Shown: positions 1 through 64,000 of the stretch, one piece after another
Numbering within the stretch: the first letter of the stretch is position 1
Layout of the letters: each line of letters starts with the position of its first letter
DNA from: Fimbriimonadales bacterium
Lineage (GTDB): Bacteria; Armatimonadota; Fimbriimonadia; Fimbriimonadales; Fimbriimonadaceae
Reading direction: 5' to 3'
NCBI GenBank assembly: GCA_026418055.1
Contig: JAOACB010000001.1
Location: 62,001-126,000 of the forward strand
DNA length: 64,000 nt
Notes under the pieces: generated by a model
The model's database searches: none
What the model was told of the DNA's origin: nothing
What the model saw: only the letters and a program-made list of their open reading frames with translations
Position numbers and translations under genes: made by a program

Positions 1-3000
1 TGTGTCGATGGAGGTCACGCAGGCGATGCCGGTTTCGATGCACGCCCTTCGGATCCGCGCACCCTCGGCCTCGGCCTTGGCGTCGGCGCTGGGCGTGTTC
101 ACCATCAGGCTGACCTGGCCCTCCCGGATGAAGTCGAGCAGGTTCGGTTGGCCTTCGTGGATCTTCATGACCCAGTGGCTGGGGATGCCGGCGGCCCGCA
201 GAGCGTCGTGGGTGCCTCCCGTGGCCGCGATGCGATAGCCTTGGGCGATCATTTCCCGAGCGATCTCGATGGCCGCGGGCTTGTCGGGGTCCTGCACGCT
301 CAGCAGGACGAAGCCGTCCCCCTTGAAGGTGATCCCGGAGGCTACCAGAGCCTTATAGAGCGCCGCTTCGAACGTGAAGTCTGTGCCGAGGATCTCTCCG
401 GTCGACTTCATTTCGGGGCCCAAGCTCGGCTCGACCTTGGCCAGCTTCTGGAAGCTGAACACGGGCGCCTTCACAGCGTACAGGATCGGTGGCGGGATCT
501 CGGCGGCTCCTGAGGCAAACTCATCTTCCGGCACGATGCGGCCCCGAGCCATCGGCGGGCAGGGACTGCCGACGAAACGGTCGGGCTCGCCAGGATCCAG
601 GATCCACAGCCCGCTCGAGTACCCTAGGTCGCGCAGCCTGGCACCCATGATGCAACGCGTGGCGAGCTCCACCATCGGAATCCCCGTGACCTTGCTCAGA
701 TACGGCACGGTCCTCGAGGCGCGCGGGTTCACCTCCAGCACGTAGGCCTTGTCGTCGCGGATGACGAACTGGATGTTCATCACTCCGCGCACTCCGAGGG
801 CTCGCGCGATCTTGCACGCGGCAAGCACCATCTGGCTCTGGACTTCGGGGCTGAGGCTGACCGCCGGGTAAACGGCCATCGAGTCTCCGCTGTGCACACC
901 GGCTCGCTCGATGTGTTCCATGATGCCGGGTACCAAGGTGTCCTCTCCGTCGGACACCACGTCCACCTCGGCCTCCGTGCCGAGGATGTACTGGTCCACG
1001 AGCACCGGCTGACCAGGGTTCGCGTCCTCCGCCTCGCGGTAGAAGAGGCGCAGCTGGTTCTCGGAGTACACGATCTCCATCGCTCGCCCGCCTAGGACGA
1101 AGCTGGGTCGAACGAGTACCGGGTAGCCCACCTCGCGGGCGACCTTGATCGCCTCGTCCAGGCTCTTCACTGCACGGCCGGCTGGCTTGCGGATGCCGAG
1201 CTCGGAGAGGAGCTTTTCAAAGAGGTCGCGGTCTTCGGCGCGGTCGATCGCGCTCGGGGGAGTGCCGAGCACCGGCAAGCCCGCGTTCTGCAGCGGCGTG
1301 GCCAGATTGATCGCCGTTTGGCCGCCGAACTGCACCACCGCGCCGATCGGATGCTCATGCGCCGCGACGTCCAGGACGTCCTCCAGCGTGACGGGCTCGA
1401 AGTAGAGACCGTCGCTCGTGTCGAAGTCCGTTGAGACCGTTTCCGGGTTGTTGTTGATCAAGATCGCGCGGTAGCCCATCTTCTGCAGGGCCCACACGCA
1501 GTGCACGCAGGAGTAGTCGAACTCGATTCCCTGACCGATTCGGATTGGTCCGGAGCCGAGCACGAACACCGTTTGCCGGTCGTCCGACGGGCGCAGCTTG
1601 GCGTCGTCCTCCTGCTCGAACGTTCCGTAATAATAGGGTGTTGCGGATTCGAACTCGCCCGCGCAGGTGTCCACCATCTTGAACACCGGCATGACCTTCT
1701 GACGCTCGACCTCCAACGCGGCGCGGGTTCCGTACCTCGCCGAAGCCAGCTTCTCCAGTTTGGCGTCGACCGCCGTGGCCGGAGACGCTCCCAGAGGCAA
1801 TGCCGGTTGCTGGGCTCGTCGCTCGATCTCTCGAACGAACCCATCGAGATCGTCGCTGGCCTCGAGCGCAGCGAGGAACGCCTCATGGTCGCTCCCCAGA
1901 CTCTGCTGGGCACGGATGGCCTTCTGCACGAGCTCGAGGTCCGTTCGGGGGACGCGCAGAAGGCTCAGAATCGTCGGAGAGGGGAACCCGAGGAGGAACG
2001 CCTCGTGCACCAAACGACCGAGGTCCTCGGAGGCTCCTTGGCTCTCGGCCGCCAGCTCCAAGCGCCTCTCCATCGCGAGAAGCTTCGAGATCGCCCGCAG
2101 GAACCAGGGGTCGACCTTGCTGAGGTCCCGAACCCGCTCGACCGACCATCCCCGGCGCAAGCCCTCGGCGAGCGCCCAGAGCCTCTCGTCGGTCGGCCTG
2201 GCGATCGCGTGGGCGAGCTCCTCGTCGGTCAGGGCCGCCATGCCCGGGTGTCTGAGGTCCCGTTGCTTGACCTCCAGCCCTCGCAACGCCTTCATCAGCG
2301 CCGACTCGAACGTGCGATCGATCGCCATCACCTCGCCGGTCGCCTTCATTTGGGTGAACAGCGTGCGGTCCCCCGAGGCGAACTTGTCGAACGGCCACCG
2401 AGGGATCTTGACGACGCAGTAATCCAGAGCGGGCTCGAAGCAGGCCTTCGTCGTTCCCGTCACCTGGTTGTCGATCTCGTCCAAGGTTCTTCCTATGGCG
2501 ATCTTGGCGGCTACGCGCGCGATCGGGTAGCCCGTGGCCTTGGAGGCGAGGGCGGAGGATCGGCTCACGCGCGGGTTGACTTCGATGATGTAGTAGTCGA
2601 AGCCGTCGGGGTTGACAGCCAGCTGCACGTTGCATCCGCCCTCGATCCCCAGGGCGCGGATGATCTTGAGCGACGCGGTGCGCAGCATGTGGTACTCGAT
2701 GTCGCTCAGCGTTTGGCTGGGGGCCACGACGATCGAGTCGCCCGTGTGCACTCCCATGGGATCGAGGTTCTCCATGTTGCACACGGTGATGCAGTTGCCT
2801 GCGCTGTCGCGCATCACCTCGTACTCGATCTCCTTCCAGCCGAGAAGGCTCCGCTCCACCATGATCTGGCTGCGCATGGACAGAGCGAGCCCCTTGAGAC
2901 CGATCTCCCAGAGCTCGTCAGGGTTGTGGGCGATGCCGCCTCCGGTGCCACCCAGAGTGTAAGCCGGTCGAATGATGCAGGGATACGGCGCGATCTCCAA

Positions 3001-3453
3001 CAAATCCTTGAGCTGCCGTCGGTCGGTGACGATCCAGCTCTCGGGCACGGGCTCCTTGATCTCGCGCATCAGCGCGCGGAAGCTCTCTCGGTCCTCGGCC
3101 TTGCGGATCGAATCGAGGGGGGTGCCGAGCAGGCGCACTCCGTACTTCTCGAGAATGCCTTGGTCGGCGAGAGCCGTGGCCAGGTTGAGCCCGGTCTGAC
3201 CTCCCAGCGTGGGCAGCAGCGCCTCCGGCCGCTCCCTGGCGATCACGCGCTCGCAGAACTCGACCGTGAGCGGCTCGATGTACAGCGCGTCGGCCATGCC
3301 TTGGTCGGTCATGATGGTCGCAGGGTTGCTGTTGATCAGCACGACCTCGCACCCCTCTTCCCTGAGGCTCTTGCACGCCTGCGTGCCGGCGTAATCGAAC
3401 TCGGCGGCCTGACCGATGACGATCGGGCCGCTTCCGATCACCAGAACCTTCAC
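1..3453 (-). CDS. carB: Carbamoyl-phosphate synthase large subunit (3' end cut by window edge)
   Basis: Makes carbamoyl phosphate from ammonia (channelled from CarA), bicarbonate and two ATP, for arginine and pyrimidine synthesis. The GTG start at 3453 overlaps the carA stop (GTGA), so the two are translationally coupled. 1151 codons are open to base 1. The two homologous synthetase halves begin [10 protein letters not shown] (residue 1) and [13 protein letters not shown] (about residue 629); the C-terminal MGS-like allosteric domain starts near residue 1040 and the frame ends at [10 protein letters not shown], so only a short C-terminal tail (about 10-30 residues by family comparison) is missing. 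The second half starts about 70 residues later than in the E. coli enzyme because of an extra helical stretch between [10 protein letters not shown] and VFKMVDTC in the oligomerisation region. Identity is certain; the insert's role is unknown. Confidence 0.97.
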
Positions 3454-4559
3454 CGGCGGAACTCCCCCATCCGCTCGACGAACTCAACGAAGTAGGGGCG
3501 GCTGTCCCAGGGGCCTGGAGCAGCTTCGGGATGGTACTGGATCGAGGAGGCCATGACTTCGGGAATCTCGATGCCCTCGACGGTGCCGTCGTTGACGTTG
3601 ATCTGCGTGACCAAGGCGCCCGTGCCCGCCAGGGAGTCTGGATCGACGGCGTACCCGTGGTTCTGAGAGGTGATCGTGACCGTGCCCCGTCGGAGGTCCT
3701 TGACGGGGTGGTTGCTGCCGCGATGGCCGAACTTCAGCTTGAAGGTGCGGCCGCCGATCGCCTGGCAGAGCAGCTGGTTGCCGAGGCAGATCCCGAAGAT
3801 CGGCCGCTTGCCGAGCAACTGGCGCACCGTCTCGACCACGGGGCCCAACCGCGCCGGATCGCCCGGCCCTGGCGAGAGCAGGACGCCGTCCGGGTCGCAC
3901 GAGAGGATCTCCTCTGCGGAGGCGGTCGCTGGGTACACGATGCTGCGGCACCCGATGGCGGCGAACCGCCGCAGGATGTTGTACTTGAGCCCGCAGTCCA
4001 CGACGGCGAGGCGGCGGGGGAAGGTTCCGTCGTCCTCTTCGATGCGCTCCTTCCCCGACCGACCCCATGCGTACGGTTCGGGGGTGGTCACGGAGTACAC
4101 GAAGTCCGTCTCGCCGTAGTCCTTCGTGGTTCGGAGCACTTCCAGAGCGTGGTCCGGGTCGCCGGTGGTGATGGCGCCCATGGTGACTCCCGCGGAGCGG
4201 ATGCGCTTGGTGATGGCGCGAGTGTCCACTCCCTGGATGGCCACCAGGCCGCGCTCCTTGAGGAAGGGATCCAGCGGGCGGCGGCTCCTCCAGTTGGAAG
4301 GGGACTCGCACGCCTCGCGCACGATCAGCCCCGTCGGCTTGAGCGAGTCCGACTCGAAGTCGTCGTCGTTGATGCCGTAGTTGCCGATCAGCGGGTACGT
4401 GAGAAGGACGATCTGCCCGGCGTAGCTGGGGTCCGAGAGGATCTCTTGGTAACCCGTCATGCCGGTGTTGAAGACGACTTCCCCAGTCGTCAGGCCCGGC
4501 GCACCGAGGGACTCTCCCTCGTACACCGTGCCGTCGCTCAGCACCAGATAGGCTTTCAC
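3450..4559 (-). CDS. carA: Carbamoyl-phosphate synthase small (glutaminase) subunit
   Basis: Hydrolyses glutamine and passes ammonia to CarB. The 369-residue protein has the CarA N-terminal domain ([30 protein letters not shown]) followed by a class I glutamine amidotransferase domain with the nucleophile cysteine in [10 protein letters not shown] and the His/Glu pair in [10 protein letters not shown]. The start is GTG at 4559; the stop TGA overlaps the GTG of carB. A possible -10 (TATATT, minus strand, 4615-4620) lies about 55 bases upstream, so this gene appears to have a leader, unlike many others here. I see no clear attenuator or PyrR-type site in it. Length is normal for the family. Confidence 0.97.
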
Positions 4560-4699
4560 AGCGGTGGTCGACGTCCGGGAGAGGCGGCGCTGGTCCGTCC
4601 CAGAGGTCCGCGAGAATATACCCTGATCGGCGGCTCGCCGCCCGGAACCGGTGGAACTATCGGGTATGCAGGTCGCTGGTCGAGACCGATCTATCTGGT

Positions 4700-6204
4700 A
4701 TGGGTGGTCCCAGTGCGGGGGTGCAACAGGTCTGGGCCCTCCTCGATCTCGCCACGATTCCTCTGGGTGGCACGTTCGAGGAGCAGCTCGTGCCGTTCGT
4801 GGCGGGTTGCGCGTCCCTGTTCCACGCGTCGGGCGCCAGCCTGTTTCTTGCGGAAGGGACGCAAGGGAAGTTCCGATTGGTTGCCAAGCACGGAGCGGAG
4901 GTGAGGGCGCCGCTCGGGGCGACGATCCAAGCGGGTTCGGGCATCGCGGGAACGTGCATCGCCGCTCGCAAGCCCATGGTGGTTACGGAGCCGGATCGGA
5001 GCGATCTGTTCAAGGACGTTCCCAGGCGTCCCGAGATCGGGTCGGCAATGGTGGTGCCGATCGTGGTTCCCCCGGACGAGTGTCTCGGCGTGCTGAACCT
5101 GAGCCGCGGGCCCTCCGAACCGTCGTTCAGCGACGAGGACCTTTTCGTGGCCTGGTCGGTGGTGCGCTACCTGGGGCTGGCGTTGCGGAACGTCACGCTG
5201 CTCGCGGAGCGCAACCGTGCCCTGGCGGAGGAGGAGCGCATGCGCGCCGAGATCGAGGCGGTCCTTTCCTCCCTCGCCGTGGGTGTGATCACTCTCAGTG
5301 CCGACGGATCCGTCGAGGCCGCCAACCCCGAGGCGGTGAAGATTCTGGGGGGCCTCGAGCCGCGCGGGGAGGATCCGCTCGGGCAGGACCTGCTCGAGCT
5401 GGCACGGGAAGTGAGGTCGCACGGGCGCCTGCAACGCGTCAGCCGCCGCCAGCAGCCGGAGAGGATCGTGTTGCTGAATGGAGCGCCGCTGCCTGGTGGC
5501 GGAGTCGTGGTCGCGCTGGAAGACATCACCGAGCGCGAGAGGTCCGAACGCGAGATGGCGCGCATGAGGCGCCTGGCCGAGATGGGCCAGATGGCGGCGG
5601 CGATCGCCCATGAGATTCGGAATCCGCTCACGGGAATCTGCGGCGCGTCGCAGATGCTGCTGGAGCACGGCGGGCAGATCGCGGAGCTGGCGCAGATCAT
5701 CCACGACGAGGGCGAAAGGCTGAACCGACTGTGCACGGACTTCCTGGATTTCGCAAAACCTCTCCGGCTTCACCGGCAGAGGTGCGATCTCAGGAATCTC
5801 GTCCACGGGGTCGTGACCATCCAGCGCGCCCGGGCGGAGCAGGCGGGAGTGCGTCTGGTCGCCGTCTTGCCGGAAGAGCCGGTCCACGTCGAGGTCGATG
5901 CGCCACGCCTTTCGCAGGTGTTGCACAACCTGGTCGTCAACGGCATCCAAGCGTGCGATCCTGGCGGCGTGGTCGAGGTGGAGCTGCTGCCCGATGGTTT
6001 CGTTGTGCGGGACTCGGGCCGAGGGATGTCGGAAGAGACGCAGGCGATGCTCTTCACTCCGTTCTTCACGACGAAGCCCAAAGGCAACGGTCTGGGCCTG
6101 AGCACGGCGAAGAAGATTCTCGACGCGCACGGCGGAAGCATCGAGGTGGAGTCTCGGGTCGGAGAGGGAACGGTGTTCACGATTCGTTTGGGAGGCGAGG
6201 CGGC

Positions 6205-6208
<4 letters not shown>
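4700..6208 (+). CDS. Soluble GAF-PAS sensor histidine kinase, NtrB-like
   Basis: Autophosphorylating sensor kinase, predicted cytoplasmic because no membrane segment is present. Domains in the 502-residue protein: GAF (about 10-165, with LFHASGASLFLAEG), PAS-like (about 185-280, LAVGVITLSADGSVEAANPEA), HisKA with the phospho-histidine H304 in AIAHEIRNPL, then a HATPase domain with the N box (LVVNGIQACD), G1 box (DSGRGMS) and G2 region (TTKPKGNGLGLSTAKKIL). The gene overlaps the following response regulator by GTGA (6205-6208), so the two form a coupled two-component operon. The H-box and PAS layout resemble NtrB/AtoS-type partners of sigma-54 activators. The signal sensed by the GAF/PAS domains cannot be told from sequence. 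The ATG at 4700 is chosen because it is the first in-frame start before the GAF domain. Confidence 0.9.
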
Positions 6209-8666
<2,458 letters not shown>

Positions 8667-9704
8667 TCAGGGTTCGGAGAGGGTCAGGTCTTGGAGGAAC
8701 GCCCTCAGGGCTCTGGCGCGCACCGGCCCGAGGTCGGCTCTGGCGGGATCGCCCTGCAGCTCGCACCACGCCCGGTCTGCCTCGTGGATGGATGCGCCGG
8801 TCAGGGCTCCCGCAGCCAGCCCCCAGCGGAGCCAAGCCAGGGCCCTCAGGGCGTCCGAGGGCTGGAGGGTTCGGCAGCGTTGCAGGAACGCCGCGATCTC
8901 TCTGAGGTGGGCGAGCAAAGACTCTCGGGGAACCTCCGAGCGCGCCGCGCGTTCCTGCCCAAGCAGGAAGTCCCGGGCTCCGCGCCACCCTGGATGGCGG
9001 GCCTGCGTCGTGCTGATCTGCACGAACGCGCCGGTGGCCTTCGAGGCTTCGCCGAACAGCCCCCGCACCACGAGACCGCGTTGCGTGAGAGCCGCCAGCA
9101 CGCTCCGCAGACGCTTGGCGTGGGCCAGGCCGATGAGGTGGGCCATCACCGACAGCCGCAACCCGGACCCGCAGTTGGGCGGACTGGACGCGAGGAATCC
9201 CCAAGGTTCCGCTTGGGCGAACTCCAGGCTGCGGCTCAGCGCGGCGAGGATGCGCTCCAGGGCTTCGAGAGCGTCTTCGACGGCGTGGCCCGGCAACAGA
9301 ACCTGGATTCGAAGATGGTCCTCCTCGTTCACCAGGATCGAGGCGGTCTGGGCGTCGTTCACCAGAACCAGGCGGCCCGGCTCCCGCCAAGCGAAGTGCG
9401 GCGAAACCAGCCTGAGACGCACCAAGGCGTCGAAGTCCGGGAGCTGCAGGGAGCCCAGCGCCCGGAACGTGGTCTCCGGGGATCCCGTGTCGCGGCAGGC
9501 CGCCTCTCGGACAAGCCTGGCGACTTCGAGCAGCTCGCTCGGCTTGGCGGCGCTCGGGAAGCGAAAGCCCCGAAGGTTGCGCATGGCCCGCGCGCGCGAG
9601 CTCACCACGCAGTCCGCGTCGAACCCGTCGGCCGCGAGCCAAGCAGGGGTGGACCATGCGCCGACCGCAACCTCGCCGAAGGGTGGTGAGGCAGGCCGAC
9701 GCAT
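8667..9704 (-). CDS. McsB-like ATP:guanido phosphotransferase (protein arginine kinase family)
   Basis: 345 residues matching the McsB family in order: SSRARAMRNLRGF, a NEEDHLRIQVLLPG segment holding the catalytic glutamates, WGFLASSPPNCGSGLRLSVM, and VRGLFGEASKATGAFVQIS in the phosphoarginine-recognition part. McsB marks proteins with phosphoarginine for ClpCP. The family's active-site cysteine segment (TSCPTNVGTG in Bacillus McsB) reads ASSPPNCGSG here, so the cysteine is replaced by serine and the next Thr by Pro. No mcsA, clpC or ctsR is nearby, so the usual operon is absent. Start ATG 9704, with TAAACT six bases upstream (leaderless pattern). Family is clear; catalytic activity and substrate are uncertain. 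Confidence 0.82.
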   Translation of the reverse strand: MRRPASPPFGEVAVGAWSTPAWLAADGFDADCVVSSRARAMRNLRGFRFPSAAKPSELLEVARLVREAACRDTGSPETTFRALGSLQLPDFDALVRLRLVSPHFAWREPGRLVLVNDAQTASILVNEEDHLRIQVLLPGHAVEDALEALERILAALSRSLEFAQAEPWGFLASSPPNCGSGLRLSVMAHLIGLAHAKRLRSVLAALTQRGLVVRGLFGEASKATGAFVQISTTQARHPGWRGARDFLLGQERAARSEVPRESLLAHLREIAAFLQRCRTLQPSDALRALAWLRWGLAAGALTGASIHEADRAWCELQGDPARADLGPVRARALRAFLQDLTLSEP

Positions 9705-9710
9705 GCCTCC

Positions 9711-9716
9711 AGTTTA
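9711..9716 (-). promoter_or_regulatory. -10 box of the McsB-like gene (leaderless)
   Basis: TAAACT on the minus strand, six bases before ATG 9704. The GGAGG between them sits too close to the start codon to work as a normal ribosome binding site. Confidence 0.5.
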
Positions 9717-9731
9717 CATTCGGCCGTTGGG

Positions 9732-11573
9732 TCAGCTGTAGAAGGGGAACTCCGTGATGCGCAGCTTGGCGCAGCCGTACGGCACGAGCTCCACCCGCTC
9801 CTCCGATCCGTGCGAGAGGTCTCCTTGGGGCACGGGGCCCGCAGAGCCCTCGACGAGGGTCCACCGAGGCACCTGGGCGGCTTCGACGCGGGCCGCGACG
9901 GGAGCGTTCTCAGGGGAGAAGAACGGCGGACGGAGGGGCCTTTCCTCGAAAACCGCCTCGATGGCTTCGCCGTCCGAGCGGAGGGCGTAGTTCCACGGCG
10001 TCGTGGGTAGGACCTCGTAGTCGGGCAGCGGCTCCTTGCCCCGCACCACCCTCCAGCGCTCGCCGATCCTGAGCGAGAAAACCAGAGGACCGCGCGCCAC
10101 GGCGATACCGCCGCTCGGCCTCCGCAGGACGCGCGGCGCCATGGGCAGGCGGATCGTCAGGACGTCGCCGGGCTTCCACTGGCGATCCACCTTGTGGAAC
10201 GTGCCCTCCGGCGCATCGACCCCTGCCACCGTAGCGCCCTTAGCCCAAGCCGGGATGCGAACCCACAGAGGGAAGCGGTGTCCATCGGGTCCGTCGTAGC
10301 GGACCTCGACCGTGTCCCGGAACGGGTAATCGGTCTCCACGCGCAGCGAGACCGCCGCTCCTCGAACCGTGGTGCGCACTTCGCAGGGACCGTGCGCGAC
10401 GAGGGCGAGGCCGTCGTCCTCGGAGCGCATGCACAGGCTCGCGACGAACTTCGGCCAGCCCTGATGGTAGTTCGCCGTGCAGCAACCGAAGTTGGGATCC
10501 AGACCGAAGAGGTTGGAATCCGGCTCGTTGTTCACCCAGGCTCGAGGGTGGATGTCGCACAGCACCTGGTTCGCTTGCTGGTCGTACTGGTGGGCTCGCA
10601 TCCAAGGGTCGAAGGTTGCCGGCAGGGCGTTGTAGGCGAGCATCTCGAGCCGATCGCCGAACAGCGGATCCCCGAACGTTGCCAGTAGCTTCTCGAGCGA
10701 GAACATGTACTCAACGACGGCGCAGAGCTCCGTGCCCTGCGTGGGGGATGGGCCCGCTAGGTGCTCGTCGCCGGAGAAGAGGCCCGTGGCTTGGCCGTGG
10801 TATTGGTCGAGCATGAGGAGGGCCTGCCAAACCGCCGCTCGGCTGAACTCCCAGCCCGTGATCTCCCATTCCACGGCCGGCGCCTTGATGCCCATGGCGT
10901 TGTTGACGACGTGGGTGAAGTGGCTGAACCGAAAGGTCTCCCGCGCCGGCTTGGCGGTAGCCGGAAACCACTGGAACCAATGGGTCCAGGAGAGGCCTTG
11001 GCGATGGGTTTCGGCGAGCGCGCGAAGCAGACCGCTGTTGCCCGTTCGGCGGTGCAGCCACTGGATGGACAGTGCCATGTCGGCCCACCGTGCGACGGCC
11101 CAAGCTTGGAAGGGCCGGGACGGCGCCTCTTTCTCCAGATGCTCGAAGAAACGACCGAGGAACGGTTCGACCCTGGGATCCCCGGTCGCCTCGGCCCACT
11201 GGGTCAGCGCCTTGGCCATGATCGCCAAGGGCCACCAATCCTCCAGGGTGGCCGGCCCGAACCACCCCGACCGGTGTTGGTGGTTCAGCGTCCAGTCGAT
11301 CCACCTCTCGGCTCTGGCCACCAAACAGGAGTCGTTGAGGAGGAAGGCCAGGGGCACCAAGCCGTCGACGTAGTACGGCCCCCTCTCCCATCCCTCTCCG
11401 TCTCCTCCGAGCCAAGCCGAGTTCTGCCCGAGATCCGGCCAATGCTGCTCGAGAAGGCCAGTCTGACCTTCTGCTTGGATCCGGAGCTGCTCGCGGAGCC
11501 ACCCCAGCGGGCGGACGCAACCAAGCGGCAAGGGGGTGAAGGTGCGGTCGGGAGAGGAGTCAGGGTTCCACAC
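9732..11573 (-). CDS. GH127-type beta-L-arabinofuranosidase (DUF1680 family)
   Basis: 613 residues with the fold and motifs of glycoside hydrolase family 127. The zinc/thiolate site characteristic of the family is visible as E-x-C in TELCAVVEYMF and the Cys pair in FGCCTANYHQGWPKF; the acid/base glutamate is probably in SGDEHLAGP. The N-terminal two thirds is the (alpha/alpha)6 barrel (for example LGGDGEGWERGPYYVDGLVPLA, given here only as its position near residues 55-76); the rest is beta-sandwich. Known members release L-arabinofuranose from plant glycans. No signal peptide is present, so it should work on oligosaccharides inside the cell. Start GTG 11573 with GGAGG four bases upstream and TAAACT nine bases upstream. 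It sits head-to-head with D-lyxose isomerase. Confidence 0.88.
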   Translation of the reverse strand: MWNPDSSPDRTFTPLPLGCVRPLGWLREQLRIQAEGQTGLLEQHWPDLGQNSAWLGGDGEGWERGPYYVDGLVPLAFLLNDSCLVARAERWIDWTLNHQHRSGWFGPATLEDWWPLAIMAKALTQWAEATGDPRVEPFLGRFFEHLEKEAPSRPFQAWAVARWADMALSIQWLHRRTGNSGLLRALAETHRQGLSWTHWFQWFPATAKPARETFRFSHFTHVVNNAMGIKAPAVEWEITGWEFSRAAVWQALLMLDQYHGQATGLFSGDEHLAGPSPTQGTELCAVVEYMFSLEKLLATFGDPLFGDRLEMLAYNALPATFDPWMRAHQYDQQANQVLCDIHPRAWVNNEPDSNLFGLDPNFGCCTANYHQGWPKFVASLCMRSEDDGLALVAHGPCEVRTTVRGAAVSLRVETDYPFRDTVEVRYDGPDGHRFPLWVRIPAWAKGATVAGVDAPEGTFHKVDRQWKPGDVLTIRLPMAPRVLRRPSGGIAVARGPLVFSLRIGERWRVVRGKEPLPDYEVLPTTPWNYALRSDGEAIEAVFEERPLRPPFFSPENAPVAARVEAAQVPRWTLVEGSAGPVPQGDLSHGSEERVELVPYGCAKLRITEFPFYS

Positions 11574-11582
11574 GGCTCCTCC

Positions 11583-11621
11583 AGTTTAGCGGTTGCCGAG
11601 TGCTAGGGGAAGGTGTAACCT
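11583..11621. promoter_or_regulatory. Divergent promoter region GH127 / lyxose isomerase
   Basis: Minus-strand TAAACT at 11583-11588 (nine bases before GTG 11573) and plus-strand TAACCT at 11616-11621 (seven bases before ATG 11629). Only 55 bases separate the two start codons. The plus-strand gene would be leaderless. Confidence 0.5.
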
Positions 11622-11628
11622 GATAGGC

Positions 11629-12195
11629 ATGAAGCGCAGCGAGATCAACGGTCTGGTTCGATCCGCTCAGGCTTGCTTCGAGGCTCACGGTTGGGCCTTG
11701 CCGCCAGAGCCCCGTTGGGACGTCACGGACTTCGGCCTCGGCGACTGGCGACGCTACGGCCTCGTGTTGGTGAACCTTGCCGAGGAGCCCGAGTACTGCG
11801 AGAAGCTGATGTACGCACGGCAGGGAATGCAGACGCCGACCCACGCGCACCGTTCCAAGAAGGAGGACATCATCTGCCGATGGGGTCGGCTGGCGTTGCA
11901 GCTGTGGCCGAACAGGCCCGACGAGGGCGGCGGGGAGTTCGAGCTGAAGGTCGACGGCAAGGCCCGCAGGTTCCAGCCCGGGGAACAGATCGTGCTGGAG
12001 GCGGGAAGCCGCATCACGCTGACGCAGGGCGTCTACCACCGGTTTTGGCCGGAGAGCGAGGAGTGCATCATCGGCGAGGTCTCGACGGCCAACGACGACG
12101 AGCACGACAATTTCTTCGTGGACTCCAACGTGGGTCGGTTCCCGGGGGTGGAGGAGGACGAACCCCCTTTGGTTCGCCTCGTCAGCGACCGCTGA
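11629..12195 (+). CDS. D-lyxose ketol-isomerase family protein
   Basis: 188-residue cupin of the D-lyxose isomerase family, interconverting D-lyxose and D-xylulose (members also act on D-mannose/D-fructose). Visible metal-binding and family motifs: THAHRSKKEDIICRWG (His, His and Glu ligands), GVYHRFWPE (third His) and the conserved tail GEVSTANDDEHDNFF. Start ATG 11629 follows a TAACCT box by seven bases with no leader. It is divergent from the GH127 glycosidase and convergent with the YbjN-like gene. The context suggests it feeds pentoses from plant polysaccharides into the pentose phosphate pathway; that is inference. Confidence 0.9.
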   Translation: MKRSEINGLVRSAQACFEAHGWALPPEPRWDVTDFGLGDWRRYGLVLVNLAEEPEYCEKLMYARQGMQTPTHAHRSKKEDIICRWGRLALQLWPNRPDEGGGEFELKVDGKARRFQPGEQIVLEAGSRITLTQGVYHRFWPESEECIIGEVSTANDDEHDNFFVDSNVGRFPGVEEDEPPLVRLVSDR

Positions 12196-12201
12196 GCGGA
12201 G

Positions 12202-12657
12202 CTAGCCTTCCTCCAAAAGCTGGATGGCCTCTTTCGGGCTGATGGACGTGAAGATGACCGCCATGATGCCTGGGTAGTAGCGGTCCATCATCCAGACGTT
12301 GGTGTAGATGAGCCTCTTCACCAGAGCCGGCGAGAGGCGGTCGTCCTCCACGTCGATGCTGGTTTTGTAGCGCACCTCGCCGTCCTCGAAGTCCATCTCG
12401 AAGTTGCCCAGGATGAGGCCGCAGTTGGCCCGTGTGAGGAACTCCGCCATGGCCAGACGCTTGGAGGCTGGCACGCGCGAGGGACAGATGCTGTAGAAAA
12501 CGAACTGCTCGAGCTCCTCGCTCACCTGGGCCAGGCACGTCCATTCACCGTGCTCGCCTCCGAACAGCATCTTGAGCACGGGCTTGTCGCCAACCTGCTC
12601 GTACTGCCATTCGTCTTCGATGAGGAACCTTTCGACGGCGTCGAGGAGCTTTCCCAT
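12202..12657 (-). CDS. YbjN-domain protein
   Basis: 151-residue protein with a type III secretion chaperone-like (YbjN) fold: LIEDEWQYEQVGDKPVLKM, then EQFVFYSICPSRVP, RLAMAEFLTRANCGLILGNFE, SIDVEDDRLS and YYPGIMAVIF. Function in this family is not settled; members are small, soluble and probably protein-binding. No catalytic residues are recognised. Stop lies six bases from the stop of the convergent lyxose isomerase gene. Start ATG 12657 has TAGCCT nine bases upstream. Confidence 0.8.
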   Translation of the reverse strand: MGKLLDAVERFLIEDEWQYEQVGDKPVLKMLFGGEHGEWTCLAQVSEELEQFVFYSICPSRVPASKRLAMAEFLTRANCGLILGNFEMDFEDGEVRYKTSIDVEDDRLSPALVKRLIYTNVWMMDRYYPGIMAVIFTSISPKEAIQLLEEG

Positions 12658-12666
12658 CTTGCCGCA

Positions 12667-12707
12667 AGGCTACCTCAACGGATCGGGCGGAACGATCGGT
12701 CCATAAT
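12667..12707. promoter_or_regulatory. Divergent promoter region YbjN / GH78
   Basis: Minus-strand TAGCCT at 12667-12672 (nine bases before ATG 12657) and plus-strand CATAAT at 12702-12707 (five bases before ATG 12713). The start codons are 55 bases apart and neither has a Shine-Dalgarno sequence. Confidence 0.45.
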
Positions 12708-12712
12708 GCGCC

Positions 12713-14920
12713 ATGAGCGATGGCTTTCCGGGCCCCCAATGGTCCGCCAGCTGGATCGGCTTCGATCCCCATCCTAGCCGGGAACTCGGTTTCTTCGCCT
12801 TCCGCAATCGGCTCGTCCTCCCCCGGCGACCGGAGTCCTTCCCAGTGCGCGTTTCGGCGGACCAGCGGTACAAGCTGTACGTGAACGGCCGTTTGGTGGC
12901 GTTCGGCCCGCAACGGGGCGATGAGCTGCACTGGTTCTACGAGACCCTCGACCTGGCGCCGTTCCTGCAAGAGGGCGAGAATTGGATCGCGGCCTTGGTC
13001 TGGAACTTCGGTCGGTCCGCACCCATGGCGCAGCACACGGCCCGACTCGGCTTCGTGTTCGAGAGCCTCGCCTATCACGATCAGCTGAACACCCCCGGCT
13101 CGTGGGAGGCGGCGTGGCTTCCGGGCTGGGACTTCGACATGCTGCAGTCTTCGCCGAGCCACCACTACGCCGAGGTCGGGCCGGGAGAGAGGGTGGATGG
13201 CCGCATGCACGCCTTCGGTTGGGAGACGGGGCGCGAAGTCCAGGATTTGGACTGGAGGAAACCGTTTCCGGTGAGCTGGGCCGAGGACCGCGGGAACAAC
13301 AGCGGCGGCACGCCGTGGAGCCTCATCCCCCGCTCGATCCCCTTGATGGAGTACAGGCTTCGCGAGCGTGCTCCGGTGGTGCGCCGCGGCTTCGTGGGAG
13401 ACTGTCCCGACGCGCCGCTGCCTTCGGACCGCGGGGCGCTCTCCCTGCCGATCCGGCTGAGGCCGGGCAGCAAGGTGGTTCTGGACTACGAGGAGTTGCT
13501 CTGCGCCTACCCGAGGCTCTCGGTGCGTGGTCGGCCTGGCGATAGGGTTTGGATCACCTACGCCGAGTCGCTGTGGAACCTCCATCAGCCGGGCCAGTGG
13601 TGGGGTCAGGCCGGCAAGCCCCATCGGAACGTCGTCGAAGGGAAGCAGATGCAGGGTTATCAGGACTGCATCGTTCTAGGGGAGGCCCCGCTGGAGTTCG
13701 AGCCAGCGTGGTGGAGGACCTTCCGGTACCTGTCGTTGGAGGTGGAGGGTAGCGAGGAGGCGGAGGTGTCCTCGCTCGAGGCTCTCGAAACAGGCTATCC
13801 GTACTTGGTGGAATCCTCGTTCGAAGCGGACGATCCCTGGGTGGCCCCGGTGTGGGACCTGTGCGTGCGGACCGCCAAGCGATGCGCCGGGGAGACCTAC
13901 TTCGACTGCCCGTACTACGAGCAGCTGCAGTACGTCGGCGACACGCGGATCCAGGCGCTGATCCACAGTTGCTTGTCCAGGGATCGGGCGTTGCAGCGAA
14001 ACGCCATCGACGCCATCGGCTGGTCGCTGATGGAGAACGGTCTCACGCAGAGCCGCTACCCCAGCCGCCAGCCGCAGGTGATTCCTCCCTTCAGCCTGTG
14101 GTGGGTGGTGATGCTCTACGACCAGATGCTGTACGACCGCTTGCCGGACAGGCGATGGCTGGACGCCGTTCCCGGAGTGTTGGAGGCGTACGAGCGGCTC
14201 GCCGAAGACACGGACCACGCGTTCTGGATGTTCGGCGACTGGGTTCCGGGCTGGGAGTGGGGTACGCCGCCGGGGGGCGTGGGGCACCCGATGCACCGAC
14301 TTCTGCTCGAAGTGGCCCGGGTAGCCCACCGCCGCTTGACGGACGGCGCGGCGGGCAGAGACGTGTCCGCGCCGCTCGACGAGTGGCAGGGCGTCGAGGC
14401 GCCTCCTGCGGATTGCGAGCACTCCCACGCTCTGTACGGCGTGCTCCGTCGCATGGCGGGCCTCAGTGCCCCCGCGTGGCCCGGAAGGGAGCTGTCCCAA
14501 GAAGGCGTGGCCCGTTGCACCTACTACTTCAGCTACTACAAGCACCTGGCCATGCGGCCCGAGAACTACATGGAAGCGATCTCGGACTGGCGGGGCATGG
14601 TGGAGCATGGGTTCACAACCTGCCCGGAGAATCCGGGGAACACCAGGAGCGACTGCCACGCGTGGTCGGCGCATCCGATCCTCGGCTTCCTCCAGTGGGT
14701 TGCTGGCGTGACAAGCGAGGGCGTGGGGTGGAGCCGCGCGAGGATCGAGCCGCACCCCGGCGGCCTCCGGCGGTTCGCCGCCCTCGTCGCGCACCCTTTG
14801 GGAGATCTGGTGGTTCGGTTCGACGAGGGGAAGCTCGACGTGGAGACTCCTGTGGAGGCGCGGCTGGTGTGGCGCGGAGAGGAGCGGATGCTGCGTCCCG
14901 GCTCCCACACGATCGGATGA
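12713..14920 (+). CDS. GH78-like alpha-L-rhamnosidase family protein
   Basis: 735 residues. An N-terminal carbohydrate-binding-like beta-sandwich (SADQRYKLYVNGRLVAFGP) is followed by a second beta domain and an (alpha/alpha)6 barrel starting near residue 385 with AGETYFDCPYYEQLQYVGDTR, which corresponds to the CPxRxERxGWTGD region of family 78 enzymes although the arginines are not conserved. WMFGDWVPGWEWGTPPGG is a second barrel motif. Family 78 enzymes release terminal rhamnose; the changed motif leaves substrate open. There is no signal peptide, so it is predicted intracellular. Start ATG 12713 follows CATAAT by five bases. Downstream is a perfect GC hairpin before the convergent PPi-PFK. 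Confidence 0.78.
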   Translation: MSDGFPGPQWSASWIGFDPHPSRELGFFAFRNRLVLPRRPESFPVRVSADQRYKLYVNGRLVAFGPQRGDELHWFYETLDLAPFLQEGENWIAALVWNFGRSAPMAQHTARLGFVFESLAYHDQLNTPGSWEAAWLPGWDFDMLQSSPSHHYAEVGPGERVDGRMHAFGWETGREVQDLDWRKPFPVSWAEDRGNNSGGTPWSLIPRSIPLMEYRLRERAPVVRRGFVGDCPDAPLPSDRGALSLPIRLRPGSKVVLDYEELLCAYPRLSVRGRPGDRVWITYAESLWNLHQPGQWWGQAGKPHRNVVEGKQMQGYQDCIVLGEAPLEFEPAWWRTFRYLSLEVEGSEEAEVSSLEALETGYPYLVESSFEADDPWVAPVWDLCVRTAKRCAGETYFDCPYYEQLQYVGDTRIQALIHSCLSRDRALQRNAIDAIGWSLMENGLTQSRYPSRQPQVIPPFSLWWVVMLYDQMLYDRLPDRRWLDAVPGVLEAYERLAEDTDHAFWMFGDWVPGWEWGTPPGGVGHPMHRLLLEVARVAHRRLTDGAAGRDVSAPLDEWQGVEAPPADCEHSHALYGVLRRMAGLSAPAWPGRELSQEGVARCTYYFSYYKHLAMRPENYMEAISDWRGMVEHGFTTCPENPGNTRSDCHAWSAHPILGFLQWVAGVTSEGVGWSRARIEPHPGGLRRFAALVAHPLGDLVVRFDEGKLDVETPVEARLVWRGEERMLRPGSHTIG

Positions 14921-14927
14921 GCAAAGC

Positions 14928-14956
14928 GGGGTCGGGCCGCGGAGCGGCCCGACCCC
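14928..14956. terminator. Perfect GC hairpin between convergent genes
   Basis: A 13-base-pair perfect stem (GGGGTCGGGCCGC / GCGGCCCGACCCC) with a three-base loop (GGA), eight bases after the GH78 stop and 18 bases before the PPi-PFK stop. No T-tract follows on either strand; it is placed as a bidirectional terminator or mRNA-end stabiliser. Confidence 0.65.
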
Positions 14957-14974
14957 AAGTCGGGGAGCGGACGA

Positions 14975-16153
14975 TCAGTACAGGAACATGGGCTTGCCCT
15001 GGATGTTGCGCACGCAGGGCCGATACTCGTCCACGTCGTACAGCTCGTCGACGTCCACGCGCTTGAGACCGTCCATGATCATGTCGATCGGCACGCTGCC
15101 GTAGGTGCCGTTGCGCAGGTTCACCATTCGGTTGCTGGTGCCGCTGTCGATCAGGTTGATCGCCATCGTGGCGTAGTTGGTGGAGACCATCAGGTCCAGG
15201 CTGTCCGGCGCACCCGAGCGCATCAGGTAGCCGATCTGCTGGTACAGAGTCTCCTCGCCGGTCACCTTCTTCAGTTTGTCCGCAAGGATGAGGCCGACTC
15301 CGCCCAGCTTGCGGTGGCCGTACGGATCCTCCTCTCCGGTCTCGATGACGTCGCCGCCTTCCATGATCGCGCCTTCGCTCACGACCACCATGGAGTAGTT
15401 GCTCGGATTCTCCCGCTTGTCCTTCACCAAGAGCTTGCCCAGCTTTTCGACGTTGAACGGCACCTCGCAGATGATGCATCGGTCGGCTCCGCTCAGGTAG
15501 GAGGAGATCAGCGACGTCTCGCCGCTGTTCCGGCCGAAGAGCTCGATCACGGCGATCCTCTCATGGCTGCCGGTGCTGGTGCGGAGCTGGTGGATGAACT
15601 CCACCGTGCGGGTGATCGCCGTGCTGAAGCCCAGGCAGTAGTCGGTCCCGTACACGTCGTTGTCCATCGTCTTGGGCACGGCGACGACGTGGAAGCCCTC
15701 CTTGTGCAGCCTGTGCGCGTAGCTGAGCGTGTCGTCTCCGCCGATCGGCACGAGAGCGTCCACTCCCAGGTACTCGAGGGCTCGCAGCACATGCGGCGTG
15801 AAATCGTAGAAACCGTCCTCTTTCTTGTACTTTTCGGCTTGGGGCTTCAGGAAGTCGGGGACGGACTTCTCCTTGACGCGCTGGGGGTTCGTGCGGCTGC
15901 TGTGCAGGAACGTTCCACCCATGCGGTGGATGGTGCGCACCGCGATGCGGTCCAGGTTCATCACGTACTGGTCGACGCTCGAGGGGTCGTCCGGATTGAC
16001 CATCAGAGGCCCGAGCCAGCCGCGGCGGAAGCCGATCACCTCGTAACCGCGGTCGAGCGCCAGATTGACGAGGGTTCGAATGCAGGGGTTCAGGCCGGGT
16101 ACGTCGCCGCCGCCGGTCAGGACGGCGATCTTCTTGGTCTTCTTTCCGCTCAT
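14975..16153 (-). CDS. 6-phosphofructokinase, PPi-dependent type
   Basis: 392-residue PFK of the PfkA superfamily. Two diagnostic sites point to pyrophosphate as phosphoryl donor: GGDDT (residues 138-142, Asp where ATP enzymes have Gly) and PKTMDND (160-166, Lys where ATP enzymes have Gly). The N-terminal [11 protein letters not shown] and substrate loop [12 protein letters not shown] are typical. A PPi enzyme runs near equilibrium, so it can serve glycolysis and gluconeogenesis. It is the last of three kinase genes on this strand; 48 bases separate it from the PfkB-type gene. A weak TATCCT lies ten bases before the ATG, so a second promoter is possible. Donor assignment rests on the two residues only. 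Confidence 0.92.
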
Positions 16154-16201
16154 GGCGTCTTGGAGGATACCGGAAATGGGCCTTTTGGCACTTTCGCCCC
16201 G

Positions 16202-17128
16202 TCAGGCTCGCCTTTCGACGCGAGCCTCCTTGTAAAGGAGCCGCACCACCGGGCGGCGTGCGATCTCGCTTCCATCCGTCGTGGCCGTGGCCGCTCCGGC
16301 GGCGAGACCCCAGCGCAGCGCCTCCGGCCAATCCTCGCCTTCCTCCAAGGCCCACAGGAGCGCGCCGAGCATCGAGTCGCCCGAACCGATCGTGCTCCTT
16401 GCCTCGACAGGCGGCGAATGGCCAACCCAGACTCCGTCGGGCCCTGCGAGCACGGCGCCATTCTTCCCCATGGACAGCAGAACGCGCTTGGAGGCCGCCA
16501 GCAGCTCGCGGGCCGCCGAGAGGGCGTCATCCAGCGATGGAAGGCTCCGGCCCACCAGCCGCTCCGCCTCCTTTAGGTTCGGCTTGATCAGGTCCGGCCC
16601 GGCCTCCAAGCCGAGGCGCATCGGCTCGCCGTCCGCATCCAGCAGCAGCCTGCAGCCGTGCCGATGCGCCAACTCGCCGAGTTGGCGGAAGGCGTCGCCG
16701 GGGCATCCCGGTGGAAGAGACCCTCCCAGCGCCACCCAGTGCGCCCTCTCGAACAGCAGCTCGCAGTGCCCCAGCAGTCGGTGCCACTCCTCCTCCCCGA
16801 TGAAGGGGCCCGCTTCATTGAGCGTCGTCGGTGGGCCTTGGCCGCACTCGATGCTGGTGTTCACCCTCGTGTCGTGGGCCACCTCCACGAAGGAGTTGTG
16901 CACGCCTTGAACGTGCAGCACATGGCGCACGAACGCCCCAGGGCCGCCTCCGAGGAAGCCCGTGGCGGTGGTCTTCCCACCCAGCTCCGCCACCACGCGG
17001 GAGAGGTTGACGCCCTTGCCGCCTGCGTCGGTCTCCACCCGCTGAACGCGGTTGGTGTCGCCGACCTTCAACCCTGGGACGAACACGACGCGGTCGACGC
17101 AGGGGTTGAGCGTGACCGAGACGATCAT
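16202..17128 (-). CDS. PfkB-family 1-phosphofructokinase-type sugar kinase
   Basis: 308-residue ribokinase-fold kinase. TLNPCVDRVVF at the N-terminus and GGKGVNLSRV (about 37-46) are typical of the 1-phosphofructokinase/tagatose-6-phosphate kinase branch; the catalytic base is in IGSGDSMLGALL (about 248-259) and KPNLKEAERLVG is the conserved middle motif. It would phosphorylate fructose-1-phosphate or another phosphosugar to a bisphosphate. The ATG at 17128 overlaps the stop of the upstream ATP-PFK (ATGA), so the two are translationally coupled. No fructose PTS genes are present beside it, so the source of fructose-1-phosphate is unknown; it may instead be an alternative fructose-6-phosphate kinase. 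Confidence 0.88.
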   Translation of the reverse strand: MIVSVTLNPCVDRVVFVPGLKVGDTNRVQRVETDAGGKGVNLSRVVAELGGKTTATGFLGGGPGAFVRHVLHVQGVHNSFVEVAHDTRVNTSIECGQGPPTTLNEAGPFIGEEEWHRLLGHCELLFERAHWVALGGSLPPGCPGDAFRQLGELAHRHGCRLLLDADGEPMRLGLEAGPDLIKPNLKEAERLVGRSLPSLDDALSAARELLAASKRVLLSMGKNGAVLAGPDGVWVGHSPPVEARSTIGSGDSMLGALLWALEEGEDWPEALRWGLAAGAATATTDGSEIARRPVVRLLYKEARVERRA

Positions 17129-18087
17129 TGGGCCATGACCTCGGCCAGCAGCAGCTTCTCCGGATCGACCCTGCGCGGCGTGTTGAGGATCTCCTTCAGC
17201 GGCGTGCCCACGAGCTTGCCGCCCACGAGCCCCGCCATCTCGGCGGTCCTTCCGGAGACGAGGCGGTCCACGGCGAAGGCACCCAGCCGAAGGCCCAGCA
17301 CGCGGTCGAAGGCCGTAGGGCTGCCGCCGCGCTGGATGTGGCCCAGCACGACGTAGCGCGTGTCGAAGCCGGTCATCTCGGCGATCTTCGGGCTGATCTC
17401 CTCCGCTCGCCCTGCACCCTCCGCGACCACGATGATGCTGCTCTTCTTGCCGCGAGCTCCCGCTCCCCGGAGCTTGTCGCAGATGCCGGGAAGGGAATAG
17501 GGGACCTCGGGGATCAGGATCGCCTCCGCGCCCCCCGCGAGTCCCGCCTCGACGGCGATGAAGCCGTTCCGGCGGCCCATCACCTCGACGACGAACACGC
17601 GGTCGTGGGAGTAGGCAGTGTCACGGATGCGGTCGATCGCGTCGACGGCGATGCCCACGGCGGTGTCGAAGCCGATCGAGTAGTCGGTTCCGTTCAGGTC
17701 GTTGTCGATGGAACCGGGAATCCCGTACACCGGGAAGCCGAACTCCTCGTGCAGGACGAGAGCTCCGGTCAGCGAGCCGTCCCCGCCAATGATTACCAAG
17801 CCTTCGACGCCATGGTGCTTCAGCCGCTCGACGGCGCGTTCTCGCCCCTCCTTCTCGCGGAACTCCTCGCAGCGCGCCGTCTGAAGGATGGTGCCTCCGC
17901 GGTTGATGATGCCGCCCACCGATTTGGTGTCCATCGGTTGGAACTCGTCCCGCAGAATCCCGCTGTATCCGTGCTGGTACCCGAGCACCTCCATCCCTCT
18001 TCCGATGGCGGTGCGAACGACCCCACGGATGGCGGCGTTCATGCCTGGCGCGTCGCCGCCGCTGGTGATCAAGGCGATCCGCTTCAT
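17125..18087 (-). CDS. pfkA: 6-phosphofructokinase, ATP-dependent type
   Basis: 320 residues, the standard bacterial PfkA length. GGDGS (101-105) and PGSIDND (124-130) carry the two glycines that mark ATP use; LITSGGDAPGMNAAIRG begins the protein and GHIQRGGSPTAFDR is the conserved late motif. The start ATG 18087 is chosen because MKRIALITSGGDAPG is the normal N-terminus and AGGGGGAAAG lies just upstream as ribosome binding site; longer in-frame starts lack support. A CATAAT (minus strand, 18121-18126) may be the promoter. First gene of the three-kinase operon, divergent from the CBS-DUF1385 gene. Confidence 0.95.
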   Translation of the reverse strand: MKRIALITSGGDAPGMNAAIRGVVRTAIGRGMEVLGYQHGYSGILRDEFQPMDTKSVGGIINRGGTILQTARCEEFREKEGRERAVERLKHHGVEGLVIIGGDGSLTGALVLHEEFGFPVYGIPGSIDNDLNGTDYSIGFDTAVGIAVDAIDRIRDTAYSHDRVFVVEVMGRRNGFIAVEAGLAGGAEAILIPEVPYSLPGICDKLRGAGARGKKSSIIVVAEGAGRAEEISPKIAEMTGFDTRYVVLGHIQRGGSPTAFDRVLGLRLGAFAVDRLVSGRTAEMAGLVGGKLVGTPLKEILNTPRRVDPEKLLLAEVMAQ

Positions 18088-18169
18088 CCCACTTTCCCCC
18101 TGGCCGAGCGTTCGAAAGCCATTATGCCCGTTGCAACCTTCCGCTACCGATACAATCGTTGTGGACCCG

Positions 18170-19276
18170 ATGGTTGGCTCCTCACTGCGTCTCACCCGAC
18201 CCGTTTTCGAGGCGATGCGCGCCGTGGCGACGCTGCACGGCGAGGACTCGCTGCGGCGGGCCGCCGGCTTGCTGAGCGACGGCCATCCGGGTTTGGTGCC
18301 CGTTCTGGACGGCGGCCGCATTTGCGGAGTCGTCACGGAGGCGTCTCTGGCTCGGGCCATGGCCGAGGGGTTCGACGCGGATGCGCCGGTGAGGGTGGCG
18401 GCGCAGACGTTCCGCTCAGTCCCGCCCTATGCGTCCGGGGCCGAGGTGCTGCGCACGCTGGTTGAATCGGGAGAGCCGGCACTGGTGGTTCTGGACGACG
18501 CGGGGAGCCTCCTCGGAGTGGTGTCCGCATCGGACCTGCTCGGGTGGGGCTGGCGCCCGCCGACCCCGCCGGTGGTGGGCGGAATGGCGACCCCCGTCGG
18601 CGTGTACCTCACCGCGGGATCGGTCCGCGCTGGAGCCCCGGGATGGGCCTTGGCCTTAACCGGAGCCGTGCTGTTCCTTCTGTACGTCTCCGCGACTCTG
18701 GTGGCCACGTGGCTGCACGGGCTGTTTGGCGCCGTGGGATGGATGCAACAGGCGGTGGCCGCGCTCGGACCGACCGTGCTGTTCCTTCTCGGCCTGCGTT
18801 TGTTGCCGATCGCTGGCATCCATGGGGCCGAGCACAAGGTGGTCCATGCGATCGAGCGGGGGGAGGAGCTGGTGCCGTCGGTCGTTGCGCGCATGCCGAG
18901 GGTGCATCCTCGGTGCGGCACCAACGTCGCGGTGGGCGCGACGCTGTTCCTCGGGATCGCCACCAGCCGCGCGATTCCGGACGAGAGCCTGCGACTGATC
19001 GTCGCAGCGGTGGTCACCATGCTGTTCTGGCGCCGGATCGGCGAGGTGCTTCAACGTTGCGTCACGACCAGGGAGCCCAACCGGAAGCAGCTGGAGGGTG
19101 CGATCCAAGCCGGGCGCCAGCTCCTGGAGAACTACCGGTGGTCGCGCATCGCCGCGCCGGGCCTGTGGCTGCGCCTTCGGAACAGCGGCCTCTTCCACGT
19201 CATGGCGGGATCGCTGGCGGCCTACGGCTTGCTCGTGGCGTTCGCCTGGCTCGCCGGCTGGCCGATCTTGCTGTGA
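18170..19276 (+). CDS. CBS-pair domain fused to a DUF1385 (YqhQ-like) membrane protein
   Basis: 368 residues. The N-terminal part (about 5-125) is a CBS pair (AAGLLSDGHPGLVPVLDGGRI, PALVVLDDAGSLLGVVSASDLLG), a fold that binds adenosine nucleotides. The remainder is DUF1385: VGGMATPVGVYLTAG, two transmembrane segments, then the family signature GIHGAEHKVVHAIERGE and VHPRCGTN, and a final hydrophobic helix. DUF1385 proteins usually lack the CBS part. Function is unknown; a nucleotide-sensing membrane protein is plausible. Start is either ATG 18170 or GTG 18161; TACAAT at 18151-18156 is a likely -10 that would leave almost no leader. A GC hairpin follows the stop. Confidence 0.82.
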   Translation: MVGSSLRLTRPVFEAMRAVATLHGEDSLRRAAGLLSDGHPGLVPVLDGGRICGVVTEASLARAMAEGFDADAPVRVAAQTFRSVPPYASGAEVLRTLVESGEPALVVLDDAGSLLGVVSASDLLGWGWRPPTPPVVGGMATPVGVYLTAGSVRAGAPGWALALTGAVLFLLYVSATLVATWLHGLFGAVGWMQQAVAALGPTVLFLLGLRLLPIAGIHGAEHKVVHAIERGEELVPSVVARMPRVHPRCGTNVAVGATLFLGIATSRAIPDESLRLIVAAVVTMLFWRRIGEVLQRCVTTREPNRKQLEGAIQAGRQLLENYRWSRIAAPGLWLRLRNSGLFHVMAGSLAAYGLLVAFAWLAGWPILL

Positions 19277-19288
19277 CGCGGGGGAACA

Positions 19289-19309
19289 GGCCGGGGCATG
19301 GCCCCGGCC
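19289..19309. terminator. GC hairpin between convergent genes
   Basis: Nine-base-pair perfect stem (GGCCGGGGC / GCCCCGGCC) with an ATG loop, 12 bases after the DUF1385 stop and 17 bases before the DHOD-like stop. No T-tract; probably a bidirectional terminator like the one at 14928. Confidence 0.6.
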
Positions 19310-19326
19310 CCAAGGCGAGCCGTCCC

Positions 19327-20340
19327 TCAGACCAGAATCCCCGTTGAATCCGGCCGGAACGACTGCAAGACCTTCATGTAGTTCGCTCTCTCGAAGGCTG
19401 CTGGTTCGGCGACGTTGATCTGGCTCATGCTGCCGATCATCTGCCGGACCGATTCGTATTCGTGCTCGGTCATCCAGGTGGCCAGGTCGCTGACGATCTC
19501 CCGGATGCGCCCGAGGCCCTTTGCCAGCAGCTCGCTCGCTGTCATCGCCACGCTGGCGCCCGCCATCAGGGCCTTGAGGACCTCCCAGTGCGAGTGGACG
19601 CCGCTGGTGATCGCGAAGTCCAGTGGAACGCGACCGTACAGGACCGCCGTCCAGTGCAGCGGAAGGCGCAGCTCGTGCGGCGAGCTGAGCACGAGGTTCG
19701 GCTTCACCTCCAGCGCCTCGAGGTCGAAGTCGGGCTGGTAGAAGCGGTTGAACAGCACAAGCCCCTTGGCGCCCGCGTGGGCGAACCTCTTCGCCATGTT
19801 GCTGATCGAGCTGAAGTAGGGCCCCACCTTCACGGCCACCGGGATGCGCACCGAGGCGACCACTTCGGACACCACGTCGATGTACATCCTCTCGATCTCC
19901 GAGCCTTCCACGTCGGGGTTGGTGGGCAGATAGTAGATGTTGAGCTCCAAGGCGTCGGCTCCGGCTTCCTCCATCATCCGAGCGTAGCGGGTCCATCCGC
20001 CGGAGGACACTCCGTTTAGGTTGGCGATGATCGGGATGCCCGTGCGCTCCTTGGCAAGACGGATGAGATTGAGGTAGCCGTCGGGGCCGACGTGGTACTG
20101 CTCGGCCTGGGGGAAGTAGCTGAGCGCCTCGGCGTAGCTCTCCGTTCCGTAGGCCAGGTAGTGGTCCAGGATCCGGCTCTCGAGGTTGATCTGCTCCTCG
20201 AACAGCGAGAACAGCACGACCGCCGGGGCTCCGGCGTCCTCGAGTCGCCGGATGCCATCGATGTCGCTGGAGAGGGGCGATGCCGAAGGCACGAGCGGAT
20301 GGGCCAGTTCCAGCCCGAGATAGTGGGTTTTCAGGTTCAT
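19327..20340 (-). CDS. Dihydroorotate dehydrogenase-like flavoprotein beside PFOR
   Basis: 337-residue TIM-barrel protein of the dihydroorotate dehydrogenase-like group ([76 protein letters not shown]). The pattern fits FMN-binding barrels, but it is not a true PyrD: orotate-site motifs differ and the gene is coupled to nifJ (ATGA overlap at 20337-20340). Neighbouring of this protein type and PFOR is a recurring arrangement in several phyla, suggesting a redox role linked to pyruvate or ferredoxin. The exact reaction is unknown. Start ATG 20340 is fixed by the overlap with the nifJ stop. Confidence 0.85.
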
Positions 20341-23300
20341 TGCGACGACTCCTTCGTCTCGGCCATCTTCTGGAGCGCGGCGTACCTCGAACGAGCATCG
20401 GTCTCCGCCTGTGCCAGCAGAACGGCGGCCACGTCCGGGTTGCTCTGCGCGAGCATGCGGTAGCGAGTCTCGTTGTAAGCGTAGTCCTTGTAGGGTATCG
20501 AGGGCGGCTTGCTGTCGATCTGCAACGGGTTCTTGCCCTCCGCGGCCAGGGCGGGGTTGTACCTGTACAGCGGCCAGTGGCCGCACTCGACCGCCAACCT
20601 CTGCTGGTCCAGGCCCTTGCGCATGTCGATGCCGTGCGCGATGCAGTGCGCGTACGCGATGATCAGCGACGGTCCGTCGTAGGCCTCGGCCTCCAGGAAC
20701 GCCCGCAGGGTTTGCGCGTCGCTGGCACCCATCGCGACCTGAGCGACGTACACGTTGCCGTACTGCATCGCCATGCGCCCGAGGTCCTTCTTCGCCGCCG
20801 GCTTGCCGCCAGCGGCGAACTTGGCCACCGCCCCGCGGCTGGTCGACTTCGAGGCCTGGCCGCCGGTGTTGCTGTACACCTCGGTGTCGAGCACCAGCAC
20901 GTTGACGTTCCGCCCGCTGGCCAGCACGTGGTCCAGCCCGCCGTACCCGATGTCGTAGGCCCACCCGTCTCCGCCGATGATCCACACGCTGCGGGGAATC
21001 AGGGCGTCCGCCACTTGGAGCAGGTCCTTCTCCTCCGGCGTGACCGCGTTGGCGAGGATCTCCTTCAGCTTGGCTACGTTCTCACGGGCCTCCTCCACCG
21101 CCGGCCTGTCGGCCAAAAGCCGCTCCGCCAGATCGTGCCGGATCCGATCCCGGAGCTTGGCAACCAGCGCCTTCGCGTAGGCGTTCTGGTGGTCGAGGGC
21201 CAGACGCATGCCGTACCCGAACTCGGCGTTGTCCTCGAACAGGGAGTTGCTCCAAGCCGGGCCGCGCCCGTCCTTGTTCGTCGTCCAAGGAGTGGTGGGC
21301 AGGTTGCCGCCGTAGATGGAGGAGCAACCGGTCGCGTTGGCGATCAGCGCGCGGTCGCCGAACAGTTGGCTCACGAGCTTCACGTACGGCGTCTCTCCGC
21401 ACCCGGCGCAGGCTCCGGAGAACTCGAAGAGCGGCGTGAGCAATTGGACGTTCTTGATGGTGTTGAACTTCGGGCTGGAGCCGTTCTTGGGATACTCCGT
21501 GAGCCGGTCGAAGAAGTTCCAAAAGGCGACCTCCCGGTCGTGGATCTCCCGAATCGGCTCCATTTGGAGAGCCTTGCGGCTCACGTTCGCCTTATCCTTG
21601 GCCGGACAGACCTCCACGCAGAGGCCGCAACCGGTGCAGTCCTCCACGGAGAGTTGCAGGGTGAATCGCCTGTCGGAGTACTCGCGCCACTTCGCCGGCG
21701 CCGACCGGAATCCCTCGGGCGCGCCCGCCAGCTCCGCCTCGGGATAGATCTTGGTGCGGATCACGGAATGGGGGCAGACCAGCGAGCACTTTCCGCACTG
21801 GATGCAGAGGTTCTCGTCCCAGACCGGCGCCTCGAGGGCGATGTTGCGCTTCTCCCATTTGGCCGTGCCGGTTGGGAACGTGCCGTCGACGGGCATCTTG
21901 CTCACCGGGAGGGCGTCACCGCGCCCAGCGATCAGCTCTGTGGTCACGGTCCGCACGAACTCGGGGGCGTCCTCGGAGACCGCCAAGGCCTTGCGCGGCT
22001 TGCCGGTGACGCTCTGGGGCACCCGCACCTCGTGGATGTGGTCCAGAGCCATGTCCACCGCCGCGAAGTTCTGCCGCACGACCGCCTCGCCGCGTCTTCC
22101 GTACGTCTTCTGAATCGCCTCTCGGATCTTCTGGATCGCCTCGTCTCGGGGCAGGACGCCGCTGAGCGCGAAGAAGGCGACCTGCATGATGGTGTTGATC
22201 CTGGACCCCATGTTGGTCTTGCGGGCCACCTCGTAGGCGTCGACCGTGAAGAACCTGAGCCTCTTCTCCAGGATCTGTCTCTGCACGTCCTCGGGCAGCT
22301 CGTCCCACACGCGGTCCGCCGGGATCGGGCTGTTCAGCAGGAAGGTCGCCCCAACCCGGGCGATGTCCAGAACCGGGTAGCGTTCGACGAGACCGAACTG
22401 GTGCACGGCGACGAAGTCCGCCTTCTGCAACAGGTACGTGCTCTTGATCTTCCGCGGGCCGAAGCGCAGGTGCGAAACCGTCACCGATCCGGACTTCTTC
22501 GAGTCGTACACGAAGTAGCCTTGCGCGAAGTTGTCGGTCTCCTCGCCGATGATCTTGATGGAGTTCTTGTTGGCTCCCACCGTGCCGTCCGAGCCCAAGC
22601 CCCAGAAGACGGCCTTGACCACGTCGTCCGGCTCGGTCACCCAGCTGCTGTCGTAGTCGATGCTGGTGTTGGCCACGTCGTCGACGATTCCGACGGTGAA
22701 GTGGTTCTTCGGTTGCGGCTTGGCCAGCTCGTCGAACACTCCCTTGACCATCGCCGGGGTGAACTCCTTCGACCCCAACCCGTAGCGGCCACCCACGACC
22801 CTGGGCAATCCCTGGAAGGGCGCCGTGCCATCCACCACGGCCTCCAAAACGGCCGCGGCGACGTCTTGGTAGAGCGGCTCGCCGTTGGCACCCGGCTCCT
22901 TGGTGCGGTCGAGCACCGCGACGCGTTTCACCGTGGGAGGCATCGCCGCGATGAGGTCGCGCCCAGAGAACGGTCTGAACAGCCGAACCTTGATCACCCC
23001 GACCCTCTCGCCCTGCGCGTTGAGGGCTTCGATCGCCTCCTCGGCCGTTTCGGCGCCCGAGCCCATCATCACGAGCACCCTCTCGGCCTCGGGGTCGCCG
23101 AAGTACTCGAACAGCGAGTAGCGCCGCCCGGTCACCTCGGCGAAGCGGTCCATGGTTTGCTGAACGATGCCCGGCGCGGCGGCATAGAACGGGTTCACGG
23201 TCTCGCGGCCCTGGAAGTAGACGTCCGGGTTTTGGGCCGTGCCCCTGATCACCGGCCGCTCCGGGTTCAGAGCCCGATCGCGGTGCGCGCGGACGAGATC

Positions 23301-23894
23301 CTCAGGGATCATGGCGCGGATCTCCTCGTCCGTCAGCATCTCGATCTTCTGCACCTCGTGCGAGGTTCGGAAGCCGTCGAACGCATGGATGAAGGGAACC
23401 CTGGCGCGCAAGGTGGCTGCTTGGGCGATCAGCGCGAAGTCGTGGGCTTCCTGCACCGAGTTGCTGAGCAGAATCGCGAAACCCGTCGAGCGGGCCGCCA
23501 TGATGTCGGAGTGGTCCCCGAAGATCGACAGACCTTGGGCGGCGATCGCCCTCGCCGAGACGTGGAACACCGTGCTCGTCAGCTCGCCGGCGATCTTGAA
23601 CATGTTGGGGATCATCAGCAACAGGCCCTGGCTGGCGGTGAAGGTCGTCGTCAGCGAGCCAGCCTGCAGCGAGCCGTGCACCGCGCCGGCGGCGCCACCC
23701 TCCGACTGCATCTCCTGCACCAGCGGCACGACGCCGAACAAGTTCGGCTTGCCGGCGGCCGACCACTGGTCCGCCAGTTCGGCCATCGTCGAGGAGGGCG
23801 TGATGGGATAGATGGCGATGACTTCGTTGGTCTTGTAGGCAACGGTGGCGGCGGCTTCGTTGCCGTCGATCGTGATGGGGTTTTTCATGGTCAT
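20337..23894 (-). CDS. nifJ: Pyruvate:ferredoxin (flavodoxin) oxidoreductase
   Basis: 1185 residues, the fused single-chain PFOR. It decarboxylates pyruvate to acetyl-CoA and reduces ferredoxin or flavodoxin. Domain order: pyrimidine-binding domain I (start [16 protein letters not shown]), CoA-site region, a 2x[4Fe-4S] domain with [12 protein letters not shown] (about 695) and [12 protein letters not shown] (about 755), then the thiamine diphosphate domain with the medial-cluster cysteines beginning [13 protein letters not shown] (about 828) and the ThDP/Mg motif [13 protein letters not shown] (about 970-980) followed by [11 protein letters not shown]. All cluster cysteines expected for PFOR are present. 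It indicates low-potential electron metabolism. Start ATG 23894; a second in-frame ATG follows at 23888. Coupled to the DHOD-like gene. Confidence 0.96.
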
Positions 23895-24171
23895 GGCAGT
23901 TCCATTCGATCAGAGTCGGAGTGTCGGTCGGTGGATGTCGGTGCTTGCAAGGGAACGCACCCGGCTCGCCGCGAACGGGTGTTCCCCAGGGATCGGTCTC
24001 GCCAAGAGGCCGCACGCATCGCTCCGCCGCCCAATGGACCTTCGGCGGACGGTCGATCGTCTCCAAGCGGCAGGACGACCATCGTGAGGCCCTCAGTTTA
24101 CACACTCAATAGGTCCAAATGCCCGGTGCTTCGGTTTTTGAACAGATTCGGGCAATTCTGGTAGCTTCGTC
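23895..24171. other. Divergent intergenic region nifJ / ilvA
   Basis: 277 bases without a supported gene. It should hold the nifJ promoter; I see no convincing operator or riboswitch. The only clear element is the ilvA -10 box at the right end. Confidence 0.4.
24162..24167 (+). promoter_or_regulatory. -10 box of ilvA (leaderless)
   Basis: TAGCTT, seven bases before ATG 24175 and four before the alternative GTG 24172. The spacing favours ATG 24175 as the true start of a leaderless mRNA. Confidence 0.45.
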
Positions 24172-25680
24172 GTGATGCTGCAGAGCTACCTCCGGCGGAT
24201 TCTCCTGGCGAAGGTGTACGACGTGGCGGCGGAGACGCCCTGCGAGCTCGCACCGGTGCTCAGCCGCAGACTGGGTTGCGAGGTTTGGCTGAAGCGAGAG
24301 GACCAGCAGTGCGTCTTCTCGTTCAAGCTGCGGGGGGCCTACAACAAGATGGCCTTGCTCCCCGATGAGGCTCTGGCGAAAGGCGTTGTGGCGGCCTCGG
24401 CCGGCAACCACGCTCAGGGGGTCGCTCTGGCGGCGCGGCGGCTGGGAGCTTCCGCGACGATCGTGATGCCTGCGACCACTCCCCGCATCAAGGTCGACGC
24501 GGTTCGGCGCCACGGGGCGGAGGTGGTTCTGTACGGCGACAACTACGACGCCGCCTACGAGAAGGCCCGCGGCCTGGCCGAATCGGGCGGCATGACGTTC
24601 ATCCACCCCTACGACGACCCCGACGTGATCGCAGGGCAGGGCACGATCGGGCTGGAGATGATCCGCCAGATCCCCCAGCCTTTGGACGCGGTGTTCGTGC
24701 CCGTGGGCGGCGGCGGGCTGATCGCCGGGGTCGGAGTGTGCTACCGGCTGCTCCATCCCGAGACGAGGGTGGTCGGCGTCGAGCCGGAGGATGCGGATGC
24801 CATGGCTCGCAGCCTCCGCGCCAAGCGCCGGGTGAGGCTCGAGAGGGTGGGGCGGTTCGCGGACGGAGTCGCCGTGCGGCAGGTCGGCGAAGAGACGTTC
24901 CGGCTGGCTCGGCAGGTCGTGGACGAAGTGGTCGTCGTGTCCAACGACGAGATCTGCGCGGCGATCAAGGATCTTTTCGAGGACCGGCGTTGCGTGCTGG
25001 AGCCGGCAGGCGCCTTAGCCTACGCCGGTTTGAAGCGATGCGTGCAGCGCCGGTCGAGCCGCGGGGGCAGATTCGCCGCCATCGCCAGCGGAGCGAACAT
25101 CAACTTCGATTCGCTGCGGCACGTGTCCGAGCGCGCCGAGATCGGCGAGCGGCGGGAGACGGTGTTCGCCGCCACCATCCCCGAGCGGCCAGGAAGCTTC
25201 CGCGAGTTCTGCGAGACCATCGGGCCGCACGAGATCACGGAGTTCAACTATCGCTACAATCCCGGCCCGGACGCCCACATCTACGTGGGCCTGCGCACGG
25301 CCAACCCCACCGAGGTGGCGACCCTGTTCGCAAAGCTGCGGCAGAAGGGCTACCAGGTGATCGACCTGACGGACGACGAGGTGGCCAAGCTGCACGTGCG
25401 GCACATGGTGGGAGGCCGGGCCAGGGCGAAGCACGAGCGCCTGTTCGCGTTCGTGTTCCCCGAGCGGCCGGGAGCCTTGCTGGAGTTTCTGCGTCGGCTC
25501 GAGCACCCGTGGAACATCAGCCTGTTCCACTACCGGAACCACGGCTCCGACTATGGAAGGGTGCTGGCGGGCATCCAGGTGCCTCCGTCGGACCGCGGCA
25601 AGCTGAGGGCGTTCCTGCGCGACTCCGGATTGGAGTGGACCGAAGAGACGAACAACCCGGCTTGCAGGCTGTTCCTCTAG
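24172..25680 (+). CDS. ilvA: Threonine ammonia-lyase, biosynthetic type
   Basis: Deaminates threonine to 2-oxobutanoate, the first step toward isoleucine. 502 residues (501 if ATG 24175 is used). PLP lysine K52 in CVFSFKLRGAYNK, the serine/threonine-dehydratase AASAGNHAQGVA, the phosphate loop VPVGGGGLIAGVG, then two ACT-like regulatory domains (about 325-410 FAATIPERPGSFREF and 420-500 FAFVFPERPGALLEF). The double ACT-like tail is the form known to be feedback-controlled by isoleucine and valine. The stop overlaps the convergent PAP2 stop. No Shine-Dalgarno sequence is present. Confidence 0.94.
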   Translation: MMLQSYLRRILLAKVYDVAAETPCELAPVLSRRLGCEVWLKREDQQCVFSFKLRGAYNKMALLPDEALAKGVVAASAGNHAQGVALAARRLGASATIVMPATTPRIKVDAVRRHGAEVVLYGDNYDAAYEKARGLAESGGMTFIHPYDDPDVIAGQGTIGLEMIRQIPQPLDAVFVPVGGGGLIAGVGVCYRLLHPETRVVGVEPEDADAMARSLRAKRRVRLERVGRFADGVAVRQVGEETFRLARQVVDEVVVVSNDEICAAIKDLFEDRRCVLEPAGALAYAGLKRCVQRRSSRGGRFAAIASGANINFDSLRHVSERAEIGERRETVFAATIPERPGSFREFCETIGPHEITEFNYRYNPGPDAHIYVGLRTANPTEVATLFAKLRQKGYQVIDLTDDEVAKLHVRHMVGGRARAKHERLFAFVFPERPGALLEFLRRLEHPWNISLFHYRNHGSDYGRVLAGIQVPPSDRGKLRAFLRDSGLEWTEETNNPACRLFL

Positions 25681-26237
25681 TCCGCTCTGGCTCCCGCCGC
25701 GCCAACGGTGCGGCGTCGGCTATCCGCCAACCAGGCGAAACAGGCTCCGACCGCGGATCCCAAAGCCGCCGCCGCGAGAACGTCGCTGGGCCAGTGCACA
25801 CCGCGGTAGATTCGGCTGACCGCCACGGCTCCTGCCCACAGCACGAGCAGCCAGCTCCATCGGAATTTGCCCCGCAGCATCAGCCAAGCGAACACCGCGA
25901 GGGCGAAGCTCGTCACCGTGTGGCCGCTGGGGAAGCTCGCGTACTGGAACGGCTCCTGAGGCTGGCTCCAAGCCAGCAGGCTGGGCCGCTCCCGACCGAA
26001 CAGATCCTTCAGAAGGGAATTCAGCAGGCCGGAGACGGCGAAGGCTCCGAGCAGATGGCGCCAGTAGGGGCGTGCGGCCGGGAACCTCCAAAGGGAAGCC
26101 GCCACCGCCAGTAGCTGCACCTGGCCCAAGCCGGTGTAGCTGAGCGCCAGAAACACGGGGTCCAGCCAAGGATGGCGCCATGCGAGGTGCACGGTCCGAA
26201 ACAGTTCCAGATCCGCTTGGCGCACGAGTTCCAGCAA
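25677..26237 (-). CDS. PAP2-family membrane phosphatase
   Basis: 186 residues with several transmembrane helices and the three acid phosphatase motifs: KDLFGRERP (KX6RP), FPSGHT (PSGH) and SRIYRGVHWPSD (SRX5HX3D). Such enzymes dephosphorylate undecaprenyl pyrophosphate, phosphatidic acid or phosphatidylglycerol phosphate; substrate cannot be chosen here. Start is TTG 26237, seven bases downstream of TAAACT (26245-26250); the TAA of that box is the stop of the upstream DUF4349 lipoprotein gene. The catalytic motifs face the outer side of the membrane in this family. Confidence 0.9.
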   Translation of the reverse strand: MLELVRQADLELFRTVHLAWRHPWLDPVFLALSYTGLGQVQLLAVAASLWRFPAARPYWRHLLGAFAVSGLLNSLLKDLFGRERPSLLAWSQPQEPFQYASFPSGHTVTSFALAVFAWLMLRGKFRWSWLLVLWAGAVAVSRIYRGVHWPSDVLAAAALGSAVGACFAWLADSRRRTVGAAGARAD

Positions 26238-26244
26238 CCCGAGG

Positions 26245-26250
26245 AGTTTA
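26245..26250 (-). promoter_or_regulatory. -10 box of the PAP2 gene (leaderless, TTG start)
   Basis: Minus-strand TAAACT seven bases before TTG 26237. It overlaps the stop codon of the DUF4349 lipoprotein gene. Confidence 0.4.
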
Positions 26251-27099
26251 CTGGCTCTCGGCGTCGGACGGTCCGGTCTGAGGCGGAGGCGGTGGAGGCG
26301 TGCGACCGCGGCGCCTGGACCACCGCACCAGCAGCACGACCGGCACCCAGAGCACCGCGAACACCACGACGAGGATGGCCAGGTGGACCAACCAGCGCAA
26401 AACCGCGAAGAGCGCGTTCCAAGCGCCGACCCATGCCTCCATCACCCATCCGCGCTGGGCCCCGAGACCGAGCGGCGTCCGTTGCCGGAAGGTGGCCGCA
26501 ATGGTGGACATGTCCGCCTGGTTCCGCAGAACCTTGAGCTGCCCATCGAGGCTTTCGATCTGCTGCCGAACCTCGCCGAGCCGCGAGCGGACTTGGAGGA
26601 CGTCTTGGACTGACCTCGCTTGGCCCAACAGCTCCAGGTACTGTCTCTCTTCGGCTCGAAGAACCTTGAGACGGGCCTCCAAGTCGGTGGCCTGGAGCGT
26701 GACGTCCTCGCTCTCGATCCGCTCGTACTCGCGATCGCCGAGTTGCTTGAGTCGGTCGATGGTCGCATCGAACCTGGGTTCGGGAACGCGCAGCACCGCC
26801 TCGGCAGAGGGAGAGTCCGATTCCCAGTTGAACACCCCGCCCGACTCCAAGTAGCCTCCCTGCTCCTTCGCGATTCTGCGGGCCGACTCGAGCGCCTTTT
26901 CCGCATCGTCCACCCGGATCGTGAGGTTCGCCTTGCGGATGACGACGCGCGGCACCGCGGCCGACCCTTCGGCGGAATCCCGGGGCGGGGGTGGGGCTGG
27001 AGCCACCCCCGTGGATGCGGATGGCGAGTCCGACCCAGACCCACACCCGATCAGCAACAGACCGATCGCCAGCAACAGCCACCGCGCCACCATCCGCAT
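26248..27099 (-). CDS. DUF4349 lipoprotein
   Basis: 283 residues. The N-terminus is a lipoprotein signal (MRMVARWLLLAIGLLLIGC, lipobox LIGC), so the protein is anchored outside the cytoplasmic membrane. A DUF4349 domain follows (VIRKANLTIRVDDAEKAL, EQGGYLES, LRVPEPRFDATIDRLKQLG, then a long coiled coil around EARLKVLRAEERQYLELLGQA), a C-terminal transmembrane helix (LVHLAILVVVFAVLWVPVVL) and a proline-rich tail. The topology thus has an outer helical hairpin between two membrane anchors. It is a shorter relative of the sensor half of the anti-sigma protein just upstream. Start ATG 27099 has AAGAGG just before it; the longer in-frame extension lacks support. Confidence 0.85.
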   Translation of the reverse strand: MRMVARWLLLAIGLLLIGCGSGSDSPSASTGVAPAPPPPRDSAEGSAAVPRVVIRKANLTIRVDDAEKALESARRIAKEQGGYLESGGVFNWESDSPSAEAVLRVPEPRFDATIDRLKQLGDREYERIESEDVTLQATDLEARLKVLRAEERQYLELLGQARSVQDVLQVRSRLGEVRQQIESLDGQLKVLRNQADMSTIAATFRQRTPLGLGAQRGWVMEAWVGAWNALFAVLRWLVHLAILVVVFAVLWVPVVLLVRWSRRRGRTPPPPPPQTGPSDAESQ

Positions 27100-27109
27100 C
27101 GCCTCTTCA

Positions 27110-27143
27110 GGGCCGGGCCGGCCCAGAAGGACCGCCCGGCCCC
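27110..27143. terminator. GC hairpin between the two DUF4349 genes
   Basis: Inverted repeat GGGCCGGGC ... GCCCGGCCC in the 65-base gap upstream of the DUF4349 lipoprotein gene. It may attenuate read-through or protect the upstream transcript; no T-tract. Confidence 0.4.
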
Positions 27144-27164
27144 AGCCCGCCTGTTGGCGCCAGC

Positions 27165-28280
27165 TTACATCAGTCGGCGTCGCAGGTAGGCGGCCAACAG
27201 CAGGGCGGGCAGCCAAAGGGGGGCGTAGACCAGCACGAAGATCGCCGCCGATCCCAGCCACCTCATCGTGGCGCCGAGCCCGTTGACGGCATTGGCCCAG
27301 GCTTCCCCGGCCCAGCCTGCACCGGTCGGAGCACCTCCCACCCGCGCGCGCTGCTCGAACGTCGCGCTGATGGTGGCGAGGGCAGACTGCCGCTCGAGCG
27401 TCCTTCGTCGGGCGTCCCGGCTCTCGATCTCTTGGCGCACTTGGTTGAGGCGCTCGCGGACCTGCAGCACCTGGCCGATGGTTCTCGCCTCTCCGAGCAA
27501 CGCCACATACTGCTGCTCCTCAGCCCGCATGACCTTGAGGCGGGCAGCGACGTCCGCGTGCTCCAGGGTCACGTCGTCCGCTGTCGAGTTCTCGGTGAGA
27601 ACCTCTCCCATGGCGCGGAGGCGAGCCATCGCTTCGTCGAATCGGGCCGTCGGCACGCGCAGGGTCGCCGACCCGATCGGGGGCGCCAGCTCGGTGGGTC
27701 TGCTCAGTCCGCTCGCGGCCACGTATCCGCCCAGCGCCCTCGCCAGGTTGTCGGCGGAGCGGAGCGCCTCCGCCGCGTCGGAGACCTTCAGTCGGATGTC
27801 TGCGGTGCGAACGATTCGACGAGCACCGAGCGCCTCCTCCGGAAGATCCGACGAGGCGAGGGCTGGCGCGGCACCCTCTGACCCACGAAGTCTCACGGAT
27901 TCCGCGAGAGCCGTTCCGGGCGCATCGAACGACGCGGAGCCCTCCTTGGAAGCGACCGCGACCGTCTCCAAGCCGGCTGGCCTGGATCCGAGCAACCGAA
28001 GGAGCCCGAACCCCACCACGGCGATGCAGGCCGTCGCAACGGCCCATCTGGGCCACCAAGCCCCTCGGCGCGCCGAGCGGTTCAGGTTCTCCAGAGTGGC
28101 CTCCAAGCCGACGGGCTGCGGATCTGCCGCCAGCCGTCGAACTTCCTCGCCGATCGATTCCATCTCCTCCAACTCGCGACGCAGGGAGGGATCCCCCTCC
28201 AAGGCCGCACGGACGGCGCTCGCCTCCTGTTCCGACAACTCTCGGTCCAGGTAGGCCTTCAGGTTCTCTCGCACGCTCAT
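27165..28280 (-). CDS. Anti-sigma factor with C-terminal DUF4349 sensor
   Basis: 371 residues. The N-terminal 75 residues (MSVRENLKAYLDRELSEQE ... LRRELEEM) look like a zinc-less anti-sigma domain. A transmembrane helix follows (about 78-95, WAVATACIAVVGFGLLRLLG), then a linker and an outer DUF4349 domain (RRIVRTADIRLKVSDAAEAL, LGGYVAASG, ATLRVPTARFDEAMARLRAMG, coiled coil LKVMRAEEQQYVALLGEA) and a second C-terminal membrane helix. The ATG at 28280 overlaps the ECF sigma stop (ATGA), the usual sigma/anti-sigma arrangement. The likely role is to hold the sigma factor at the membrane until the outer domain senses stress; the signal is unknown. Confidence 0.85.
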   Translation of the reverse strand: MSVRENLKAYLDRELSEQEASAVRAALEGDPSLRRELEEMESIGEEVRRLAADPQPVGLEATLENLNRSARRGAWWPRWAVATACIAVVGFGLLRLLGSRPAGLETVAVASKEGSASFDAPGTALAESVRLRGSEGAAPALASSDLPEEALGARRIVRTADIRLKVSDAAEALRSADNLARALGGYVAASGLSRPTELAPPIGSATLRVPTARFDEAMARLRAMGEVLTENSTADDVTLEHADVAARLKVMRAEEQQYVALLGEARTIGQVLQVRERLNQVRQEIESRDARRRTLERQSALATISATFEQRARVGGAPTGAGWAGEAWANAVNGLGATMRWLGSAAIFVLVYAPLWLPALLLAAYLRRRLM

Positions 28281-28792
28281 CGCACCACACCCTTGGCCCG
28301 CAGGGCCCGCTGAAGCTTCTGGAAGGCTTGATGGAGGCGGCTCTTCACGGTTCCGGCAGGTATGCCCAGGACGCGGGCTGCCTCCTCGTAGGTCAGACCC
28401 TCGACCTCGTGCAATAGCACCACCTCGGTGTGCTCGCTCGACAGTCCCCGCAACGCCTCGAGCAGGACGTGCCGATCGATCCACGACGCCTCGCCGCCAT
28501 CCGGGCAGTCCCGCCAGGCAGAGGAGCATGTCCTCGCGCGGACGCTCCGCCTCAGCACCCTTCTGCACTGGTTGTGGGCTATGCCGAAGAGCCAGACCTC
28601 GAACGAGGAATCGCCTCGGAACTTGTGCAGGGCGGCCTGCGCCGCCAGAAACGTCTCTTGGACGACGTCCTTTGCCGCCTCGGCTCCAACCCGGCGCGCG
28701 CAGAACCGATACACGGCGTCGTAATGCCGCCGGACCAAGTCGGCCATCGCCTCCCGATCTCCGCGCGAAGCTCGCTCCACCAACGAATCCAT
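28277..28792 (-). CDS. ECF-family RNA polymerase sigma factor
   Basis: 171 residues with sigma region 2 (LVRRHYDAVYRFCARRVG, AKDVVQETFLAA, SSFEVWLFGIAHNQCRRVLRR) and region 4 (ALRGLSSEHTEVVLLHEVEGLTYEEAARVLG, then GTVKSRLHQAFQKLQRAL). It is coupled to the following anti-sigma gene. The leader contains a seven-base-pair inverted repeat (GCGTGGG TGT CCCACGC, 28806-28822). ATG 28792 is preceded by a purine-rich GAGAGAGAGAAG stretch that can serve as ribosome binding site. Target promoters are unknown, but the operon's own DUF4349 genes are the first candidates. Confidence 0.93.
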   Translation of the reverse strand: MDSLVERASRGDREAMADLVRRHYDAVYRFCARRVGAEAAKDVVQETFLAAQAALHKFRGDSSFEVWLFGIAHNQCRRVLRRSVRARTCSSAWRDCPDGGEASWIDRHVLLEALRGLSSEHTEVVLLHEVEGLTYEEAARVLGIPAGTVKSRLHQAFQKLQRALRAKGVVR

Positions 28793-28859
28793 GCTTCTCT
28801 CTCTCTGCGTGGGTGTCCCACGCGGCGGGTTTCGTTCGAGCCTTTTTCAGGATTTGGTG

Positions 28860-28865
28860 TAGATT
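28860..28865 (+). promoter_or_regulatory. -10 box of rsmG (leaderless)
   Basis: TAGATT, eight bases before ATG 28874, with no Shine-Dalgarno sequence between. Confidence 0.45.
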
Positions 28866-28873
28866 CTCCTGCC

Positions 28874-29557
28874 ATGGATCGGGAGCGGTTCCTCGAAGCC
28901 TGCCGCCGGATTGGTCTGGGACTGACAGAGGAGGGGCTGCTCGCGTTGGAGGGCTTCGAGGACGCCCTGTATCTCGAGAACGAGGTGCGCAACCTCACCC
29001 GAGTGCCGAGAGATCGGTGCTGGGAGCGGCACTTCCTCGACTCGTTGCTGGTCCACAGCGTTCTTCCGGAACGGGCTGTCGCCCTCGACGTCGGCTGCGG
29101 TCCGGGGTTTCCCTGTGTTCCGCTGGCGATCGCCAGGCCCGACACGGAGTGGGTCGGTCTCGACTCTTCAGGGAAGATGATCGGCTTCCTTTCCCGGCAC
29201 CGGCCTCAGAACGTGAAGCCGGTGTGCGATCGAGCCGAGACTTGGGGGGTTCGCGAGCGTTTCGGGTTCGTCACCGGCAGGGCCGTCGCCCCTCTGCCGG
29301 TTCAGCTGGAATTGAGCGCGGCGCCGTGCGCTCTTGGGGGGCTGGTCGTTCCCTTGCGCACGCCGAGCGATTGGGACGCGATCGATCGAACGCCCCACGG
29401 AGACCTGGGACTCGCGCTCGAGAGGGTTCTGCAGGCGGAGTTGCCAGAGACGGGAGCCAAGAGGGTTCTCCCTATCTACCGGAAGGTGCGAGCCACCCCT
29501 CCCGCGTACCCTCGGTCCTGGGCCGAGATGCGCCGCAGGCCGCTCGGCTCGCGCTGA
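28874..29557 (+). CDS. rsmG: 16S rRNA (guanine-N7) methyltransferase RsmG
   Basis: 227 residues. Methylates N7 of G527 in 16S rRNA with S-adenosylmethionine. Motifs: EVRNLTRVPRD, ERHFLDSLLV, the SAM-binding ALDVGCGPGFPCVPLAIA, then WVGLDSSGKMIGFL and VTGRAVAPL. Start ATG 28874 is chosen by homology (FLEACRRIGLGL) and by the TAGATT box eight bases upstream. It lies alone rather than with mnmG or parAB. The next promoter begins seven bases after its stop. Confidence 0.94.
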   Translation: MDRERFLEACRRIGLGLTEEGLLALEGFEDALYLENEVRNLTRVPRDRCWERHFLDSLLVHSVLPERAVALDVGCGPGFPCVPLAIARPDTEWVGLDSSGKMIGFLSRHRPQNVKPVCDRAETWGVRERFGFVTGRAVAPLPVQLELSAAPCALGGLVVPLRTPSDWDAIDRTPHGDLGLALERVLQAELPETGAKRVLPIYRKVRATPPAYPRSWAEMRRRPLGSR

Positions 29558-29563
29558 GGGCCG

Positions 29564-29569
29564 TATAAT
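29564..29569 (+). promoter_or_regulatory. -10 box driving the TPP riboswitch leader
   Basis: Perfect TATAAT seven bases after the rsmG stop, giving a predicted start near 29576, twelve bases before the aptamer. No clear -35 is seen, as for other promoters in the window. Confidence 0.6.
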
Positions 29570-29587
29570 GAGGGCGGCGATAGGCCG

Positions 29588-29675
29588 CACGCAAGGGGGA
29601 GCCGCAAGGCTGAGAGTTCCCGCTCGGGAAGACCCCTAAACCTGATCCGGGTAATGCCGGCGTAGGGATTGCGCA
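29588..29675 (+). ncRNA. TPP riboswitch (THI box) aptamer
   Basis: All conserved parts of the thiamine pyrophosphate aptamer are present in order: P1 strands CGCAA (29590-29594) and TTGCG (29669-29673); GGGGGAGCC (29595-29603) with GGC closing P2/P3; the invariant CTGAGA (29610-29615); ACCTGATC (29640-29647); GGTAATGCC (29650-29658); and GCGTAGGGA (29660-29668). It therefore should bind TPP. The gene immediately downstream is a pseudopilin, not a thiamine gene, and no thi gene lies in this window. Confidence 0.93.
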
Positions 29676-29693
29676 GTCGGGCCACCGAGGAGG

Positions 29694-29727
29694 AAAGGCC
29701 GTCCCCGCGCAATCGGTGACGGCCTTT
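29694..29727 (+). terminator. Expression-platform hairpin of the TPP riboswitch
   Basis: Ten-base-pair stem AAAGGCCGTC / GACGGCCTTT with a 14-base loop, ending seven bases before the Shine-Dalgarno sequence of the pseudopilin. Only three T's follow. Two alternative pairings compete with it: TTGCGC (29669-29674, the 3' strand of P1) with GCGCAA (29707-29712), and CACCGA (29683-29688) with TCGGTG (29713-29718). This is the layout of a ligand-controlled terminator/antiterminator or a structural switch before translation. Confidence 0.6.
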
Positions 29728-29747
29728 CGACCGAAGGAGGTACCGAC

Positions 29748-30518
29748 ATGAAACGTTTAGCGGCAGGTTTCACGCTCATCGAGCTGCTCGTGGTGATCGC
29801 GATCGTCGCGATCCTCGCGGCGATCTTGTTCCCGGTCTTCGCTCGGGCGAAGGAGGCTGCCAAGAACACGGCCTGCCTGAGCAACGGGCGTCAGATCGGC
29901 ATGGCCCTGAGGATGTACGTCGCGGACAACGACGACACCATGCCGATCTTCTACGCCTACAACAGCCGGCCTCCGGCGGGCCAGCCCGGCCACAAGGGGG
30001 TCGAGGTGCTCTTGCTCGCCTACAGCGGCTCCAAGGACATCTTCCGCAGCCCGCTGGACGCCGGCGGGCCGTACACGTCGCAGGACGTTCCCGGTGCGGA
30101 CACCTACTGGAAGGCCTACGGCAGCTCGTACCGCTTCACCAAGTGCCTCTTCAGCGTGATCCCTGGAGAGTCCTCGCAGAACAACGAGCTGTACACGTAT
30201 GGGTGGACCGTCACGGACAGCATGGTGGAGTATCCCGCGGAGTCCCGCCAGATCCGGCTGGAGATGTTCCCGTTCTTCTCCCGGAAGGTCGACACCACCT
30301 GCCTGCGCTACGGGTACGACTGCGAGCCGCCTTACAACTACTATCGACAGTGGAGCTCGACGGGAGGCACCGTGATCTTCTCGGACGGGCACGCGAAGTT
30401 CCTCACGAGCGCGGGACAGTTCGACGAGACGCGGGTGAACCCGGAAGGCCGGAAGTCGGGAGAACCCACCGGCAACCCTGAGCCTTGGGAAGACACCTGG
30501 TACTGGGTCTGCGACTGA
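29748..30518 (+). CDS. Prepilin-type pseudopilin with C-terminal H-x-DG-like motif
   Basis: 256 residues. The N-terminus has a short basic leader and the prepilin peptidase site G/F in [12 protein letters not shown], with the conserved Glu at +5 and a hydrophobic helix ending [10 protein letters not shown]. The rest is an extracytoplasmic domain with Tyr/Trp-rich stretches, four cysteines, and SDGHAKFL near the C-terminus, as in the large pilin-like families of Armatimonadota and Planctomycetota. It has a proper AAGGAGG ribosome binding site eight bases before the ATG. Expression appears to be under the TPP riboswitch upstream, which is odd for this class. Function is not known: surface display, secretion or a substrate-binding role are possible. 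A strong terminator follows, so it is monocistronic. Confidence 0.88.
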
Positions 30519-30534
30519 CGAGCTGGGTCGCTCG

Positions 30535-30576
30535 AGAGCGGCCGGAGGTCGGCATGCGCCTCCGGCCGCTCTTTTC
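30535..30576 (+). terminator. Intrinsic terminator of the pseudopilin gene
   Basis: 14-base-pair stem AGAGCGGCCGGAGG / CCTCCGGCCGCTCT with a 10-base loop followed by TTTTCT, 16 bases after the pseudopilin stop. The clearest classical terminator in the window. Confidence 0.88.
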
Positions 30577-30601
30577 TGCTCGAAGGGTGTCGGAAGACCG
30601 C

Positions 30602-31700
30602 TCAATGGACCCCTAGGAAGCCCCAGATCGATCCGTTCAGATCGTCGTACCACCTGCTGGAGCGGCTGATGTTGCTCCGGCCGACCGTGATCGGCTCCGG
30701 CTGCGCGCGTCTGGGCGCCGGGAGCATGTGTGGCACAGCCCTCCTGCCGAGCTGCTCCAGGTGGATCCTCTCGGTGAACAAGCTTGGGGCCGGGAAGGCA
30801 GACAGTCGGAAGTCCCCGCAACCGAAACCGCTCACGTCGGCGGGGACCCCTAGGCCGCCTTCGTTCAGCGCCCGAATGGAACCGGTCGCCGAAACGTCGC
30901 TTGCCGAAACCACGGCGGTTGGAGTCGCTCGACGCTTGGCCACGACGCGGCCTCGTTCCGGGATGCTTCCTTCCTGAGACCCTCCTTCAAGCACTCTGTG
31001 GCGCGTGCCGGGTGCCGCGCGACGGCGAATGGCCTGGAGAAGCCCGCGGCGGCGTTCCCGCGGGTCGATGCTGTCTCTGGGGCCGGCGGGAAAAGGGAGA
31101 TCGCGAGGCCCAGCTCCGAGAGGTACCGTGGCGCGCGGAACGCACGGCCGAAGCTGTCGGGAGCCACCGTACGGATGCGCCTGGCGCCTGCGTGCTCATC
31201 GATCGTCACAACGGGTACGCCTTGGTCCAGCAATAGGCGCACGCCCTGCACCACGGGTCGCCAGAAGGGATGCTCGCCACCGCGGCGACGCGCTGCGACG
31301 GCAGGCCAGCCTGGCGCTTCGGCCGATCCGACTGGTCCGCCAACACGCTCGTCCTGCCATGGATGGTTGCCACTGCTTGGAACCGCTTCACGGTCGGGTT
31401 GAAGTTGAGCGGATCCTTGCTGCACCAATCCTGCGGCAGCTGCAGCGCCCGGGGCTCTGCGTGCGGCAGCAAAGGCGGATCAGCCACGAAGACCCTTTTC
31501 GCGCGGATCCTGCGAACGAGCCATCGGCTTTGTCGGTGAAGGATCGCATTGCGAACGGTCTTGGGAGAGATTCCGAACCGTGCGGCGAGTTGCTTCTCGC
31601 TCGGCAACCGATAGCCTGGCATCCATTGCCCCACTTCGATCGTGCCATGGGGCGTTTCCCGAACTTGCTGGTGGCGGAGCTTGGCCCTCTCGATCCTTGG
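30602..31700 (-). pseudogene. Decayed GntR-type HTH / LacI-type sensor transcription regulator
   Basis: Pieces of one regulator lie in three reading frames, read from high to low coordinates. Frame 1 holds a GntR winged helix (EVGQWMPGYRLPSEKQLA, GISPKTVRNAI, VRRIRAKRVFVA) and the start of a sensor domain (KRFQAVATIHGRTSVLAD). Near 31275-31290 homology moves to a second frame (EHPFWRPVVQGVRLLLDQG, VPVVTIDEHAG, YLSELG). Near 31085-31115 it moves to a third (FPAGPRDSIDPRERRRGLL, PTAVVSASDVSATGSIRAL, VPADVSGFG) that ends at 30602. The order matches AraR-like GntR/LacI hybrids that control sugar genes. At least two frameshifts make it non-functional, unless they are assembly errors. Outer limits are approximate. 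Confidence 0.75.
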
Positions 31701-32659
31701 GATCCGGCACGACGCGGTGGCTAGAGCTGTTGGAGGCGGAAGCTCGCTCGGCTTGCTTCGCTCCTTGGCCTCCTTCTCCACGGCGCTCTGGATAGCGAGC
31801 TCCTCCTCGGACCGCGCGCTGAAACGCGGCAGGCCCGGCGCTGCGTGCAGGCTCATGGTTGCGATGTTGCGAGCCCGGGCATTGGGACCATCCCTGGCGA
31901 TCGTTTGCGACGCTTCGTCGGTTGAGTCGCCGCCGCAACCCCATCGGTCGCGGGCGGCGACTGGCATGGCTCGGTGTCGGTGGTCTCCAGCACAGGGAGG
32001 CTTCAGACGGAGCTCCTCCTCGCCCCGGGTGCCGAGCCCTGCGGCGACGGGAAACCTCGCCGAGGGCACAGGCAGCACGACGGTGGGGCGGGCGACACGG
32101 AGCGCGTCGGTCGCGACGAAGGGAAAAGGGCCCGGCCTTGCCAGACCGAGCCTCGCAGCGATCGCAACGCCCCCGACGGGCCGGCTCGAACCCTCGCGCT
32201 GGAGTCGCCGCATGGCCTCCTGAGTGTTCCGTGTTCCAAGGGCGCTCCTCGCGAAACCTCGCCTTATGTCGACCGCGGCCTCGGGTTCCTCGTCCTTCTC
32301 TGTCTTTGGTCACGCTGGCGACGAGTCGGCGCCCCATGGTCTCCCCGCCTTTGGCTAGGCAGCCGAACTGCGTGCGCCGGGCGGCCCCCCAACTGCGCCC
32401 GCGGGGCTTGGAAGAAGCTGGCCATTCGCCCGCAGAACTCCTTCTTGGCCTTGCTGGTCCGACCGATCCTTTGGATGCTCTTCGGACCGGTCTTCTTTCC
32501 GTCCCAAAGGGCGGGGCGCAACGTCCGATGTCGGTTCCGCAACTCCGCGGCCTTCGCGCCTTGGGGGTCTTGGCTGGCGATGGTCTCTTCGAGTGCCGCG
32601 TCGATCGCGCGGCGTCACCGGTGGGCGAGCCTTGGGACGCCCTGCGGCCGTGGACTCCT
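31701..32659. other. Unassigned region, probably decayed DNA
   Basis: About 960 bases with long open frames on both strands but no recognisable protein. The right half contains a minus-strand open stretch (about 32264-32600; RRAIDAALEETIASQDPQG, then GPKSIQRIGRTSKAKKEF) directly preceded by an in-frame stop and lacking a start codon with ribosome binding site. It could be the remnant of a second gene. I see no transposase, inverted repeats or tRNA. Confidence 0.4.
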
Positions 32660-33814
32660 TTATGTTCGGGCGACAACCCGGGAGTAGGCTTCGGAACTCC
32701 GTTCCGCGGCCCAGAGGGCTTCCTCTGCGGTGGAGCACCACCCGAAGGTGAACCGCACGCCGCCCTTGGCGGTCTCACGGTCCAAACCGATCGCGAGCAG
32801 CACGGGGCTAGGCTCTAGGCTGCCGGCGCTGCAGGCCGAACCCGCGCTCGCAGACACACCCAGGAGGTCCATCGCGATCAGGAGGCGCTCGGCGTAGGCG
32901 CCGTCGAACAGAACGTGCGCATGCCCATCGAGGACTTCGGCGGCGGTCACGGTGGGTCGCCAAGCAGACGGCAGGAGCTCCGAGAGCCTCCTCAAGAAGG
33001 CGTCGCGGGCCTCCCGCCGGGCCCTGCGGAACCGCTCGCCGTGGGATGCGAGCGCCCGAACCGCGGCACCAAACCCAGCGATTCCGGCGACGTTCTCAGT
33101 GCCTCCCCTCCGCTCGCGCTCCTGGCTGCCGCCCCGCAACAGGGCGTTCACCCGCGTGCCGCCCCTGATGTACAGCGCGCCCACGCCAGGCGGACCGCCG
33201 ATCTTGTGGGCCGACAAAGCCACGAGGTCTGCTCCGAGATCGTCCACGGTCCAGGGCTCGTACAGAGTCTGCACCGCGTCGACGAACACTGCACAGCCCG
33301 CGGAGTGCGCCATGTCGGCGATCGCCCGCACGGGTTGGAAGGTTCCAAGCTCGTTGTTGGCGTGCTGGATCGCAACGGCGAGCACCCCCTCGTTGATCCG
33401 GTCGCTCCAGGCGTCCAAATCCGCCACCCCGTTCCGCGTCACCGGAACCGTCTCCAGCCTGAAGCCGAGGGCGCGGAGGGTGGGAGCGAGCTGGAGCACG
33501 CAAGGATGCTCGATGCTGGACGCCAGGATGGTGCGACGCTTGCCGAGTTGGCTCCCTAGTGCCAGGCCGACCAGCGCATGGTTGGCGCTTTCGGTTGCTC
33601 CCGAAGTGAACACCACCTCGGCGAAGGCGCAGCGCAGACGATCGGCCACAGCCTCTCGGGCCTCGTCCAGGAGGTCCCTCGCCCGGCGGCCGTCGGCGTG
33701 CAGGCTGCTTGGATTTCCGATCGACTCGAGAGCCGCGGTCACCGCCCGACGAGCCTCGGGCATCAACGGCGAGGTCGCGGCGTGGTCGAGATAGGCCCGC
33801 CTTTCCCACTGCAC
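32660..33814 (-). CDS. Cysteine desulfurase (NifS/IscS-like)
   Basis: 384 residues. PLP enzyme removing sulfur from cysteine for Fe-S clusters or thiolated cofactors. Motifs: YLDHAATSPL, FTSGATESANHALVGL, HANNELGTFQPV, the PLP lysine in LSAHKIGGPPGVGALYI, GGSQERERRGGTEN, and the catalytic cysteine in SAGSACSAGSLEPSPVL. Start GTG 33814 is chosen because the family begins just before YLDHAAT and because CATCAT lies eight bases upstream; the longer frame overlaps the divergent transglutaminase gene. No iscU or mnmA lies beside it. Confidence 0.92.
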   Translation of the reverse strand: MQWERRAYLDHAATSPLMPEARRAVTAALESIGNPSSLHADGRRARDLLDEAREAVADRLRCAFAEVVFTSGATESANHALVGLALGSQLGKRRTILASSIEHPCVLQLAPTLRALGFRLETVPVTRNGVADLDAWSDRINEGVLAVAIQHANNELGTFQPVRAIADMAHSAGCAVFVDAVQTLYEPWTVDDLGADLVALSAHKIGGPPGVGALYIRGGTRVNALLRGGSQERERRGGTENVAGIAGFGAAVRALASHGERFRRARREARDAFLRRLSELLPSAWRPTVTAAEVLDGHAHVLFDGAYAERLLIAMDLLGVSASAGSACSAGSLEPSPVLLAIGLDRETAKGGVRFTFGWCSTAEEALWAAERSSEAYSRVVART

Positions 33815-33822
33815 GGCGAAGG

Positions 33823-33859
33823 ATGATGCACGATCGGGCAGGGGACCAAGGGCCAGAAT
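33823..33859. promoter_or_regulatory. Divergent promoter region cysteine desulfurase / transglutaminase
   Basis: Minus-strand CATCAT at 33823-33828 (eight bases before GTG 33814) and plus-strand CAGAAT at 33854-33859 (five bases before ATG 33865). Start codons 50 bases apart, no Shine-Dalgarno on either side. Confidence 0.4.
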
Positions 33860-33864
33860 GGGCC

Positions 33865-35073
33865 ATGCTGGCCGCCATGGTCCTGCTCTGCGCGCTCTCT
33901 CCCGTTGACGACGCCGCGGTGGAGGCGGCGCTCGGGAGCGCAGGGCCGAACGAGGTTTCCCTCCGGGCCGCATGGAGAAGCTGTCCGGAGCCGTTGCGCG
34001 GGGACTTGCGGTTCCTGCTGCTGAACATGCCCGTCAGGGATCTGAGGACCCTTTCTGGAGAGCGCTTGCTGGAGAACGTTGCCTTGGCTCCGGAGGCTCT
34101 GGAGCGAGCGCCCTGGAGGGATCGGGTGCCAGAGAGCGTGTTTCGCAACGCGGTCCTGCCCTACGCGCATGTGACGGAGGCGCGCGATGACTGGCGGCGC
34201 CTGCTTCGCGACCGCTACCAATCGAAGGCGCTGGAGATCGGCGATCCGCTCCGGGTGGCGCTCTGGATGAATGAGAACCTGTTCGCCGACTTCGGCGTGA
34301 AGTACCACCCCACCAAGCGGAGGGCGCCCGACCAGTGCGTCACGGAGACGCTGCGCCTACGGTACGCATCGTGCACGGGCTTGTCGATTCTTCTCGCGAA
34401 CGCACTGCGCAGCGTCGCCGTCCCGGCACGGCTCGTCGGCGTGTACCAGTGGCACGATCGCAGCGGCAACCACACCTGGGTTGAGGTTTGGGACGGCGAA
34501 CGATGGCGCTCGCTGGGTGCCGCCGAACCGGGTCCGCCGGATCAGACGTGGTTCCGGGAGAAGGCCGCGAGGGCGAACGCTGCGAAGAGAGAATCCGCCG
34601 TCTGGGCCGTGTGGTTCGAAAGGGGCAAGCACACGTTTCCCGTGTCGTGGAGGAAGGACGCGTGGGACATCCCCGCCGTCAACGTCACGAGGGAGTATCA
34701 GCGCAGTTTCGCCCGAGAGCTCCGTCTGGCGCCCGAACCGCAGGAGTTTGAGCCGTTGGAAGGCAGCTTCGTGGCGGAAGCCGGCGCGGTCGTTTCGTTC
34801 GAAGGAGGAGAGACTGCGCAAAGGCTGGCTCGATCCGTGGCCGACCTCCTCGGAGCCTCCCTGGGCAAAGCTGGAGCCATCCGAGTGCTCGAGGAGAGAG
34901 CAGACAGGGCTTTCGCCCACGTCGAGATCCGCGTGGAATCCGTTCTGGTGCGTTTCGCAGGGGAGGCGGGATCGGAGACGGCGCTGGCGTGGCTGCGAGC
35001 TTTGAGGAGCCTTCCTGAGTCCGGAGGGCCCTTCGTGAAGCTGCCCTGTTGTCGGATTCGGAGCGGCGGGTAA
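33865..35073 (+). CDS. Transglutaminase-like cysteine protease-fold protein
   Basis: 402 residues. A short hydrophobic N-terminus (MLAAMVLLCALSPVDDAA) looks like a signal peptide. The core transglutaminase domain has the nucleophile Cys in RYASCTGLSILLANALR, the His in SGNHTWVEVWDG and an acidic residue in the following LGAAEPG, where Asp is usual. Members of this fold are peptidases, amidases or inactive binding proteins. Start ATG 33865 is supported by the CAGAAT box five bases upstream and by the signal-like N-terminus; an upstream ATG pair at about 33823 would overlap the divergent promoter. It is followed after nine bases by the S10 peptidase gene. Confidence 0.8.
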   Translation: MLAAMVLLCALSPVDDAAVEAALGSAGPNEVSLRAAWRSCPEPLRGDLRFLLLNMPVRDLRTLSGERLLENVALAPEALERAPWRDRVPESVFRNAVLPYAHVTEARDDWRRLLRDRYQSKALEIGDPLRVALWMNENLFADFGVKYHPTKRRAPDQCVTETLRLRYASCTGLSILLANALRSVAVPARLVGVYQWHDRSGNHTWVEVWDGERWRSLGAAEPGPPDQTWFREKAARANAAKRESAVWAVWFERGKHTFPVSWRKDAWDIPAVNVTREYQRSFARELRLAPEPQEFEPLEGSFVAEAGAVVSFEGGETAQRLARSVADLLGASLGKAGAIRVLEERADRAFAHVEIRVESVLVRFAGEAGSETALAWLRALRSLPESGGPFVKLPCCRIRSGG

Positions 35074-35076
35074 GGT
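35071..35076 (+). promoter_or_regulatory. -10 box of the S10 peptidase gene (leaderless)
   Basis: TAAGGT six bases before ATG 35083; its TAA is the stop codon of the transglutaminase-like gene, so co-transcription is also possible. Confidence 0.35.
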
Positions 35077-35082
35077 GCCCCC

Positions 35083-36537
35083 ATGGCCGAAAAGGAAGCT
35101 GCCAAGGAAACCGCCGAGGAGAAGAAGAAGCGCGAGTTCGTCGAGGAGACACCGGTCGAGACCAACCACGTTCTCGAAGTGGGTGGGCGGCGGATCGAGT
35201 ACGCGGCTCACGCGGGCAGGATGCCTCTGAGAAACGACAAGGACGACATCGAGGCCCAGGTGTTCTACGTGGCCTACCGTAGGACGGATGTTCCCGCAGG
35301 CACGCGCAGGCCGCTCATGTTCTCCTTCAACGGAGGCCCCGGATCGCCCGCCCTCTGGCTGCATCTGGGTGCGCTCGGGCCTAAGAGGGTGAAGCTGCTC
35401 GAATCGGGCGACCTGCCCAAACCGCCGTTCGAGCTGGTGCCGAACGAAGCGACGTGGTTGGAGTTCACCGATCTGGTGTTCATCGACCCCGTCGGAACCG
35501 GCTACAGCCGCCCGCTCGACGACGAGGTCGGCGCGAAGTACTGGGGCGTGAAGGGAGACATCGAGTCCGTCGGGGAGTTCATCCGGCTCTTTCTGACGCG
35601 CTACGAGCGATGGGATTCGCCGCTGTACCTAGTCGGAGAGAGCTACGGCACCACGCGCGCGGCTGGGCTCTCGGGGTACCTGATCGACCGGGGGATCGCC
35701 TTCAATGGGATCGTGCTCGTCAGCTCCATTCTGAATTTCCAGACGGCGCGCTTCCACAAGGGCAACGACCTGCCGTACATCCTGTTCCTGCCGACGTACA
35801 CCGCCACGGCCTGGTACCACAGGCGCCTTCCCGACGATCTGCAGGCTTCGCTGCAGGGGGCGCTCCGAGAGGCGGAGGAGTTCGCCATCGGAGAGTACGC
35901 GTCGGCATTGGCCCTCGGCGACCGGTTGCCCGAGGAGCGTCGCCAGCGGGTGTTGGCCAAGCTGGTCCGTCTCACCGGGCTTCGTCCAGAGTACGTCGAC
36001 CTGCGGGATCTGCGCATCCACATTTGGAAGTTCTGCAAAGAGCTGCTGCGGGACGAGAAGCGCACCGTCGGGAGGCTCGACAGCCGGTTCAAGGGCATCG
36101 ATGCGGACCCTTCGGACAGCGATCCCGAGCACGATCCGTCCATGTCCGCGATCATGCCGCCGTTCACTTCGATGATGAACCACTACGCCCGCACGGAGCT
36201 CGGCTACAAGACGGACTTGGTTTACGAGATCTTCGGAGGCATCAAGAAGCCTTGGGACTGGGGTTCGGCGGGTGAGGGGCATCCGGACACGAGCGAGGCC
36301 CTTCGTCGTGCCCTGAGCAAGAACCCCTACATGAAGGTCTTCGTGGCCTCGGGCTACTACGACTTGGCCACCCCTTACTTCGCCACGGAATACACGCTCG
36401 CCCACATGGGCTTGGACCCCAGCCTCAGGGACAACATCCGAACGGAGGAGTACGAGGCCGGGCACATGATGTACATCCATGGGCCCTCGTTGAGCAAGCT
36501 TCGGGACGACGTGGCTTCTTTCCTAAGCGGAACCTGA
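35083..36537 (+). CDS. S10-family serine carboxypeptidase-like protein
   Basis: 484 residues. The S10 signatures are clear: oxyanion FSFNGGPGSPALWLHLG, VFIDPVGTGYSRP, nucleophile Ser in LVGESYGTTRAAGLSGYL, Asp in VASGYYDLATP and His in YEAGHMMYIH. These enzymes remove C-terminal residues from peptides at acid pH. The N-terminus (MAEKEAAKETAEEKKKREF) is highly charged and not a signal peptide, so the protein appears cytoplasmic, which is unusual for S10. Its stop is adjacent to that of the convergent rseP gene. Confidence 0.93.
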   Translation: MAEKEAAKETAEEKKKREFVEETPVETNHVLEVGGRRIEYAAHAGRMPLRNDKDDIEAQVFYVAYRRTDVPAGTRRPLMFSFNGGPGSPALWLHLGALGPKRVKLLESGDLPKPPFELVPNEATWLEFTDLVFIDPVGTGYSRPLDDEVGAKYWGVKGDIESVGEFIRLFLTRYERWDSPLYLVGESYGTTRAAGLSGYLIDRGIAFNGIVLVSSILNFQTARFHKGNDLPYILFLPTYTATAWYHRRLPDDLQASLQGALREAEEFAIGEYASALALGDRLPEERRQRVLAKLVRLTGLRPEYVDLRDLRIHIWKFCKELLRDEKRTVGRLDSRFKGIDADPSDSDPEHDPSMSAIMPPFTSMMNHYARTELGYKTDLVYEIFGGIKKPWDWGSAGEGHPDTSEALRRALSKNPYMKVFVASGYYDLATPYFATEYTLAHMGLDPSLRDNIRTEEYEAGHMMYIHGPSLSKLRDDVASFLSGT

Positions 36538-38163
36538 TCATCGGCGATCGGCCGGAGCCTCCACTCGGGGGGTCCGGCCGTTCGCGCTCTGGTCGGCGTT
36601 CTGTTTGCGGCCGACGATCCTTCCCATGTCGACGGCCAGCACGCTGAACACCAGCAGCAGCACGAGCACGAATCCGACGTTGGCGACCAGGTTCTGCACC
36701 TGGATGCTGAGCCTTCGCCCCCTGCGCAGCATCTCCACGAACGCAACGAGCATCTGCCCTCCGTCCAACGGTGGGATCGGGAGCAGGTTCATGATGCCGA
36801 GCGAGATGCTGAGCCCAGCCGCCAGCGCGAGGATTCCCACCAGCCCCTGCTTCGTCGCCTCGAACGCGAACAGTGCGATGGTGCCCGGACCACCCACCTC
36901 CTCGCTGGCGCGCGCGGGCTGCCTCACGATTCCGAGCAGACCGGAAACCATCGCCACCGGCGCCATCGCTGCCTCGCGGAACGCCTGAGCGGGCGCGAGG
37001 CGAACGAGCTCCCTGGGGATCGGCACACCCATCTGAGCCTGCACTCGCAGCTCGCTCGTCGGCATCAGGTCCGGGCCGAGAACCGGAACGGGTCCGCTGC
37101 TGGCTTCCGGAACGATCTCCAAGTTCAAAACCTTTCCGTCGCGCAGAACCGAAACCCTCACCGGCTCGCCGGGTTTCTCGCGGATCACGCGCAGCACGTC
37201 GTAGAACCTTTGGACCGGTTGGCCATCCACCCGCACGAACCGGTCGCCGGCCTTCAGACCCGCTCTCGCGGCGGGCTTGTCCGCCAGCACCGAGGACACC
37301 ACGGGCGAGTTGGAGGGCCGGTAGACGCCGACCGTGCCGTACAGAGCCGCGAAGAGCAGGACGCCGAAGGCCACGGAGAAGAACGGTCCTGCGAGCAGGA
37401 CGATGAAGCGCTGCCAAGGCGGCTTGCTGTAGAAGCCTCCCGGGATGCGCGTCTCGCTGCCGTCGGGCTTCGGATGCATGCCTCGAATGGCCGCGAATCC
37501 GCCCAGCGGGAGGAGCAGCATCGAGAACTCGGTGCCGTCCTTGCTCCTGCGCGACCAAAGGGGGCGGAAGCGCACCGGCACCGAACTTCCGTCGATCTGC
37601 AGAGAACCTTCTCCCATGGGAGCATCCTCTCCACGACCCGCCACGGGCTGGTAGTAGAGGACCAGCAGACCCACCAGCGACGCCATGCCTAGGATCGCGA
37701 TCACCTGCGAAGGCTGCACGTTCTGGAAGCGCGTGGCCAGGAACAGCAATCCGAGCGAACCCACCCAAGCCAGACCCATCGTCTTGGCCCATTGCTCGGC
37801 GCGCAACCGGTACAAAGCCGCGAGCCGGGTGGCGACCCAGACTGGCAGAGCGATGCCCAGCGTCGCCAGGCTTGCCAGATACAACGGCACCAGCCTGGCC
37901 GTATTGGCTGCCAGGAGAACGCAGAGCGAAGCCAGAGCAACCATCCACAGGATCGACCCCGGGACGAGCGGCTTCGCCAGCAGGCGCGACAGATCCGTGC
38001 TGCGCCTGCCGCCCATCATGATCGCGAAGGCGTCCACCTTCATGCCGCAGAGGCGGGCCAGCAGGTAGTGGCCTAGCTCGTGCACGCCGACCAAAACGGT
38101 GATCACCACGAGGAACACCAGGGCCGATAGCAGAATCAGCGCAACCGACTGCAGGCTATCCAT
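36538..38163 (-). CDS. rseP: Site-2 intramembrane metalloprotease (RseP-like) with extra membrane insert
   Basis: 541 residues. Zinc motif HELGH (28-32) in the first transmembrane helix, a PDZ domain around SVLADKPAARAGLKAGDRF, and the second active-site motif MNLLPIPPLDGGQ in the C-terminal part. Such proteases cut membrane anti-sigma factors and signal peptides. The family's beta-loop motif (LPLGGFAAIRGM) lies at about residue 218, whereas it normally follows HExxH by about 40 residues: roughly 150 residues with four hydrophobic segments (about 70-88, 91-112, 128-145, 152-171) are inserted. The ATG at 38163 overlaps the dxr stop by eight bases, the common dxr-rseP pairing. The anti-sigma protein at 27165 is a conceivable substrate. 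Confidence 0.92.
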   Translation of the reverse strand: MDSLQSVALILLSALVFLVVITVLVGVHELGHYLLARLCGMKVDAFAIMMGGRRSTDLSRLLAKPLVPGSILWMVALASLCVLLAANTARLVPLYLASLATLGIALPVWVATRLAALYRLRAEQWAKTMGLAWVGSLGLLFLATRFQNVQPSQVIAILGMASLVGLLVLYYQPVAGRGEDAPMGEGSLQIDGSSVPVRFRPLWSRRSKDGTEFSMLLLPLGGFAAIRGMHPKPDGSETRIPGGFYSKPPWQRFIVLLAGPFFSVAFGVLLFAALYGTVGVYRPSNSPVVSSVLADKPAARAGLKAGDRFVRVDGQPVQRFYDVLRVIREKPGEPVRVSVLRDGKVLNLEIVPEASSGPVPVLGPDLMPTSELRVQAQMGVPIPRELVRLAPAQAFREAAMAPVAMVSGLLGIVRQPARASEEVGGPGTIALFAFEATKQGLVGILALAAGLSISLGIMNLLPIPPLDGGQMLVAFVEMLRRGRRLSIQVQNLVANVGFVLVLLLVFSVLAVDMGRIVGRKQNADQSANGRTPRVEAPADRR

Positions 38164-39286
38164 GGAGAGTTCTTGGTTGGTTACGGATCAGCTCCCGCGC
38201 GGTTTCACGGGCCCAACGGTCGGTCTTGAGGATGGTGTCCAAACGGACTTCGACGGGGCGGTGTCGCGCCATCACCTCCCGAACGACCTCCGCGATGCCG
38301 AGGAACGTCCCCTGTCCTTTCAGGAACAGGTTGGCCGCCTCCTCGTTGGCCGCGTTCATCGCGCAGGGCATCGTTCCGCCCTCTTCGGCGCTGCGCCGCG
38401 CAAGAGCGGGGCAAGGGAAGGCCTCCTCGTCGATCTCCTCGAAGGTCAACTCCGGTGTGTCGAGCGGGTTCCACGCTGGGAGGTTGTTAGGCCTACGTTC
38501 CGGGTGGAGGAGCGCGACCTGGATCGGCAGCCGCATGTCGGGCCAGCCCATTTGCGCCAGCACGCTGCCGTCGTTCAAACGCACCATCGAGTGCACGATG
38601 CTTTGGGGGTGGACCACGGCCCGCACCCGCTGGATCGGCACGTCGAACAGCCATCGGGCCTCGATCATCTCCAGCCCCTTGTTCATCAGCGTGGCGCTGT
38701 CGAGCGTGATCTTGCCCCCCATGGTCCACGTGGGATGGCGGAGTGCCTGCTGCGGCGTCACCCCCCGCAGCTCGTCGCGCTTCCTGCCACGGAAGGGCCC
38801 GCCGGAGGCGGTGAGGATGATCTCGGCCACGTCGCTGCAGGCGTAGCCTCGCAGGCACTGGTGGATGGCGCTGTGCTCGCTGTCGATGGGCAGAAGGCTG
38901 GCGCCTTTGGCCCGGACGAGCGGCATGACGAGTTCGCCAGCGGCAACGAGGACCTCCTTGCTCGCTAAAGCGATGGTCTTGCCTGCTTCGATGGCCGCCA
39001 ACGTGGGCTGAAGGCCGATCACCCCGGCGACGCTCACCACGACGACGTCGGCCTCCTCCATGCTCGCCAGGTCGACGAGGGCCCCCATGCCCGATGGGAT
39101 GGCGGGGTGGTTTTGGTATAGGGCGAGCTTCGCCTCGGGAAACTCGGCGGCTTGGCGCAGCAGAGCCTCCGCGTTCGATCCGGCGGCCAAGCCAACGACC
39201 TTCAGGTGTTCCGGATGCTGGCGGACGACCTCGAGGGTCTGTCTGCCGATGCTTCCCGTCGAACCAAGGAGGACGAGGCGCTTCAC
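38156..39286 (-). CDS. dxr: 1-deoxy-D-xylulose 5-phosphate reductoisomerase
   Basis: 376 residues. Second step of the MEP isoprenoid pathway (DXP to MEP with NADPH). Motifs: LVLLGSTGSIGRQTLEV (NADPH), ALASKEVLVAAGELV, LPIDSEHSAIHQCL (metal/substrate), LTASGGPFRG, HPTWTMGGKITLDSATLMNKGLE (listed by position near 205-227) and the C-terminal MNAANEEAANLFL. Start GTG 39286 is chosen because the protein family begins KRLVLLGSTG; CACAAT lies six bases upstream. Overlaps rseP. Confidence 0.96.
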   Translation of the reverse strand: MKRLVLLGSTGSIGRQTLEVVRQHPEHLKVVGLAAGSNAEALLRQAAEFPEAKLALYQNHPAIPSGMGALVDLASMEEADVVVVSVAGVIGLQPTLAAIEAGKTIALASKEVLVAAGELVMPLVRAKGASLLPIDSEHSAIHQCLRGYACSDVAEIILTASGGPFRGRKRDELRGVTPQQALRHPTWTMGGKITLDSATLMNKGLEMIEARWLFDVPIQRVRAVVHPQSIVHSMVRLNDGSVLAQMGWPDMRLPIQVALLHPERRPNNLPAWNPLDTPELTFEEIDEEAFPCPALARRSAEEGGTMPCAMNAANEEAANLFLKGQGTFLGIAEVVREVMARHRPVEVRLDTILKTDRWARETARELIRNQPRTLHG

Positions 39287-39292
39287 AGGGGA

Positions 39293-39298
39293 ATTGTG
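39293..39298 (-). promoter_or_regulatory. -10 box of dxr (leaderless, GTG start)
   Basis: Minus-strand CACAAT six bases before GTG 39286, with no ribosome binding site between. Confidence 0.4.
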
Positions 39299-39306
39299 AT
39301 TGGTGG

Positions 39307-40092
39307 TCAGCTGCTCGCGCTGGTGTAGCGGGTCATGGCGAACCGCCAGAACCACCGGCTCGCCGCGAGGAACGCGATCGCCCAGGCGACCGCCAGCAGG
39401 GCGTGGCCGGGATCGGCGTCGCGGGTGAGCTGCCGCGCGGGCACCGTCGCTAGGAAGCCCAGGGGAACGACGTACAGGAAGAACCGCTGCAGGCTAGGCT
39501 GATAAATGTCCAGCGGGAACCTTGCCACCTGCATGACCGAATCCCCCAAGACCCAGAGGTTGTCGACTCGAACCAGCCACACGCCGGTCGTCATCAGCAT
39601 CAGGTTGAACCCATAGAAGATCGCCAAGGAAGCGAGGCAGGTCGAGCCGTAGGCCACCCACTGCCCCAGTGTGGGGGACAGACCGGACAGAGACACACCA
39701 AGAACCACCATGACGAGGCCGGCCACCAGCAATCCCACTTGGTCGAAGTTGAACCTCCGGACGCTGACCCAGAACTGGGAATCGATCGGTTTGGTGACCA
39801 CGAAGTCCAGCGTGCCCAGCCGCACCATCCCTGGAATCTCCGAAACCGACATGAAGAAGGCGAAGAACACCGAGTTCATAAGGAAGCAGGTTGCGGCCAA
39901 GATGAACGCCTCGCCCTTGCCCCAGCCTGCCACCGAGTCCGTGTGGCCGTAGATCACCAACACGACGATGACGGTGAACGCCATCCACACCAGGTTCTGG
40001 AACAGCTTCGCGAAGAAGTTGGCGCGGAACTCCATCTCGCGGATGAAGGAGCTGACGAAGAACGTGCGGTACACGCGCAGGTAGCGGCGCAC
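39307..40092 (-). CDS. ABC-2 type (DUF990-like) transporter permease
   Basis: 261 residues with about six transmembrane helices. The pattern (FIREMEFRANFFAKLFQN, GTLDFVVTKPIDSQFWVS, WLVRVDNLWVLGDSVMQ, ARFPLDIYQPSLQRFFLYVVP) matches ABC-2 permeases of the DUF990 type, which pair with an ATPase and a second permease. Neither partner is in the 50 kb around it here, except that the next genes upstream are on the other strand; so it is an orphan in this window. Substrate unknown. Start GTG 40092 has TAGATT six bases upstream; 33 bases separate it from the divergent glycosyltransferase start. Confidence 0.85.
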   Translation of the reverse strand: MRRYLRVYRTFFVSSFIREMEFRANFFAKLFQNLVWMAFTVIVVLVIYGHTDSVAGWGKGEAFILAATCFLMNSVFFAFFMSVSEIPGMVRLGTLDFVVTKPIDSQFWVSVRRFNFDQVGLLVAGLVMVVLGVSLSGLSPTLGQWVAYGSTCLASLAIFYGFNLMLMTTGVWLVRVDNLWVLGDSVMQVARFPLDIYQPSLQRFFLYVVPLGFLATVPARQLTRDADPGHALLAVAWAIAFLAASRWFWRFAMTRYTSASS

Positions 40093-40098
40093 TTCGGG

Positions 40099-40119
40099 AA
40101 TCTACCCGAGCCGTATAAT
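40099..40119. promoter_or_regulatory. Back-to-back leaderless promoters, permease / GT39-like gene
   Basis: Minus-strand TAGATT at 40099-40104 (six bases before GTG 40092) and plus-strand TATAAT at 40114-40119 (six bases before ATG 40126). The two -10 boxes are nine bases apart, so the promoters share almost all of their DNA and are likely to compete for polymerase. Confidence 0.6.
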
Positions 40120-40125
40120 GGCCCC

Positions 40126-42045
40126 ATGCTGGGCTGGGTGGCGGTGTTCGCGACCATTTTTGGCGCGCCGGGACTTCTCCTTCCCGCGATCCGCCGGTCC
40201 GCCGGATCGATGGATCCCGCAGCTCGGATCGGGGTCGCGGGGCTTGCCTCTCTCGGTCTGCTAGGAACGCTGACCCTGTTCCTCGGGTTCGGCCCTGTGC
40301 AGCTTTCTGCCTGGAGGTACGCGATCCCCACCTGGGGTCTGGTCGGGCTGTGGCTGTGGTGGCGCACCGAAGGATGGCCCCGATTCCACCCGTTGGGCGG
40401 TTCGGGGCTCGGACTCTTGGCGCCTGGCGTGACGCTGCTGTTGGCGCTCGTCGGAGCGTTGGCTCCCAGCAGCTCGCTGGACTGGGACTCGCTGAGCTAC
40501 CATCTCGCGGTTCCCAAGCTCTGGCTGGAGGCGGGCCGCATCGAGCGCATTCCCTTCATCCACCACAGCAACTTCCCCTTCGCCGTCGACAACCTGTTCC
40601 TCTGGGGCTTGGCTTGGGCGGGCGAGTCGGGCGCCAAGATGTTCAGCGTCGGTCTGCTGGCCTACGGACTCCTAGCCGTGTTCGGCTTGGCTCGGGAGCT
40701 CGCCGGACAGCAGGCCGCTTGGTGGTCGCTCGCGCTGTTCTGCGGGATTCCCCTCGTGGTCTGGCAGGGGGGCACCGCCTACATCGATGTGGCGCATGGC
40801 CTGTTCGCGGGGCTCGGGGCGCTCTTGCTCGTGCAAGGCGCCCTCGGAGAGGGACGTCGGGAGCGTTCGGTTTGGGGAGGCTTGCTGCTCGGGCTAGCCG
40901 CCGGCAGCAAGTACACGGGGTTGCAGTTCCTCGTCGCCGCGGTGCTCGTGGCAGGCGTTTGGCTCTGGGCGTCGCGGATGCCGATGCGCCGCCTCGCGGC
41001 TCCCGTTGCGGTGGCGCTGGCCGTATGCGGCCCTTGGTACGTGCGGAACGTGTTCTGGAGCGGGAACCCGGTCTTTCCATTCTTCTACGAGCAGCTGGGA
41101 GGCTCCGGCTGGGATTCCCGTCGGGCCGAAATCTACCGTCGCGAGCAGCAGACGTTCGGGGTCGGGTGGAAGGACGGGAACTTGGACAAACTCGCGTTCG
41201 GGCACGCGGTGCTCGGTTTGGCGTACCAGCCAGGGCGGTACGTCAATCCCGGCCAGAGCGAGGGACGCGGCTTTCCGATCGGGTCGGTCGGTGTGGCCTT
41301 GGTGGCGGCGTTGGTCGCGGGCAGCCTGGTGGCCTTGCGAGGGCCTGCGCCCTGGCCGGCGCTGTTGGCGTTCGTTTGGCTCTCTCTGCTGGAGTGGTTC
41401 CTGCTGAGCCAACAGAGCCGCTACATCCTGGCGCTCGCCGCTCCCATCGCTCTGCTCGGTGGCTGGCTGGTCTCTGCCTCGGGAGCCTCCGTGCTCAACG
41501 TTGTTCTAAGGCTCATCGTCGCCGGTCAGGCCGCCTTCAGCTTCGTTCTGACCTATCTGTTCGTCGCATCCACCCAGATCCCCGTTGTTCTGGGAGCGGT
41601 CTCCCGGCAGGATTACTTGGCCGCGACCGTGCCCTTCGCGAGGCCCGCTCGCGACATCAATGAAGTGGTCGGGCAAGGCAAGGTCGCCCTCTACGATGAG
41701 GTTTTCGGCTTTTTGTTGGACGTGCCGTACGTTTGGGCCAACCCGGGCCACTCGACGCTGATTCCCTACGACGAGCTGCGCGACGGCGGCGAGTTTGTGG
41801 AGGCCCTGCGCAGGATGGGCTTCACCCATGTGTACGCGAACTTCGCGTACAACCCGACGCTGCGGGCTCGAGCCGCGGAGGCGCTGCGTGGCTTCCGCAT
41901 ACCGAGGGACGACGAAGCGTTCAACAATTGGGAGCTGAAGTGGTCCGAATTGCTGTTGGAGGCGATCGCGGAGGGGCGTCTAGTCGCCGTCAAAACGTAC
42001 GGCGCCCCGGAGAAGCCGGTTGCCGCTCTGCTGGCGATCCCGTGA
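40126..42045 (+). CDS. Membrane glycosyltransferase, GT39/ArnT-like
   Basis: 639 residues with about ten or more transmembrane helices and the architecture of polyprenyl-phosphate-sugar dependent glycosyltransferases. The first loop has the acidic pair in SSLDWDSLSYHLAVPKLWLE, where the catalytic Asp of the family sits, followed by PFIHHSNFPFAVDNLF; AAGSKYTGLQFLVAA and PWYVRNVFWSGNPVFPFFYEQ are further family-like segments. A C-terminal soluble part ends the protein. The acceptor (protein or cell-surface glycan) is unknown. The start ATG 40126 lies exactly where transcription from the TATAAT box should begin. Confidence 0.82.
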   Translation: MLGWVAVFATIFGAPGLLLPAIRRSAGSMDPAARIGVAGLASLGLLGTLTLFLGFGPVQLSAWRYAIPTWGLVGLWLWWRTEGWPRFHPLGGSGLGLLAPGVTLLLALVGALAPSSSLDWDSLSYHLAVPKLWLEAGRIERIPFIHHSNFPFAVDNLFLWGLAWAGESGAKMFSVGLLAYGLLAVFGLARELAGQQAAWWSLALFCGIPLVVWQGGTAYIDVAHGLFAGLGALLLVQGALGEGRRERSVWGGLLLGLAAGSKYTGLQFLVAAVLVAGVWLWASRMPMRRLAAPVAVALAVCGPWYVRNVFWSGNPVFPFFYEQLGGSGWDSRRAEIYRREQQTFGVGWKDGNLDKLAFGHAVLGLAYQPGRYVNPGQSEGRGFPIGSVGVALVAALVAGSLVALRGPAPWPALLAFVWLSLLEWFLLSQQSRYILALAAPIALLGGWLVSASGASVLNVVLRLIVAGQAAFSFVLTYLFVASTQIPVVLGAVSRQDYLAATVPFARPARDINEVVGQGKVALYDEVFGFLLDVPYVWANPGHSTLIPYDELRDGGEFVEALRRMGFTHVYANFAYNPTLRARAAEALRGFRIPRDDEAFNNWELKWSELLLEAIAEGRLVAVKTYGAPEKPVAALLAIP

Positions 42046-42068
42046 GGCCGGGTTCGCCTTCGCACGGG

Positions 42069-42074
42069 TAACCT
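42069..42074 (+). promoter_or_regulatory. -10 box of the aldo/keto reductase gene (leaderless)
   Basis: TAACCT seven bases before ATG 42082, the same box and spacing as at 11616 for D-lyxose isomerase. Confidence 0.45.
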
Positions 42075-42081
42075 TCAATTC

Positions 42082-43038
42082 ATGGAATACCGCAGGCTCG
42101 GTCGCTACGGCATCCGCGTCAGCGAGGTTTCGTTGGGAGGGTGGCTGACGCACGGACGCTCGCTCGACCAAGACGCCACCACGAGGGTGGTGCGGAGGGC
42201 GTTCGAGCTCGGCATCACGACGTTCGACACGGCGGACGCCTACAACCGCGGCGAGGCCGAGCGGGCCTTGGCCAAGGCGATCGACGGTCTGCGCCGGGAA
42301 GACCTGGTCCTGGCGACCAAGTGCTACTTCCCAATGAGCGACAACCCGAACGACCGCGGATTGAGCCGCAAGCACATCTTCGAGTCCGTCCATGCCTCGC
42401 TTCGCAGGCTGAACACGGATTACATCGACCTTTTCCAGTTCCATCGGTTCGACAGCGAGTCGCCCCTGGACGAAACGATCCGAGCGATCGACGACCTGGT
42501 GCGACAGGGCAAGGTGTTGTACTGGGGGGTGAGCGAGTGGCAGGCGAGCCAGATCGCCGAGGCTGTTGGGATCTGTCGCGACCTGAATGCCAATCCCCCG
42601 GCCAGCAACCAGCCGAACTACAGCATGCTGCATCGCTGGATCGAAGCGGATGTGATGCCGACCTGCGCTAGGCTCGGCCTAGGCTTGGTGGTGTTCTCCC
42701 CCTTGGCCCAAGGCATCCTCACGGGCAAGTACCTTCCTGGCCACGAGCCGCCAGCAGGAAGCCGCGGGGCGGATCCATCCTCGAACATGTGGATGGGGAT
42801 GCTGAAGGATCAGGCTTTGCTGAAGCGCGTGCAGAACCTGAAGGCGTTCGCCCAGGAGCATGGCTGCACCCTCGCCCAGTTCGCCTTGGCTTGGATTCTG
42901 AGGAGGCCGGAAGTCAGCTCGGTGATCGTGGGAGCCACGCGGCCGGAGCAGGTCGAGGAGAACGCCCAGGCCAGCGGCCTCCGCTTCCCAGCGGAGGTTT
43001 TCCAAGAGGCCGAGCGGATCTTGACGGGAGGGGAGTAG
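42082..43038 (+). CDS. Aldo/keto reductase, Kv-beta-like subgroup
   Basis: 318 residues, (beta/alpha)8 NADPH-dependent oxidoreductase. Catalytic tetrad visible: Asp and Tyr in TFDTADAYNRGEAERAL, Lys in LVLATKCYFPM, His in DLFQFHRFDSE; the cofactor end has SSVIVGATRPEQVEENAQA. The GVSEWQASQI motif is typical of the potassium-channel-beta-like group. Substrate is probably an aldehyde or ketone; not predictable. It is followed without a gap by the ACT-domain gene (stop TAG then GTG), so the AKR, ACT protein, aspartate kinase and folP may form one operon. Confidence 0.92.
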   Translation: MEYRRLGRYGIRVSEVSLGGWLTHGRSLDQDATTRVVRRAFELGITTFDTADAYNRGEAERALAKAIDGLRREDLVLATKCYFPMSDNPNDRGLSRKHIFESVHASLRRLNTDYIDLFQFHRFDSESPLDETIRAIDDLVRQGKVLYWGVSEWQASQIAEAVGICRDLNANPPASNQPNYSMLHRWIEADVMPTCARLGLGLVVFSPLAQGILTGKYLPGHEPPAGSRGADPSSNMWMGMLKDQALLKRVQNLKAFAQEHGCTLAQFALAWILRRPEVSSVIVGATRPEQVEENAQASGLRFPAEVFQEAERILTGGE

Positions 43039-43509
43039 GTGGAGCGGCACGACTTCGAGATTCGGCCCGGCGTGCACCGGGTGGAGCTGCGTCACGGATA
43101 CACGCAGGTGCACGTGACAAACCTCGGTGAACCGCTCACCGAGCGCAGGATCGAGGTGTTGCGGATGGTGGCCGAAGCCGGCATCAGCCTGGACTTCTTA
43201 AAGCTGACCCACTGCGGACTGTCGTTCCTCGTGCCCGACAGCCAGCTCGAGCCGGTGCGCGAGGTTGCGGCGCGTCTGCCCGGCACCACTTCGGTGGAGA
43301 GCGGCAGGAGCGTGCTCAGCGTCCACGCCCCGAACATGCGGGACGAGGAGGGTCTCATGGCGAGCATCGTGCACCGGGCCTTGGAGAGCGGATGCGCGGT
43401 GAGCCACGTGGGAGACATGCACGACAGCCTGATGCTCGTCGTGGAGTCCGAGGGTAGCGAGCGGGTTGCGGAGGAGTTCCGAGCGACCTTGATCGGAGGT
43501 TCCCGATGA
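43039..43509 (+). CDS. Stand-alone ACT-domain protein coupled to aspartate kinase
   Basis: 156 residues starting at GTG 43039, directly after the reductase stop. Two ACT-like halves can be read: QVHVTNLGEPLTERRIEVL with GISLDFLKLTHCGLSFLVPD, and RSVLSVHAPNMRDEEGLM with AVSHVGDMHDSLMLVVESE. The latter resembles the regulatory tail of aspartate kinases (phase VSVVG...M...I). Its stop overlaps the lysC ATG (ATGA at 43506-43509), so the two proteins are made together and a regulatory complex is plausible. I do not know a characterised homologue. No catalytic residues. Confidence 0.7.
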   Translation: MERHDFEIRPGVHRVELRHGYTQVHVTNLGEPLTERRIEVLRMVAEAGISLDFLKLTHCGLSFLVPDSQLEPVREVAARLPGTTSVESGRSVLSVHAPNMRDEEGLMASIVHRALESGCAVSHVGDMHDSLMLVVESEGSERVAEEFRATLIGGSR

Positions 43510-44855
43510 AGGTGCTCGTGATGAAGTTCGGCGGCACCAGCGTGGCGACGCCGGAGGCCCGCGTTCTGAGCGCGAGCAAGGTCGTGAGCGCCCGCGAGGC
43601 TGGCTTCTCCCCGGTGGTCGTGGTCAGCGCAATCGGTCGGAAGGGAGCGCCGTACGCGACCGACACGCTGCTGCAGTTCCTCCACGAGGTGGATCCGCAC
43701 ACCGCTCCCAACGCTCGCGAGACCGATCTGCTGATGGCTTGCGGCGAGATCCTATCCTCGGTGGTGTTCGCTCAGTTGCTGAAGTCGATGGGCTATCCTT
43801 CGGTAGCGGTCACGGGCCAGCAGGCCGGCATCTTCACCGATCCCGAGTACGGCAACGCGCGGATCCGTCGGATCGAGCCCGCGAACCTGCTCCGCTGGCT
43901 GGGACAGGGCTTGGTGCCGGTGGTTTGCGGCTTCCAAGGCGTGGTGGACCCCGGGGCGGCGCAGGGGCTCGGAGAGGTCACGACCTTGGGCAGAGGGGGG
44001 TCCGACACCACAGCGTCCGCGCTGGGAGCGGCGCTGAAGGCCGTGGGGGTGGAGATCTACACCGACGTCGACGGCGTGAAGACGGCCGACCCGGACTACG
44101 TTCCGGACGCGCCGACGCTGCGCAAGGTGACCTACGAGGAGGTCGCCGAGATCGCCCACCTAGGTGCCAAGGTCCTGCATCCCAGGGCCGCCGAGATCGC
44201 GATGCGCTACAACATCCCGCTGTTCGTGAAGAGCACGTTCAGCGACGCGCCGGGCACCGAGGTGGTGCCCCTCGACAAGCTTCCCGGCAGGCGCATCACC
44301 GGCGTGACGCACAGCGGCAAGCTGGTTTTTCTGAGCTTCGACTTCACCCCCGCTCCGCAGGAGCACCGCAGGGAGCTGGCGAGCAGGATCTATCACGCGA
44401 TGGCGGTGAACGGCGTCAACCTCCATATGCTGAACCTCAGCCCCGACGGCACAGGGTTCGCCGTTCCCCGGACGCAGTATCCGATGGTGGAGAGCCTGCT
44501 CAACGGCCTCGTGGTGCCCGTTGGAGAAGAGCGCTCCATCTGCCTGATCCAGATCGGCGAAGTGGAAACGAAGGCGGTCAGGACGCAGGCGGCCCTCTTG
44601 GAGCGCTTCGGCACGGCGGTGCGCATCCGGGCGAGCGTCACCGAAAGTTGCACCATGGTTTCCGTGATCGGCCACGAGTACCTTCAGCAGCCTGGGGTGT
44701 TCCATCGGGCGATCAAGGTGCTGGCGGACAACCAGATCGCGGTGCTCCAAACTAGCGACAGCGAGCTGTCGATGAGCCTGCTGATCCTGGAGTCGGAGAC
44801 CCGGCGCGCCGTGAGCCTCCTCCACGACGCTTTCGGTCTCCAGGAGGCCACCTGA
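43506..44855 (+). CDS. lysC: Aspartate kinase
   Basis: 449 residues. First step to lysine, threonine, methionine and isoleucine. Kinase motifs: VMKFGGTSVATPE, NARETDLLMACGEILSS, VTTLGRGGSDTTASALGAALK, VEIYTDVDGVKTADP. The C-terminal part has two ACT domains (VFLSFDFTPAPQEHRRELAS, ITGVTHSGKL and SVTESCTMVSVIGHEYLQQPG, with IAVLQTSDSELSMSLLI). So it has its own regulatory domains in addition to the separate ACT protein upstream. GGAGG lies seven bases before the ATG. Spacing to folP is six bases. Confidence 0.95.
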   Translation: MKVLVMKFGGTSVATPEARVLSASKVVSAREAGFSPVVVVSAIGRKGAPYATDTLLQFLHEVDPHTAPNARETDLLMACGEILSSVVFAQLLKSMGYPSVAVTGQQAGIFTDPEYGNARIRRIEPANLLRWLGQGLVPVVCGFQGVVDPGAAQGLGEVTTLGRGGSDTTASALGAALKAVGVEIYTDVDGVKTADPDYVPDAPTLRKVTYEEVAEIAHLGAKVLHPRAAEIAMRYNIPLFVKSTFSDAPGTEVVPLDKLPGRRITGVTHSGKLVFLSFDFTPAPQEHRRELASRIYHAMAVNGVNLHMLNLSPDGTGFAVPRTQYPMVESLLNGLVVPVGEERSICLIQIGEVETKAVRTQAALLERFGTAVRIRASVTESCTMVSVIGHEYLQQPGVFHRAIKVLADNQIAVLQTSDSELSMSLLILESETRRAVSLLHDAFGLQEAT

Positions 44856-44861
44856 CGGGCC

Positions 44862-45686
44862 GTGTTCCACCTGCCTTCCAACCGCCCCGCGTTGATGGGC
44901 ATCCTCAATGTCACGCCCGATTCGTTCAGTGACGGCGGTCTTTTCCTGAACGCTTCCGATGCCGTCGCAAGGGCTCGGGCGATGATGGAGGAGGGTGCGG
45001 ACCTCATCGACGTGGGTGGAGAGTCCACGCGTCCCGGAGCGGAGGCGGTCGAGCTGGAGGAGGAGTGGCGACGGATCGGCGGCGTCCTCGGGCGCCTGGC
45101 GCAGCTGGGTATTCCGGTGAGCGTCGACACCAGGAAACCCGAGATCGCCAAGAGGGCGTTGGAGGCTGGGGCGAGCGTGATCAACGACGTCGGCGGCTTT
45201 CGGGATCCCAAGATGCTGGAAGTCGCTTGCAGCAGCCGCTGCTCGGTGTGCGTGATGCACATGCAGGGCGAACCTGCCACCATGCAACTCGAGCCCAAGT
45301 ATGCCGACGTGGTCGCAGAGGTGCTGGGCTTCCTGGAGGCGCAGGCGGCCGAGCTCGTGCGTTGCGGCAAGGCCAGGGAGCAGGTCTGGATCGACCCCGG
45401 CATCGGCTTCGGCAAGAAGTTGGAGCACAATCGGAGCCTCCTGCAGGCGCTGCCTCGATTCGCGCAGACCGGCTACCCCGTTCTTCTGGGAGTGAGCAGG
45501 AAGTCGTTCGTCGGCACCGTTCTGGGCTCGGCGACGGACCCGTTGCAGGTCTCCGAGCGCCTCGAGGGAACGCTGGCGGTGCAGGCTTGGGCCCAGCTGT
45601 CGGGCGTGCGCATCCTGCGCGTGCACGACGTTCGGCCGGCGAAACGCGTCCTGAACATGATCAGCTGGCTTTCCGGCGCTAGGTAA
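44862..45686 (+). CDS. folP: Dihydropteroate synthase
   Basis: 274 residues, TIM barrel that joins p-aminobenzoate to the pterin pyrophosphate in folate synthesis. Motifs: ALMGILNVTPDSFSDGG, DLIDVGGESTRPGAEAV, SVDTRKPEIAKRALEAG, INDVGGFRD, VCVMHMQGEP, WIDPGIGFGKKLEHN, LLGVSRKSFVG and the final RILRVHDVRPAKRVL. Start is GTG 44862, six bases after lysC, so probably in the same operon. No other folate genes are nearby. Confidence 0.95.
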   Translation: MFHLPSNRPALMGILNVTPDSFSDGGLFLNASDAVARARAMMEEGADLIDVGGESTRPGAEAVELEEEWRRIGGVLGRLAQLGIPVSVDTRKPEIAKRALEAGASVINDVGGFRDPKMLEVACSSRCSVCVMHMQGEPATMQLEPKYADVVAEVLGFLEAQAAELVRCGKAREQVWIDPGIGFGKKLEHNRSLLQALPRFAQTGYPVLLGVSRKSFVGTVLGSATDPLQVSERLEGTLAVQAWAQLSGVRILRVHDVRPAKRVLNMISWLSGAR

Positions 45687-45714
45687 GATGGCCTAGACAC
45701 AGCGGAGGAACGCG

Positions 45715-46800
45715 ATGGAAGGTCCGTTTCACAAGCCAATCACCATCGATGGCGAGGCCCTGATGCGCAATCTGCGCCGCGAGGGTACCCCGGCGCGGGT
45801 GCACTTTCTCGACCTGTACCTCGACCGGGAGGTGCAAGACGCCATCAACGAGCGCTACGGAGTCTGGCGGGACATCGATCCCAGCGATCCCCACGCGGCC
45901 CCAAAGCGCCTCATCGCGATCCAAAGATTCCTTGGCTACGACTACGTGACCTATCCGCTGACCGGGATCGAGTTTCGGCTGAACAGAGAGATCGCCGACG
46001 ACACGGCCGAGCTGAAGCGCGAGGGTGGACGGGCCTTTGTGAACGAGCACGTCGGTCCGATCACCGACTGGGAGTCGTTCGAGCGTTATCCGTGGCCGAA
46101 CGCGGACGATGCCGACGATTCGGGTCTCGCCTATCTCAACCGAGAGTTGCCCGACGACATGGTGCTCGTCGCCGGGCTGTGCGGTCACATCGCCGAGAAC
46201 CTGACGTGGCTGATGGGCTACGAGACGCTCTGCTACGCCTTGTACGACCAGCCGGATCTGGTGGAGGCCATCGCGAACCGAGTCATCGATTTCGAGAAGC
46301 GCTTCGTGGAGCGGATGCTCTCGTTCGACCGCGTCCAGGCGGTCTTCGCCTCGGACGACATGGGCTTCCGCACGGGCACGCTGATCGGCCCCGACGAGTT
46401 GCGCCGGTACGTGCTGCGGGGCCACCGGGAGCTGGCGAGGATGACTCACGACGCGGGGCGCCAGTACTGGCTGCATTCCTGCGGCAAGCTGGACGCGATT
46501 CTGCCCGACCTGCTGGACGACGTGAAGATCGATGCGCGCCATTCGTTCGAGGATGTGATTCAGCCGGTGACCGAAGCCAAGCGGGACCACGGCCATCGAG
46601 TGGCCTTGCTCGGCGGCATCGATATGGACTTCCTTTGCAGGGCGTCCGAGCAGGAGGTGCGACGAAGGGTGCGCGAGACCCTGGACGTTTGCCAACCCGG
46701 CGGAGGGTACTGCCTCGGCACCGGCAACAGCGTGGCGAACTATCTGCCTATCGAAAACTATCTGGCCATGCTCGACGAGGGCAGGTTGTACGCATCGTGA
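45715..46800 (+). CDS. Uroporphyrinogen decarboxylase-like (URO-D/MtaA family) protein
   Basis: 361 residues. The barrel resembles URO-D and the corrinoid/coenzyme M methyltransferases of the MtaA/CmuA type: LVAGLCGHIAENLTWLMGYE, FASDDMGFRTGTLIGPDELRRY, YWLHSCGKLDAILPDLLDD (zinc-type His/Cys pair), VALLGGIDMDFLCRA and YCLGTGNSVANYLPIENY. The substrate-arginine motifs of true HemE are not evident, so heme synthesis is unlikely; members of this family are common in sugar-degrading bacteria and mostly uncharacterised. GGAGG precedes the ATG by seven bases, and TAAGAT (45684-45689) is a probable promoter, so this gene has a normal short leader. Confidence 0.8.
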   Translation: MEGPFHKPITIDGEALMRNLRREGTPARVHFLDLYLDREVQDAINERYGVWRDIDPSDPHAAPKRLIAIQRFLGYDYVTYPLTGIEFRLNREIADDTAELKREGGRAFVNEHVGPITDWESFERYPWPNADDADDSGLAYLNRELPDDMVLVAGLCGHIAENLTWLMGYETLCYALYDQPDLVEAIANRVIDFEKRFVERMLSFDRVQAVFASDDMGFRTGTLIGPDELRRYVLRGHRELARMTHDAGRQYWLHSCGKLDAILPDLLDDVKIDARHSFEDVIQPVTEAKRDHGHRVALLGGIDMDFLCRASEQEVRRRVRETLDVCQPGGGYCLGTGNSVANYLPIENYLAMLDEGRLYAS

Positions 46801-47365
46801 CAGCCTTCGGCAAACCGGCGTCGTTCCCGCGCGGTCTGGAGGCAACCGAGCGCCCGTTGCCGGCGGCTCCGCCGCGGCCCTGATAGCCCGCTCGTCATGT
46901 CGGCACCGTGCGGCTCTCCGTCCAGGAGGCTCGGATGCGAGCGAGCCTCTCCCTTCGAGTGCTTGGCTAGCCGCCTCGCGCGGCAGGATTCCAATGTCCA
47001 CCGAGATGAGCCGAGCCAGGCTCGATTTCCGATTCAGCCGTGGTCTCCACCGAGCGGACCCGTTCCATAGAAGGCTACTGCGAGCGGCGAGGGTGAGTGC
47101 CGCCGGAGGCCCTGCGGTTTAGAGAAGGTTTCTATGTACGAAGAATCGATCCAGTTATCCAAATCACAGGCTCCCAACGGCATGTTCCCAAGCGCGGCGC
47201 CGATCGAGAGCCGCTCGGGTCGTGCATAGCGACACGTGCCGCCTTGGTCGGCTGACTCGAGCCTGTTGGGTGCGCTCGCCCTCGGGCTTCTGGCTGCCAG
47301 CTTGGTCGGGTGCCGAGGCGCGCGGAAGCCGACTCGGGGTTGGCCAGGGCCTTGGCCTCGAGCCC
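46801..47365. other. Intergenic region without a supported gene
   Basis: 565 bases between the URO-D-like gene and the 3' end of the serine hydrolase. Open frames show no family resemblance. A slightly AT-richer patch lies near 47125-47175. A plus-strand GTG frame at 47236 begins with a lipoprotein-signal-like stretch (LLGALALGLLAASLVGCRG) but then runs into the antisense of the hydrolase; probably a remnant or chance. Confidence 0.4.
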
Positions 47366-48268
47366 TCAGACTTCGGGGTCGAAGCCGCCCCCGGTGGGTA
47401 GGAACCTCTCCCAGCCCTCGGGCCGCTCGTAGGGCAGTTCCGGGGCCAGATGCACCCAGCAGAGCCTGGCGGCCTCTCGGATCCAGCGCATGGCGGCGTT
47501 GCAGAGGCCCCAGCTCGCATCACCCAAGCGCGAAGTGTAGAAGGCAGCAACGAATGGGGTTGGACCAAACACAATGGCTGTGTCCGAGCGGGAGCGCGCG
47601 ATGAACCCCGACTTGCTGGCGCACACCACCGTCGGAGGCACCGCGGTGGCGATCAGGTTGTCCCAGTACTGGTGGGACAGCATCCGCAGCATCCTCTCCG
47701 TGGCCGCGGGACTGGCGACTTGGCCGAGAGCGAGCATCTGGAGCAACCGACCCATCTCCCGCGGCGTCGTCACTCCCATGCCGTACCTGCTGCGCAGCGC
47801 GCTCAACTCCCGATCGGTTGGATCGCAACCCGACAGGAGGCGGGTGTGCGCGAGGCCGAGCTCGTCGAGCGCATCGTTCACCCGCCGAGCACCCAACCAG
47901 TCCCGCAGCACGATCGTCGCCGTGTTGTCGCTGTATCCGATCATCAGGTTCAGCCAAGCGTCCAGATCCAGCGTCTGGCCAGTTGGAAAGAACCACGCCC
48001 AAGGACTCAGCTCCCGCCGTTCCGGTGGCGGCACCGGCTGCGTGTCGGACCATCGCAGACGCCCCGCGTCGACTTCCCGCATGGCGGCCACGAGGATCGC
48101 CGTCTTGATCGTCGAGGCCGTGGGGAAAAGGTCGTCGGCGTTCCACCCAACCGACTCGCAACCGTACAGCGAGCCGACCCAATAGCCCACGTGGCCATCG
48201 AGGGTCTCGGCGTGGCGGAGCAAATCGGCTCCGAGCGCCCCCCAGGCTTCGGGATGCTCGGCGTTCAC
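47366..48268 (-). CDS. Class A beta-lactamase-fold serine hydrolase without signal peptide
   Basis: 300 residues from GTG 48268. The three class A motifs are present: S52-x-x-K55 in FPTASTIKTAIL, SDN in MIGYSDNTATIVL and KSG in VVCASKSGFIA; a possible general-base Glu is in DRELSALR. No N-terminal signal peptide is present in either start choice, so it is predicted cytoplasmic and unlikely to protect cell-wall synthesis; a peptidase/amidase role on peptides is possible. The ATG at 48307 with GGGAGG upstream is an alternative start adding 13 residues, but it would overlap the pepF start codon. CATCAT seven bases before the GTG supports the shorter form. Confidence 0.82.
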   Translation of the reverse strand: MNAEHPEAWGALGADLLRHAETLDGHVGYWVGSLYGCESVGWNADDLFPTASTIKTAILVAAMREVDAGRLRWSDTQPVPPPERRELSPWAWFFPTGQTLDLDAWLNLMIGYSDNTATIVLRDWLGARRVNDALDELGLAHTRLLSGCDPTDRELSALRSRYGMGVTTPREMGRLLQMLALGQVASPAATERMLRMLSHQYWDNLIATAVPPTVVCASKSGFIARSRSDTAIVFGPTPFVAAFYTSRLGDASWGLCNAAMRWIREAARLCWVHLAPELPYERPEGWERFLPTGGGFDPEV

Positions 48269-48275
48269 GGGAAGG

Positions 48276-48300
48276 ATGATGGCAGGTCGGGGTGTAGAAT
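48276..48300. promoter_or_regulatory. Divergent promoter region serine hydrolase / pepF
   Basis: Minus-strand CATCAT at 48276-48281 (seven bases before GTG 48268) and plus-strand TAGAAT at 48295-48300 (five bases before ATG 48306). Start codons are 37 bases apart. Confidence 0.45.
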
Positions 48301-48305
48301 GGGTC

Positions 48306-50120
48306 ATGCCGCAAGCCTCCCAGTCGTTCGCCGCCGGTGTCCGGTGGGATCTGTCCGACCTCTTCTCCTCCCCCACCGATCCCAAGCTGGACGCCGTCTG
48401 GTCCTCGATCGAGGAGCGTTCCGCGAGGTTCGAGGAGCGGTATCGGGGGCGATTGTCGGGGAACGGCGTGGAGCCCGACGTCGTCCTGGAAGCGATTCGG
48501 GAGATCGAGGGAATCTACCAGGATCTGTACAAGCCACTGAGCTACGCCCATCTGCTTTTCGCGGCAGACACGTCCGACCCGAAACTCGGCGCTTTCCTCC
48601 AGAGCCAGATGGAGCGCATGACCCCCGTCAACGTGCGGCTGATGTTCTTCGAACTCGAGTTGCAGGCTTGGGATGACGCGACGGCGGAGCGGATCCAACA
48701 GGCGCCGCAGTTGGCGGAATATCGACACTACCTCCAGGTCGTGCGCAGGTTCAGCCCGCACCGCCTCACCGAGCCGGAGGAGCGCATCCTCGAGGAGCTC
48801 GCGAACACGGGCGTGCGCGCTTGGGTCCGCCTCTTCGAGGAGGTCACCAGCAACCATGTGTACCGGCTCAAGGACCCAGGAACCGGCGAGTGGCGGGAGC
48901 TGAGCATGGAGCAGGTCATCGACCTTTTGCGGGAGCCCGATCGGGCTCTGAGGCAGGCGGCAGCCGACTCGCTGACCGACGGGCTGAAAGCTCTGGAGCG
49001 GGTGCTGGTGTTCAACTACAACAACCTGATGCAAGCCCACGCCGTGGAGGATCGCCTGCGCAGGCATCCGTTCCCCGAGCATTCCCGGCACCTCTCCAAC
49101 GAGTTGGAGAAGGAGACGGTCGATCTGGTGGTGGGGTTGTGCCGGGAGCGCTCCGAAATGGTGGCGCGGTACTACCGCATCAAGCGCGACATCCTCGGGC
49201 TTCCGGAACTCACGCACATCGACCGCTACGCGCCGCTCGGAGAGTCGAAGGAGCGAGTTCCGTTCGAAGAGGCCCGCGGCATCGTCCTGGACTCGTTCCG
49301 GGAGTTCTCTCCGCGAATGGCAGAGGTCGCGTCGGAGTTCTTCGAGAGGGGCTGGATCGACGCCGAGCCGAGGCCCGGCAAGCGCGGCGGAGCCTTCTGC
49401 AGCTACGTCACGCCGGACACCCACCCTGTAGTGTTCCTCACTTACCTCGGGAAGCTGGAGGACGTCAGCACCTTGGCTCACGAGCTGGGGCACGGTGTGC
49501 ACGCCTCTCTGAGCCGCAAGCAGACGCTCTTCAACTTCTCAGGGACGTTGCCGCTCGCGGAGCTGGCGTCCGTGTTCGGCGAGATGCTGGTGTTCGAGAA
49601 GCTGCTGGATCGCAGCTCCGACGAGGACAGACTCGCGCTGTACGCCTCCAAGATCGAGGGGTCCTTTGCGACGGTTTTCCGCCAAGCGGCGATGTTCCGG
49701 TTCGAGCAACGGTGTCACAGGCACCGGCGAGAGAAGGGCGAGCTGACGGCGGCGGAGTTCGCCGAGATCTGGCAGGAAGAGATGCAGTCCATGTTCGGCG
49801 ATTCGCTGGTTCTCGGGGAGCAGCACGGATGCTGGTGGAGCTACGTGTCGCACTTCGTGGCCTCTCCCTTCTACGTCTACGCCTACTCGTTCGGCGAACT
49901 GCTGGTTCTCTCGCTGTTCGAAAGGTCCAGGCGCGAGGGACCGGCCTTCGCCGAGAAGTACCTCCAGCTGCTGGAGAAGGGCGGCTCGCAGAGCCCTGCG
50001 GAGCTGTTGCGACCGCTCGAGGTGGACTTGAACGACCCGGCCTTCTGGAACGGCGGGCTGGACGTGCTCGAGCGAACCGTTCGGGCGTTCGAGACCCTTT
50101 GGAGCCGTGTGAAAGCCTGA
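48306..50120 (+). CDS. pepF: M3-family oligoendopeptidase F
   Basis: 604 residues. Zinc-dependent peptidase of the M3B type that degrades short peptides in the cytoplasm. The active site is H392-E-x-x-H in TLAHELGHGVHASLSR with the downstream Glu in ASVFGEMLVFEKL; the N-terminal part (WDLSDLFSSP...) and C-terminal FVYAYSFGELL-like segment (ASPFYVYAYSFGELLVLSL) are typical. Start ATG 48306 is five bases after TAGAAT, and the longer frame is not needed. It precedes pyruvate kinase by 15 bases. Confidence 0.95.
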   Translation: MPQASQSFAAGVRWDLSDLFSSPTDPKLDAVWSSIEERSARFEERYRGRLSGNGVEPDVVLEAIREIEGIYQDLYKPLSYAHLLFAADTSDPKLGAFLQSQMERMTPVNVRLMFFELELQAWDDATAERIQQAPQLAEYRHYLQVVRRFSPHRLTEPEERILEELANTGVRAWVRLFEEVTSNHVYRLKDPGTGEWRELSMEQVIDLLREPDRALRQAAADSLTDGLKALERVLVFNYNNLMQAHAVEDRLRRHPFPEHSRHLSNELEKETVDLVVGLCRERSEMVARYYRIKRDILGLPELTHIDRYAPLGESKERVPFEEARGIVLDSFREFSPRMAEVASEFFERGWIDAEPRPGKRGGAFCSYVTPDTHPVVFLTYLGKLEDVSTLAHELGHGVHASLSRKQTLFNFSGTLPLAELASVFGEMLVFEKLLDRSSDEDRLALYASKIEGSFATVFRQAAMFRFEQRCHRHRREKGELTAAEFAEIWQEEMQSMFGDSLVLGEQHGCWWSYVSHFVASPFYVYAYSFGELLVLSLFERSRREGPAFAEKYLQLLEKGGSQSPAELLRPLEVDLNDPAFWNGGLDVLERTVRAFETLWSRVKA

Positions 50121-50135
50121 CGGAGAGCGCGTGCC

Positions 50136-51536
50136 ATGCGTCGCACGAAGATCGTTTGCACCCTTGGGCCCGCTGTGGACTCGCCGGAGGGGATCCGCGG
50201 GCTGATCGAGGCGGGCATGAACGTGGCGCGCCTCAACTGCAGCCACGGCGACTGGGAATCGAAGCGGAGGTGGATTTCGTGGATTCGGGAGCAAAGTCCC
50301 TCGATCGGCCCCGTGGCGGTTCTGGCCGACCTCCAAGGTCCGAAGTTTCGCATCGGTGACCTTCCCACGGGAGCGCGGCAGTTCGCCTCGGGGGAGTCCG
50401 TTCTCGTCGGTCCGTCCCAAGCCGCCGATCTCCCGGTCCTCCAACCCGAGGTGCTGGCTGCGTTGGAGGCGGGGTCGGTGCTGCTCCTCGGCGACGGCCA
50501 GGTGGAGCTGCGCCTGACCGAGCGCCACGGCGCGGACTGGCTGGCCAAGGTGCTTTGCGGAGGCCAGGTGCGCAGCCGGCAGGGAGTGACCGTGGTCGGC
50601 CGCTCGTTCTCCTCCGAGGCTCTTTCTCCCAAGGACCTGGAGGATCTCCGAGAGGCAGTGCGGGCAGACGTCGACTACGTCGCCCTCAGCTACGTTCGGC
50701 GGGCCGACGATGTCCGCAGGCTTCGCGGCCTTCTGCAGGGGGATGGGGAGGGGATCGGCGTCATTGCGAAGATCGAGACTCCCGAGGCCGTGGAGAACCT
50801 TGAGGAGATCGTGGACGCTTCCGACGGCATCATGATCGCGCGGGGCGATCTCGGGCTCCAGGTGCCGTTGGAGACGGTGCCCCACTTGCAGCGACGCGCC
50901 ATCCGGTGCGCCCTCCGCAAGGCGAAGGTCGTGATCACGGCCACCCAGATGCTCGAGAGCATGGTCTCCGCGGGGCGTCCCACCAGAGCCGAGGCAACCG
51001 ACGTGGCGAACGCCGTGCTGGACGGAACCGACGCCCTCATGCTCAGCGGAGAGACGGCGACGGGGAAGTTCCCCGTGGAATCCGTGCGGTGGATGGCGCG
51101 CATCGCGGAGGAGGCCGAGCGCCACTACGATCACGAGGCTCGGTTGCGCGAGGTCTCCCATTCCGAGCAGGTGGTGCACACCCTGGCCGTGGCGTACGGC
51201 GCGGCGCAGCTAGCGGCGCTGCTGCAACCGAAAGCGATCCTCATCTCGACCTCGAGCGGCCAAACCGCCCGCCTGGTGAGCTCCTTCCGGCCCAAGGCTC
51301 CCCTTTGGTGCGGCGCTTGGAATCCCAAGGTCGTGCGGCGGCTGGCGATGGTTTGGGGAGCGATCGCCCTGCCCCAACAACGGGAGACCGACACCGACCG
51401 AGTGATCGAGTCCCTGATCGGTTCCTTCCGAGATCAGGGTATGTTGCAGGCGGGTCAGACGGTGGTCGTCACGGCGGGCGTCCCTCCCGGCGTTCCGGGT
51501 CGCACGAATCTGATCCTCACGAGGACCGTGGAGTGA
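50136..51536 (+). CDS. pyk: Pyruvate kinase
   Basis: 466 residues. Converts phosphoenolpyruvate and ADP to pyruvate and ATP. Motifs: MRRTKIVCTLGPA, GMNVARLNCSHG, ADLQGPKFRIG, the catalytic Lys in GVIAKIETPEAVENLEEI, MIARGDLGLQVPLE, VITATQMLESM and LSGETATGKFPVE. The C-terminal allosteric domain is complete (ILISTSSGQTARLVS ... VVVTAGVPPGVPG). The TGA stop overlaps the ATG of the DivIC-like gene (TGATG-type, 51534-51538). It supplies pyruvate upstream of PFOR in the same genome region. Confidence 0.96.
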   Translation: MRRTKIVCTLGPAVDSPEGIRGLIEAGMNVARLNCSHGDWESKRRWISWIREQSPSIGPVAVLADLQGPKFRIGDLPTGARQFASGESVLVGPSQAADLPVLQPEVLAALEAGSVLLLGDGQVELRLTERHGADWLAKVLCGGQVRSRQGVTVVGRSFSSEALSPKDLEDLREAVRADVDYVALSYVRRADDVRRLRGLLQGDGEGIGVIAKIETPEAVENLEEIVDASDGIMIARGDLGLQVPLETVPHLQRRAIRCALRKAKVVITATQMLESMVSAGRPTRAEATDVANAVLDGTDALMLSGETATGKFPVESVRWMARIAEEAERHYDHEARLREVSHSEQVVHTLAVAYGAAQLAALLQPKAILISTSSGQTARLVSSFRPKAPLWCGAWNPKVVRRLAMVWGAIALPQQRETDTDRVIESLIGSFRDQGMLQAGQTVVVTAGVPPGVPGRTNLILTRTVE

Positions 51537-51826
51537 TGGCGAAGGGATTCGCGTGGTGGAAGGTCTTGTTGCTGGCTTCGGCCGCCGGTACGGGCGTGTT
51601 CCTCGGGCAGTTGCCTTGGCGGAGGTACTGGGAGCAGGAGCAGAGGCTGGCTGCTCTTCGGTCGGACATGCGGCGGGCCGAGGCCGAGCGCGAGCGGTTG
51701 GCCCGAGAGAAGGCGCGGCTGGAGAGTCCCCTTTTCCGCGAGGCGCTGCTGAGGGACCAAGGCATGCTGAAAGCCGGCGAGAAGCCCCTCGAGTGGAGCT
51801 CCTCCGAGCCTGCGGAATACCGGTAG
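51536..51826 (+). CDS. Small septum-formation (FtsB/DivIC/FtsL-like) protein
   Basis: 96 residues from ATG 51536, overlapping the pyruvate kinase stop by one base. A short basic N-terminus is followed by one transmembrane helix (WWKVLLLASAAGTGVFLG) and a coiled coil (about 33-65, RLAALRSDMRRAEAERERL, KARLES), then LLRDQGMLKAGEKPLEW. This is the shape of bitopic division proteins of the FtsB/DivIC family, where a Gly/Pro-rich segment after the coil contacts FtsQ. Sequence alone cannot separate FtsB from FtsL. No other division gene is beside it. Confidence 0.68.
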   Translation: MAKGFAWWKVLLLASAAGTGVFLGQLPWRRYWEQEQRLAALRSDMRRAEAERERLAREKARLESPLFREALLRDQGMLKAGEKPLEWSSSEPAEYR

Positions 51827-51869
51827 TTTTGCCGATCATCCCGATGAGGGCGGAGTACGCCCCATCGCC

Positions 51870-53936
51870 ATGGAAGCGCTCAACAAGCTGCTGAAGCACC
51901 CCGATCTGTTGCTCGGCGCGGGCATGCTGCTCATCGTGGGCATGCTCATCCTTCCGATGCCCGCATGGGCGCTGGACCTCGGTTTGGTGATCGCGCTGGC
52001 CTCGTCGGTGGTGATCCTGCTCTCGGCGGTCAACGTCACCGACCCGCTGCAGTTCAGCGTCTTTCCGTCTCTGTTGCTCATCTCCACGCTCTTCCGCTTG
52101 GCCCTCAGCATCGCCGCCACGAAGCTCATTCTCGGCACGGGGCAGGGAGGGCACGTCATCGAGACGTTCGGCTCGGTGGTCATGGGGGGCGACTTCGTCG
52201 TCGGCTTCGTCGCGTTCCTGATCCTGGTGATCGTTCAGTTCATCGTGATCACCAACGGCGCCGGCCGCGTGGCGGAGGTGGTGGCGCGCTTCACGCTGGA
52301 TGCCCTTCCGGGCAAGCAGATGGCCATCGACGCCGACCTAGCGGCTGGAGCGATCGACGACGAGCAGGCAAGGGAACGCCGCAAGCAGATCAAGCAGGAA
52401 GCGGACTTCTACGGCGCGATGGATGGCGCCTCGAAGTTCGTCAAGGGCGACGCGATAGCGGCCATCCTGATCATCCTGGTGAACATCGTCGGCGGCTTCG
52501 CCGTGGGGTTCCTCCGCGGCGAAGGCGACGCGATGACGATCCTCAGGACCTACGCCCTGCTGTCGGTCGGAGAGGGATTGGTGGCCCAGTTGCCGGCTCT
52601 GCTCATCTCCACGGCGAGCGGTCTGATGGTGACGCGCGCGGGCCAGGAGCGCAGCATGGGCGGCGAGATGGCGGGGCAGATCCTCAGCCAGCCGAGGGCG
52701 ATCGGCGGAGCGGGAATCGCTCTGGCCTTGCTCGGACTCGTTCCGGGCTTCCCGGCCACGATCTTCTTCATCATCGGCGGCGTTTGCATCGCTCTGTCTC
52801 GAACCCTGGGGAAGAGTCCCAAGCCGGATCCCTCCGCCAAGAAGCCGGGGGAAGCGAAGGCCGGAGAGAAGACCAAGCCTGCCCCAGCGGGCCCCGAGGC
52901 GGTTCTTCCGCTCTTGAACGTCGACCCGATCGAGATCGAGGTTGGGTATGGCATCACCCGCCTGGCGGATCCTCGCGTAGGGGGTGACCTGAGCGAGCGC
53001 GTCGCGGCGACGCGCCGCCAGATCGCGCTGGAGCTCGGCTTCGTGATGCCGACGGTCCGGATCCGGGACAGCATCCACCTGGAGCCGAGCCAGTACTGCA
53101 TCAAGATCCGTGGAGAGGAGGTCGCCCGCGGCGAGGTGCTCTTGGGGCACTGCCTTGCGGTGAACGGCGGGGGCATCCTGCAGACGGTGCCCGGCACTCC
53201 CACGAGGGACCCGGTGTTCGGTTTGGAAGCCCTCTGGGTGGACGAGAACCTGAAGGAGGCGGCCCAGAGGTCGGGCTACACGGTGATCGAGCCGTCCGCC
53301 GTGATCTCCACCCATCTGGCCGAGATCGTCAAGGCCCACGCCGCGGAGCTGCTGAGCCGGCAGGACGTCCTGACGCTGCTGGACAATGCCAAGCAGGTCA
53401 ACGAGGCGGTCGTCAACGAGCTGGTTCCCAACGTGTTGCAGATCGGCGACATCCAAAAGGTTCTGCAGCACCTTCTGCGCGAGCGCGTGCCGATCCGCGA
53501 CATGGTGACGATCCTGGAGACCATGGCGGACTTCGGCGGGCGTGTCAAGGATCCGGACCAGCTCGGAGAACTCGTGCGTGCTGCGATCGCGCGCACCATC
53601 ACGCGCCAGTTCGTCGATCCCGAGAACCGGCTGTACTGCATCACCCTCGACCCGAGGCTCGAGCAGAGGCTGGTGGAGTGCGTGAACGTGACGAGCTTCG
53701 GCAGCGTGCTGATTCTGGACCCTCAGGAGCAGAGGCAGCTGATCGAGAAGCTCCAGGGAGAGATGGATCGCGCGATGGCGAGCGGGGGTCAGCCGGTGCT
53801 GCTGTGCGGCAACCAGCTGCGCCTGCCCCTGCGGCGCCTGTTGGAGAAGTACATTCCCACGCTGCCCGTGCTGGCCTACAACGAGGTGTCCGCGCAAGCC
53901 GACGTCGAGTTCGTCGGACAGGTCGCGGCCGCCTGA
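51870..53936 (+). CDS. flhA: Flagellar/type III export apparatus protein FlhA
   Basis: 688 residues. Export-gate component. The N-terminal half has about eight transmembrane helices and the conserved loop AAGAIDDEQARERRKQIKQEADFYGAMDGASKFVKGD (around 155-190; shown only as AIDDEQARERR and DFYGAMDGASKFVKGD), which is the FHIPEP signature. The cytoplasmic half follows a Lys/Pro-rich linker (about 310-335) and contains VFGLEALWV, RQDVLTLLDNAK and the late PVLAYNEVS motif. It stands without flhB, fliPQR or other flagellar genes in this window. Start ATG 51870; GGGCGGAG lies about ten bases upstream. Confidence 0.95.
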   Translation: MEALNKLLKHPDLLLGAGMLLIVGMLILPMPAWALDLGLVIALASSVVILLSAVNVTDPLQFSVFPSLLLISTLFRLALSIAATKLILGTGQGGHVIETFGSVVMGGDFVVGFVAFLILVIVQFIVITNGAGRVAEVVARFTLDALPGKQMAIDADLAAGAIDDEQARERRKQIKQEADFYGAMDGASKFVKGDAIAAILIILVNIVGGFAVGFLRGEGDAMTILRTYALLSVGEGLVAQLPALLISTASGLMVTRAGQERSMGGEMAGQILSQPRAIGGAGIALALLGLVPGFPATIFFIIGGVCIALSRTLGKSPKPDPSAKKPGEAKAGEKTKPAPAGPEAVLPLLNVDPIEIEVGYGITRLADPRVGGDLSERVAATRRQIALELGFVMPTVRIRDSIHLEPSQYCIKIRGEEVARGEVLLGHCLAVNGGGILQTVPGTPTRDPVFGLEALWVDENLKEAAQRSGYTVIEPSAVISTHLAEIVKAHAAELLSRQDVLTLLDNAKQVNEAVVNELVPNVLQIGDIQKVLQHLLRERVPIRDMVTILETMADFGGRVKDPDQLGELVRAAIARTITRQFVDPENRLYCITLDPRLEQRLVECVNVTSFGSVLILDPQEQRQLIEKLQGEMDRAMASGGQPVLLCGNQLRLPLRRLLEKYIPTLPVLAYNEVSAQADVEFVGQVAAA

Positions 53937-53940
53937 GTCC

Positions 53941-54717
53941 TCAGCGCAGCAGAAGGTACACGCACGTCGCCGTCGCCAAGCCGATCACCAGATCCTCGAA
54001 CCAGGCCTGCGAGAGCCTGCGGAACACAGCCCGACCGAGAAGGGCGCCAACCAGGATCGCAGGAGCCGCGAGCGCGTTCATGGCGAGCGACGACGCCGTG
54101 ATCATCGGGGCCTGAGGTTGCAGCCACGACAGCCACGCGAACAGAGGCACCTTGAGCAGGTTGAACAGGAGATAGAACCAAGCCGCCGTGCCCATGAACT
54201 CCTCCTTGGGGATGCCCGCGGCAGCGAGGTACAGGTTGGTGACCGGCCCGGCTGCGTTGCTCACCGTCGTGGCGTAGCCTGCCGCTCCGCCCGCCAAGGC
54301 GCGGCCGGCGAGGCTGTGCGGCTGCAGCCGATCGCCGAGCCTGCGGCGCAGCAGGTGCAAGGCGACCATGGCCAGCACCAACAGCGCGATCAGGCGCTCG
54401 ACGGCACGAGATAGCCCGGCAGACGCTCCCATCCACCATAGGGTCGCCGCGCCGGCGGCGACTCCCAGCAGAACCCAAGGAGCCAGACCGGCGAGGATCG
54501 GCCAGCGCGTGTGTCGCCGGTACCAGCCCACCGCGAAGAGGTCGCCGACAAGCAACATGGGAAGAAGCGCTCCGGGAGAGGAGCGCCCGCTGAATGCCAC
54601 GGCCATGAGCGGGACGATCACCACCCCGGCTCCGGGCACACCGGTCTTGGAGAGTCCCACGAAGGCGGCGGCCAGCAGCACGCAAAGCCATTGCCCCGCT
54701 GATAGGTCGGGCAGCAC
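53941..54717 (-). CDS. TauE/SafE-family membrane permease
   Basis: 258 residues with about eight transmembrane helices. The two family repeats are visible (AAAFVGLSKTGVPGAGVVIVP, and AGYATTVSNAAGPVTNLYL). Such proteins are thought to export or import small organic or sulfur-containing anions (sulfite, sulfoacetate, oxalate). It is divergent from glcD, so a carboxylate substrate is attractive but unproved. Start GTG 54717 is chosen because TAGATT lies seven bases upstream (54725-54730); the longer frame would run into the glcD gene. Confidence 0.88.
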   Translation of the reverse strand: MLPDLSAGQWLCVLLAAAFVGLSKTGVPGAGVVIVPLMAVAFSGRSSPGALLPMLLVGDLFAVGWYRRHTRWPILAGLAPWVLLGVAAGAATLWWMGASAGLSRAVERLIALLVLAMVALHLLRRRLGDRLQPHSLAGRALAGGAAGYATTVSNAAGPVTNLYLAAAGIPKEEFMGTAAWFYLLFNLLKVPLFAWLSWLQPQAPMITASSLAMNALAAPAILVGALLGRAVFRRLSQAWFEDLVIGLATATCVYLLLR

Positions 54718-54724
54718 GGCCGCC

Positions 54725-54760
54725 AATCTACCCCGAACCTCCTTGGGTCGGAAGTAGAAT
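54725..54760. promoter_or_regulatory. Divergent leaderless promoters tauE-like / glcD
   Basis: Minus-strand TAGATT at 54725-54730 (seven bases before GTG 54717) and plus-strand TAGAAT at 54755-54760 (six bases before GTG 54767). Start codons 49 bases apart. Confidence 0.5.
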
Positions 54761-54766
54761 GCCGTT

Positions 54767-56143
54767 GTGGCTCGGGTCGTGGAGGCGCTGCGTGCCAACC
54801 TCGGTTCGGACGCGGTGTTGGCCGGTCCGGCGGTGGAGCGCGTGTACGAGTGCGACGCCTACACCGTGGAGAAGCGCCCGCCCTTGTGCGTCGTGCTCCC
54901 TGAGTCCACCGAGCAGGTCCAGAGCGTCGTGCGGATTTGCCGGCAGCACGGCGTGCCGTACGCCGCGCGGGGTGCCGGAACCGGCCTGAGCGGGGGAGCT
55001 ACGGTTGCCGGAGTCGTCCTGTCGACACGGCGCATGAACCGCATCCTCCGGATCGATGCGGAGAACCGAATGGCTGTGGTGCAACCAGGTGCCACCAACC
55101 TTCAGGTCACGAGGGCCGCCGAGCCCCACGGTCTGTTCTTCGCGCCGGATCCGTCGAGCCAGCACGTGAGCACGATCGGCGGGAACATCGCCGAGAACGC
55201 CGGGGGTCCCCACACGCTGAAGTACGGTGTGACCGCCAACCACGTGCTGGAGGTCGAGATGGTGCTGCCGAACGGCGAGGTGGCCCGACTCGGCTCCAAG
55301 GTGCCCGAGGCTCCCGGCCTGCACCCGCTCGCCCTGGTGGTCGGCTCCGAGGGCACGCTCGGCGTGGTGACCGAGGCCACCCTGCGGCTGTTGCCCAAGC
55401 CGCAGTGCGTGCGCACGGCCTTGGCGTTCTTCGCCGAGCCGAGGGACGCCGTGCGAGCCGTGTCGGAGATGATCGCGATCGGCGTCGTTCCCCTGGCTCT
55501 CGAGTTCCTCGACTCGACGTTCATGAGAGTGGTCTCCGAGTCGTTCGGGTTGGACTTTCCGCCGGCGGCCAGAGCCTTTCTTTTGATGGAGTTCGACGGC
55601 ACGGAGGAGTCGACCGCGGAGGAGCTGAGCGCCGCGTCGGACGTCTGCGGCCGATGCGGCGTCGTCGAGCTGCAGATCGCACGCGACGAGGCGGAGCGCG
55701 CGAGCCTGTGGTACGCGCGCAAGAACGCGGTGGGCGGTCTGGGACGCATCGCCCCTAGCAAAGTCACGCACGACGGTTCGATCCCGCGGTCGAAGCTGCC
55801 GGAGGCGTTGGCGCGCATCGAGGAGATCGCCGAGCGGCAAGGTGTGCTCGTGGCCAACTTGGCGCACGCTGGCGACGGCAACCTACACCCTTGCATGCCT
55901 CTCGACGACCGAGATCCGGAACAGGTCGCCAGAATGCACCGCGCCGCCGACGAGATCATGCGGCTGTGCGTGGAGATGGGTGGCAGCATCACCGGCGAGC
56001 ACGGCGTGGGGCTCGAGAAGCTGCCGTTCATGCGGTTGATGTTCTCGGCGGACGATCTCGACTTTCAGCGTCGCCTCGTTCAGGCGTTCGAGGGCTTTGA
56101 GCTCTGCAATCCGGGGAAGCTCCTGCCGGAGGCTGGCGCCTGA
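54767..56143 (+). CDS. glcD: Glycolate oxidase, FAD-binding subunit GlcD
   Basis: 458 residues. FAD-linked 2-hydroxyacid dehydrogenase that oxidises glycolate (or D-lactate) to glyoxylate. FAD-binding motifs: YAARGAGTGLSGGA, DPSSQHVSTIGGNIAENAGG, HTLKYGVTANHVL, VGSEGTLGVVTEATL; the C-terminal domain has NLAHAGDGNLHP and ITGEHGVGLEKLPF. Start GTG 54767 follows TAGAAT by six bases. Stop overlaps the glcE start by one base (TGATG). First gene of a complete glcDEF set. Confidence 0.93.
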   Translation: MARVVEALRANLGSDAVLAGPAVERVYECDAYTVEKRPPLCVVLPESTEQVQSVVRICRQHGVPYAARGAGTGLSGGATVAGVVLSTRRMNRILRIDAENRMAVVQPGATNLQVTRAAEPHGLFFAPDPSSQHVSTIGGNIAENAGGPHTLKYGVTANHVLEVEMVLPNGEVARLGSKVPEAPGLHPLALVVGSEGTLGVVTEATLRLLPKPQCVRTALAFFAEPRDAVRAVSEMIAIGVVPLALEFLDSTFMRVVSESFGLDFPPAARAFLLMEFDGTEESTAEELSAASDVCGRCGVVELQIARDEAERASLWYARKNAVGGLGRIAPSKVTHDGSIPRSKLPEALARIEEIAERQGVLVANLAHAGDGNLHPCMPLDDRDPEQVARMHRAADEIMRLCVEMGGSITGEHGVGLEKLPFMRLMFSADDLDFQRRLVQAFEGFELCNPGKLLPEAGA

Positions 56144-56970
56144 TGTTGGAGCGCCTTCGAGCGTTGCGGGAGGCCGTCTTGCAGGCTGGCCCGCTGCGGG
56201 TATCCGGCTCGGGAAGCAAGACGGCGCTGCTGCCAACCCCCAAGGGTGCGGACCTTCCCGTTGGCCTGCAGGGGATCCTCGAGCTCGCGCCGGACGATCA
56301 GTACCTGGAAGCCTGGGCAGGCACCCCGATCGCTGAGATTCAGGAGGAGGCGTCGCGGAAGGGTTTGTGCCTCCCCATGCCTTCCAGCGAACGCTGGGGC
56401 CAGGCGCTGGCCGGATTCCCAGGCACCTTGGGAGGGTTGGTGGCGGCGAACCTCCCGCACGGTCTCTGGGCTCAGTGCGGCGGACCTCGGGATTGGATCC
56501 TTCGCGTGGAGCTCGTGACCGCGGACGGCCGTTTGGTCAAGGCCGGTTGCAAGGCGGTCAAAAACGTCGCGGGATACGACGTCCCCAAGCTCATGGTCGG
56601 ATCGCGGGGAAGCCTTGGCATCCTCGTCCGGATCGGCGTTCGCCTCTGGCCGCTGCGGGCGGTTCCAACCCCAGCGGCCCAGCCGATGGGGAATCTGCGG
56701 CCGAACTGGATTCAGAGGACGCTCGCTTCCGACTTCGATCGCGCCATCGAGGCCGCCTCGGAGAGCATCGTCGCGGTGGATCGCGCCTCCAGCACGCTCT
56801 GGGCTCGGCTGGAGCCGGGCCGCCTGCTCCCGCGGCAGCCTGCAGACTGGGTGGTCTGTCCGTGGGTCGCCGAACCTCCGGAAGGGCCCGAAAGGGAGCT
56901 GGTGCGGCGCCTCAAGACGGCGGTGGACCCGTCCCAGAAGCTGAACCCGGGGGTGTTCGGGTGGATCTGA
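56143..56970 (+). CDS. glcE: Glycolate oxidase subunit GlcE
   Basis: 275 residues. A shorter FAD-binding_4-type subunit: SGSGSKTALLP, LPMPSSERWGQALAGFPGTLGG, LVAANLPHGLWAQ, KNVAGYDVPKLMVGSRGSLG, and the C-terminal PSQKLNPGVFGW. It lacks the large cap domain of GlcD, as expected. Coupled to glcD by the shared stop/start and to glcF by a ten-base overlap (56961-56970), indicating a fixed ratio of the three subunits. Confidence 0.92.
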   Translation: MLERLRALREAVLQAGPLRVSGSGSKTALLPTPKGADLPVGLQGILELAPDDQYLEAWAGTPIAEIQEEASRKGLCLPMPSSERWGQALAGFPGTLGGLVAANLPHGLWAQCGGPRDWILRVELVTADGRLVKAGCKAVKNVAGYDVPKLMVGSRGSLGILVRIGVRLWPLRAVPTPAAQPMGNLRPNWIQRTLASDFDRAIEAASESIVAVDRASSTLWARLEPGRLLPRQPADWVVCPWVAEPPEGPERELVRRLKTAVDPSQKLNPGVFGWI

Positions 56971-58166
56971 GCGAGCTGAGCGCCCGGTGCATCCACTGCG
57001 GGCTCTGTCTCGAGTCCTGCCCAACCTATGTGCTCACGCACGACGAGACGAAGTCGCCTAGGGGTCGCATCCATCTCGCCAGGTCGGCTCTGGAGGGTCG
57101 GTTCGACTACGGCGAGGAGATGGCGGCGGCGATCGACACCTGCCTGGGTTGCCGGGCCTGTGAGACGGCTTGTCCCAGCGGTGTCCGCTATGGGTCGATC
57201 TTGGAGCTCGTGCGAGAGCGCATGGAGTCCCGCAGGCCCCGCCGGGCGCTGAAGGCCTTCACGGGTGCGCTGACGCACCGACCGCTCCTGCACCTGCAAC
57301 TGGCCGGATCCCGGTTCTTGCCGAGTGGTCGGGTGCCGGGTTTGCTGAGCAGAGCCCTGGCCGGAGGGGCCGCGGAGGCGGATTTGCCGAGGCCTCAGAC
57401 CGCCGGGTCCTGGCCGCCGTTGCGCCAGGAGGAGCTGCCGCCGATTCGGGGCGAGGTGTTCCTGCTCGATGGTTGCGTCATGGAACCGCTGTTCGCTCGC
57501 GTTCACGAGGCAACGACCCGTCTGTTGCAGCGTTGTGGTTTCCGAGTCCGTCGAACGGGCGCGTTGTGTTGCGGAGCCCTCCATGCCCACTCGGGGTATC
57601 TCACGGATGCCCGCAAGCGTGCCCTGCGCTTGGCACAGGCGCTGGAGGGCGGAACACCCCTCGTCACCAACTCCGCCGGTTGCGGCAGCACGATCAAGGA
57701 CTATCGGGAGCTCGATCCGGCCCTTGGGGAGCTCGCCGCGCGAGCCCGGGACCTGACGGAATTCCTCGTCGAGCATGGATTCGAGGAGCGCCTGAGGGAG
57801 TCTCGGGGTTTGCGGGTGCGGGCGACGTACCACGACGCCTGCCACCTGGCGCATGGCCAGGGGATACGCTCGCAACCGAGGAGATTGCTGGAGGCGGTCA
57901 CCGGCTTGGAGCTCGTCACCCTGAACGAGAGCGACATGTGCTGCGGCAGCGCCGGCACGTACAACCTGACTCAGCCGGCGATGGCGCGGAGGTTGCTCGA
58001 ACGAAAATGGCGAAACATCGAGGCCACCGGCGCCGAGGCGGTGGTCCTCGCCAATCCGGGTTGCCACGCCTGGATCGAGCAGGGATCGCGCGAGAAGGCC
58101 GGTCGCGCCAAGGTCTACCACATCGCCGAGATGCTGGAAGCCTCGTTCGCAGGACGGTTGCCCTGA
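56961..58166 (+). CDS. glcF: Glycolate oxidase iron-sulfur subunit GlcF
   Basis: 401 residues from GTG 56961. Two [4Fe-4S] motifs, CIHCGLCLESCPTY and CLGCRACETACPSG, then two CCG domains (ALCCGALHAHSG; YHDACHLAHGQG with DMCCGSAGTYNLTQP). It passes electrons from the flavin subunits to the quinone pool or another acceptor at the membrane. The GTG start is favoured since the frame before it overlaps glcE and the protein begins just before the first cysteine motif. The stop is seven bases from that of the convergent LuxR-type regulator. Confidence 0.93.
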   Translation: MDLSELSARCIHCGLCLESCPTYVLTHDETKSPRGRIHLARSALEGRFDYGEEMAAAIDTCLGCRACETACPSGVRYGSILELVRERMESRRPRRALKAFTGALTHRPLLHLQLAGSRFLPSGRVPGLLSRALAGGAAEADLPRPQTAGSWPPLRQEELPPIRGEVFLLDGCVMEPLFARVHEATTRLLQRCGFRVRRTGALCCGALHAHSGYLTDARKRALRLAQALEGGTPLVTNSAGCGSTIKDYRELDPALGELAARARDLTEFLVEHGFEERLRESRGLRVRATYHDACHLAHGQGIRSQPRRLLEAVTGLELVTLNESDMCCGSAGTYNLTQPAMARRLLERKWRNIEATGAEAVVLANPGCHAWIEQGSREKAGRAKVYHIAEMLEASFAGRLP

Positions 58167-58173
58167 GGGGCTC

Positions 58174-59382
58174 TCAACCTGCGGCCGAGGCGATCGCCTT
58201 GGCAAGGATCTTCAGGCTGTCGACGACGCGCTTCGAGAACTCCCGAGGGCGCCGCACCGAGTCGAGGCCGAGAAAGCCGAGAACGTCGCTGCCTCGGGCG
58301 ATGGGAACCGCGGCCAGGGAGAGTATGCCCTGGGGTTCCAGAATCGCCCTCTCGGCGCCAGCTTCAGGCGGGAGCTCGTCCAGCGAGCGGATGGCGATCG
58401 CCCTGCCGCTCCTCAGCTCCTCCATCCACCATGGGAAGATCGACACGGGCATCCTCTGGAGGTGATCCTTCTCGGGCGTGACCCCAGGAGCGACCCATTC
58501 GTGCGTGTTGGACATCCGGTCGCCATCCTCATCCAGTCGGAACAAGTACGCACGGTCGACGTCCGCAGCCCGCCCGACGGCCTCCAGCGCGTCCTGGATG
58601 CCCGACTCGCCCCGAAAGGCGATCTTCAGCACGGCCTCGGCCACCGCTTGCGCGAACTCCGCGTCGAGCACCGCCTGGCGATAGGAGGAGGGTTGCTCGC
58701 AGGCTTCCTCCAATTGCCAGAAGTGTCCGATGAGCCGGCCTCCGACCGCCAAAGGGAGGTAGTCCCTCAGCAGGGATCGGCCGTCCGCCAAGCGCACGGT
58801 CTCACGATGCACCGGCTTGCCTTCCGCCAGGATGCTCCGGATCCTCGCCAAGGAGGCCTCGGGTTCCACGAACGTGCCAACCGTCTGAGGGAACAGCTCG
58901 CGGGATTCGAGACCCAAGAGGTCGGACGGCGTCTGCGGGATGCGGAAAAGCTCGAGAAAAGCATGGTTGACGAAGCTGACTCGATGCTGCACGTCCTCGA
59001 GGAGGACCGCGGTTCGGAGACCCTGCAACATGCCCCGCAGGGTCTCAAGCGCCTCTTGCAGTTCGCTCTCGGTTGCGCGCTTCTCCCGCAGCTCCTCCTC
59101 AAGCAGACTCAGCTGCTGGGCGGCCGCCAGCTGCTGGTGCCTGCGGATCGTTTCCAGAGCCGCCGCCACGGCGGCGGTCCTGGAAGCAACGTTGAGCCGC
59201 AGTCGGATGCGCTTCCAGTACGAAGCGATCGTTTCTGGAGACAGCCCGAGCATCGCGGCGATCTCCTTGTCGGTCTTGCCCTCCGCCGCCAGCACCAACA
59301 GCTCGCGCTCTCTTGGGGCTCCCTCGAGGAACGACCAATCGGCGATCTCCAGCGATTCCGTCCCCTCCGTGAGAAACTTCAT
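58174..59382 (-). CDS. LuxR-type HTH regulator with PAS and GAF domains
   Basis: 402 residues. The helix-turn-helix is at the N-terminus (about 24-80: ERELLVLAAEGKTDKEIAAMLGLSPETIASYWKRI, shown as GKTDKEIAAMLGLSPETI), the reverse of the usual LuxR order. A coiled coil (about 95-115, LAAAQQLSLLEEELREKRA) leads to a PAS domain (about 115-235, VQHRVSFVNHAFLELF) and a C-terminal GAF domain (about 245-400, VDRAYLFRLDEDGDRMSNTHEW). No receiver domain, so it senses a ligand directly. It is convergent with glcDEF and may control it, but this is only positional. Start ATG 59382 with TTGAGG upstream. Confidence 0.87.
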   Translation of the reverse strand: MKFLTEGTESLEIADWSFLEGAPRERELLVLAAEGKTDKEIAAMLGLSPETIASYWKRIRLRLNVASRTAAVAAALETIRRHQQLAAAQQLSLLEEELREKRATESELQEALETLRGMLQGLRTAVLLEDVQHRVSFVNHAFLELFRIPQTPSDLLGLESRELFPQTVGTFVEPEASLARIRSILAEGKPVHRETVRLADGRSLLRDYLPLAVGGRLIGHFWQLEEACEQPSSYRQAVLDAEFAQAVAEAVLKIAFRGESGIQDALEAVGRAADVDRAYLFRLDEDGDRMSNTHEWVAPGVTPEKDHLQRMPVSIFPWWMEELRSGRAIAIRSLDELPPEAGAERAILEPQGILSLAAVPIARGSDVLGFLGLDSVRRPREFSKRVVDSLKILAKAIASAAG

Positions 59383-59569
59383 GGGACGACCTCAAGGCTC
59401 TCCCACCCAACCCACCGCCGCTCCTCCCGGCGCGCCCCTTCCGAGGGACCGGTGGCAATAGGCGAGGGCCGATGCGGGATGCTTCTTGACTATAGTTTCG
59501 GCCGAATCCGCGATCCCCGCAAGCCGAAGCTGGGACCTGAGACGCGAAGAACCCGAGAATCCAGGGACC
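59383..59569. other. Leader/promoter region of the LuxR-PAS-GAF gene
   Basis: 187 bases. On the minus strand a TATAGT (59489-59494 as ACTATA on the plus strand) may be the -10, giving a leader of about 100 bases. No hairpin or riboswitch recognised. Confidence 0.3.
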
Positions 59570-61276
59570 TCAACACTCCTCGTACGCCCGTACCTTCAGG
59601 CGGCGTTCCGAGGAGGATTCGTCGCGGATTCGGACCACCGCCTCCGAGGGCGTCCGCTCGAACCTCCGCGCAACCCAGGAGATGCCGGCCCAGATCGGCA
59701 CGTCGGGCACGCTCGACGATGGCTCCCTCTGCTCGGGCCCGCACGTCAGCGAAATGGCGTACTCGCGCTGTGCCTCGCTGGGTGGAATGCCGTTCGCCTC
59801 TGCCGTGCAGAGCTGCTGTCCGAAGCGACTGGGAAAGCCCAAGCGCGCGTGACTGGGTTTCTCGTCGTGAGCTTGGACGAACACCCAAAGCCCGCGAGCG
59901 TCCGTCGAGGGTCGCCATCGGACCTCCCAGCATTTCCGAGCCGCCTCTCTGATGTCCGCGGAGAGCAACCTCAACCTGCCGGGGAGCGGCTCGGACGGCG
60001 CCTCGGGCAACAGGAAAGCAGGATCCGCGAACGCTCCGAGACCGAGCAGAGCGCACTGCTCGCCCTCCAGCTGCAGCGTAACCAGGTCCTGTTGGACGAG
60101 CACCGGGGGCTCGGGGCCATCCGACCAAAGGGGGAGCGCCCGGTGCAAGCCCGGCACACGCAGCTCGGCGACCTGTTGCTCTTGGGTCGGATTGACCAGG
60201 TAGAGCAGTCCCGCCGCGCCGCCTCCCGTGAGGTAGCCGTGCCAAGGAGCCAAGCCTGGCTCTCCCGTCCCGACGAAGCTCGCTTCCAAGCCCTTGCTCC
60301 AAGCGGAAAGGAACAGTTCGGTGGCCGCCTTCATGAACCGCACGTCCTCGTCGGTCAACACTTCGGGGTTGCCGTACAACAGGTGGCGTTTGCCGCCGCG
60401 AGCCAGCTGACCCAGGCAGGTGCGCGGAAAGCCCTTTCGGCCCCTGTAGCAGCAAGTGTTCGTGGTGCCAAGGAGCGCTCCGTGATCGTCGATGCGATCG
60501 AGCGGGAAGCCGCACCGGTGCAAGGCCCACACCTGCCGGTCCTGGTACAGGTCCAAGTTCCGGACGAGGGAAGTCTGGGGGATGTCGATCGGATGCGGGT
60601 CGCCGGAAAAAAGACGGTCGAGCACTCCGAGCCAGGACGGGTCGGCAGCCAATGGATCCGGCAAGCCGCTCACGGTCGATTGCTCCGACAAGGCGAAGCC
60701 GCAGTGCGCAAACAGGACTGCGTCGGGGTAGGCGCACCGCAAACGATCCAATATGCCTCGCAAGGCGTCCACCGACCGTTGGCGAGTCTCCGAGGGCGGC
60801 CGCGCGGGATCGGCGCTTGCCGTCCAGTCGGCGAAGTCGAACTTGAACACGCGGCAACCCCATTGCTCGGCAGCGTGGTGCAGAGCGGCCTCGAAGCTCT
60901 CGGCGTAAGGCCCATCCAGCAGGCTGTAGCACCAGCCGTTCGTTGCCTTGCTGGCTTGCCACTCCGGTGGATTCATGTGTCCGCCATTCACGGCGAACCA
61001 GAGGCCGAAGCGCATTCCCATCTCGCGCACCCGCCGGAGGATCGGCTCCGGTCCGTCGGGAAAGGTCTCGGGGTCGAAGGCGGTGTAGGGCTTCGACTTG
61101 TCGAACCAGAAGCAGTCGATGTGGAAGCAATCGAACGCCATCCCGTGCTCGGACCTCCACCTTTGCAGGCGATCGAGAGCGCGATGGCAGAGTTCTTCCG
61201 AGAGGCGCACACGGTCTCCGAGCTCGTCGTGGAAACCCCAAGTGCTGTAGATGCGGATCGGTCTGCGGGCCGCCAT
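59570..61276 (-). CDS. GH36/GH27-clan melibiase-like glycosidase
   Basis: 568 residues from ATG 61276. A TIM barrel with the clan's signatures: RIYSTWGFHDELGD at the start, AFDCFHIDCFWFDKSKP, DPETFPDGPEPILRRVREMG, GLWFAVNGGHMNPP, and the probable nucleophile Asp in RVFKFDFADWTAS (K-x-D). The second catalytic Asp is likely in RLFSGDPHPIDIPQT. A C-terminal beta domain follows (LLYLVNPTQEQ). Family members cleave alpha-galactosides or related sugars. There is no signal peptide, so it is predicted intracellular. A CAAACT lies 12 bases before the ATG; the longer open frame to 61471 is not supported by homology. Confidence 0.78.
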   Translation of the reverse strand: MAARRPIRIYSTWGFHDELGDRVRLSEELCHRALDRLQRWRSEHGMAFDCFHIDCFWFDKSKPYTAFDPETFPDGPEPILRRVREMGMRFGLWFAVNGGHMNPPEWQASKATNGWCYSLLDGPYAESFEAALHHAAEQWGCRVFKFDFADWTASADPARPPSETRQRSVDALRGILDRLRCAYPDAVLFAHCGFALSEQSTVSGLPDPLAADPSWLGVLDRLFSGDPHPIDIPQTSLVRNLDLYQDRQVWALHRCGFPLDRIDDHGALLGTTNTCCYRGRKGFPRTCLGQLARGGKRHLLYGNPEVLTDEDVRFMKAATELFLSAWSKGLEASFVGTGEPGLAPWHGYLTGGGAAGLLYLVNPTQEQQVAELRVPGLHRALPLWSDGPEPPVLVQQDLVTLQLEGEQCALLGLGAFADPAFLLPEAPSEPLPGRLRLLSADIREAARKCWEVRWRPSTDARGLWVFVQAHDEKPSHARLGFPSRFGQQLCTAEANGIPPSEAQREYAISLTCGPEQREPSSSVPDVPIWAGISWVARRFERTPSEAVVRIRDESSSERRLKVRAYEEC

Positions 61277-62201
61277 GTCGGATGACCCAGTTTGCCCCAA
61301 GCGGAGGGGAGCGCGCTTCGACGATTCGAGCCTGGTCTCGGCCGGACCCGGCTGCCCAGCGGGGCCCAAGAGGGGATTCGCGCCACCGGTCCGTACACGG
61401 CGCTTCGACGGCATGTCCGGATGCGGTCTGCCTGAAGCCGGGCTAGGGTTCGTCTTCAGCCGGCGGGACAACCGATGCGCCAGTCGGCAAGGGGGCTAGG
61501 TTCGCTTCCAGACTTGCGCGGACCCTCGTTGATCGTCGGCGGCGATTCTCGGGTTGTGGTAACTATGGCCGTGACGGGAAAGGAGATGCAGGCGGCACGC
61601 ATCCGCTCGACGAACCCCTCTTGGAGCGCTGGCGACAAGGCGTGCCCTTGGGCGCTCGCCCCGGTCAGGACCAGAGGCGTCCGTTGATCGGCGACCGTCC
61701 GACCGGCCTTTCCACTGCCTCGTGGAACTCTCCCGCGCACGAGGAGCCGCCTGGTGTCGCCGCGGAAGGGAAGGTTCCGGGTGGACCGCGGCCGTCAGGG
61801 CTCTGACGTTCGGCACCCTCGGCCGAGCGTTCTCCGATGGCAGGTCCTCAGTGCGCCGTGCAACGGTTCGCTCGGTCGCGCGGGATCCGCTCGTGTCTCC
61901 GCAGGTTCTCGCGCGGCGCATGGGCCCTTGCGGACGCGCCCCAACGATCGGATGCGCTCCCACCATAGACAGGCCACGAAGGCGAGAGACTCGGCAACCG
62001 AGAGGCTCCGGGCAGGAGTTCTGCCGGTCGGTGGCCTCCCTGTCGGTAGAGAAGGAGGCCAGAGGGCGATGGCGCAGGGAGCCGCCGGGCTCCCTACGGA
62101 CTCGGCTCCAGACGGAGCCACCCGGTCGGACTTAGGGAAAGGCCCGGTACCTCGGTGCCTCTGCGTCTTGGACACCGGTGAGGAGGTCTGGGTGCTCCTG
62201 T
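61277..62201. other. Long intergenic region upstream of the GH36-like gene
   Basis: About 925 bases with no recognised gene. Open frames on both strands show no motif. It separates the GH36-like gene from the isomerase/dehydrogenase pair on the same strand, and may contain decayed coding DNA; no repeats or mobile-element ends seen. Confidence 0.4.
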
Positions 62202-62984
62202 TCAGCCTCCTAGAATCCCGTAGGCCTCCCGCAGGGCGTGAAGCCGGTCGTCGTGCCGGGTCCAGAATTCGTGACCGACGAAGTGTGGGTAGTCCATCTC
62301 GGCCAACGCGCGACCGATGGCGCCGTAGTTGAGTTCCTGAGAGCCGTCGATGTCTTTGCGGCCGGGCACCCCTGCCGTGTGGATGTGACCCAGCAAGGGG
62401 GCGATGCGCCTCAGCGTGGCGATGACGTCGCCCTCCATGATCTGCATGTGGTAGACGTCGTACAGGATCTTCGCGCGGGGGCTGGCACAGAGCTCGCACA
62501 GAAGAACCGCCCAGTCGGTGTGGTCGGCCATGTAGCGGGGATGGTCGAGTTTGGAGTTCAGCAGCTCCAGATTGAGGTTGACGCCGCATTCCTCGGCTAG
62601 CGGCAGCACCTTGCGAAGGCAACGCGCGGCGACGAGCGCTCCCATGGCGTCGCTCTGTCCCGCCCTACGATTGCCGCTCAGAGTGATCAACCCGGGGATG
62701 TCCCACTGGCGCGCCTTGCGGATGGAGGCTTCGAGCTCCGAAAGGATGCGCTCGTGCTGCTCCGGATCGTTCAGGCCGTCGGTGTGCGTGCCGTGGCCGA
62801 CCATGCTGCAGAGCACCAAACCGGCTCGGCGAGCCTCTTCGGCTACTTCGTCCAGAGAGTCGTCCCAGAACCAGATCTCTACCGCGTCGTACCCGATCGC
62901 CCGTGCTTCTCGGAACAGGTCCGAGAGGGTCATGCCCGCCGGGCGGAAACAGTCCAAGCAGAAGCTCTGTCGCAGTTTCGTCAC
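62202..62984 (-). CDS. Hydroxypyruvate isomerase-like TIM-barrel protein
   Basis: 260 residues of the xylose-isomerase-like TIM-barrel family. The segment ILYDVYHMQIMEGDVIATL and the later LGHIHTAGVPGRKDIDGSQELNYGAIGRAL match hydroxypyruvate isomerases, with metal ligands in LNLELLNSKLDHP (Glu), DVYHMQ (Asp/His) and GHEFWTRHDD. It may interconvert hydroxypyruvate and tartronate semialdehyde or act on a related keto-sugar. The gene follows the dehydrogenase by nine bases; GAGGTG lies five bases before GTG 62984, which favours that start over TTG 62987. Confidence 0.85.
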   Translation of the reverse strand: MTKLRQSFCLDCFRPAGMTLSDLFREARAIGYDAVEIWFWDDSLDEVAEEARRAGLVLCSMVGHGTHTDGLNDPEQHERILSELEASIRKARQWDIPGLITLSGNRRAGQSDAMGALVAARCLRKVLPLAEECGVNLNLELLNSKLDHPRYMADHTDWAVLLCELCASPRAKILYDVYHMQIMEGDVIATLRRIAPLLGHIHTAGVPGRKDIDGSQELNYGAIGRALAEMDYPHFVGHEFWTRHDDRLHALREAYGILGG

Positions 62985-62993
62985 CAAAGCACC

Positions 62994-64000
62994 TCACGAG
63001 TACTGAACGGTCAGCTTGACGCCCGCCGTCGGGTCTCCGGCGACCCGCAGGTACGCGTCGGGCAGGTCATCGAACTCCACCATCGGGCCCAGAACCTCGG
63101 CTCCTCGCACGCAGCCCCGAAGGATCAGCTCGAAGCACTCCTCTTGGATGCGGCGATGGTTCCACCGAGGGTGGTCGGGGTTGGGATCGCTGCACGCGCG
63201 GCTGGACACGATCCTGGGCCGGTTCATGTGGAACTCTCCGCCAAAGTCGATGCCCTGGTTGTGCGGCGGCGGGAAAGCCCCGAGAACGATCGTTCCTCCG
63301 TAGGCGATGCCCCGAATCGCCTGCTGGAGAGCCTGTGGAGCGCCGCTGAAGTCGATCACCACGTCGGGCCCCTCCCTTCCTACGGTCTCCCGGAGGGCGA
63401 GACCGACGTCGCCAGACGTGGGATCCAGCGTGGCGTCGGCGCCCGTCTTTCGAGCCACTTCCCGCCGCCCTCGGATGGGATCCAGGGCCACCACCAGCGA
63501 GCAACCTGCCGCCTTCGCCAGCTGAACGCAGCACAAGCCGATGGCTCCGAGGCCGAACACGGCGATGCGGTCGCCGATGCGCACGCCGCCATCCCGCAGG
63601 GCACCGAGCGCGAACTCGCAAGGGTCCAGCAGCAACGCGTCGCGCCAGTCCACGCCCTCGGGAACGAGCCAGCAGTCCGCCTCCCGAGCCACGAGTTCGG
63701 GCTGGAACGGAGCGCTCACGCAAACGCGATCTCCCTTCCGGAGCCGGGCGCAGGCCGCGCCTGCCTCCACGATCTCGCCGTGCTGCATGTTGCCGAGTGG
63801 CACCGGGTAGCCCCAGAGCATGCCTTCGGGTACGTGCATCCTGCGCTCCGGATCCCATCGGCCGCGCTCGTTGGCGTAGCCCTTCACGAAGGCCATCATC
63901 GTGCCGTGCTTCTCCACCCCGTGCAGGCAACGGATGCGCACCCCGTCCTCGGGCAGTGGAGGCAACTCGATCTCGCGCCACCCAACGGATCCCTTCTCAA
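62994..64000 (-). CDS. Zinc-type medium-chain dehydrogenase (5' end beyond window)
   Basis: At least 335 residues; the frame stays open to base 64000 (KGSVGWREIELPPLPEDGV precedes TTG 63965), so the start is outside the window. GroES-like N-terminal domain with GNMQHGEIVEAGAAC and RKGDRVCVSAPF, then a Rossmann domain with IAVFGLGAIGLCCVQLAKAAG and VVALDPIRGRREVA, DVVIDFSGAPQALQQAI. It is an NAD(P)-dependent alcohol/polyol dehydrogenase of the threonine/sorbitol dehydrogenase group; some zinc ligands are not obvious. Paired with the isomerase-like gene, it probably belongs to a sugar or sugar-acid degradation operon. Confidence 0.85.
   Translation of the reverse strand, partial: EKGSVGWREIELPPLPEDGVRIRCLHGVEKHGTMMAFVKGYANERGRWDPERRMHVPEGMLWGYPVPLGNMQHGEIVEAGAACARLRKGDRVCVSAPFQPELVAREADCWLVPEGVDWRDALLLDPCEFALGALRDGGVRIGDRIAVFGLGAIGLCCVQLAKAAGCSLVVALDPIRGRREVARKTGADATLDPTSGDVGLALRETVGREGPDVVIDFSGAPQALQQAIRGIAYGGTIVLGAFPPPHNQGIDFGGEFHMNRPRIVSSRACSDPNPDHPRWNHRRIQEECFELILRGCVRGAEVLGPMVEFDDLPDAYLRVAGDPTAGVKLTVQYS

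Follow-up and report, generated by a model that had tools for sequence, protein, structure and literature searches.

Here we describe an ECF sigma factor locus that we read, with about an even chance of being right, as a self-activating envelope-stress system in which the domain DUF4349 serves as sensor or partner module, either fused to the anti-sigma factor or supplied in trans. Anti-sigma factors hold ECF sigma factors, some are destroyed stepwise upon a signal, and RseB binds the outer part of the anti-sigma factor RseA, as described in the relevant passages of PMC8103513. In the mechanism that we propose, the anti-sigma factor would hold the sigma factor at the membrane while its outer DUF4349 domain monitors the envelope, and a signal would make it give up the sigma factor, probably because proteases cut it in successive steps. 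The freed sigma factor would then switch on its own operon through the promoter TTGAAC-N16-GACACTCA. In the genus of the window, this operon would also yield a second, separate copy of the sensor half, anchored by lipid, which came from a tandem duplication, and a PAP2 phosphatase with a likely role in undecaprenyl carrier recycling. The free DUF4349 protein would be a product of the response and at the same time the functional counterpart of the outer domain of the anti-sigma factor. Since it is placed under the sigma promoter, in the window through the operon and in many relatives through a site of its own, it would sit in a feedback loop, most likely working with or against the anti-sigma factor, by ligand sharing or pairing, in the role of a feedback element or of a sensor in trans. 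A bacterial group that has been little studied gains a likely regulon for envelope stress, whose promoter can be read from the sequence, and DUF4349, rarely named in the literature that we searched, gains a testable role; our search found nothing that joined ECF, Armatimonad and anti-sigma.

All coordinates (Table 1) refer to the window, by which we mean the whole 64 kb stretch of DNA that was analysed. The lipoprotein gene begins 65 bases after the anti-sigma gene and is followed after about 10 bases by the PAP2 gene, while upstream of the sigma gene the rsmG (GidB/RsmG) gene runs divergently, with the promoter between the two. No terminators, sigma-70-type promoters or Rfam RNAs were found in positions 25500-29000. 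A profile search of the whole genome gives two DUF4349 matches only, both at this locus. The range considered in an earlier, sequence-only reading of this DNA, 27165-28792, encloses the sigma and anti-sigma genes, but the lipoprotein gene that it discussed (26248-27099) lies outside, and the PAP2 gene was omitted.

Table 1. Features of the sigma locus and a related gene, in window coordinates
Feature	Position	Strand	Evidence or remark
Predicted sigma-dependent, likely autoregulatory promoter	28810..28840	-	CTCGAAC -35 at 28834-28840, 17-base spacer, ACACCCA -10 at 28810-28816
ECF sigma factor, 171 aa	28277..28792	-	Pfam profiles; homologue directly 5' of the anti-sigma gene at 43/43 named-genome loci
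Putative anti-sigma factor, 371 aa	27165..28280	-	4-base overlap with the sigma gene
Predicted anti-sigma domain, residues 1-71, four helices, without Hx3Cx2C	28068..28280	-	Profile and AlphaFold model
Outer DUF4349 domain of the anti-sigma factor, residues 154-364	27189..27821	-	Profile and AlphaFold model
DUF4349 lipoprotein, 283 aa, best explained as a tandem copy of the anti-sigma outer half	26248..27099	-	
Lipobox LIGC of the lipoprotein	27043..27054	-	Read from the sequence; lipidation predicted
DUF4349 domain of the lipoprotein, residues 51-260	26320..26949	-	Profile
PAP2-family phosphatase, undecaprenyl-diphosphatase-like; first codon uncertain	25677..26237	-	3' neighbour of the lipoprotein gene
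RseP-like protease (M50), gene next to dxr; candidate for a general site-2 protease	36538..38163	-	Profile match

The sigma factor matches the Pfam profiles Sigma70_r2 and Sigma70_r4_2 with about 58 bits each (cut-offs 24 and 25.7), and its closest solved relatives are RpoE-type sigma factors. It carries sigma2 and sigma4 domains only, which is how the definition given in PMC8103513 delimits the ECF (group IV) sigma factors. Of the older hallmarks, AAC in the -35 box is present, as GAAC at all 29 sigma-gene sites by sequence, while CGT in the -10 box, which is no longer defining, is absent, the -10 element being ACACTCA-like. In the anti-sigma factor, AlphaFold (mean pLDDT 81.7) places N-terminal helices at residues 3-11, 17-29, 31-52 and 59-71, a membrane helix at 76-94 followed by a low-confidence linker, an outer alpha/beta domain with a long helical hairpin at 238-300, and C-terminal membrane helices at 323-351 and 353-370. 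The outer domain matches DUF4349 (PF14257) near full length with 158.7 bits against a cut-off of 27.7; profile and model together agree with the sequence-only reading, which had given the anti-sigma factor an outer DUF4349 domain, a long coiled coil and two membrane anchors. The N-terminus scores 21.6 bits against Pfam zf-HC2, just under the cut-off of 22.2, and its predicted structure has the three-helix bundle plus fourth helix by which the relevant passages of PMC7406223 define class I anti-sigma domains (ASDI). It lacks the zinc motif Hx3Cx2C, which is variable, occurs in about 56% of ASDI and is not defining. Two distant DUF4349 anti-sigma relatives carry a motif of the zinc type (HVVQCSEC at L330 of genome G080 and HLQNCPQC at L356 of G081), so the zinc-free form in the window may be derived. 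The anti-sigma factor would bind and inhibit its cognate sigma factor, as the overlap and co-conservation of the two genes suggest. No solved relatives of the anti-sigma factor were found by sequence up to E 1, and two Foldseek searches of the PDB with the models of both DUF4349 proteins gave no match at E 0.001; a second structure aligner listed mainly helical hairpins.

Upstream of all 29 aligned sigma genes lies the pattern (T)TTGAAC-N16-GACACTCA, with one and the same spacing in 28 and a tie between two spacings in the 29th; two loci with weak DUF4349 and divergent sigma factors (L085, L086) were left out of this alignment. Eighteen of these 29 promoters reach 12 of 14 matches, whereas only 1 of 1160 shuffles does so. 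A scan of named genomes shows the promoter, with a score of at least 12 bits, at 38 of 43 loci; these 38 comprise 18 training sites and 20 of the 25 loci that lay outside the training set. It precedes none of the sigma genes at 28 paralogous ECF sigma loci. A search of the 61 genomes of relatives returned 63 matches with the right spacing and 42 with a spacing one base longer. The promoter in Table 1 is the only site in the window that scores at least 9, and among the seven pattern matches in the window's genome it alone scores 19; one other, of 15.9, lies before no convincing gene. The sigma factor is thus likely to regulate itself through this promoter.

The lipoprotein matches DUF4349 near full length with 185.7 bits (cut-off 27.7). 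It has a lipobox, LLIGC, after a hydrophobic N-terminal stretch (MRMVARWLLLAIGLLLIGC), so that lipidation is predicted, and also a C-terminal membrane helix; in its AlphaFold model (mean pLDDT 85.5) the lipobox signal stands in place of the anti-sigma half and the rest is kept. In a tree of 52 DUF4349 domains of relatives, from which two fragments (L055 and L056) were left out, the lipoproteins of the genus group with the anti-sigma DUF4349 domains of the same three genomes (99/80), and the window's lipoprotein is therefore best read, on sequence grounds, as having arisen within the genus by tandem duplication of the outer half of the anti-sigma gene. The same tree holds an independent case of duplication in G050 (96/76, 57% identity) and places the dispersed lipoproteins mostly outside the main anti-sigma group. 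The lipoprotein is under purifying selection (dN/dS 0.11-0.24), with dS above 1, near saturation, in the comparisons with G000. Tandem copies also occur elsewhere: G006 has two tandem DUF4349 genes distant from its sigma gene, and the second of their products (L034, 4053-5060) has, in place of a lipobox, a helix ending in FPVFAQSK. Because this pair lies away from the sigma gene, duplication by itself is no proof of a regulatory role.

That the lipoprotein repeats the sensor half of the anti-sigma factor, as the sequence-only reading had noticed, is borne out by 46% identity over 201 columns (E 7e-53). That reading went on to suggest that the two proteins could associate in mixed complexes, the lipoprotein competing for an envelope signal or passing it on. 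Taken strictly, the lipoprotein would pair with the DUF4349 domain of the anti-sigma factor and, by competing for its signal, damp or tune the release of the sigma factor. Besides this identity, such pairing is consistent with the same predicted elements in both proteins, among them the helical hairpin and the C-terminal membrane helix, and with consecutive genes between which no terminator was found. However, some relatives have anti-sigma factors without hairpin and second anchor, which could not pair likewise, yet their lipoproteins bear the sigma site, and in its strict form we consider the proposal unlikely.

DUF4349 is present in 43 of the 61 genomes. The search for the sigma factor covered these DUF4349-bearing genomes, leaving aside the 18 without a match, and found the sigma/anti-sigma pair in 31 of the 61: 29 at first, and then G006 and G015 among 11 genomes that had appeared to hold the lipoprotein only. 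In these two, the anti-sigma factor keeps the N-terminal motif and has no recognisable DUF4349. In the remaining nine a DUF4349 lipoprotein is present and no sigma orthologue was found. In the named-genome scan, the sigma gene lies upstream of the anti-sigma gene at every one of the 43 loci, of which 39 are titled as Armatimonadota lineages and one as Abditibacterium, in partial overlap with the 61 genomes; one further locus (L282) is titled Methanoregulaceae archaeon, though the locus is bacterial and the title probably wrong. The sequence-only reading had suggested looking for conservation of sigma factor, anti-sigma factor and lipoprotein as a trio, and took a lipoprotein not conserved with the pair as grounds to refute the idea. 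Of the 31 sigma-bearing genomes, only 4 have a DUF4349 lipoprotein next to the pair, namely all three of the genus and one other, which rules out the trio as a conserved cluster. The expectation is wrong for gene order and right in an altered form for regulation: sigma-type promoter sites before the lipoproteins of relatives, together with the tandem duplication in the window's genus, tie the DUF4349 lipoprotein functionally to the sigma factor.

Those sites came to light among the places other than sigma promoters. Of seven scoring at least 16, five lie just before unlinked DUF4349 lipoproteins, among the loci then collected. Genes for ARPP-1 proteins have a site of at least 15.8 bits in 8 of the 11 sigma-bearing genomes with this family, also in G035 and G052, where a sigma factor was not found or not sought (assemblies 68% and 86% complete), and in none of the 7 remaining genomes, a group that the sigma search covered in part. 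A site of at least 12 bits precedes 7 of 30 genes for VIT-vWA proteins; two fragments of ARPP-1 (L248, L249) and a pair of VIT matches that lacked a locus were left out of the site scan. Single or paired likely targets are PQQ-propeller, MoxR, DUF4139, DUF2330 and fasciclin proteins. These other likely targets are mostly exported, besides one MoxR ATPase. One locus of G006 (L209) has three sigma-type sites within about 900 bases, before an ARPP-1 lipoprotein and two small lipoproteins that resemble each other. ARPP-1 and VIT proteins are absent from the window's own genome, where the regulon may therefore be little more than the operon.

A regulon of this kind could also mean that the lipoprotein is an output and nothing else, a sigma-induced structural or protective protein of the envelope without feedback, from which the anti-sigma factor once borrowed the domain for the same binding. 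The many other exported proteins in the likely regulon fit such a role, and so do the nine relatives in which no sigma orthologue was found, where the lipoprotein must have a separate function. Beyond the relatives, a plasmid collection gave eight records that match DUF4349, spread over the four phyla Bacteroidota, Actinomycetota, Bacillota and Gemmatimonadota. Seven of them encode lipoprotein-like proteins without a match to the sigma profile within 2.5 kb, and one, from Tsukamurella, has a sigma gene; because most of these records are sigma-free lipoproteins, the domain seems to be an old one of envelope lipoproteins. Against a pure output stand the derivation of the genus' lipoprotein from the anti-sigma factor itself and the way in which the lipoprotein's site tracks the decay of the anti-sigma domain, which plain output does not need. 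We hold the output reading to be a serious possibility that falls somewhat short of even.

This decay is seen in 13 genomes, in which most of the anti-sigma DUF4349 domain, usually with hairpin and second anchor included, has been lost or can no longer be recognised. A site of at least 10 bits, a threshold chosen after the weakest site had been seen, precedes an unlinked lipoprotein gene in 11 of 12 genomes with a degenerate anti-sigma factor, in 2 of 10 genomes (11 genes) with an intact one and in none of the 9 in which no sigma orthologue was found, against a background of 47 in 9600 resampled upstream regions. Counted over all genomes, a lipoprotein with a site is found in 11 of 13 degenerate and 2 of 36 intact cases (Fisher 1.9e-7, kinship ignored), and at 16 bits in 8 of 13 and 2 of 36 (Fisher 1.0e-4). 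G069, G070 and G071 are identical with G008, G015 and G046, so each of these three genomes entered the counts a single time. The pattern was drawn from 5 degenerate genomes and then tried on 8 new ones. The prediction that a degenerate anti-sigma factor goes with a free lipoprotein held in 7 of these 8, each having exactly one full DUF4349 elsewhere; five of the seven proteins have the lipobox pattern and two have ASFGC, and all seven genes are preceded by a sigma site, of 10.3 to 23.7 bits. Sister genomes show the contrast directly, G008 with a degenerate anti-sigma factor and a site, and G079 with an intact one and no site (fork 100/99). Three genomes are exceptions: G018 has a degenerate anti-sigma factor and a lipoprotein without a site, in G067, also degenerate, no lipoprotein was found, and G035 has sigma-type sites elsewhere and none before its lipoprotein. 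Some lipoproteins may also be hidden because the genomes are drafts. The best sigma tree has 8 changes of state and 3 well-supported independent contrasts, which on average give 2.4 in the expected direction and 0.1 against; with only three, a tree-aware sign test cannot reach 0.05 and is without power. The association of decay and promoter is thus strong by raw count, with only three independent well-supported contrasts behind it.

Taken with the duplication, this association points to a detachable sensor, a reading that we hold tentatively, as somewhat less probable than its opposite: the DUF4349 of the anti-sigma factor would act either in cis or in trans, as a lipoprotein under the promoter of the same sigma factor, and lineages would switch from one to the other as the module is duplicated and as its fused copy decays. 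The genus of the window, which has both, would stand in between; its anti-sigma DUF4349 is intact, so the logic of the split sensor is not directly applicable there. If the trans-sensor reading is true, a one-piece membrane sensor splits into two genes and is rewired through a promoter under its own control.

Repeated decay of the outer domain, with the anti-sigma domain, membrane helix and promoter kept, could instead mean that DUF4349 is a spacer or scaffold and not the sensor, the signal acting on proteases or on the undecaprenyl cycle through PAP2. PAP2 is the commonest other downstream neighbour seen, adjoining the pair in 5 of 29 relatives and at 9 of the 43 named-genome loci; other neighbour families are common to few genomes or apparently spurious. 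The PAP2 neighbour suggests a tie to the undecaprenyl cycle, to which BcrC of Bacillus is tied. Where DUF4349 is present, however, purifying selection on it is stronger than on the rest of the anti-sigma factor (dN/dS 0.10-0.20 vs 0.37-0.48), and we regard a mere spacer as quite improbable, more so than the mixed complexes.

Among known systems, RpoE-RseA-RseB of E. coli is alike in having an ECF sigma factor, a membrane anti-sigma factor and then a third protein in the same self-regulated operon, RseB being a periplasmic co-regulator according to the relevant passages of PMC8103513. Here, by contrast, the third protein is a paralogue of the anti-sigma outer domain, predicted to be a lipoprotein that has a second membrane anchor as well, and no RseB/MucB family is among its Pfam matches up to E 1. 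With class I anti-sigma systems such as SigW-RsiW, as treated in parts of PMC7406223, the locus shares the N-terminal four-helix domain, the membrane helix and the adjacent genes, and differs in its large outer DUF4349, second anchor and lack of a zinc motif. The lipoprotein resembles candidate 9 of the Methylobacterium Tat/tail-anchor proteins, which has an N-terminal lipobox, DUF4349 and a C-terminal membrane helix, but for which the relevant passages of PMC10924467 give no sigma link.

The closest parallel in another phylum is the Tsukamurella plasmid NZ_LR134459.1, where a sigma-70 gene and the gene of a membrane-anchored DUF4349 protein overlap by 4 bases (L394, 1587-3163). The protein there differs in having a short N-terminus without the conserved anti-sigma motif and is annotated only as DUF4349; the two genes are possibly an unannotated anti-sigma pair, and the pairing of sigma factors with DUF4349 may have arisen more than once.

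The sequence-only reading had also put forward the protein at 36538 as an enzyme that could release the sigma factor. RseP-like it is, with 193.5 bits against TIGR00054 (cut-off 147.55). A place as a dedicated member of the system is not supported: its gene adjoins dxr, the genome encodes three M50 proteins of which it is one, and the site scan of the 64 kb window found no sigma site before it.

A minor observation concerns the first membrane helix, which in eight anti-sigma factors of relatives (L068, L073, L080, L037, L062, L065, L350, L352) ends in FPVFAQSK or close variants; the window's own anti-sigma factor is without it. The same letters end the N-terminal helix of many pilin-like proteins; they occur at 29748-30518 of the window and at 39 places in the genome, and at the 30 loci inspected all 32 matches were pilin-like. 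Possible explanations are copying of the helix or a common juxtamembrane signal.
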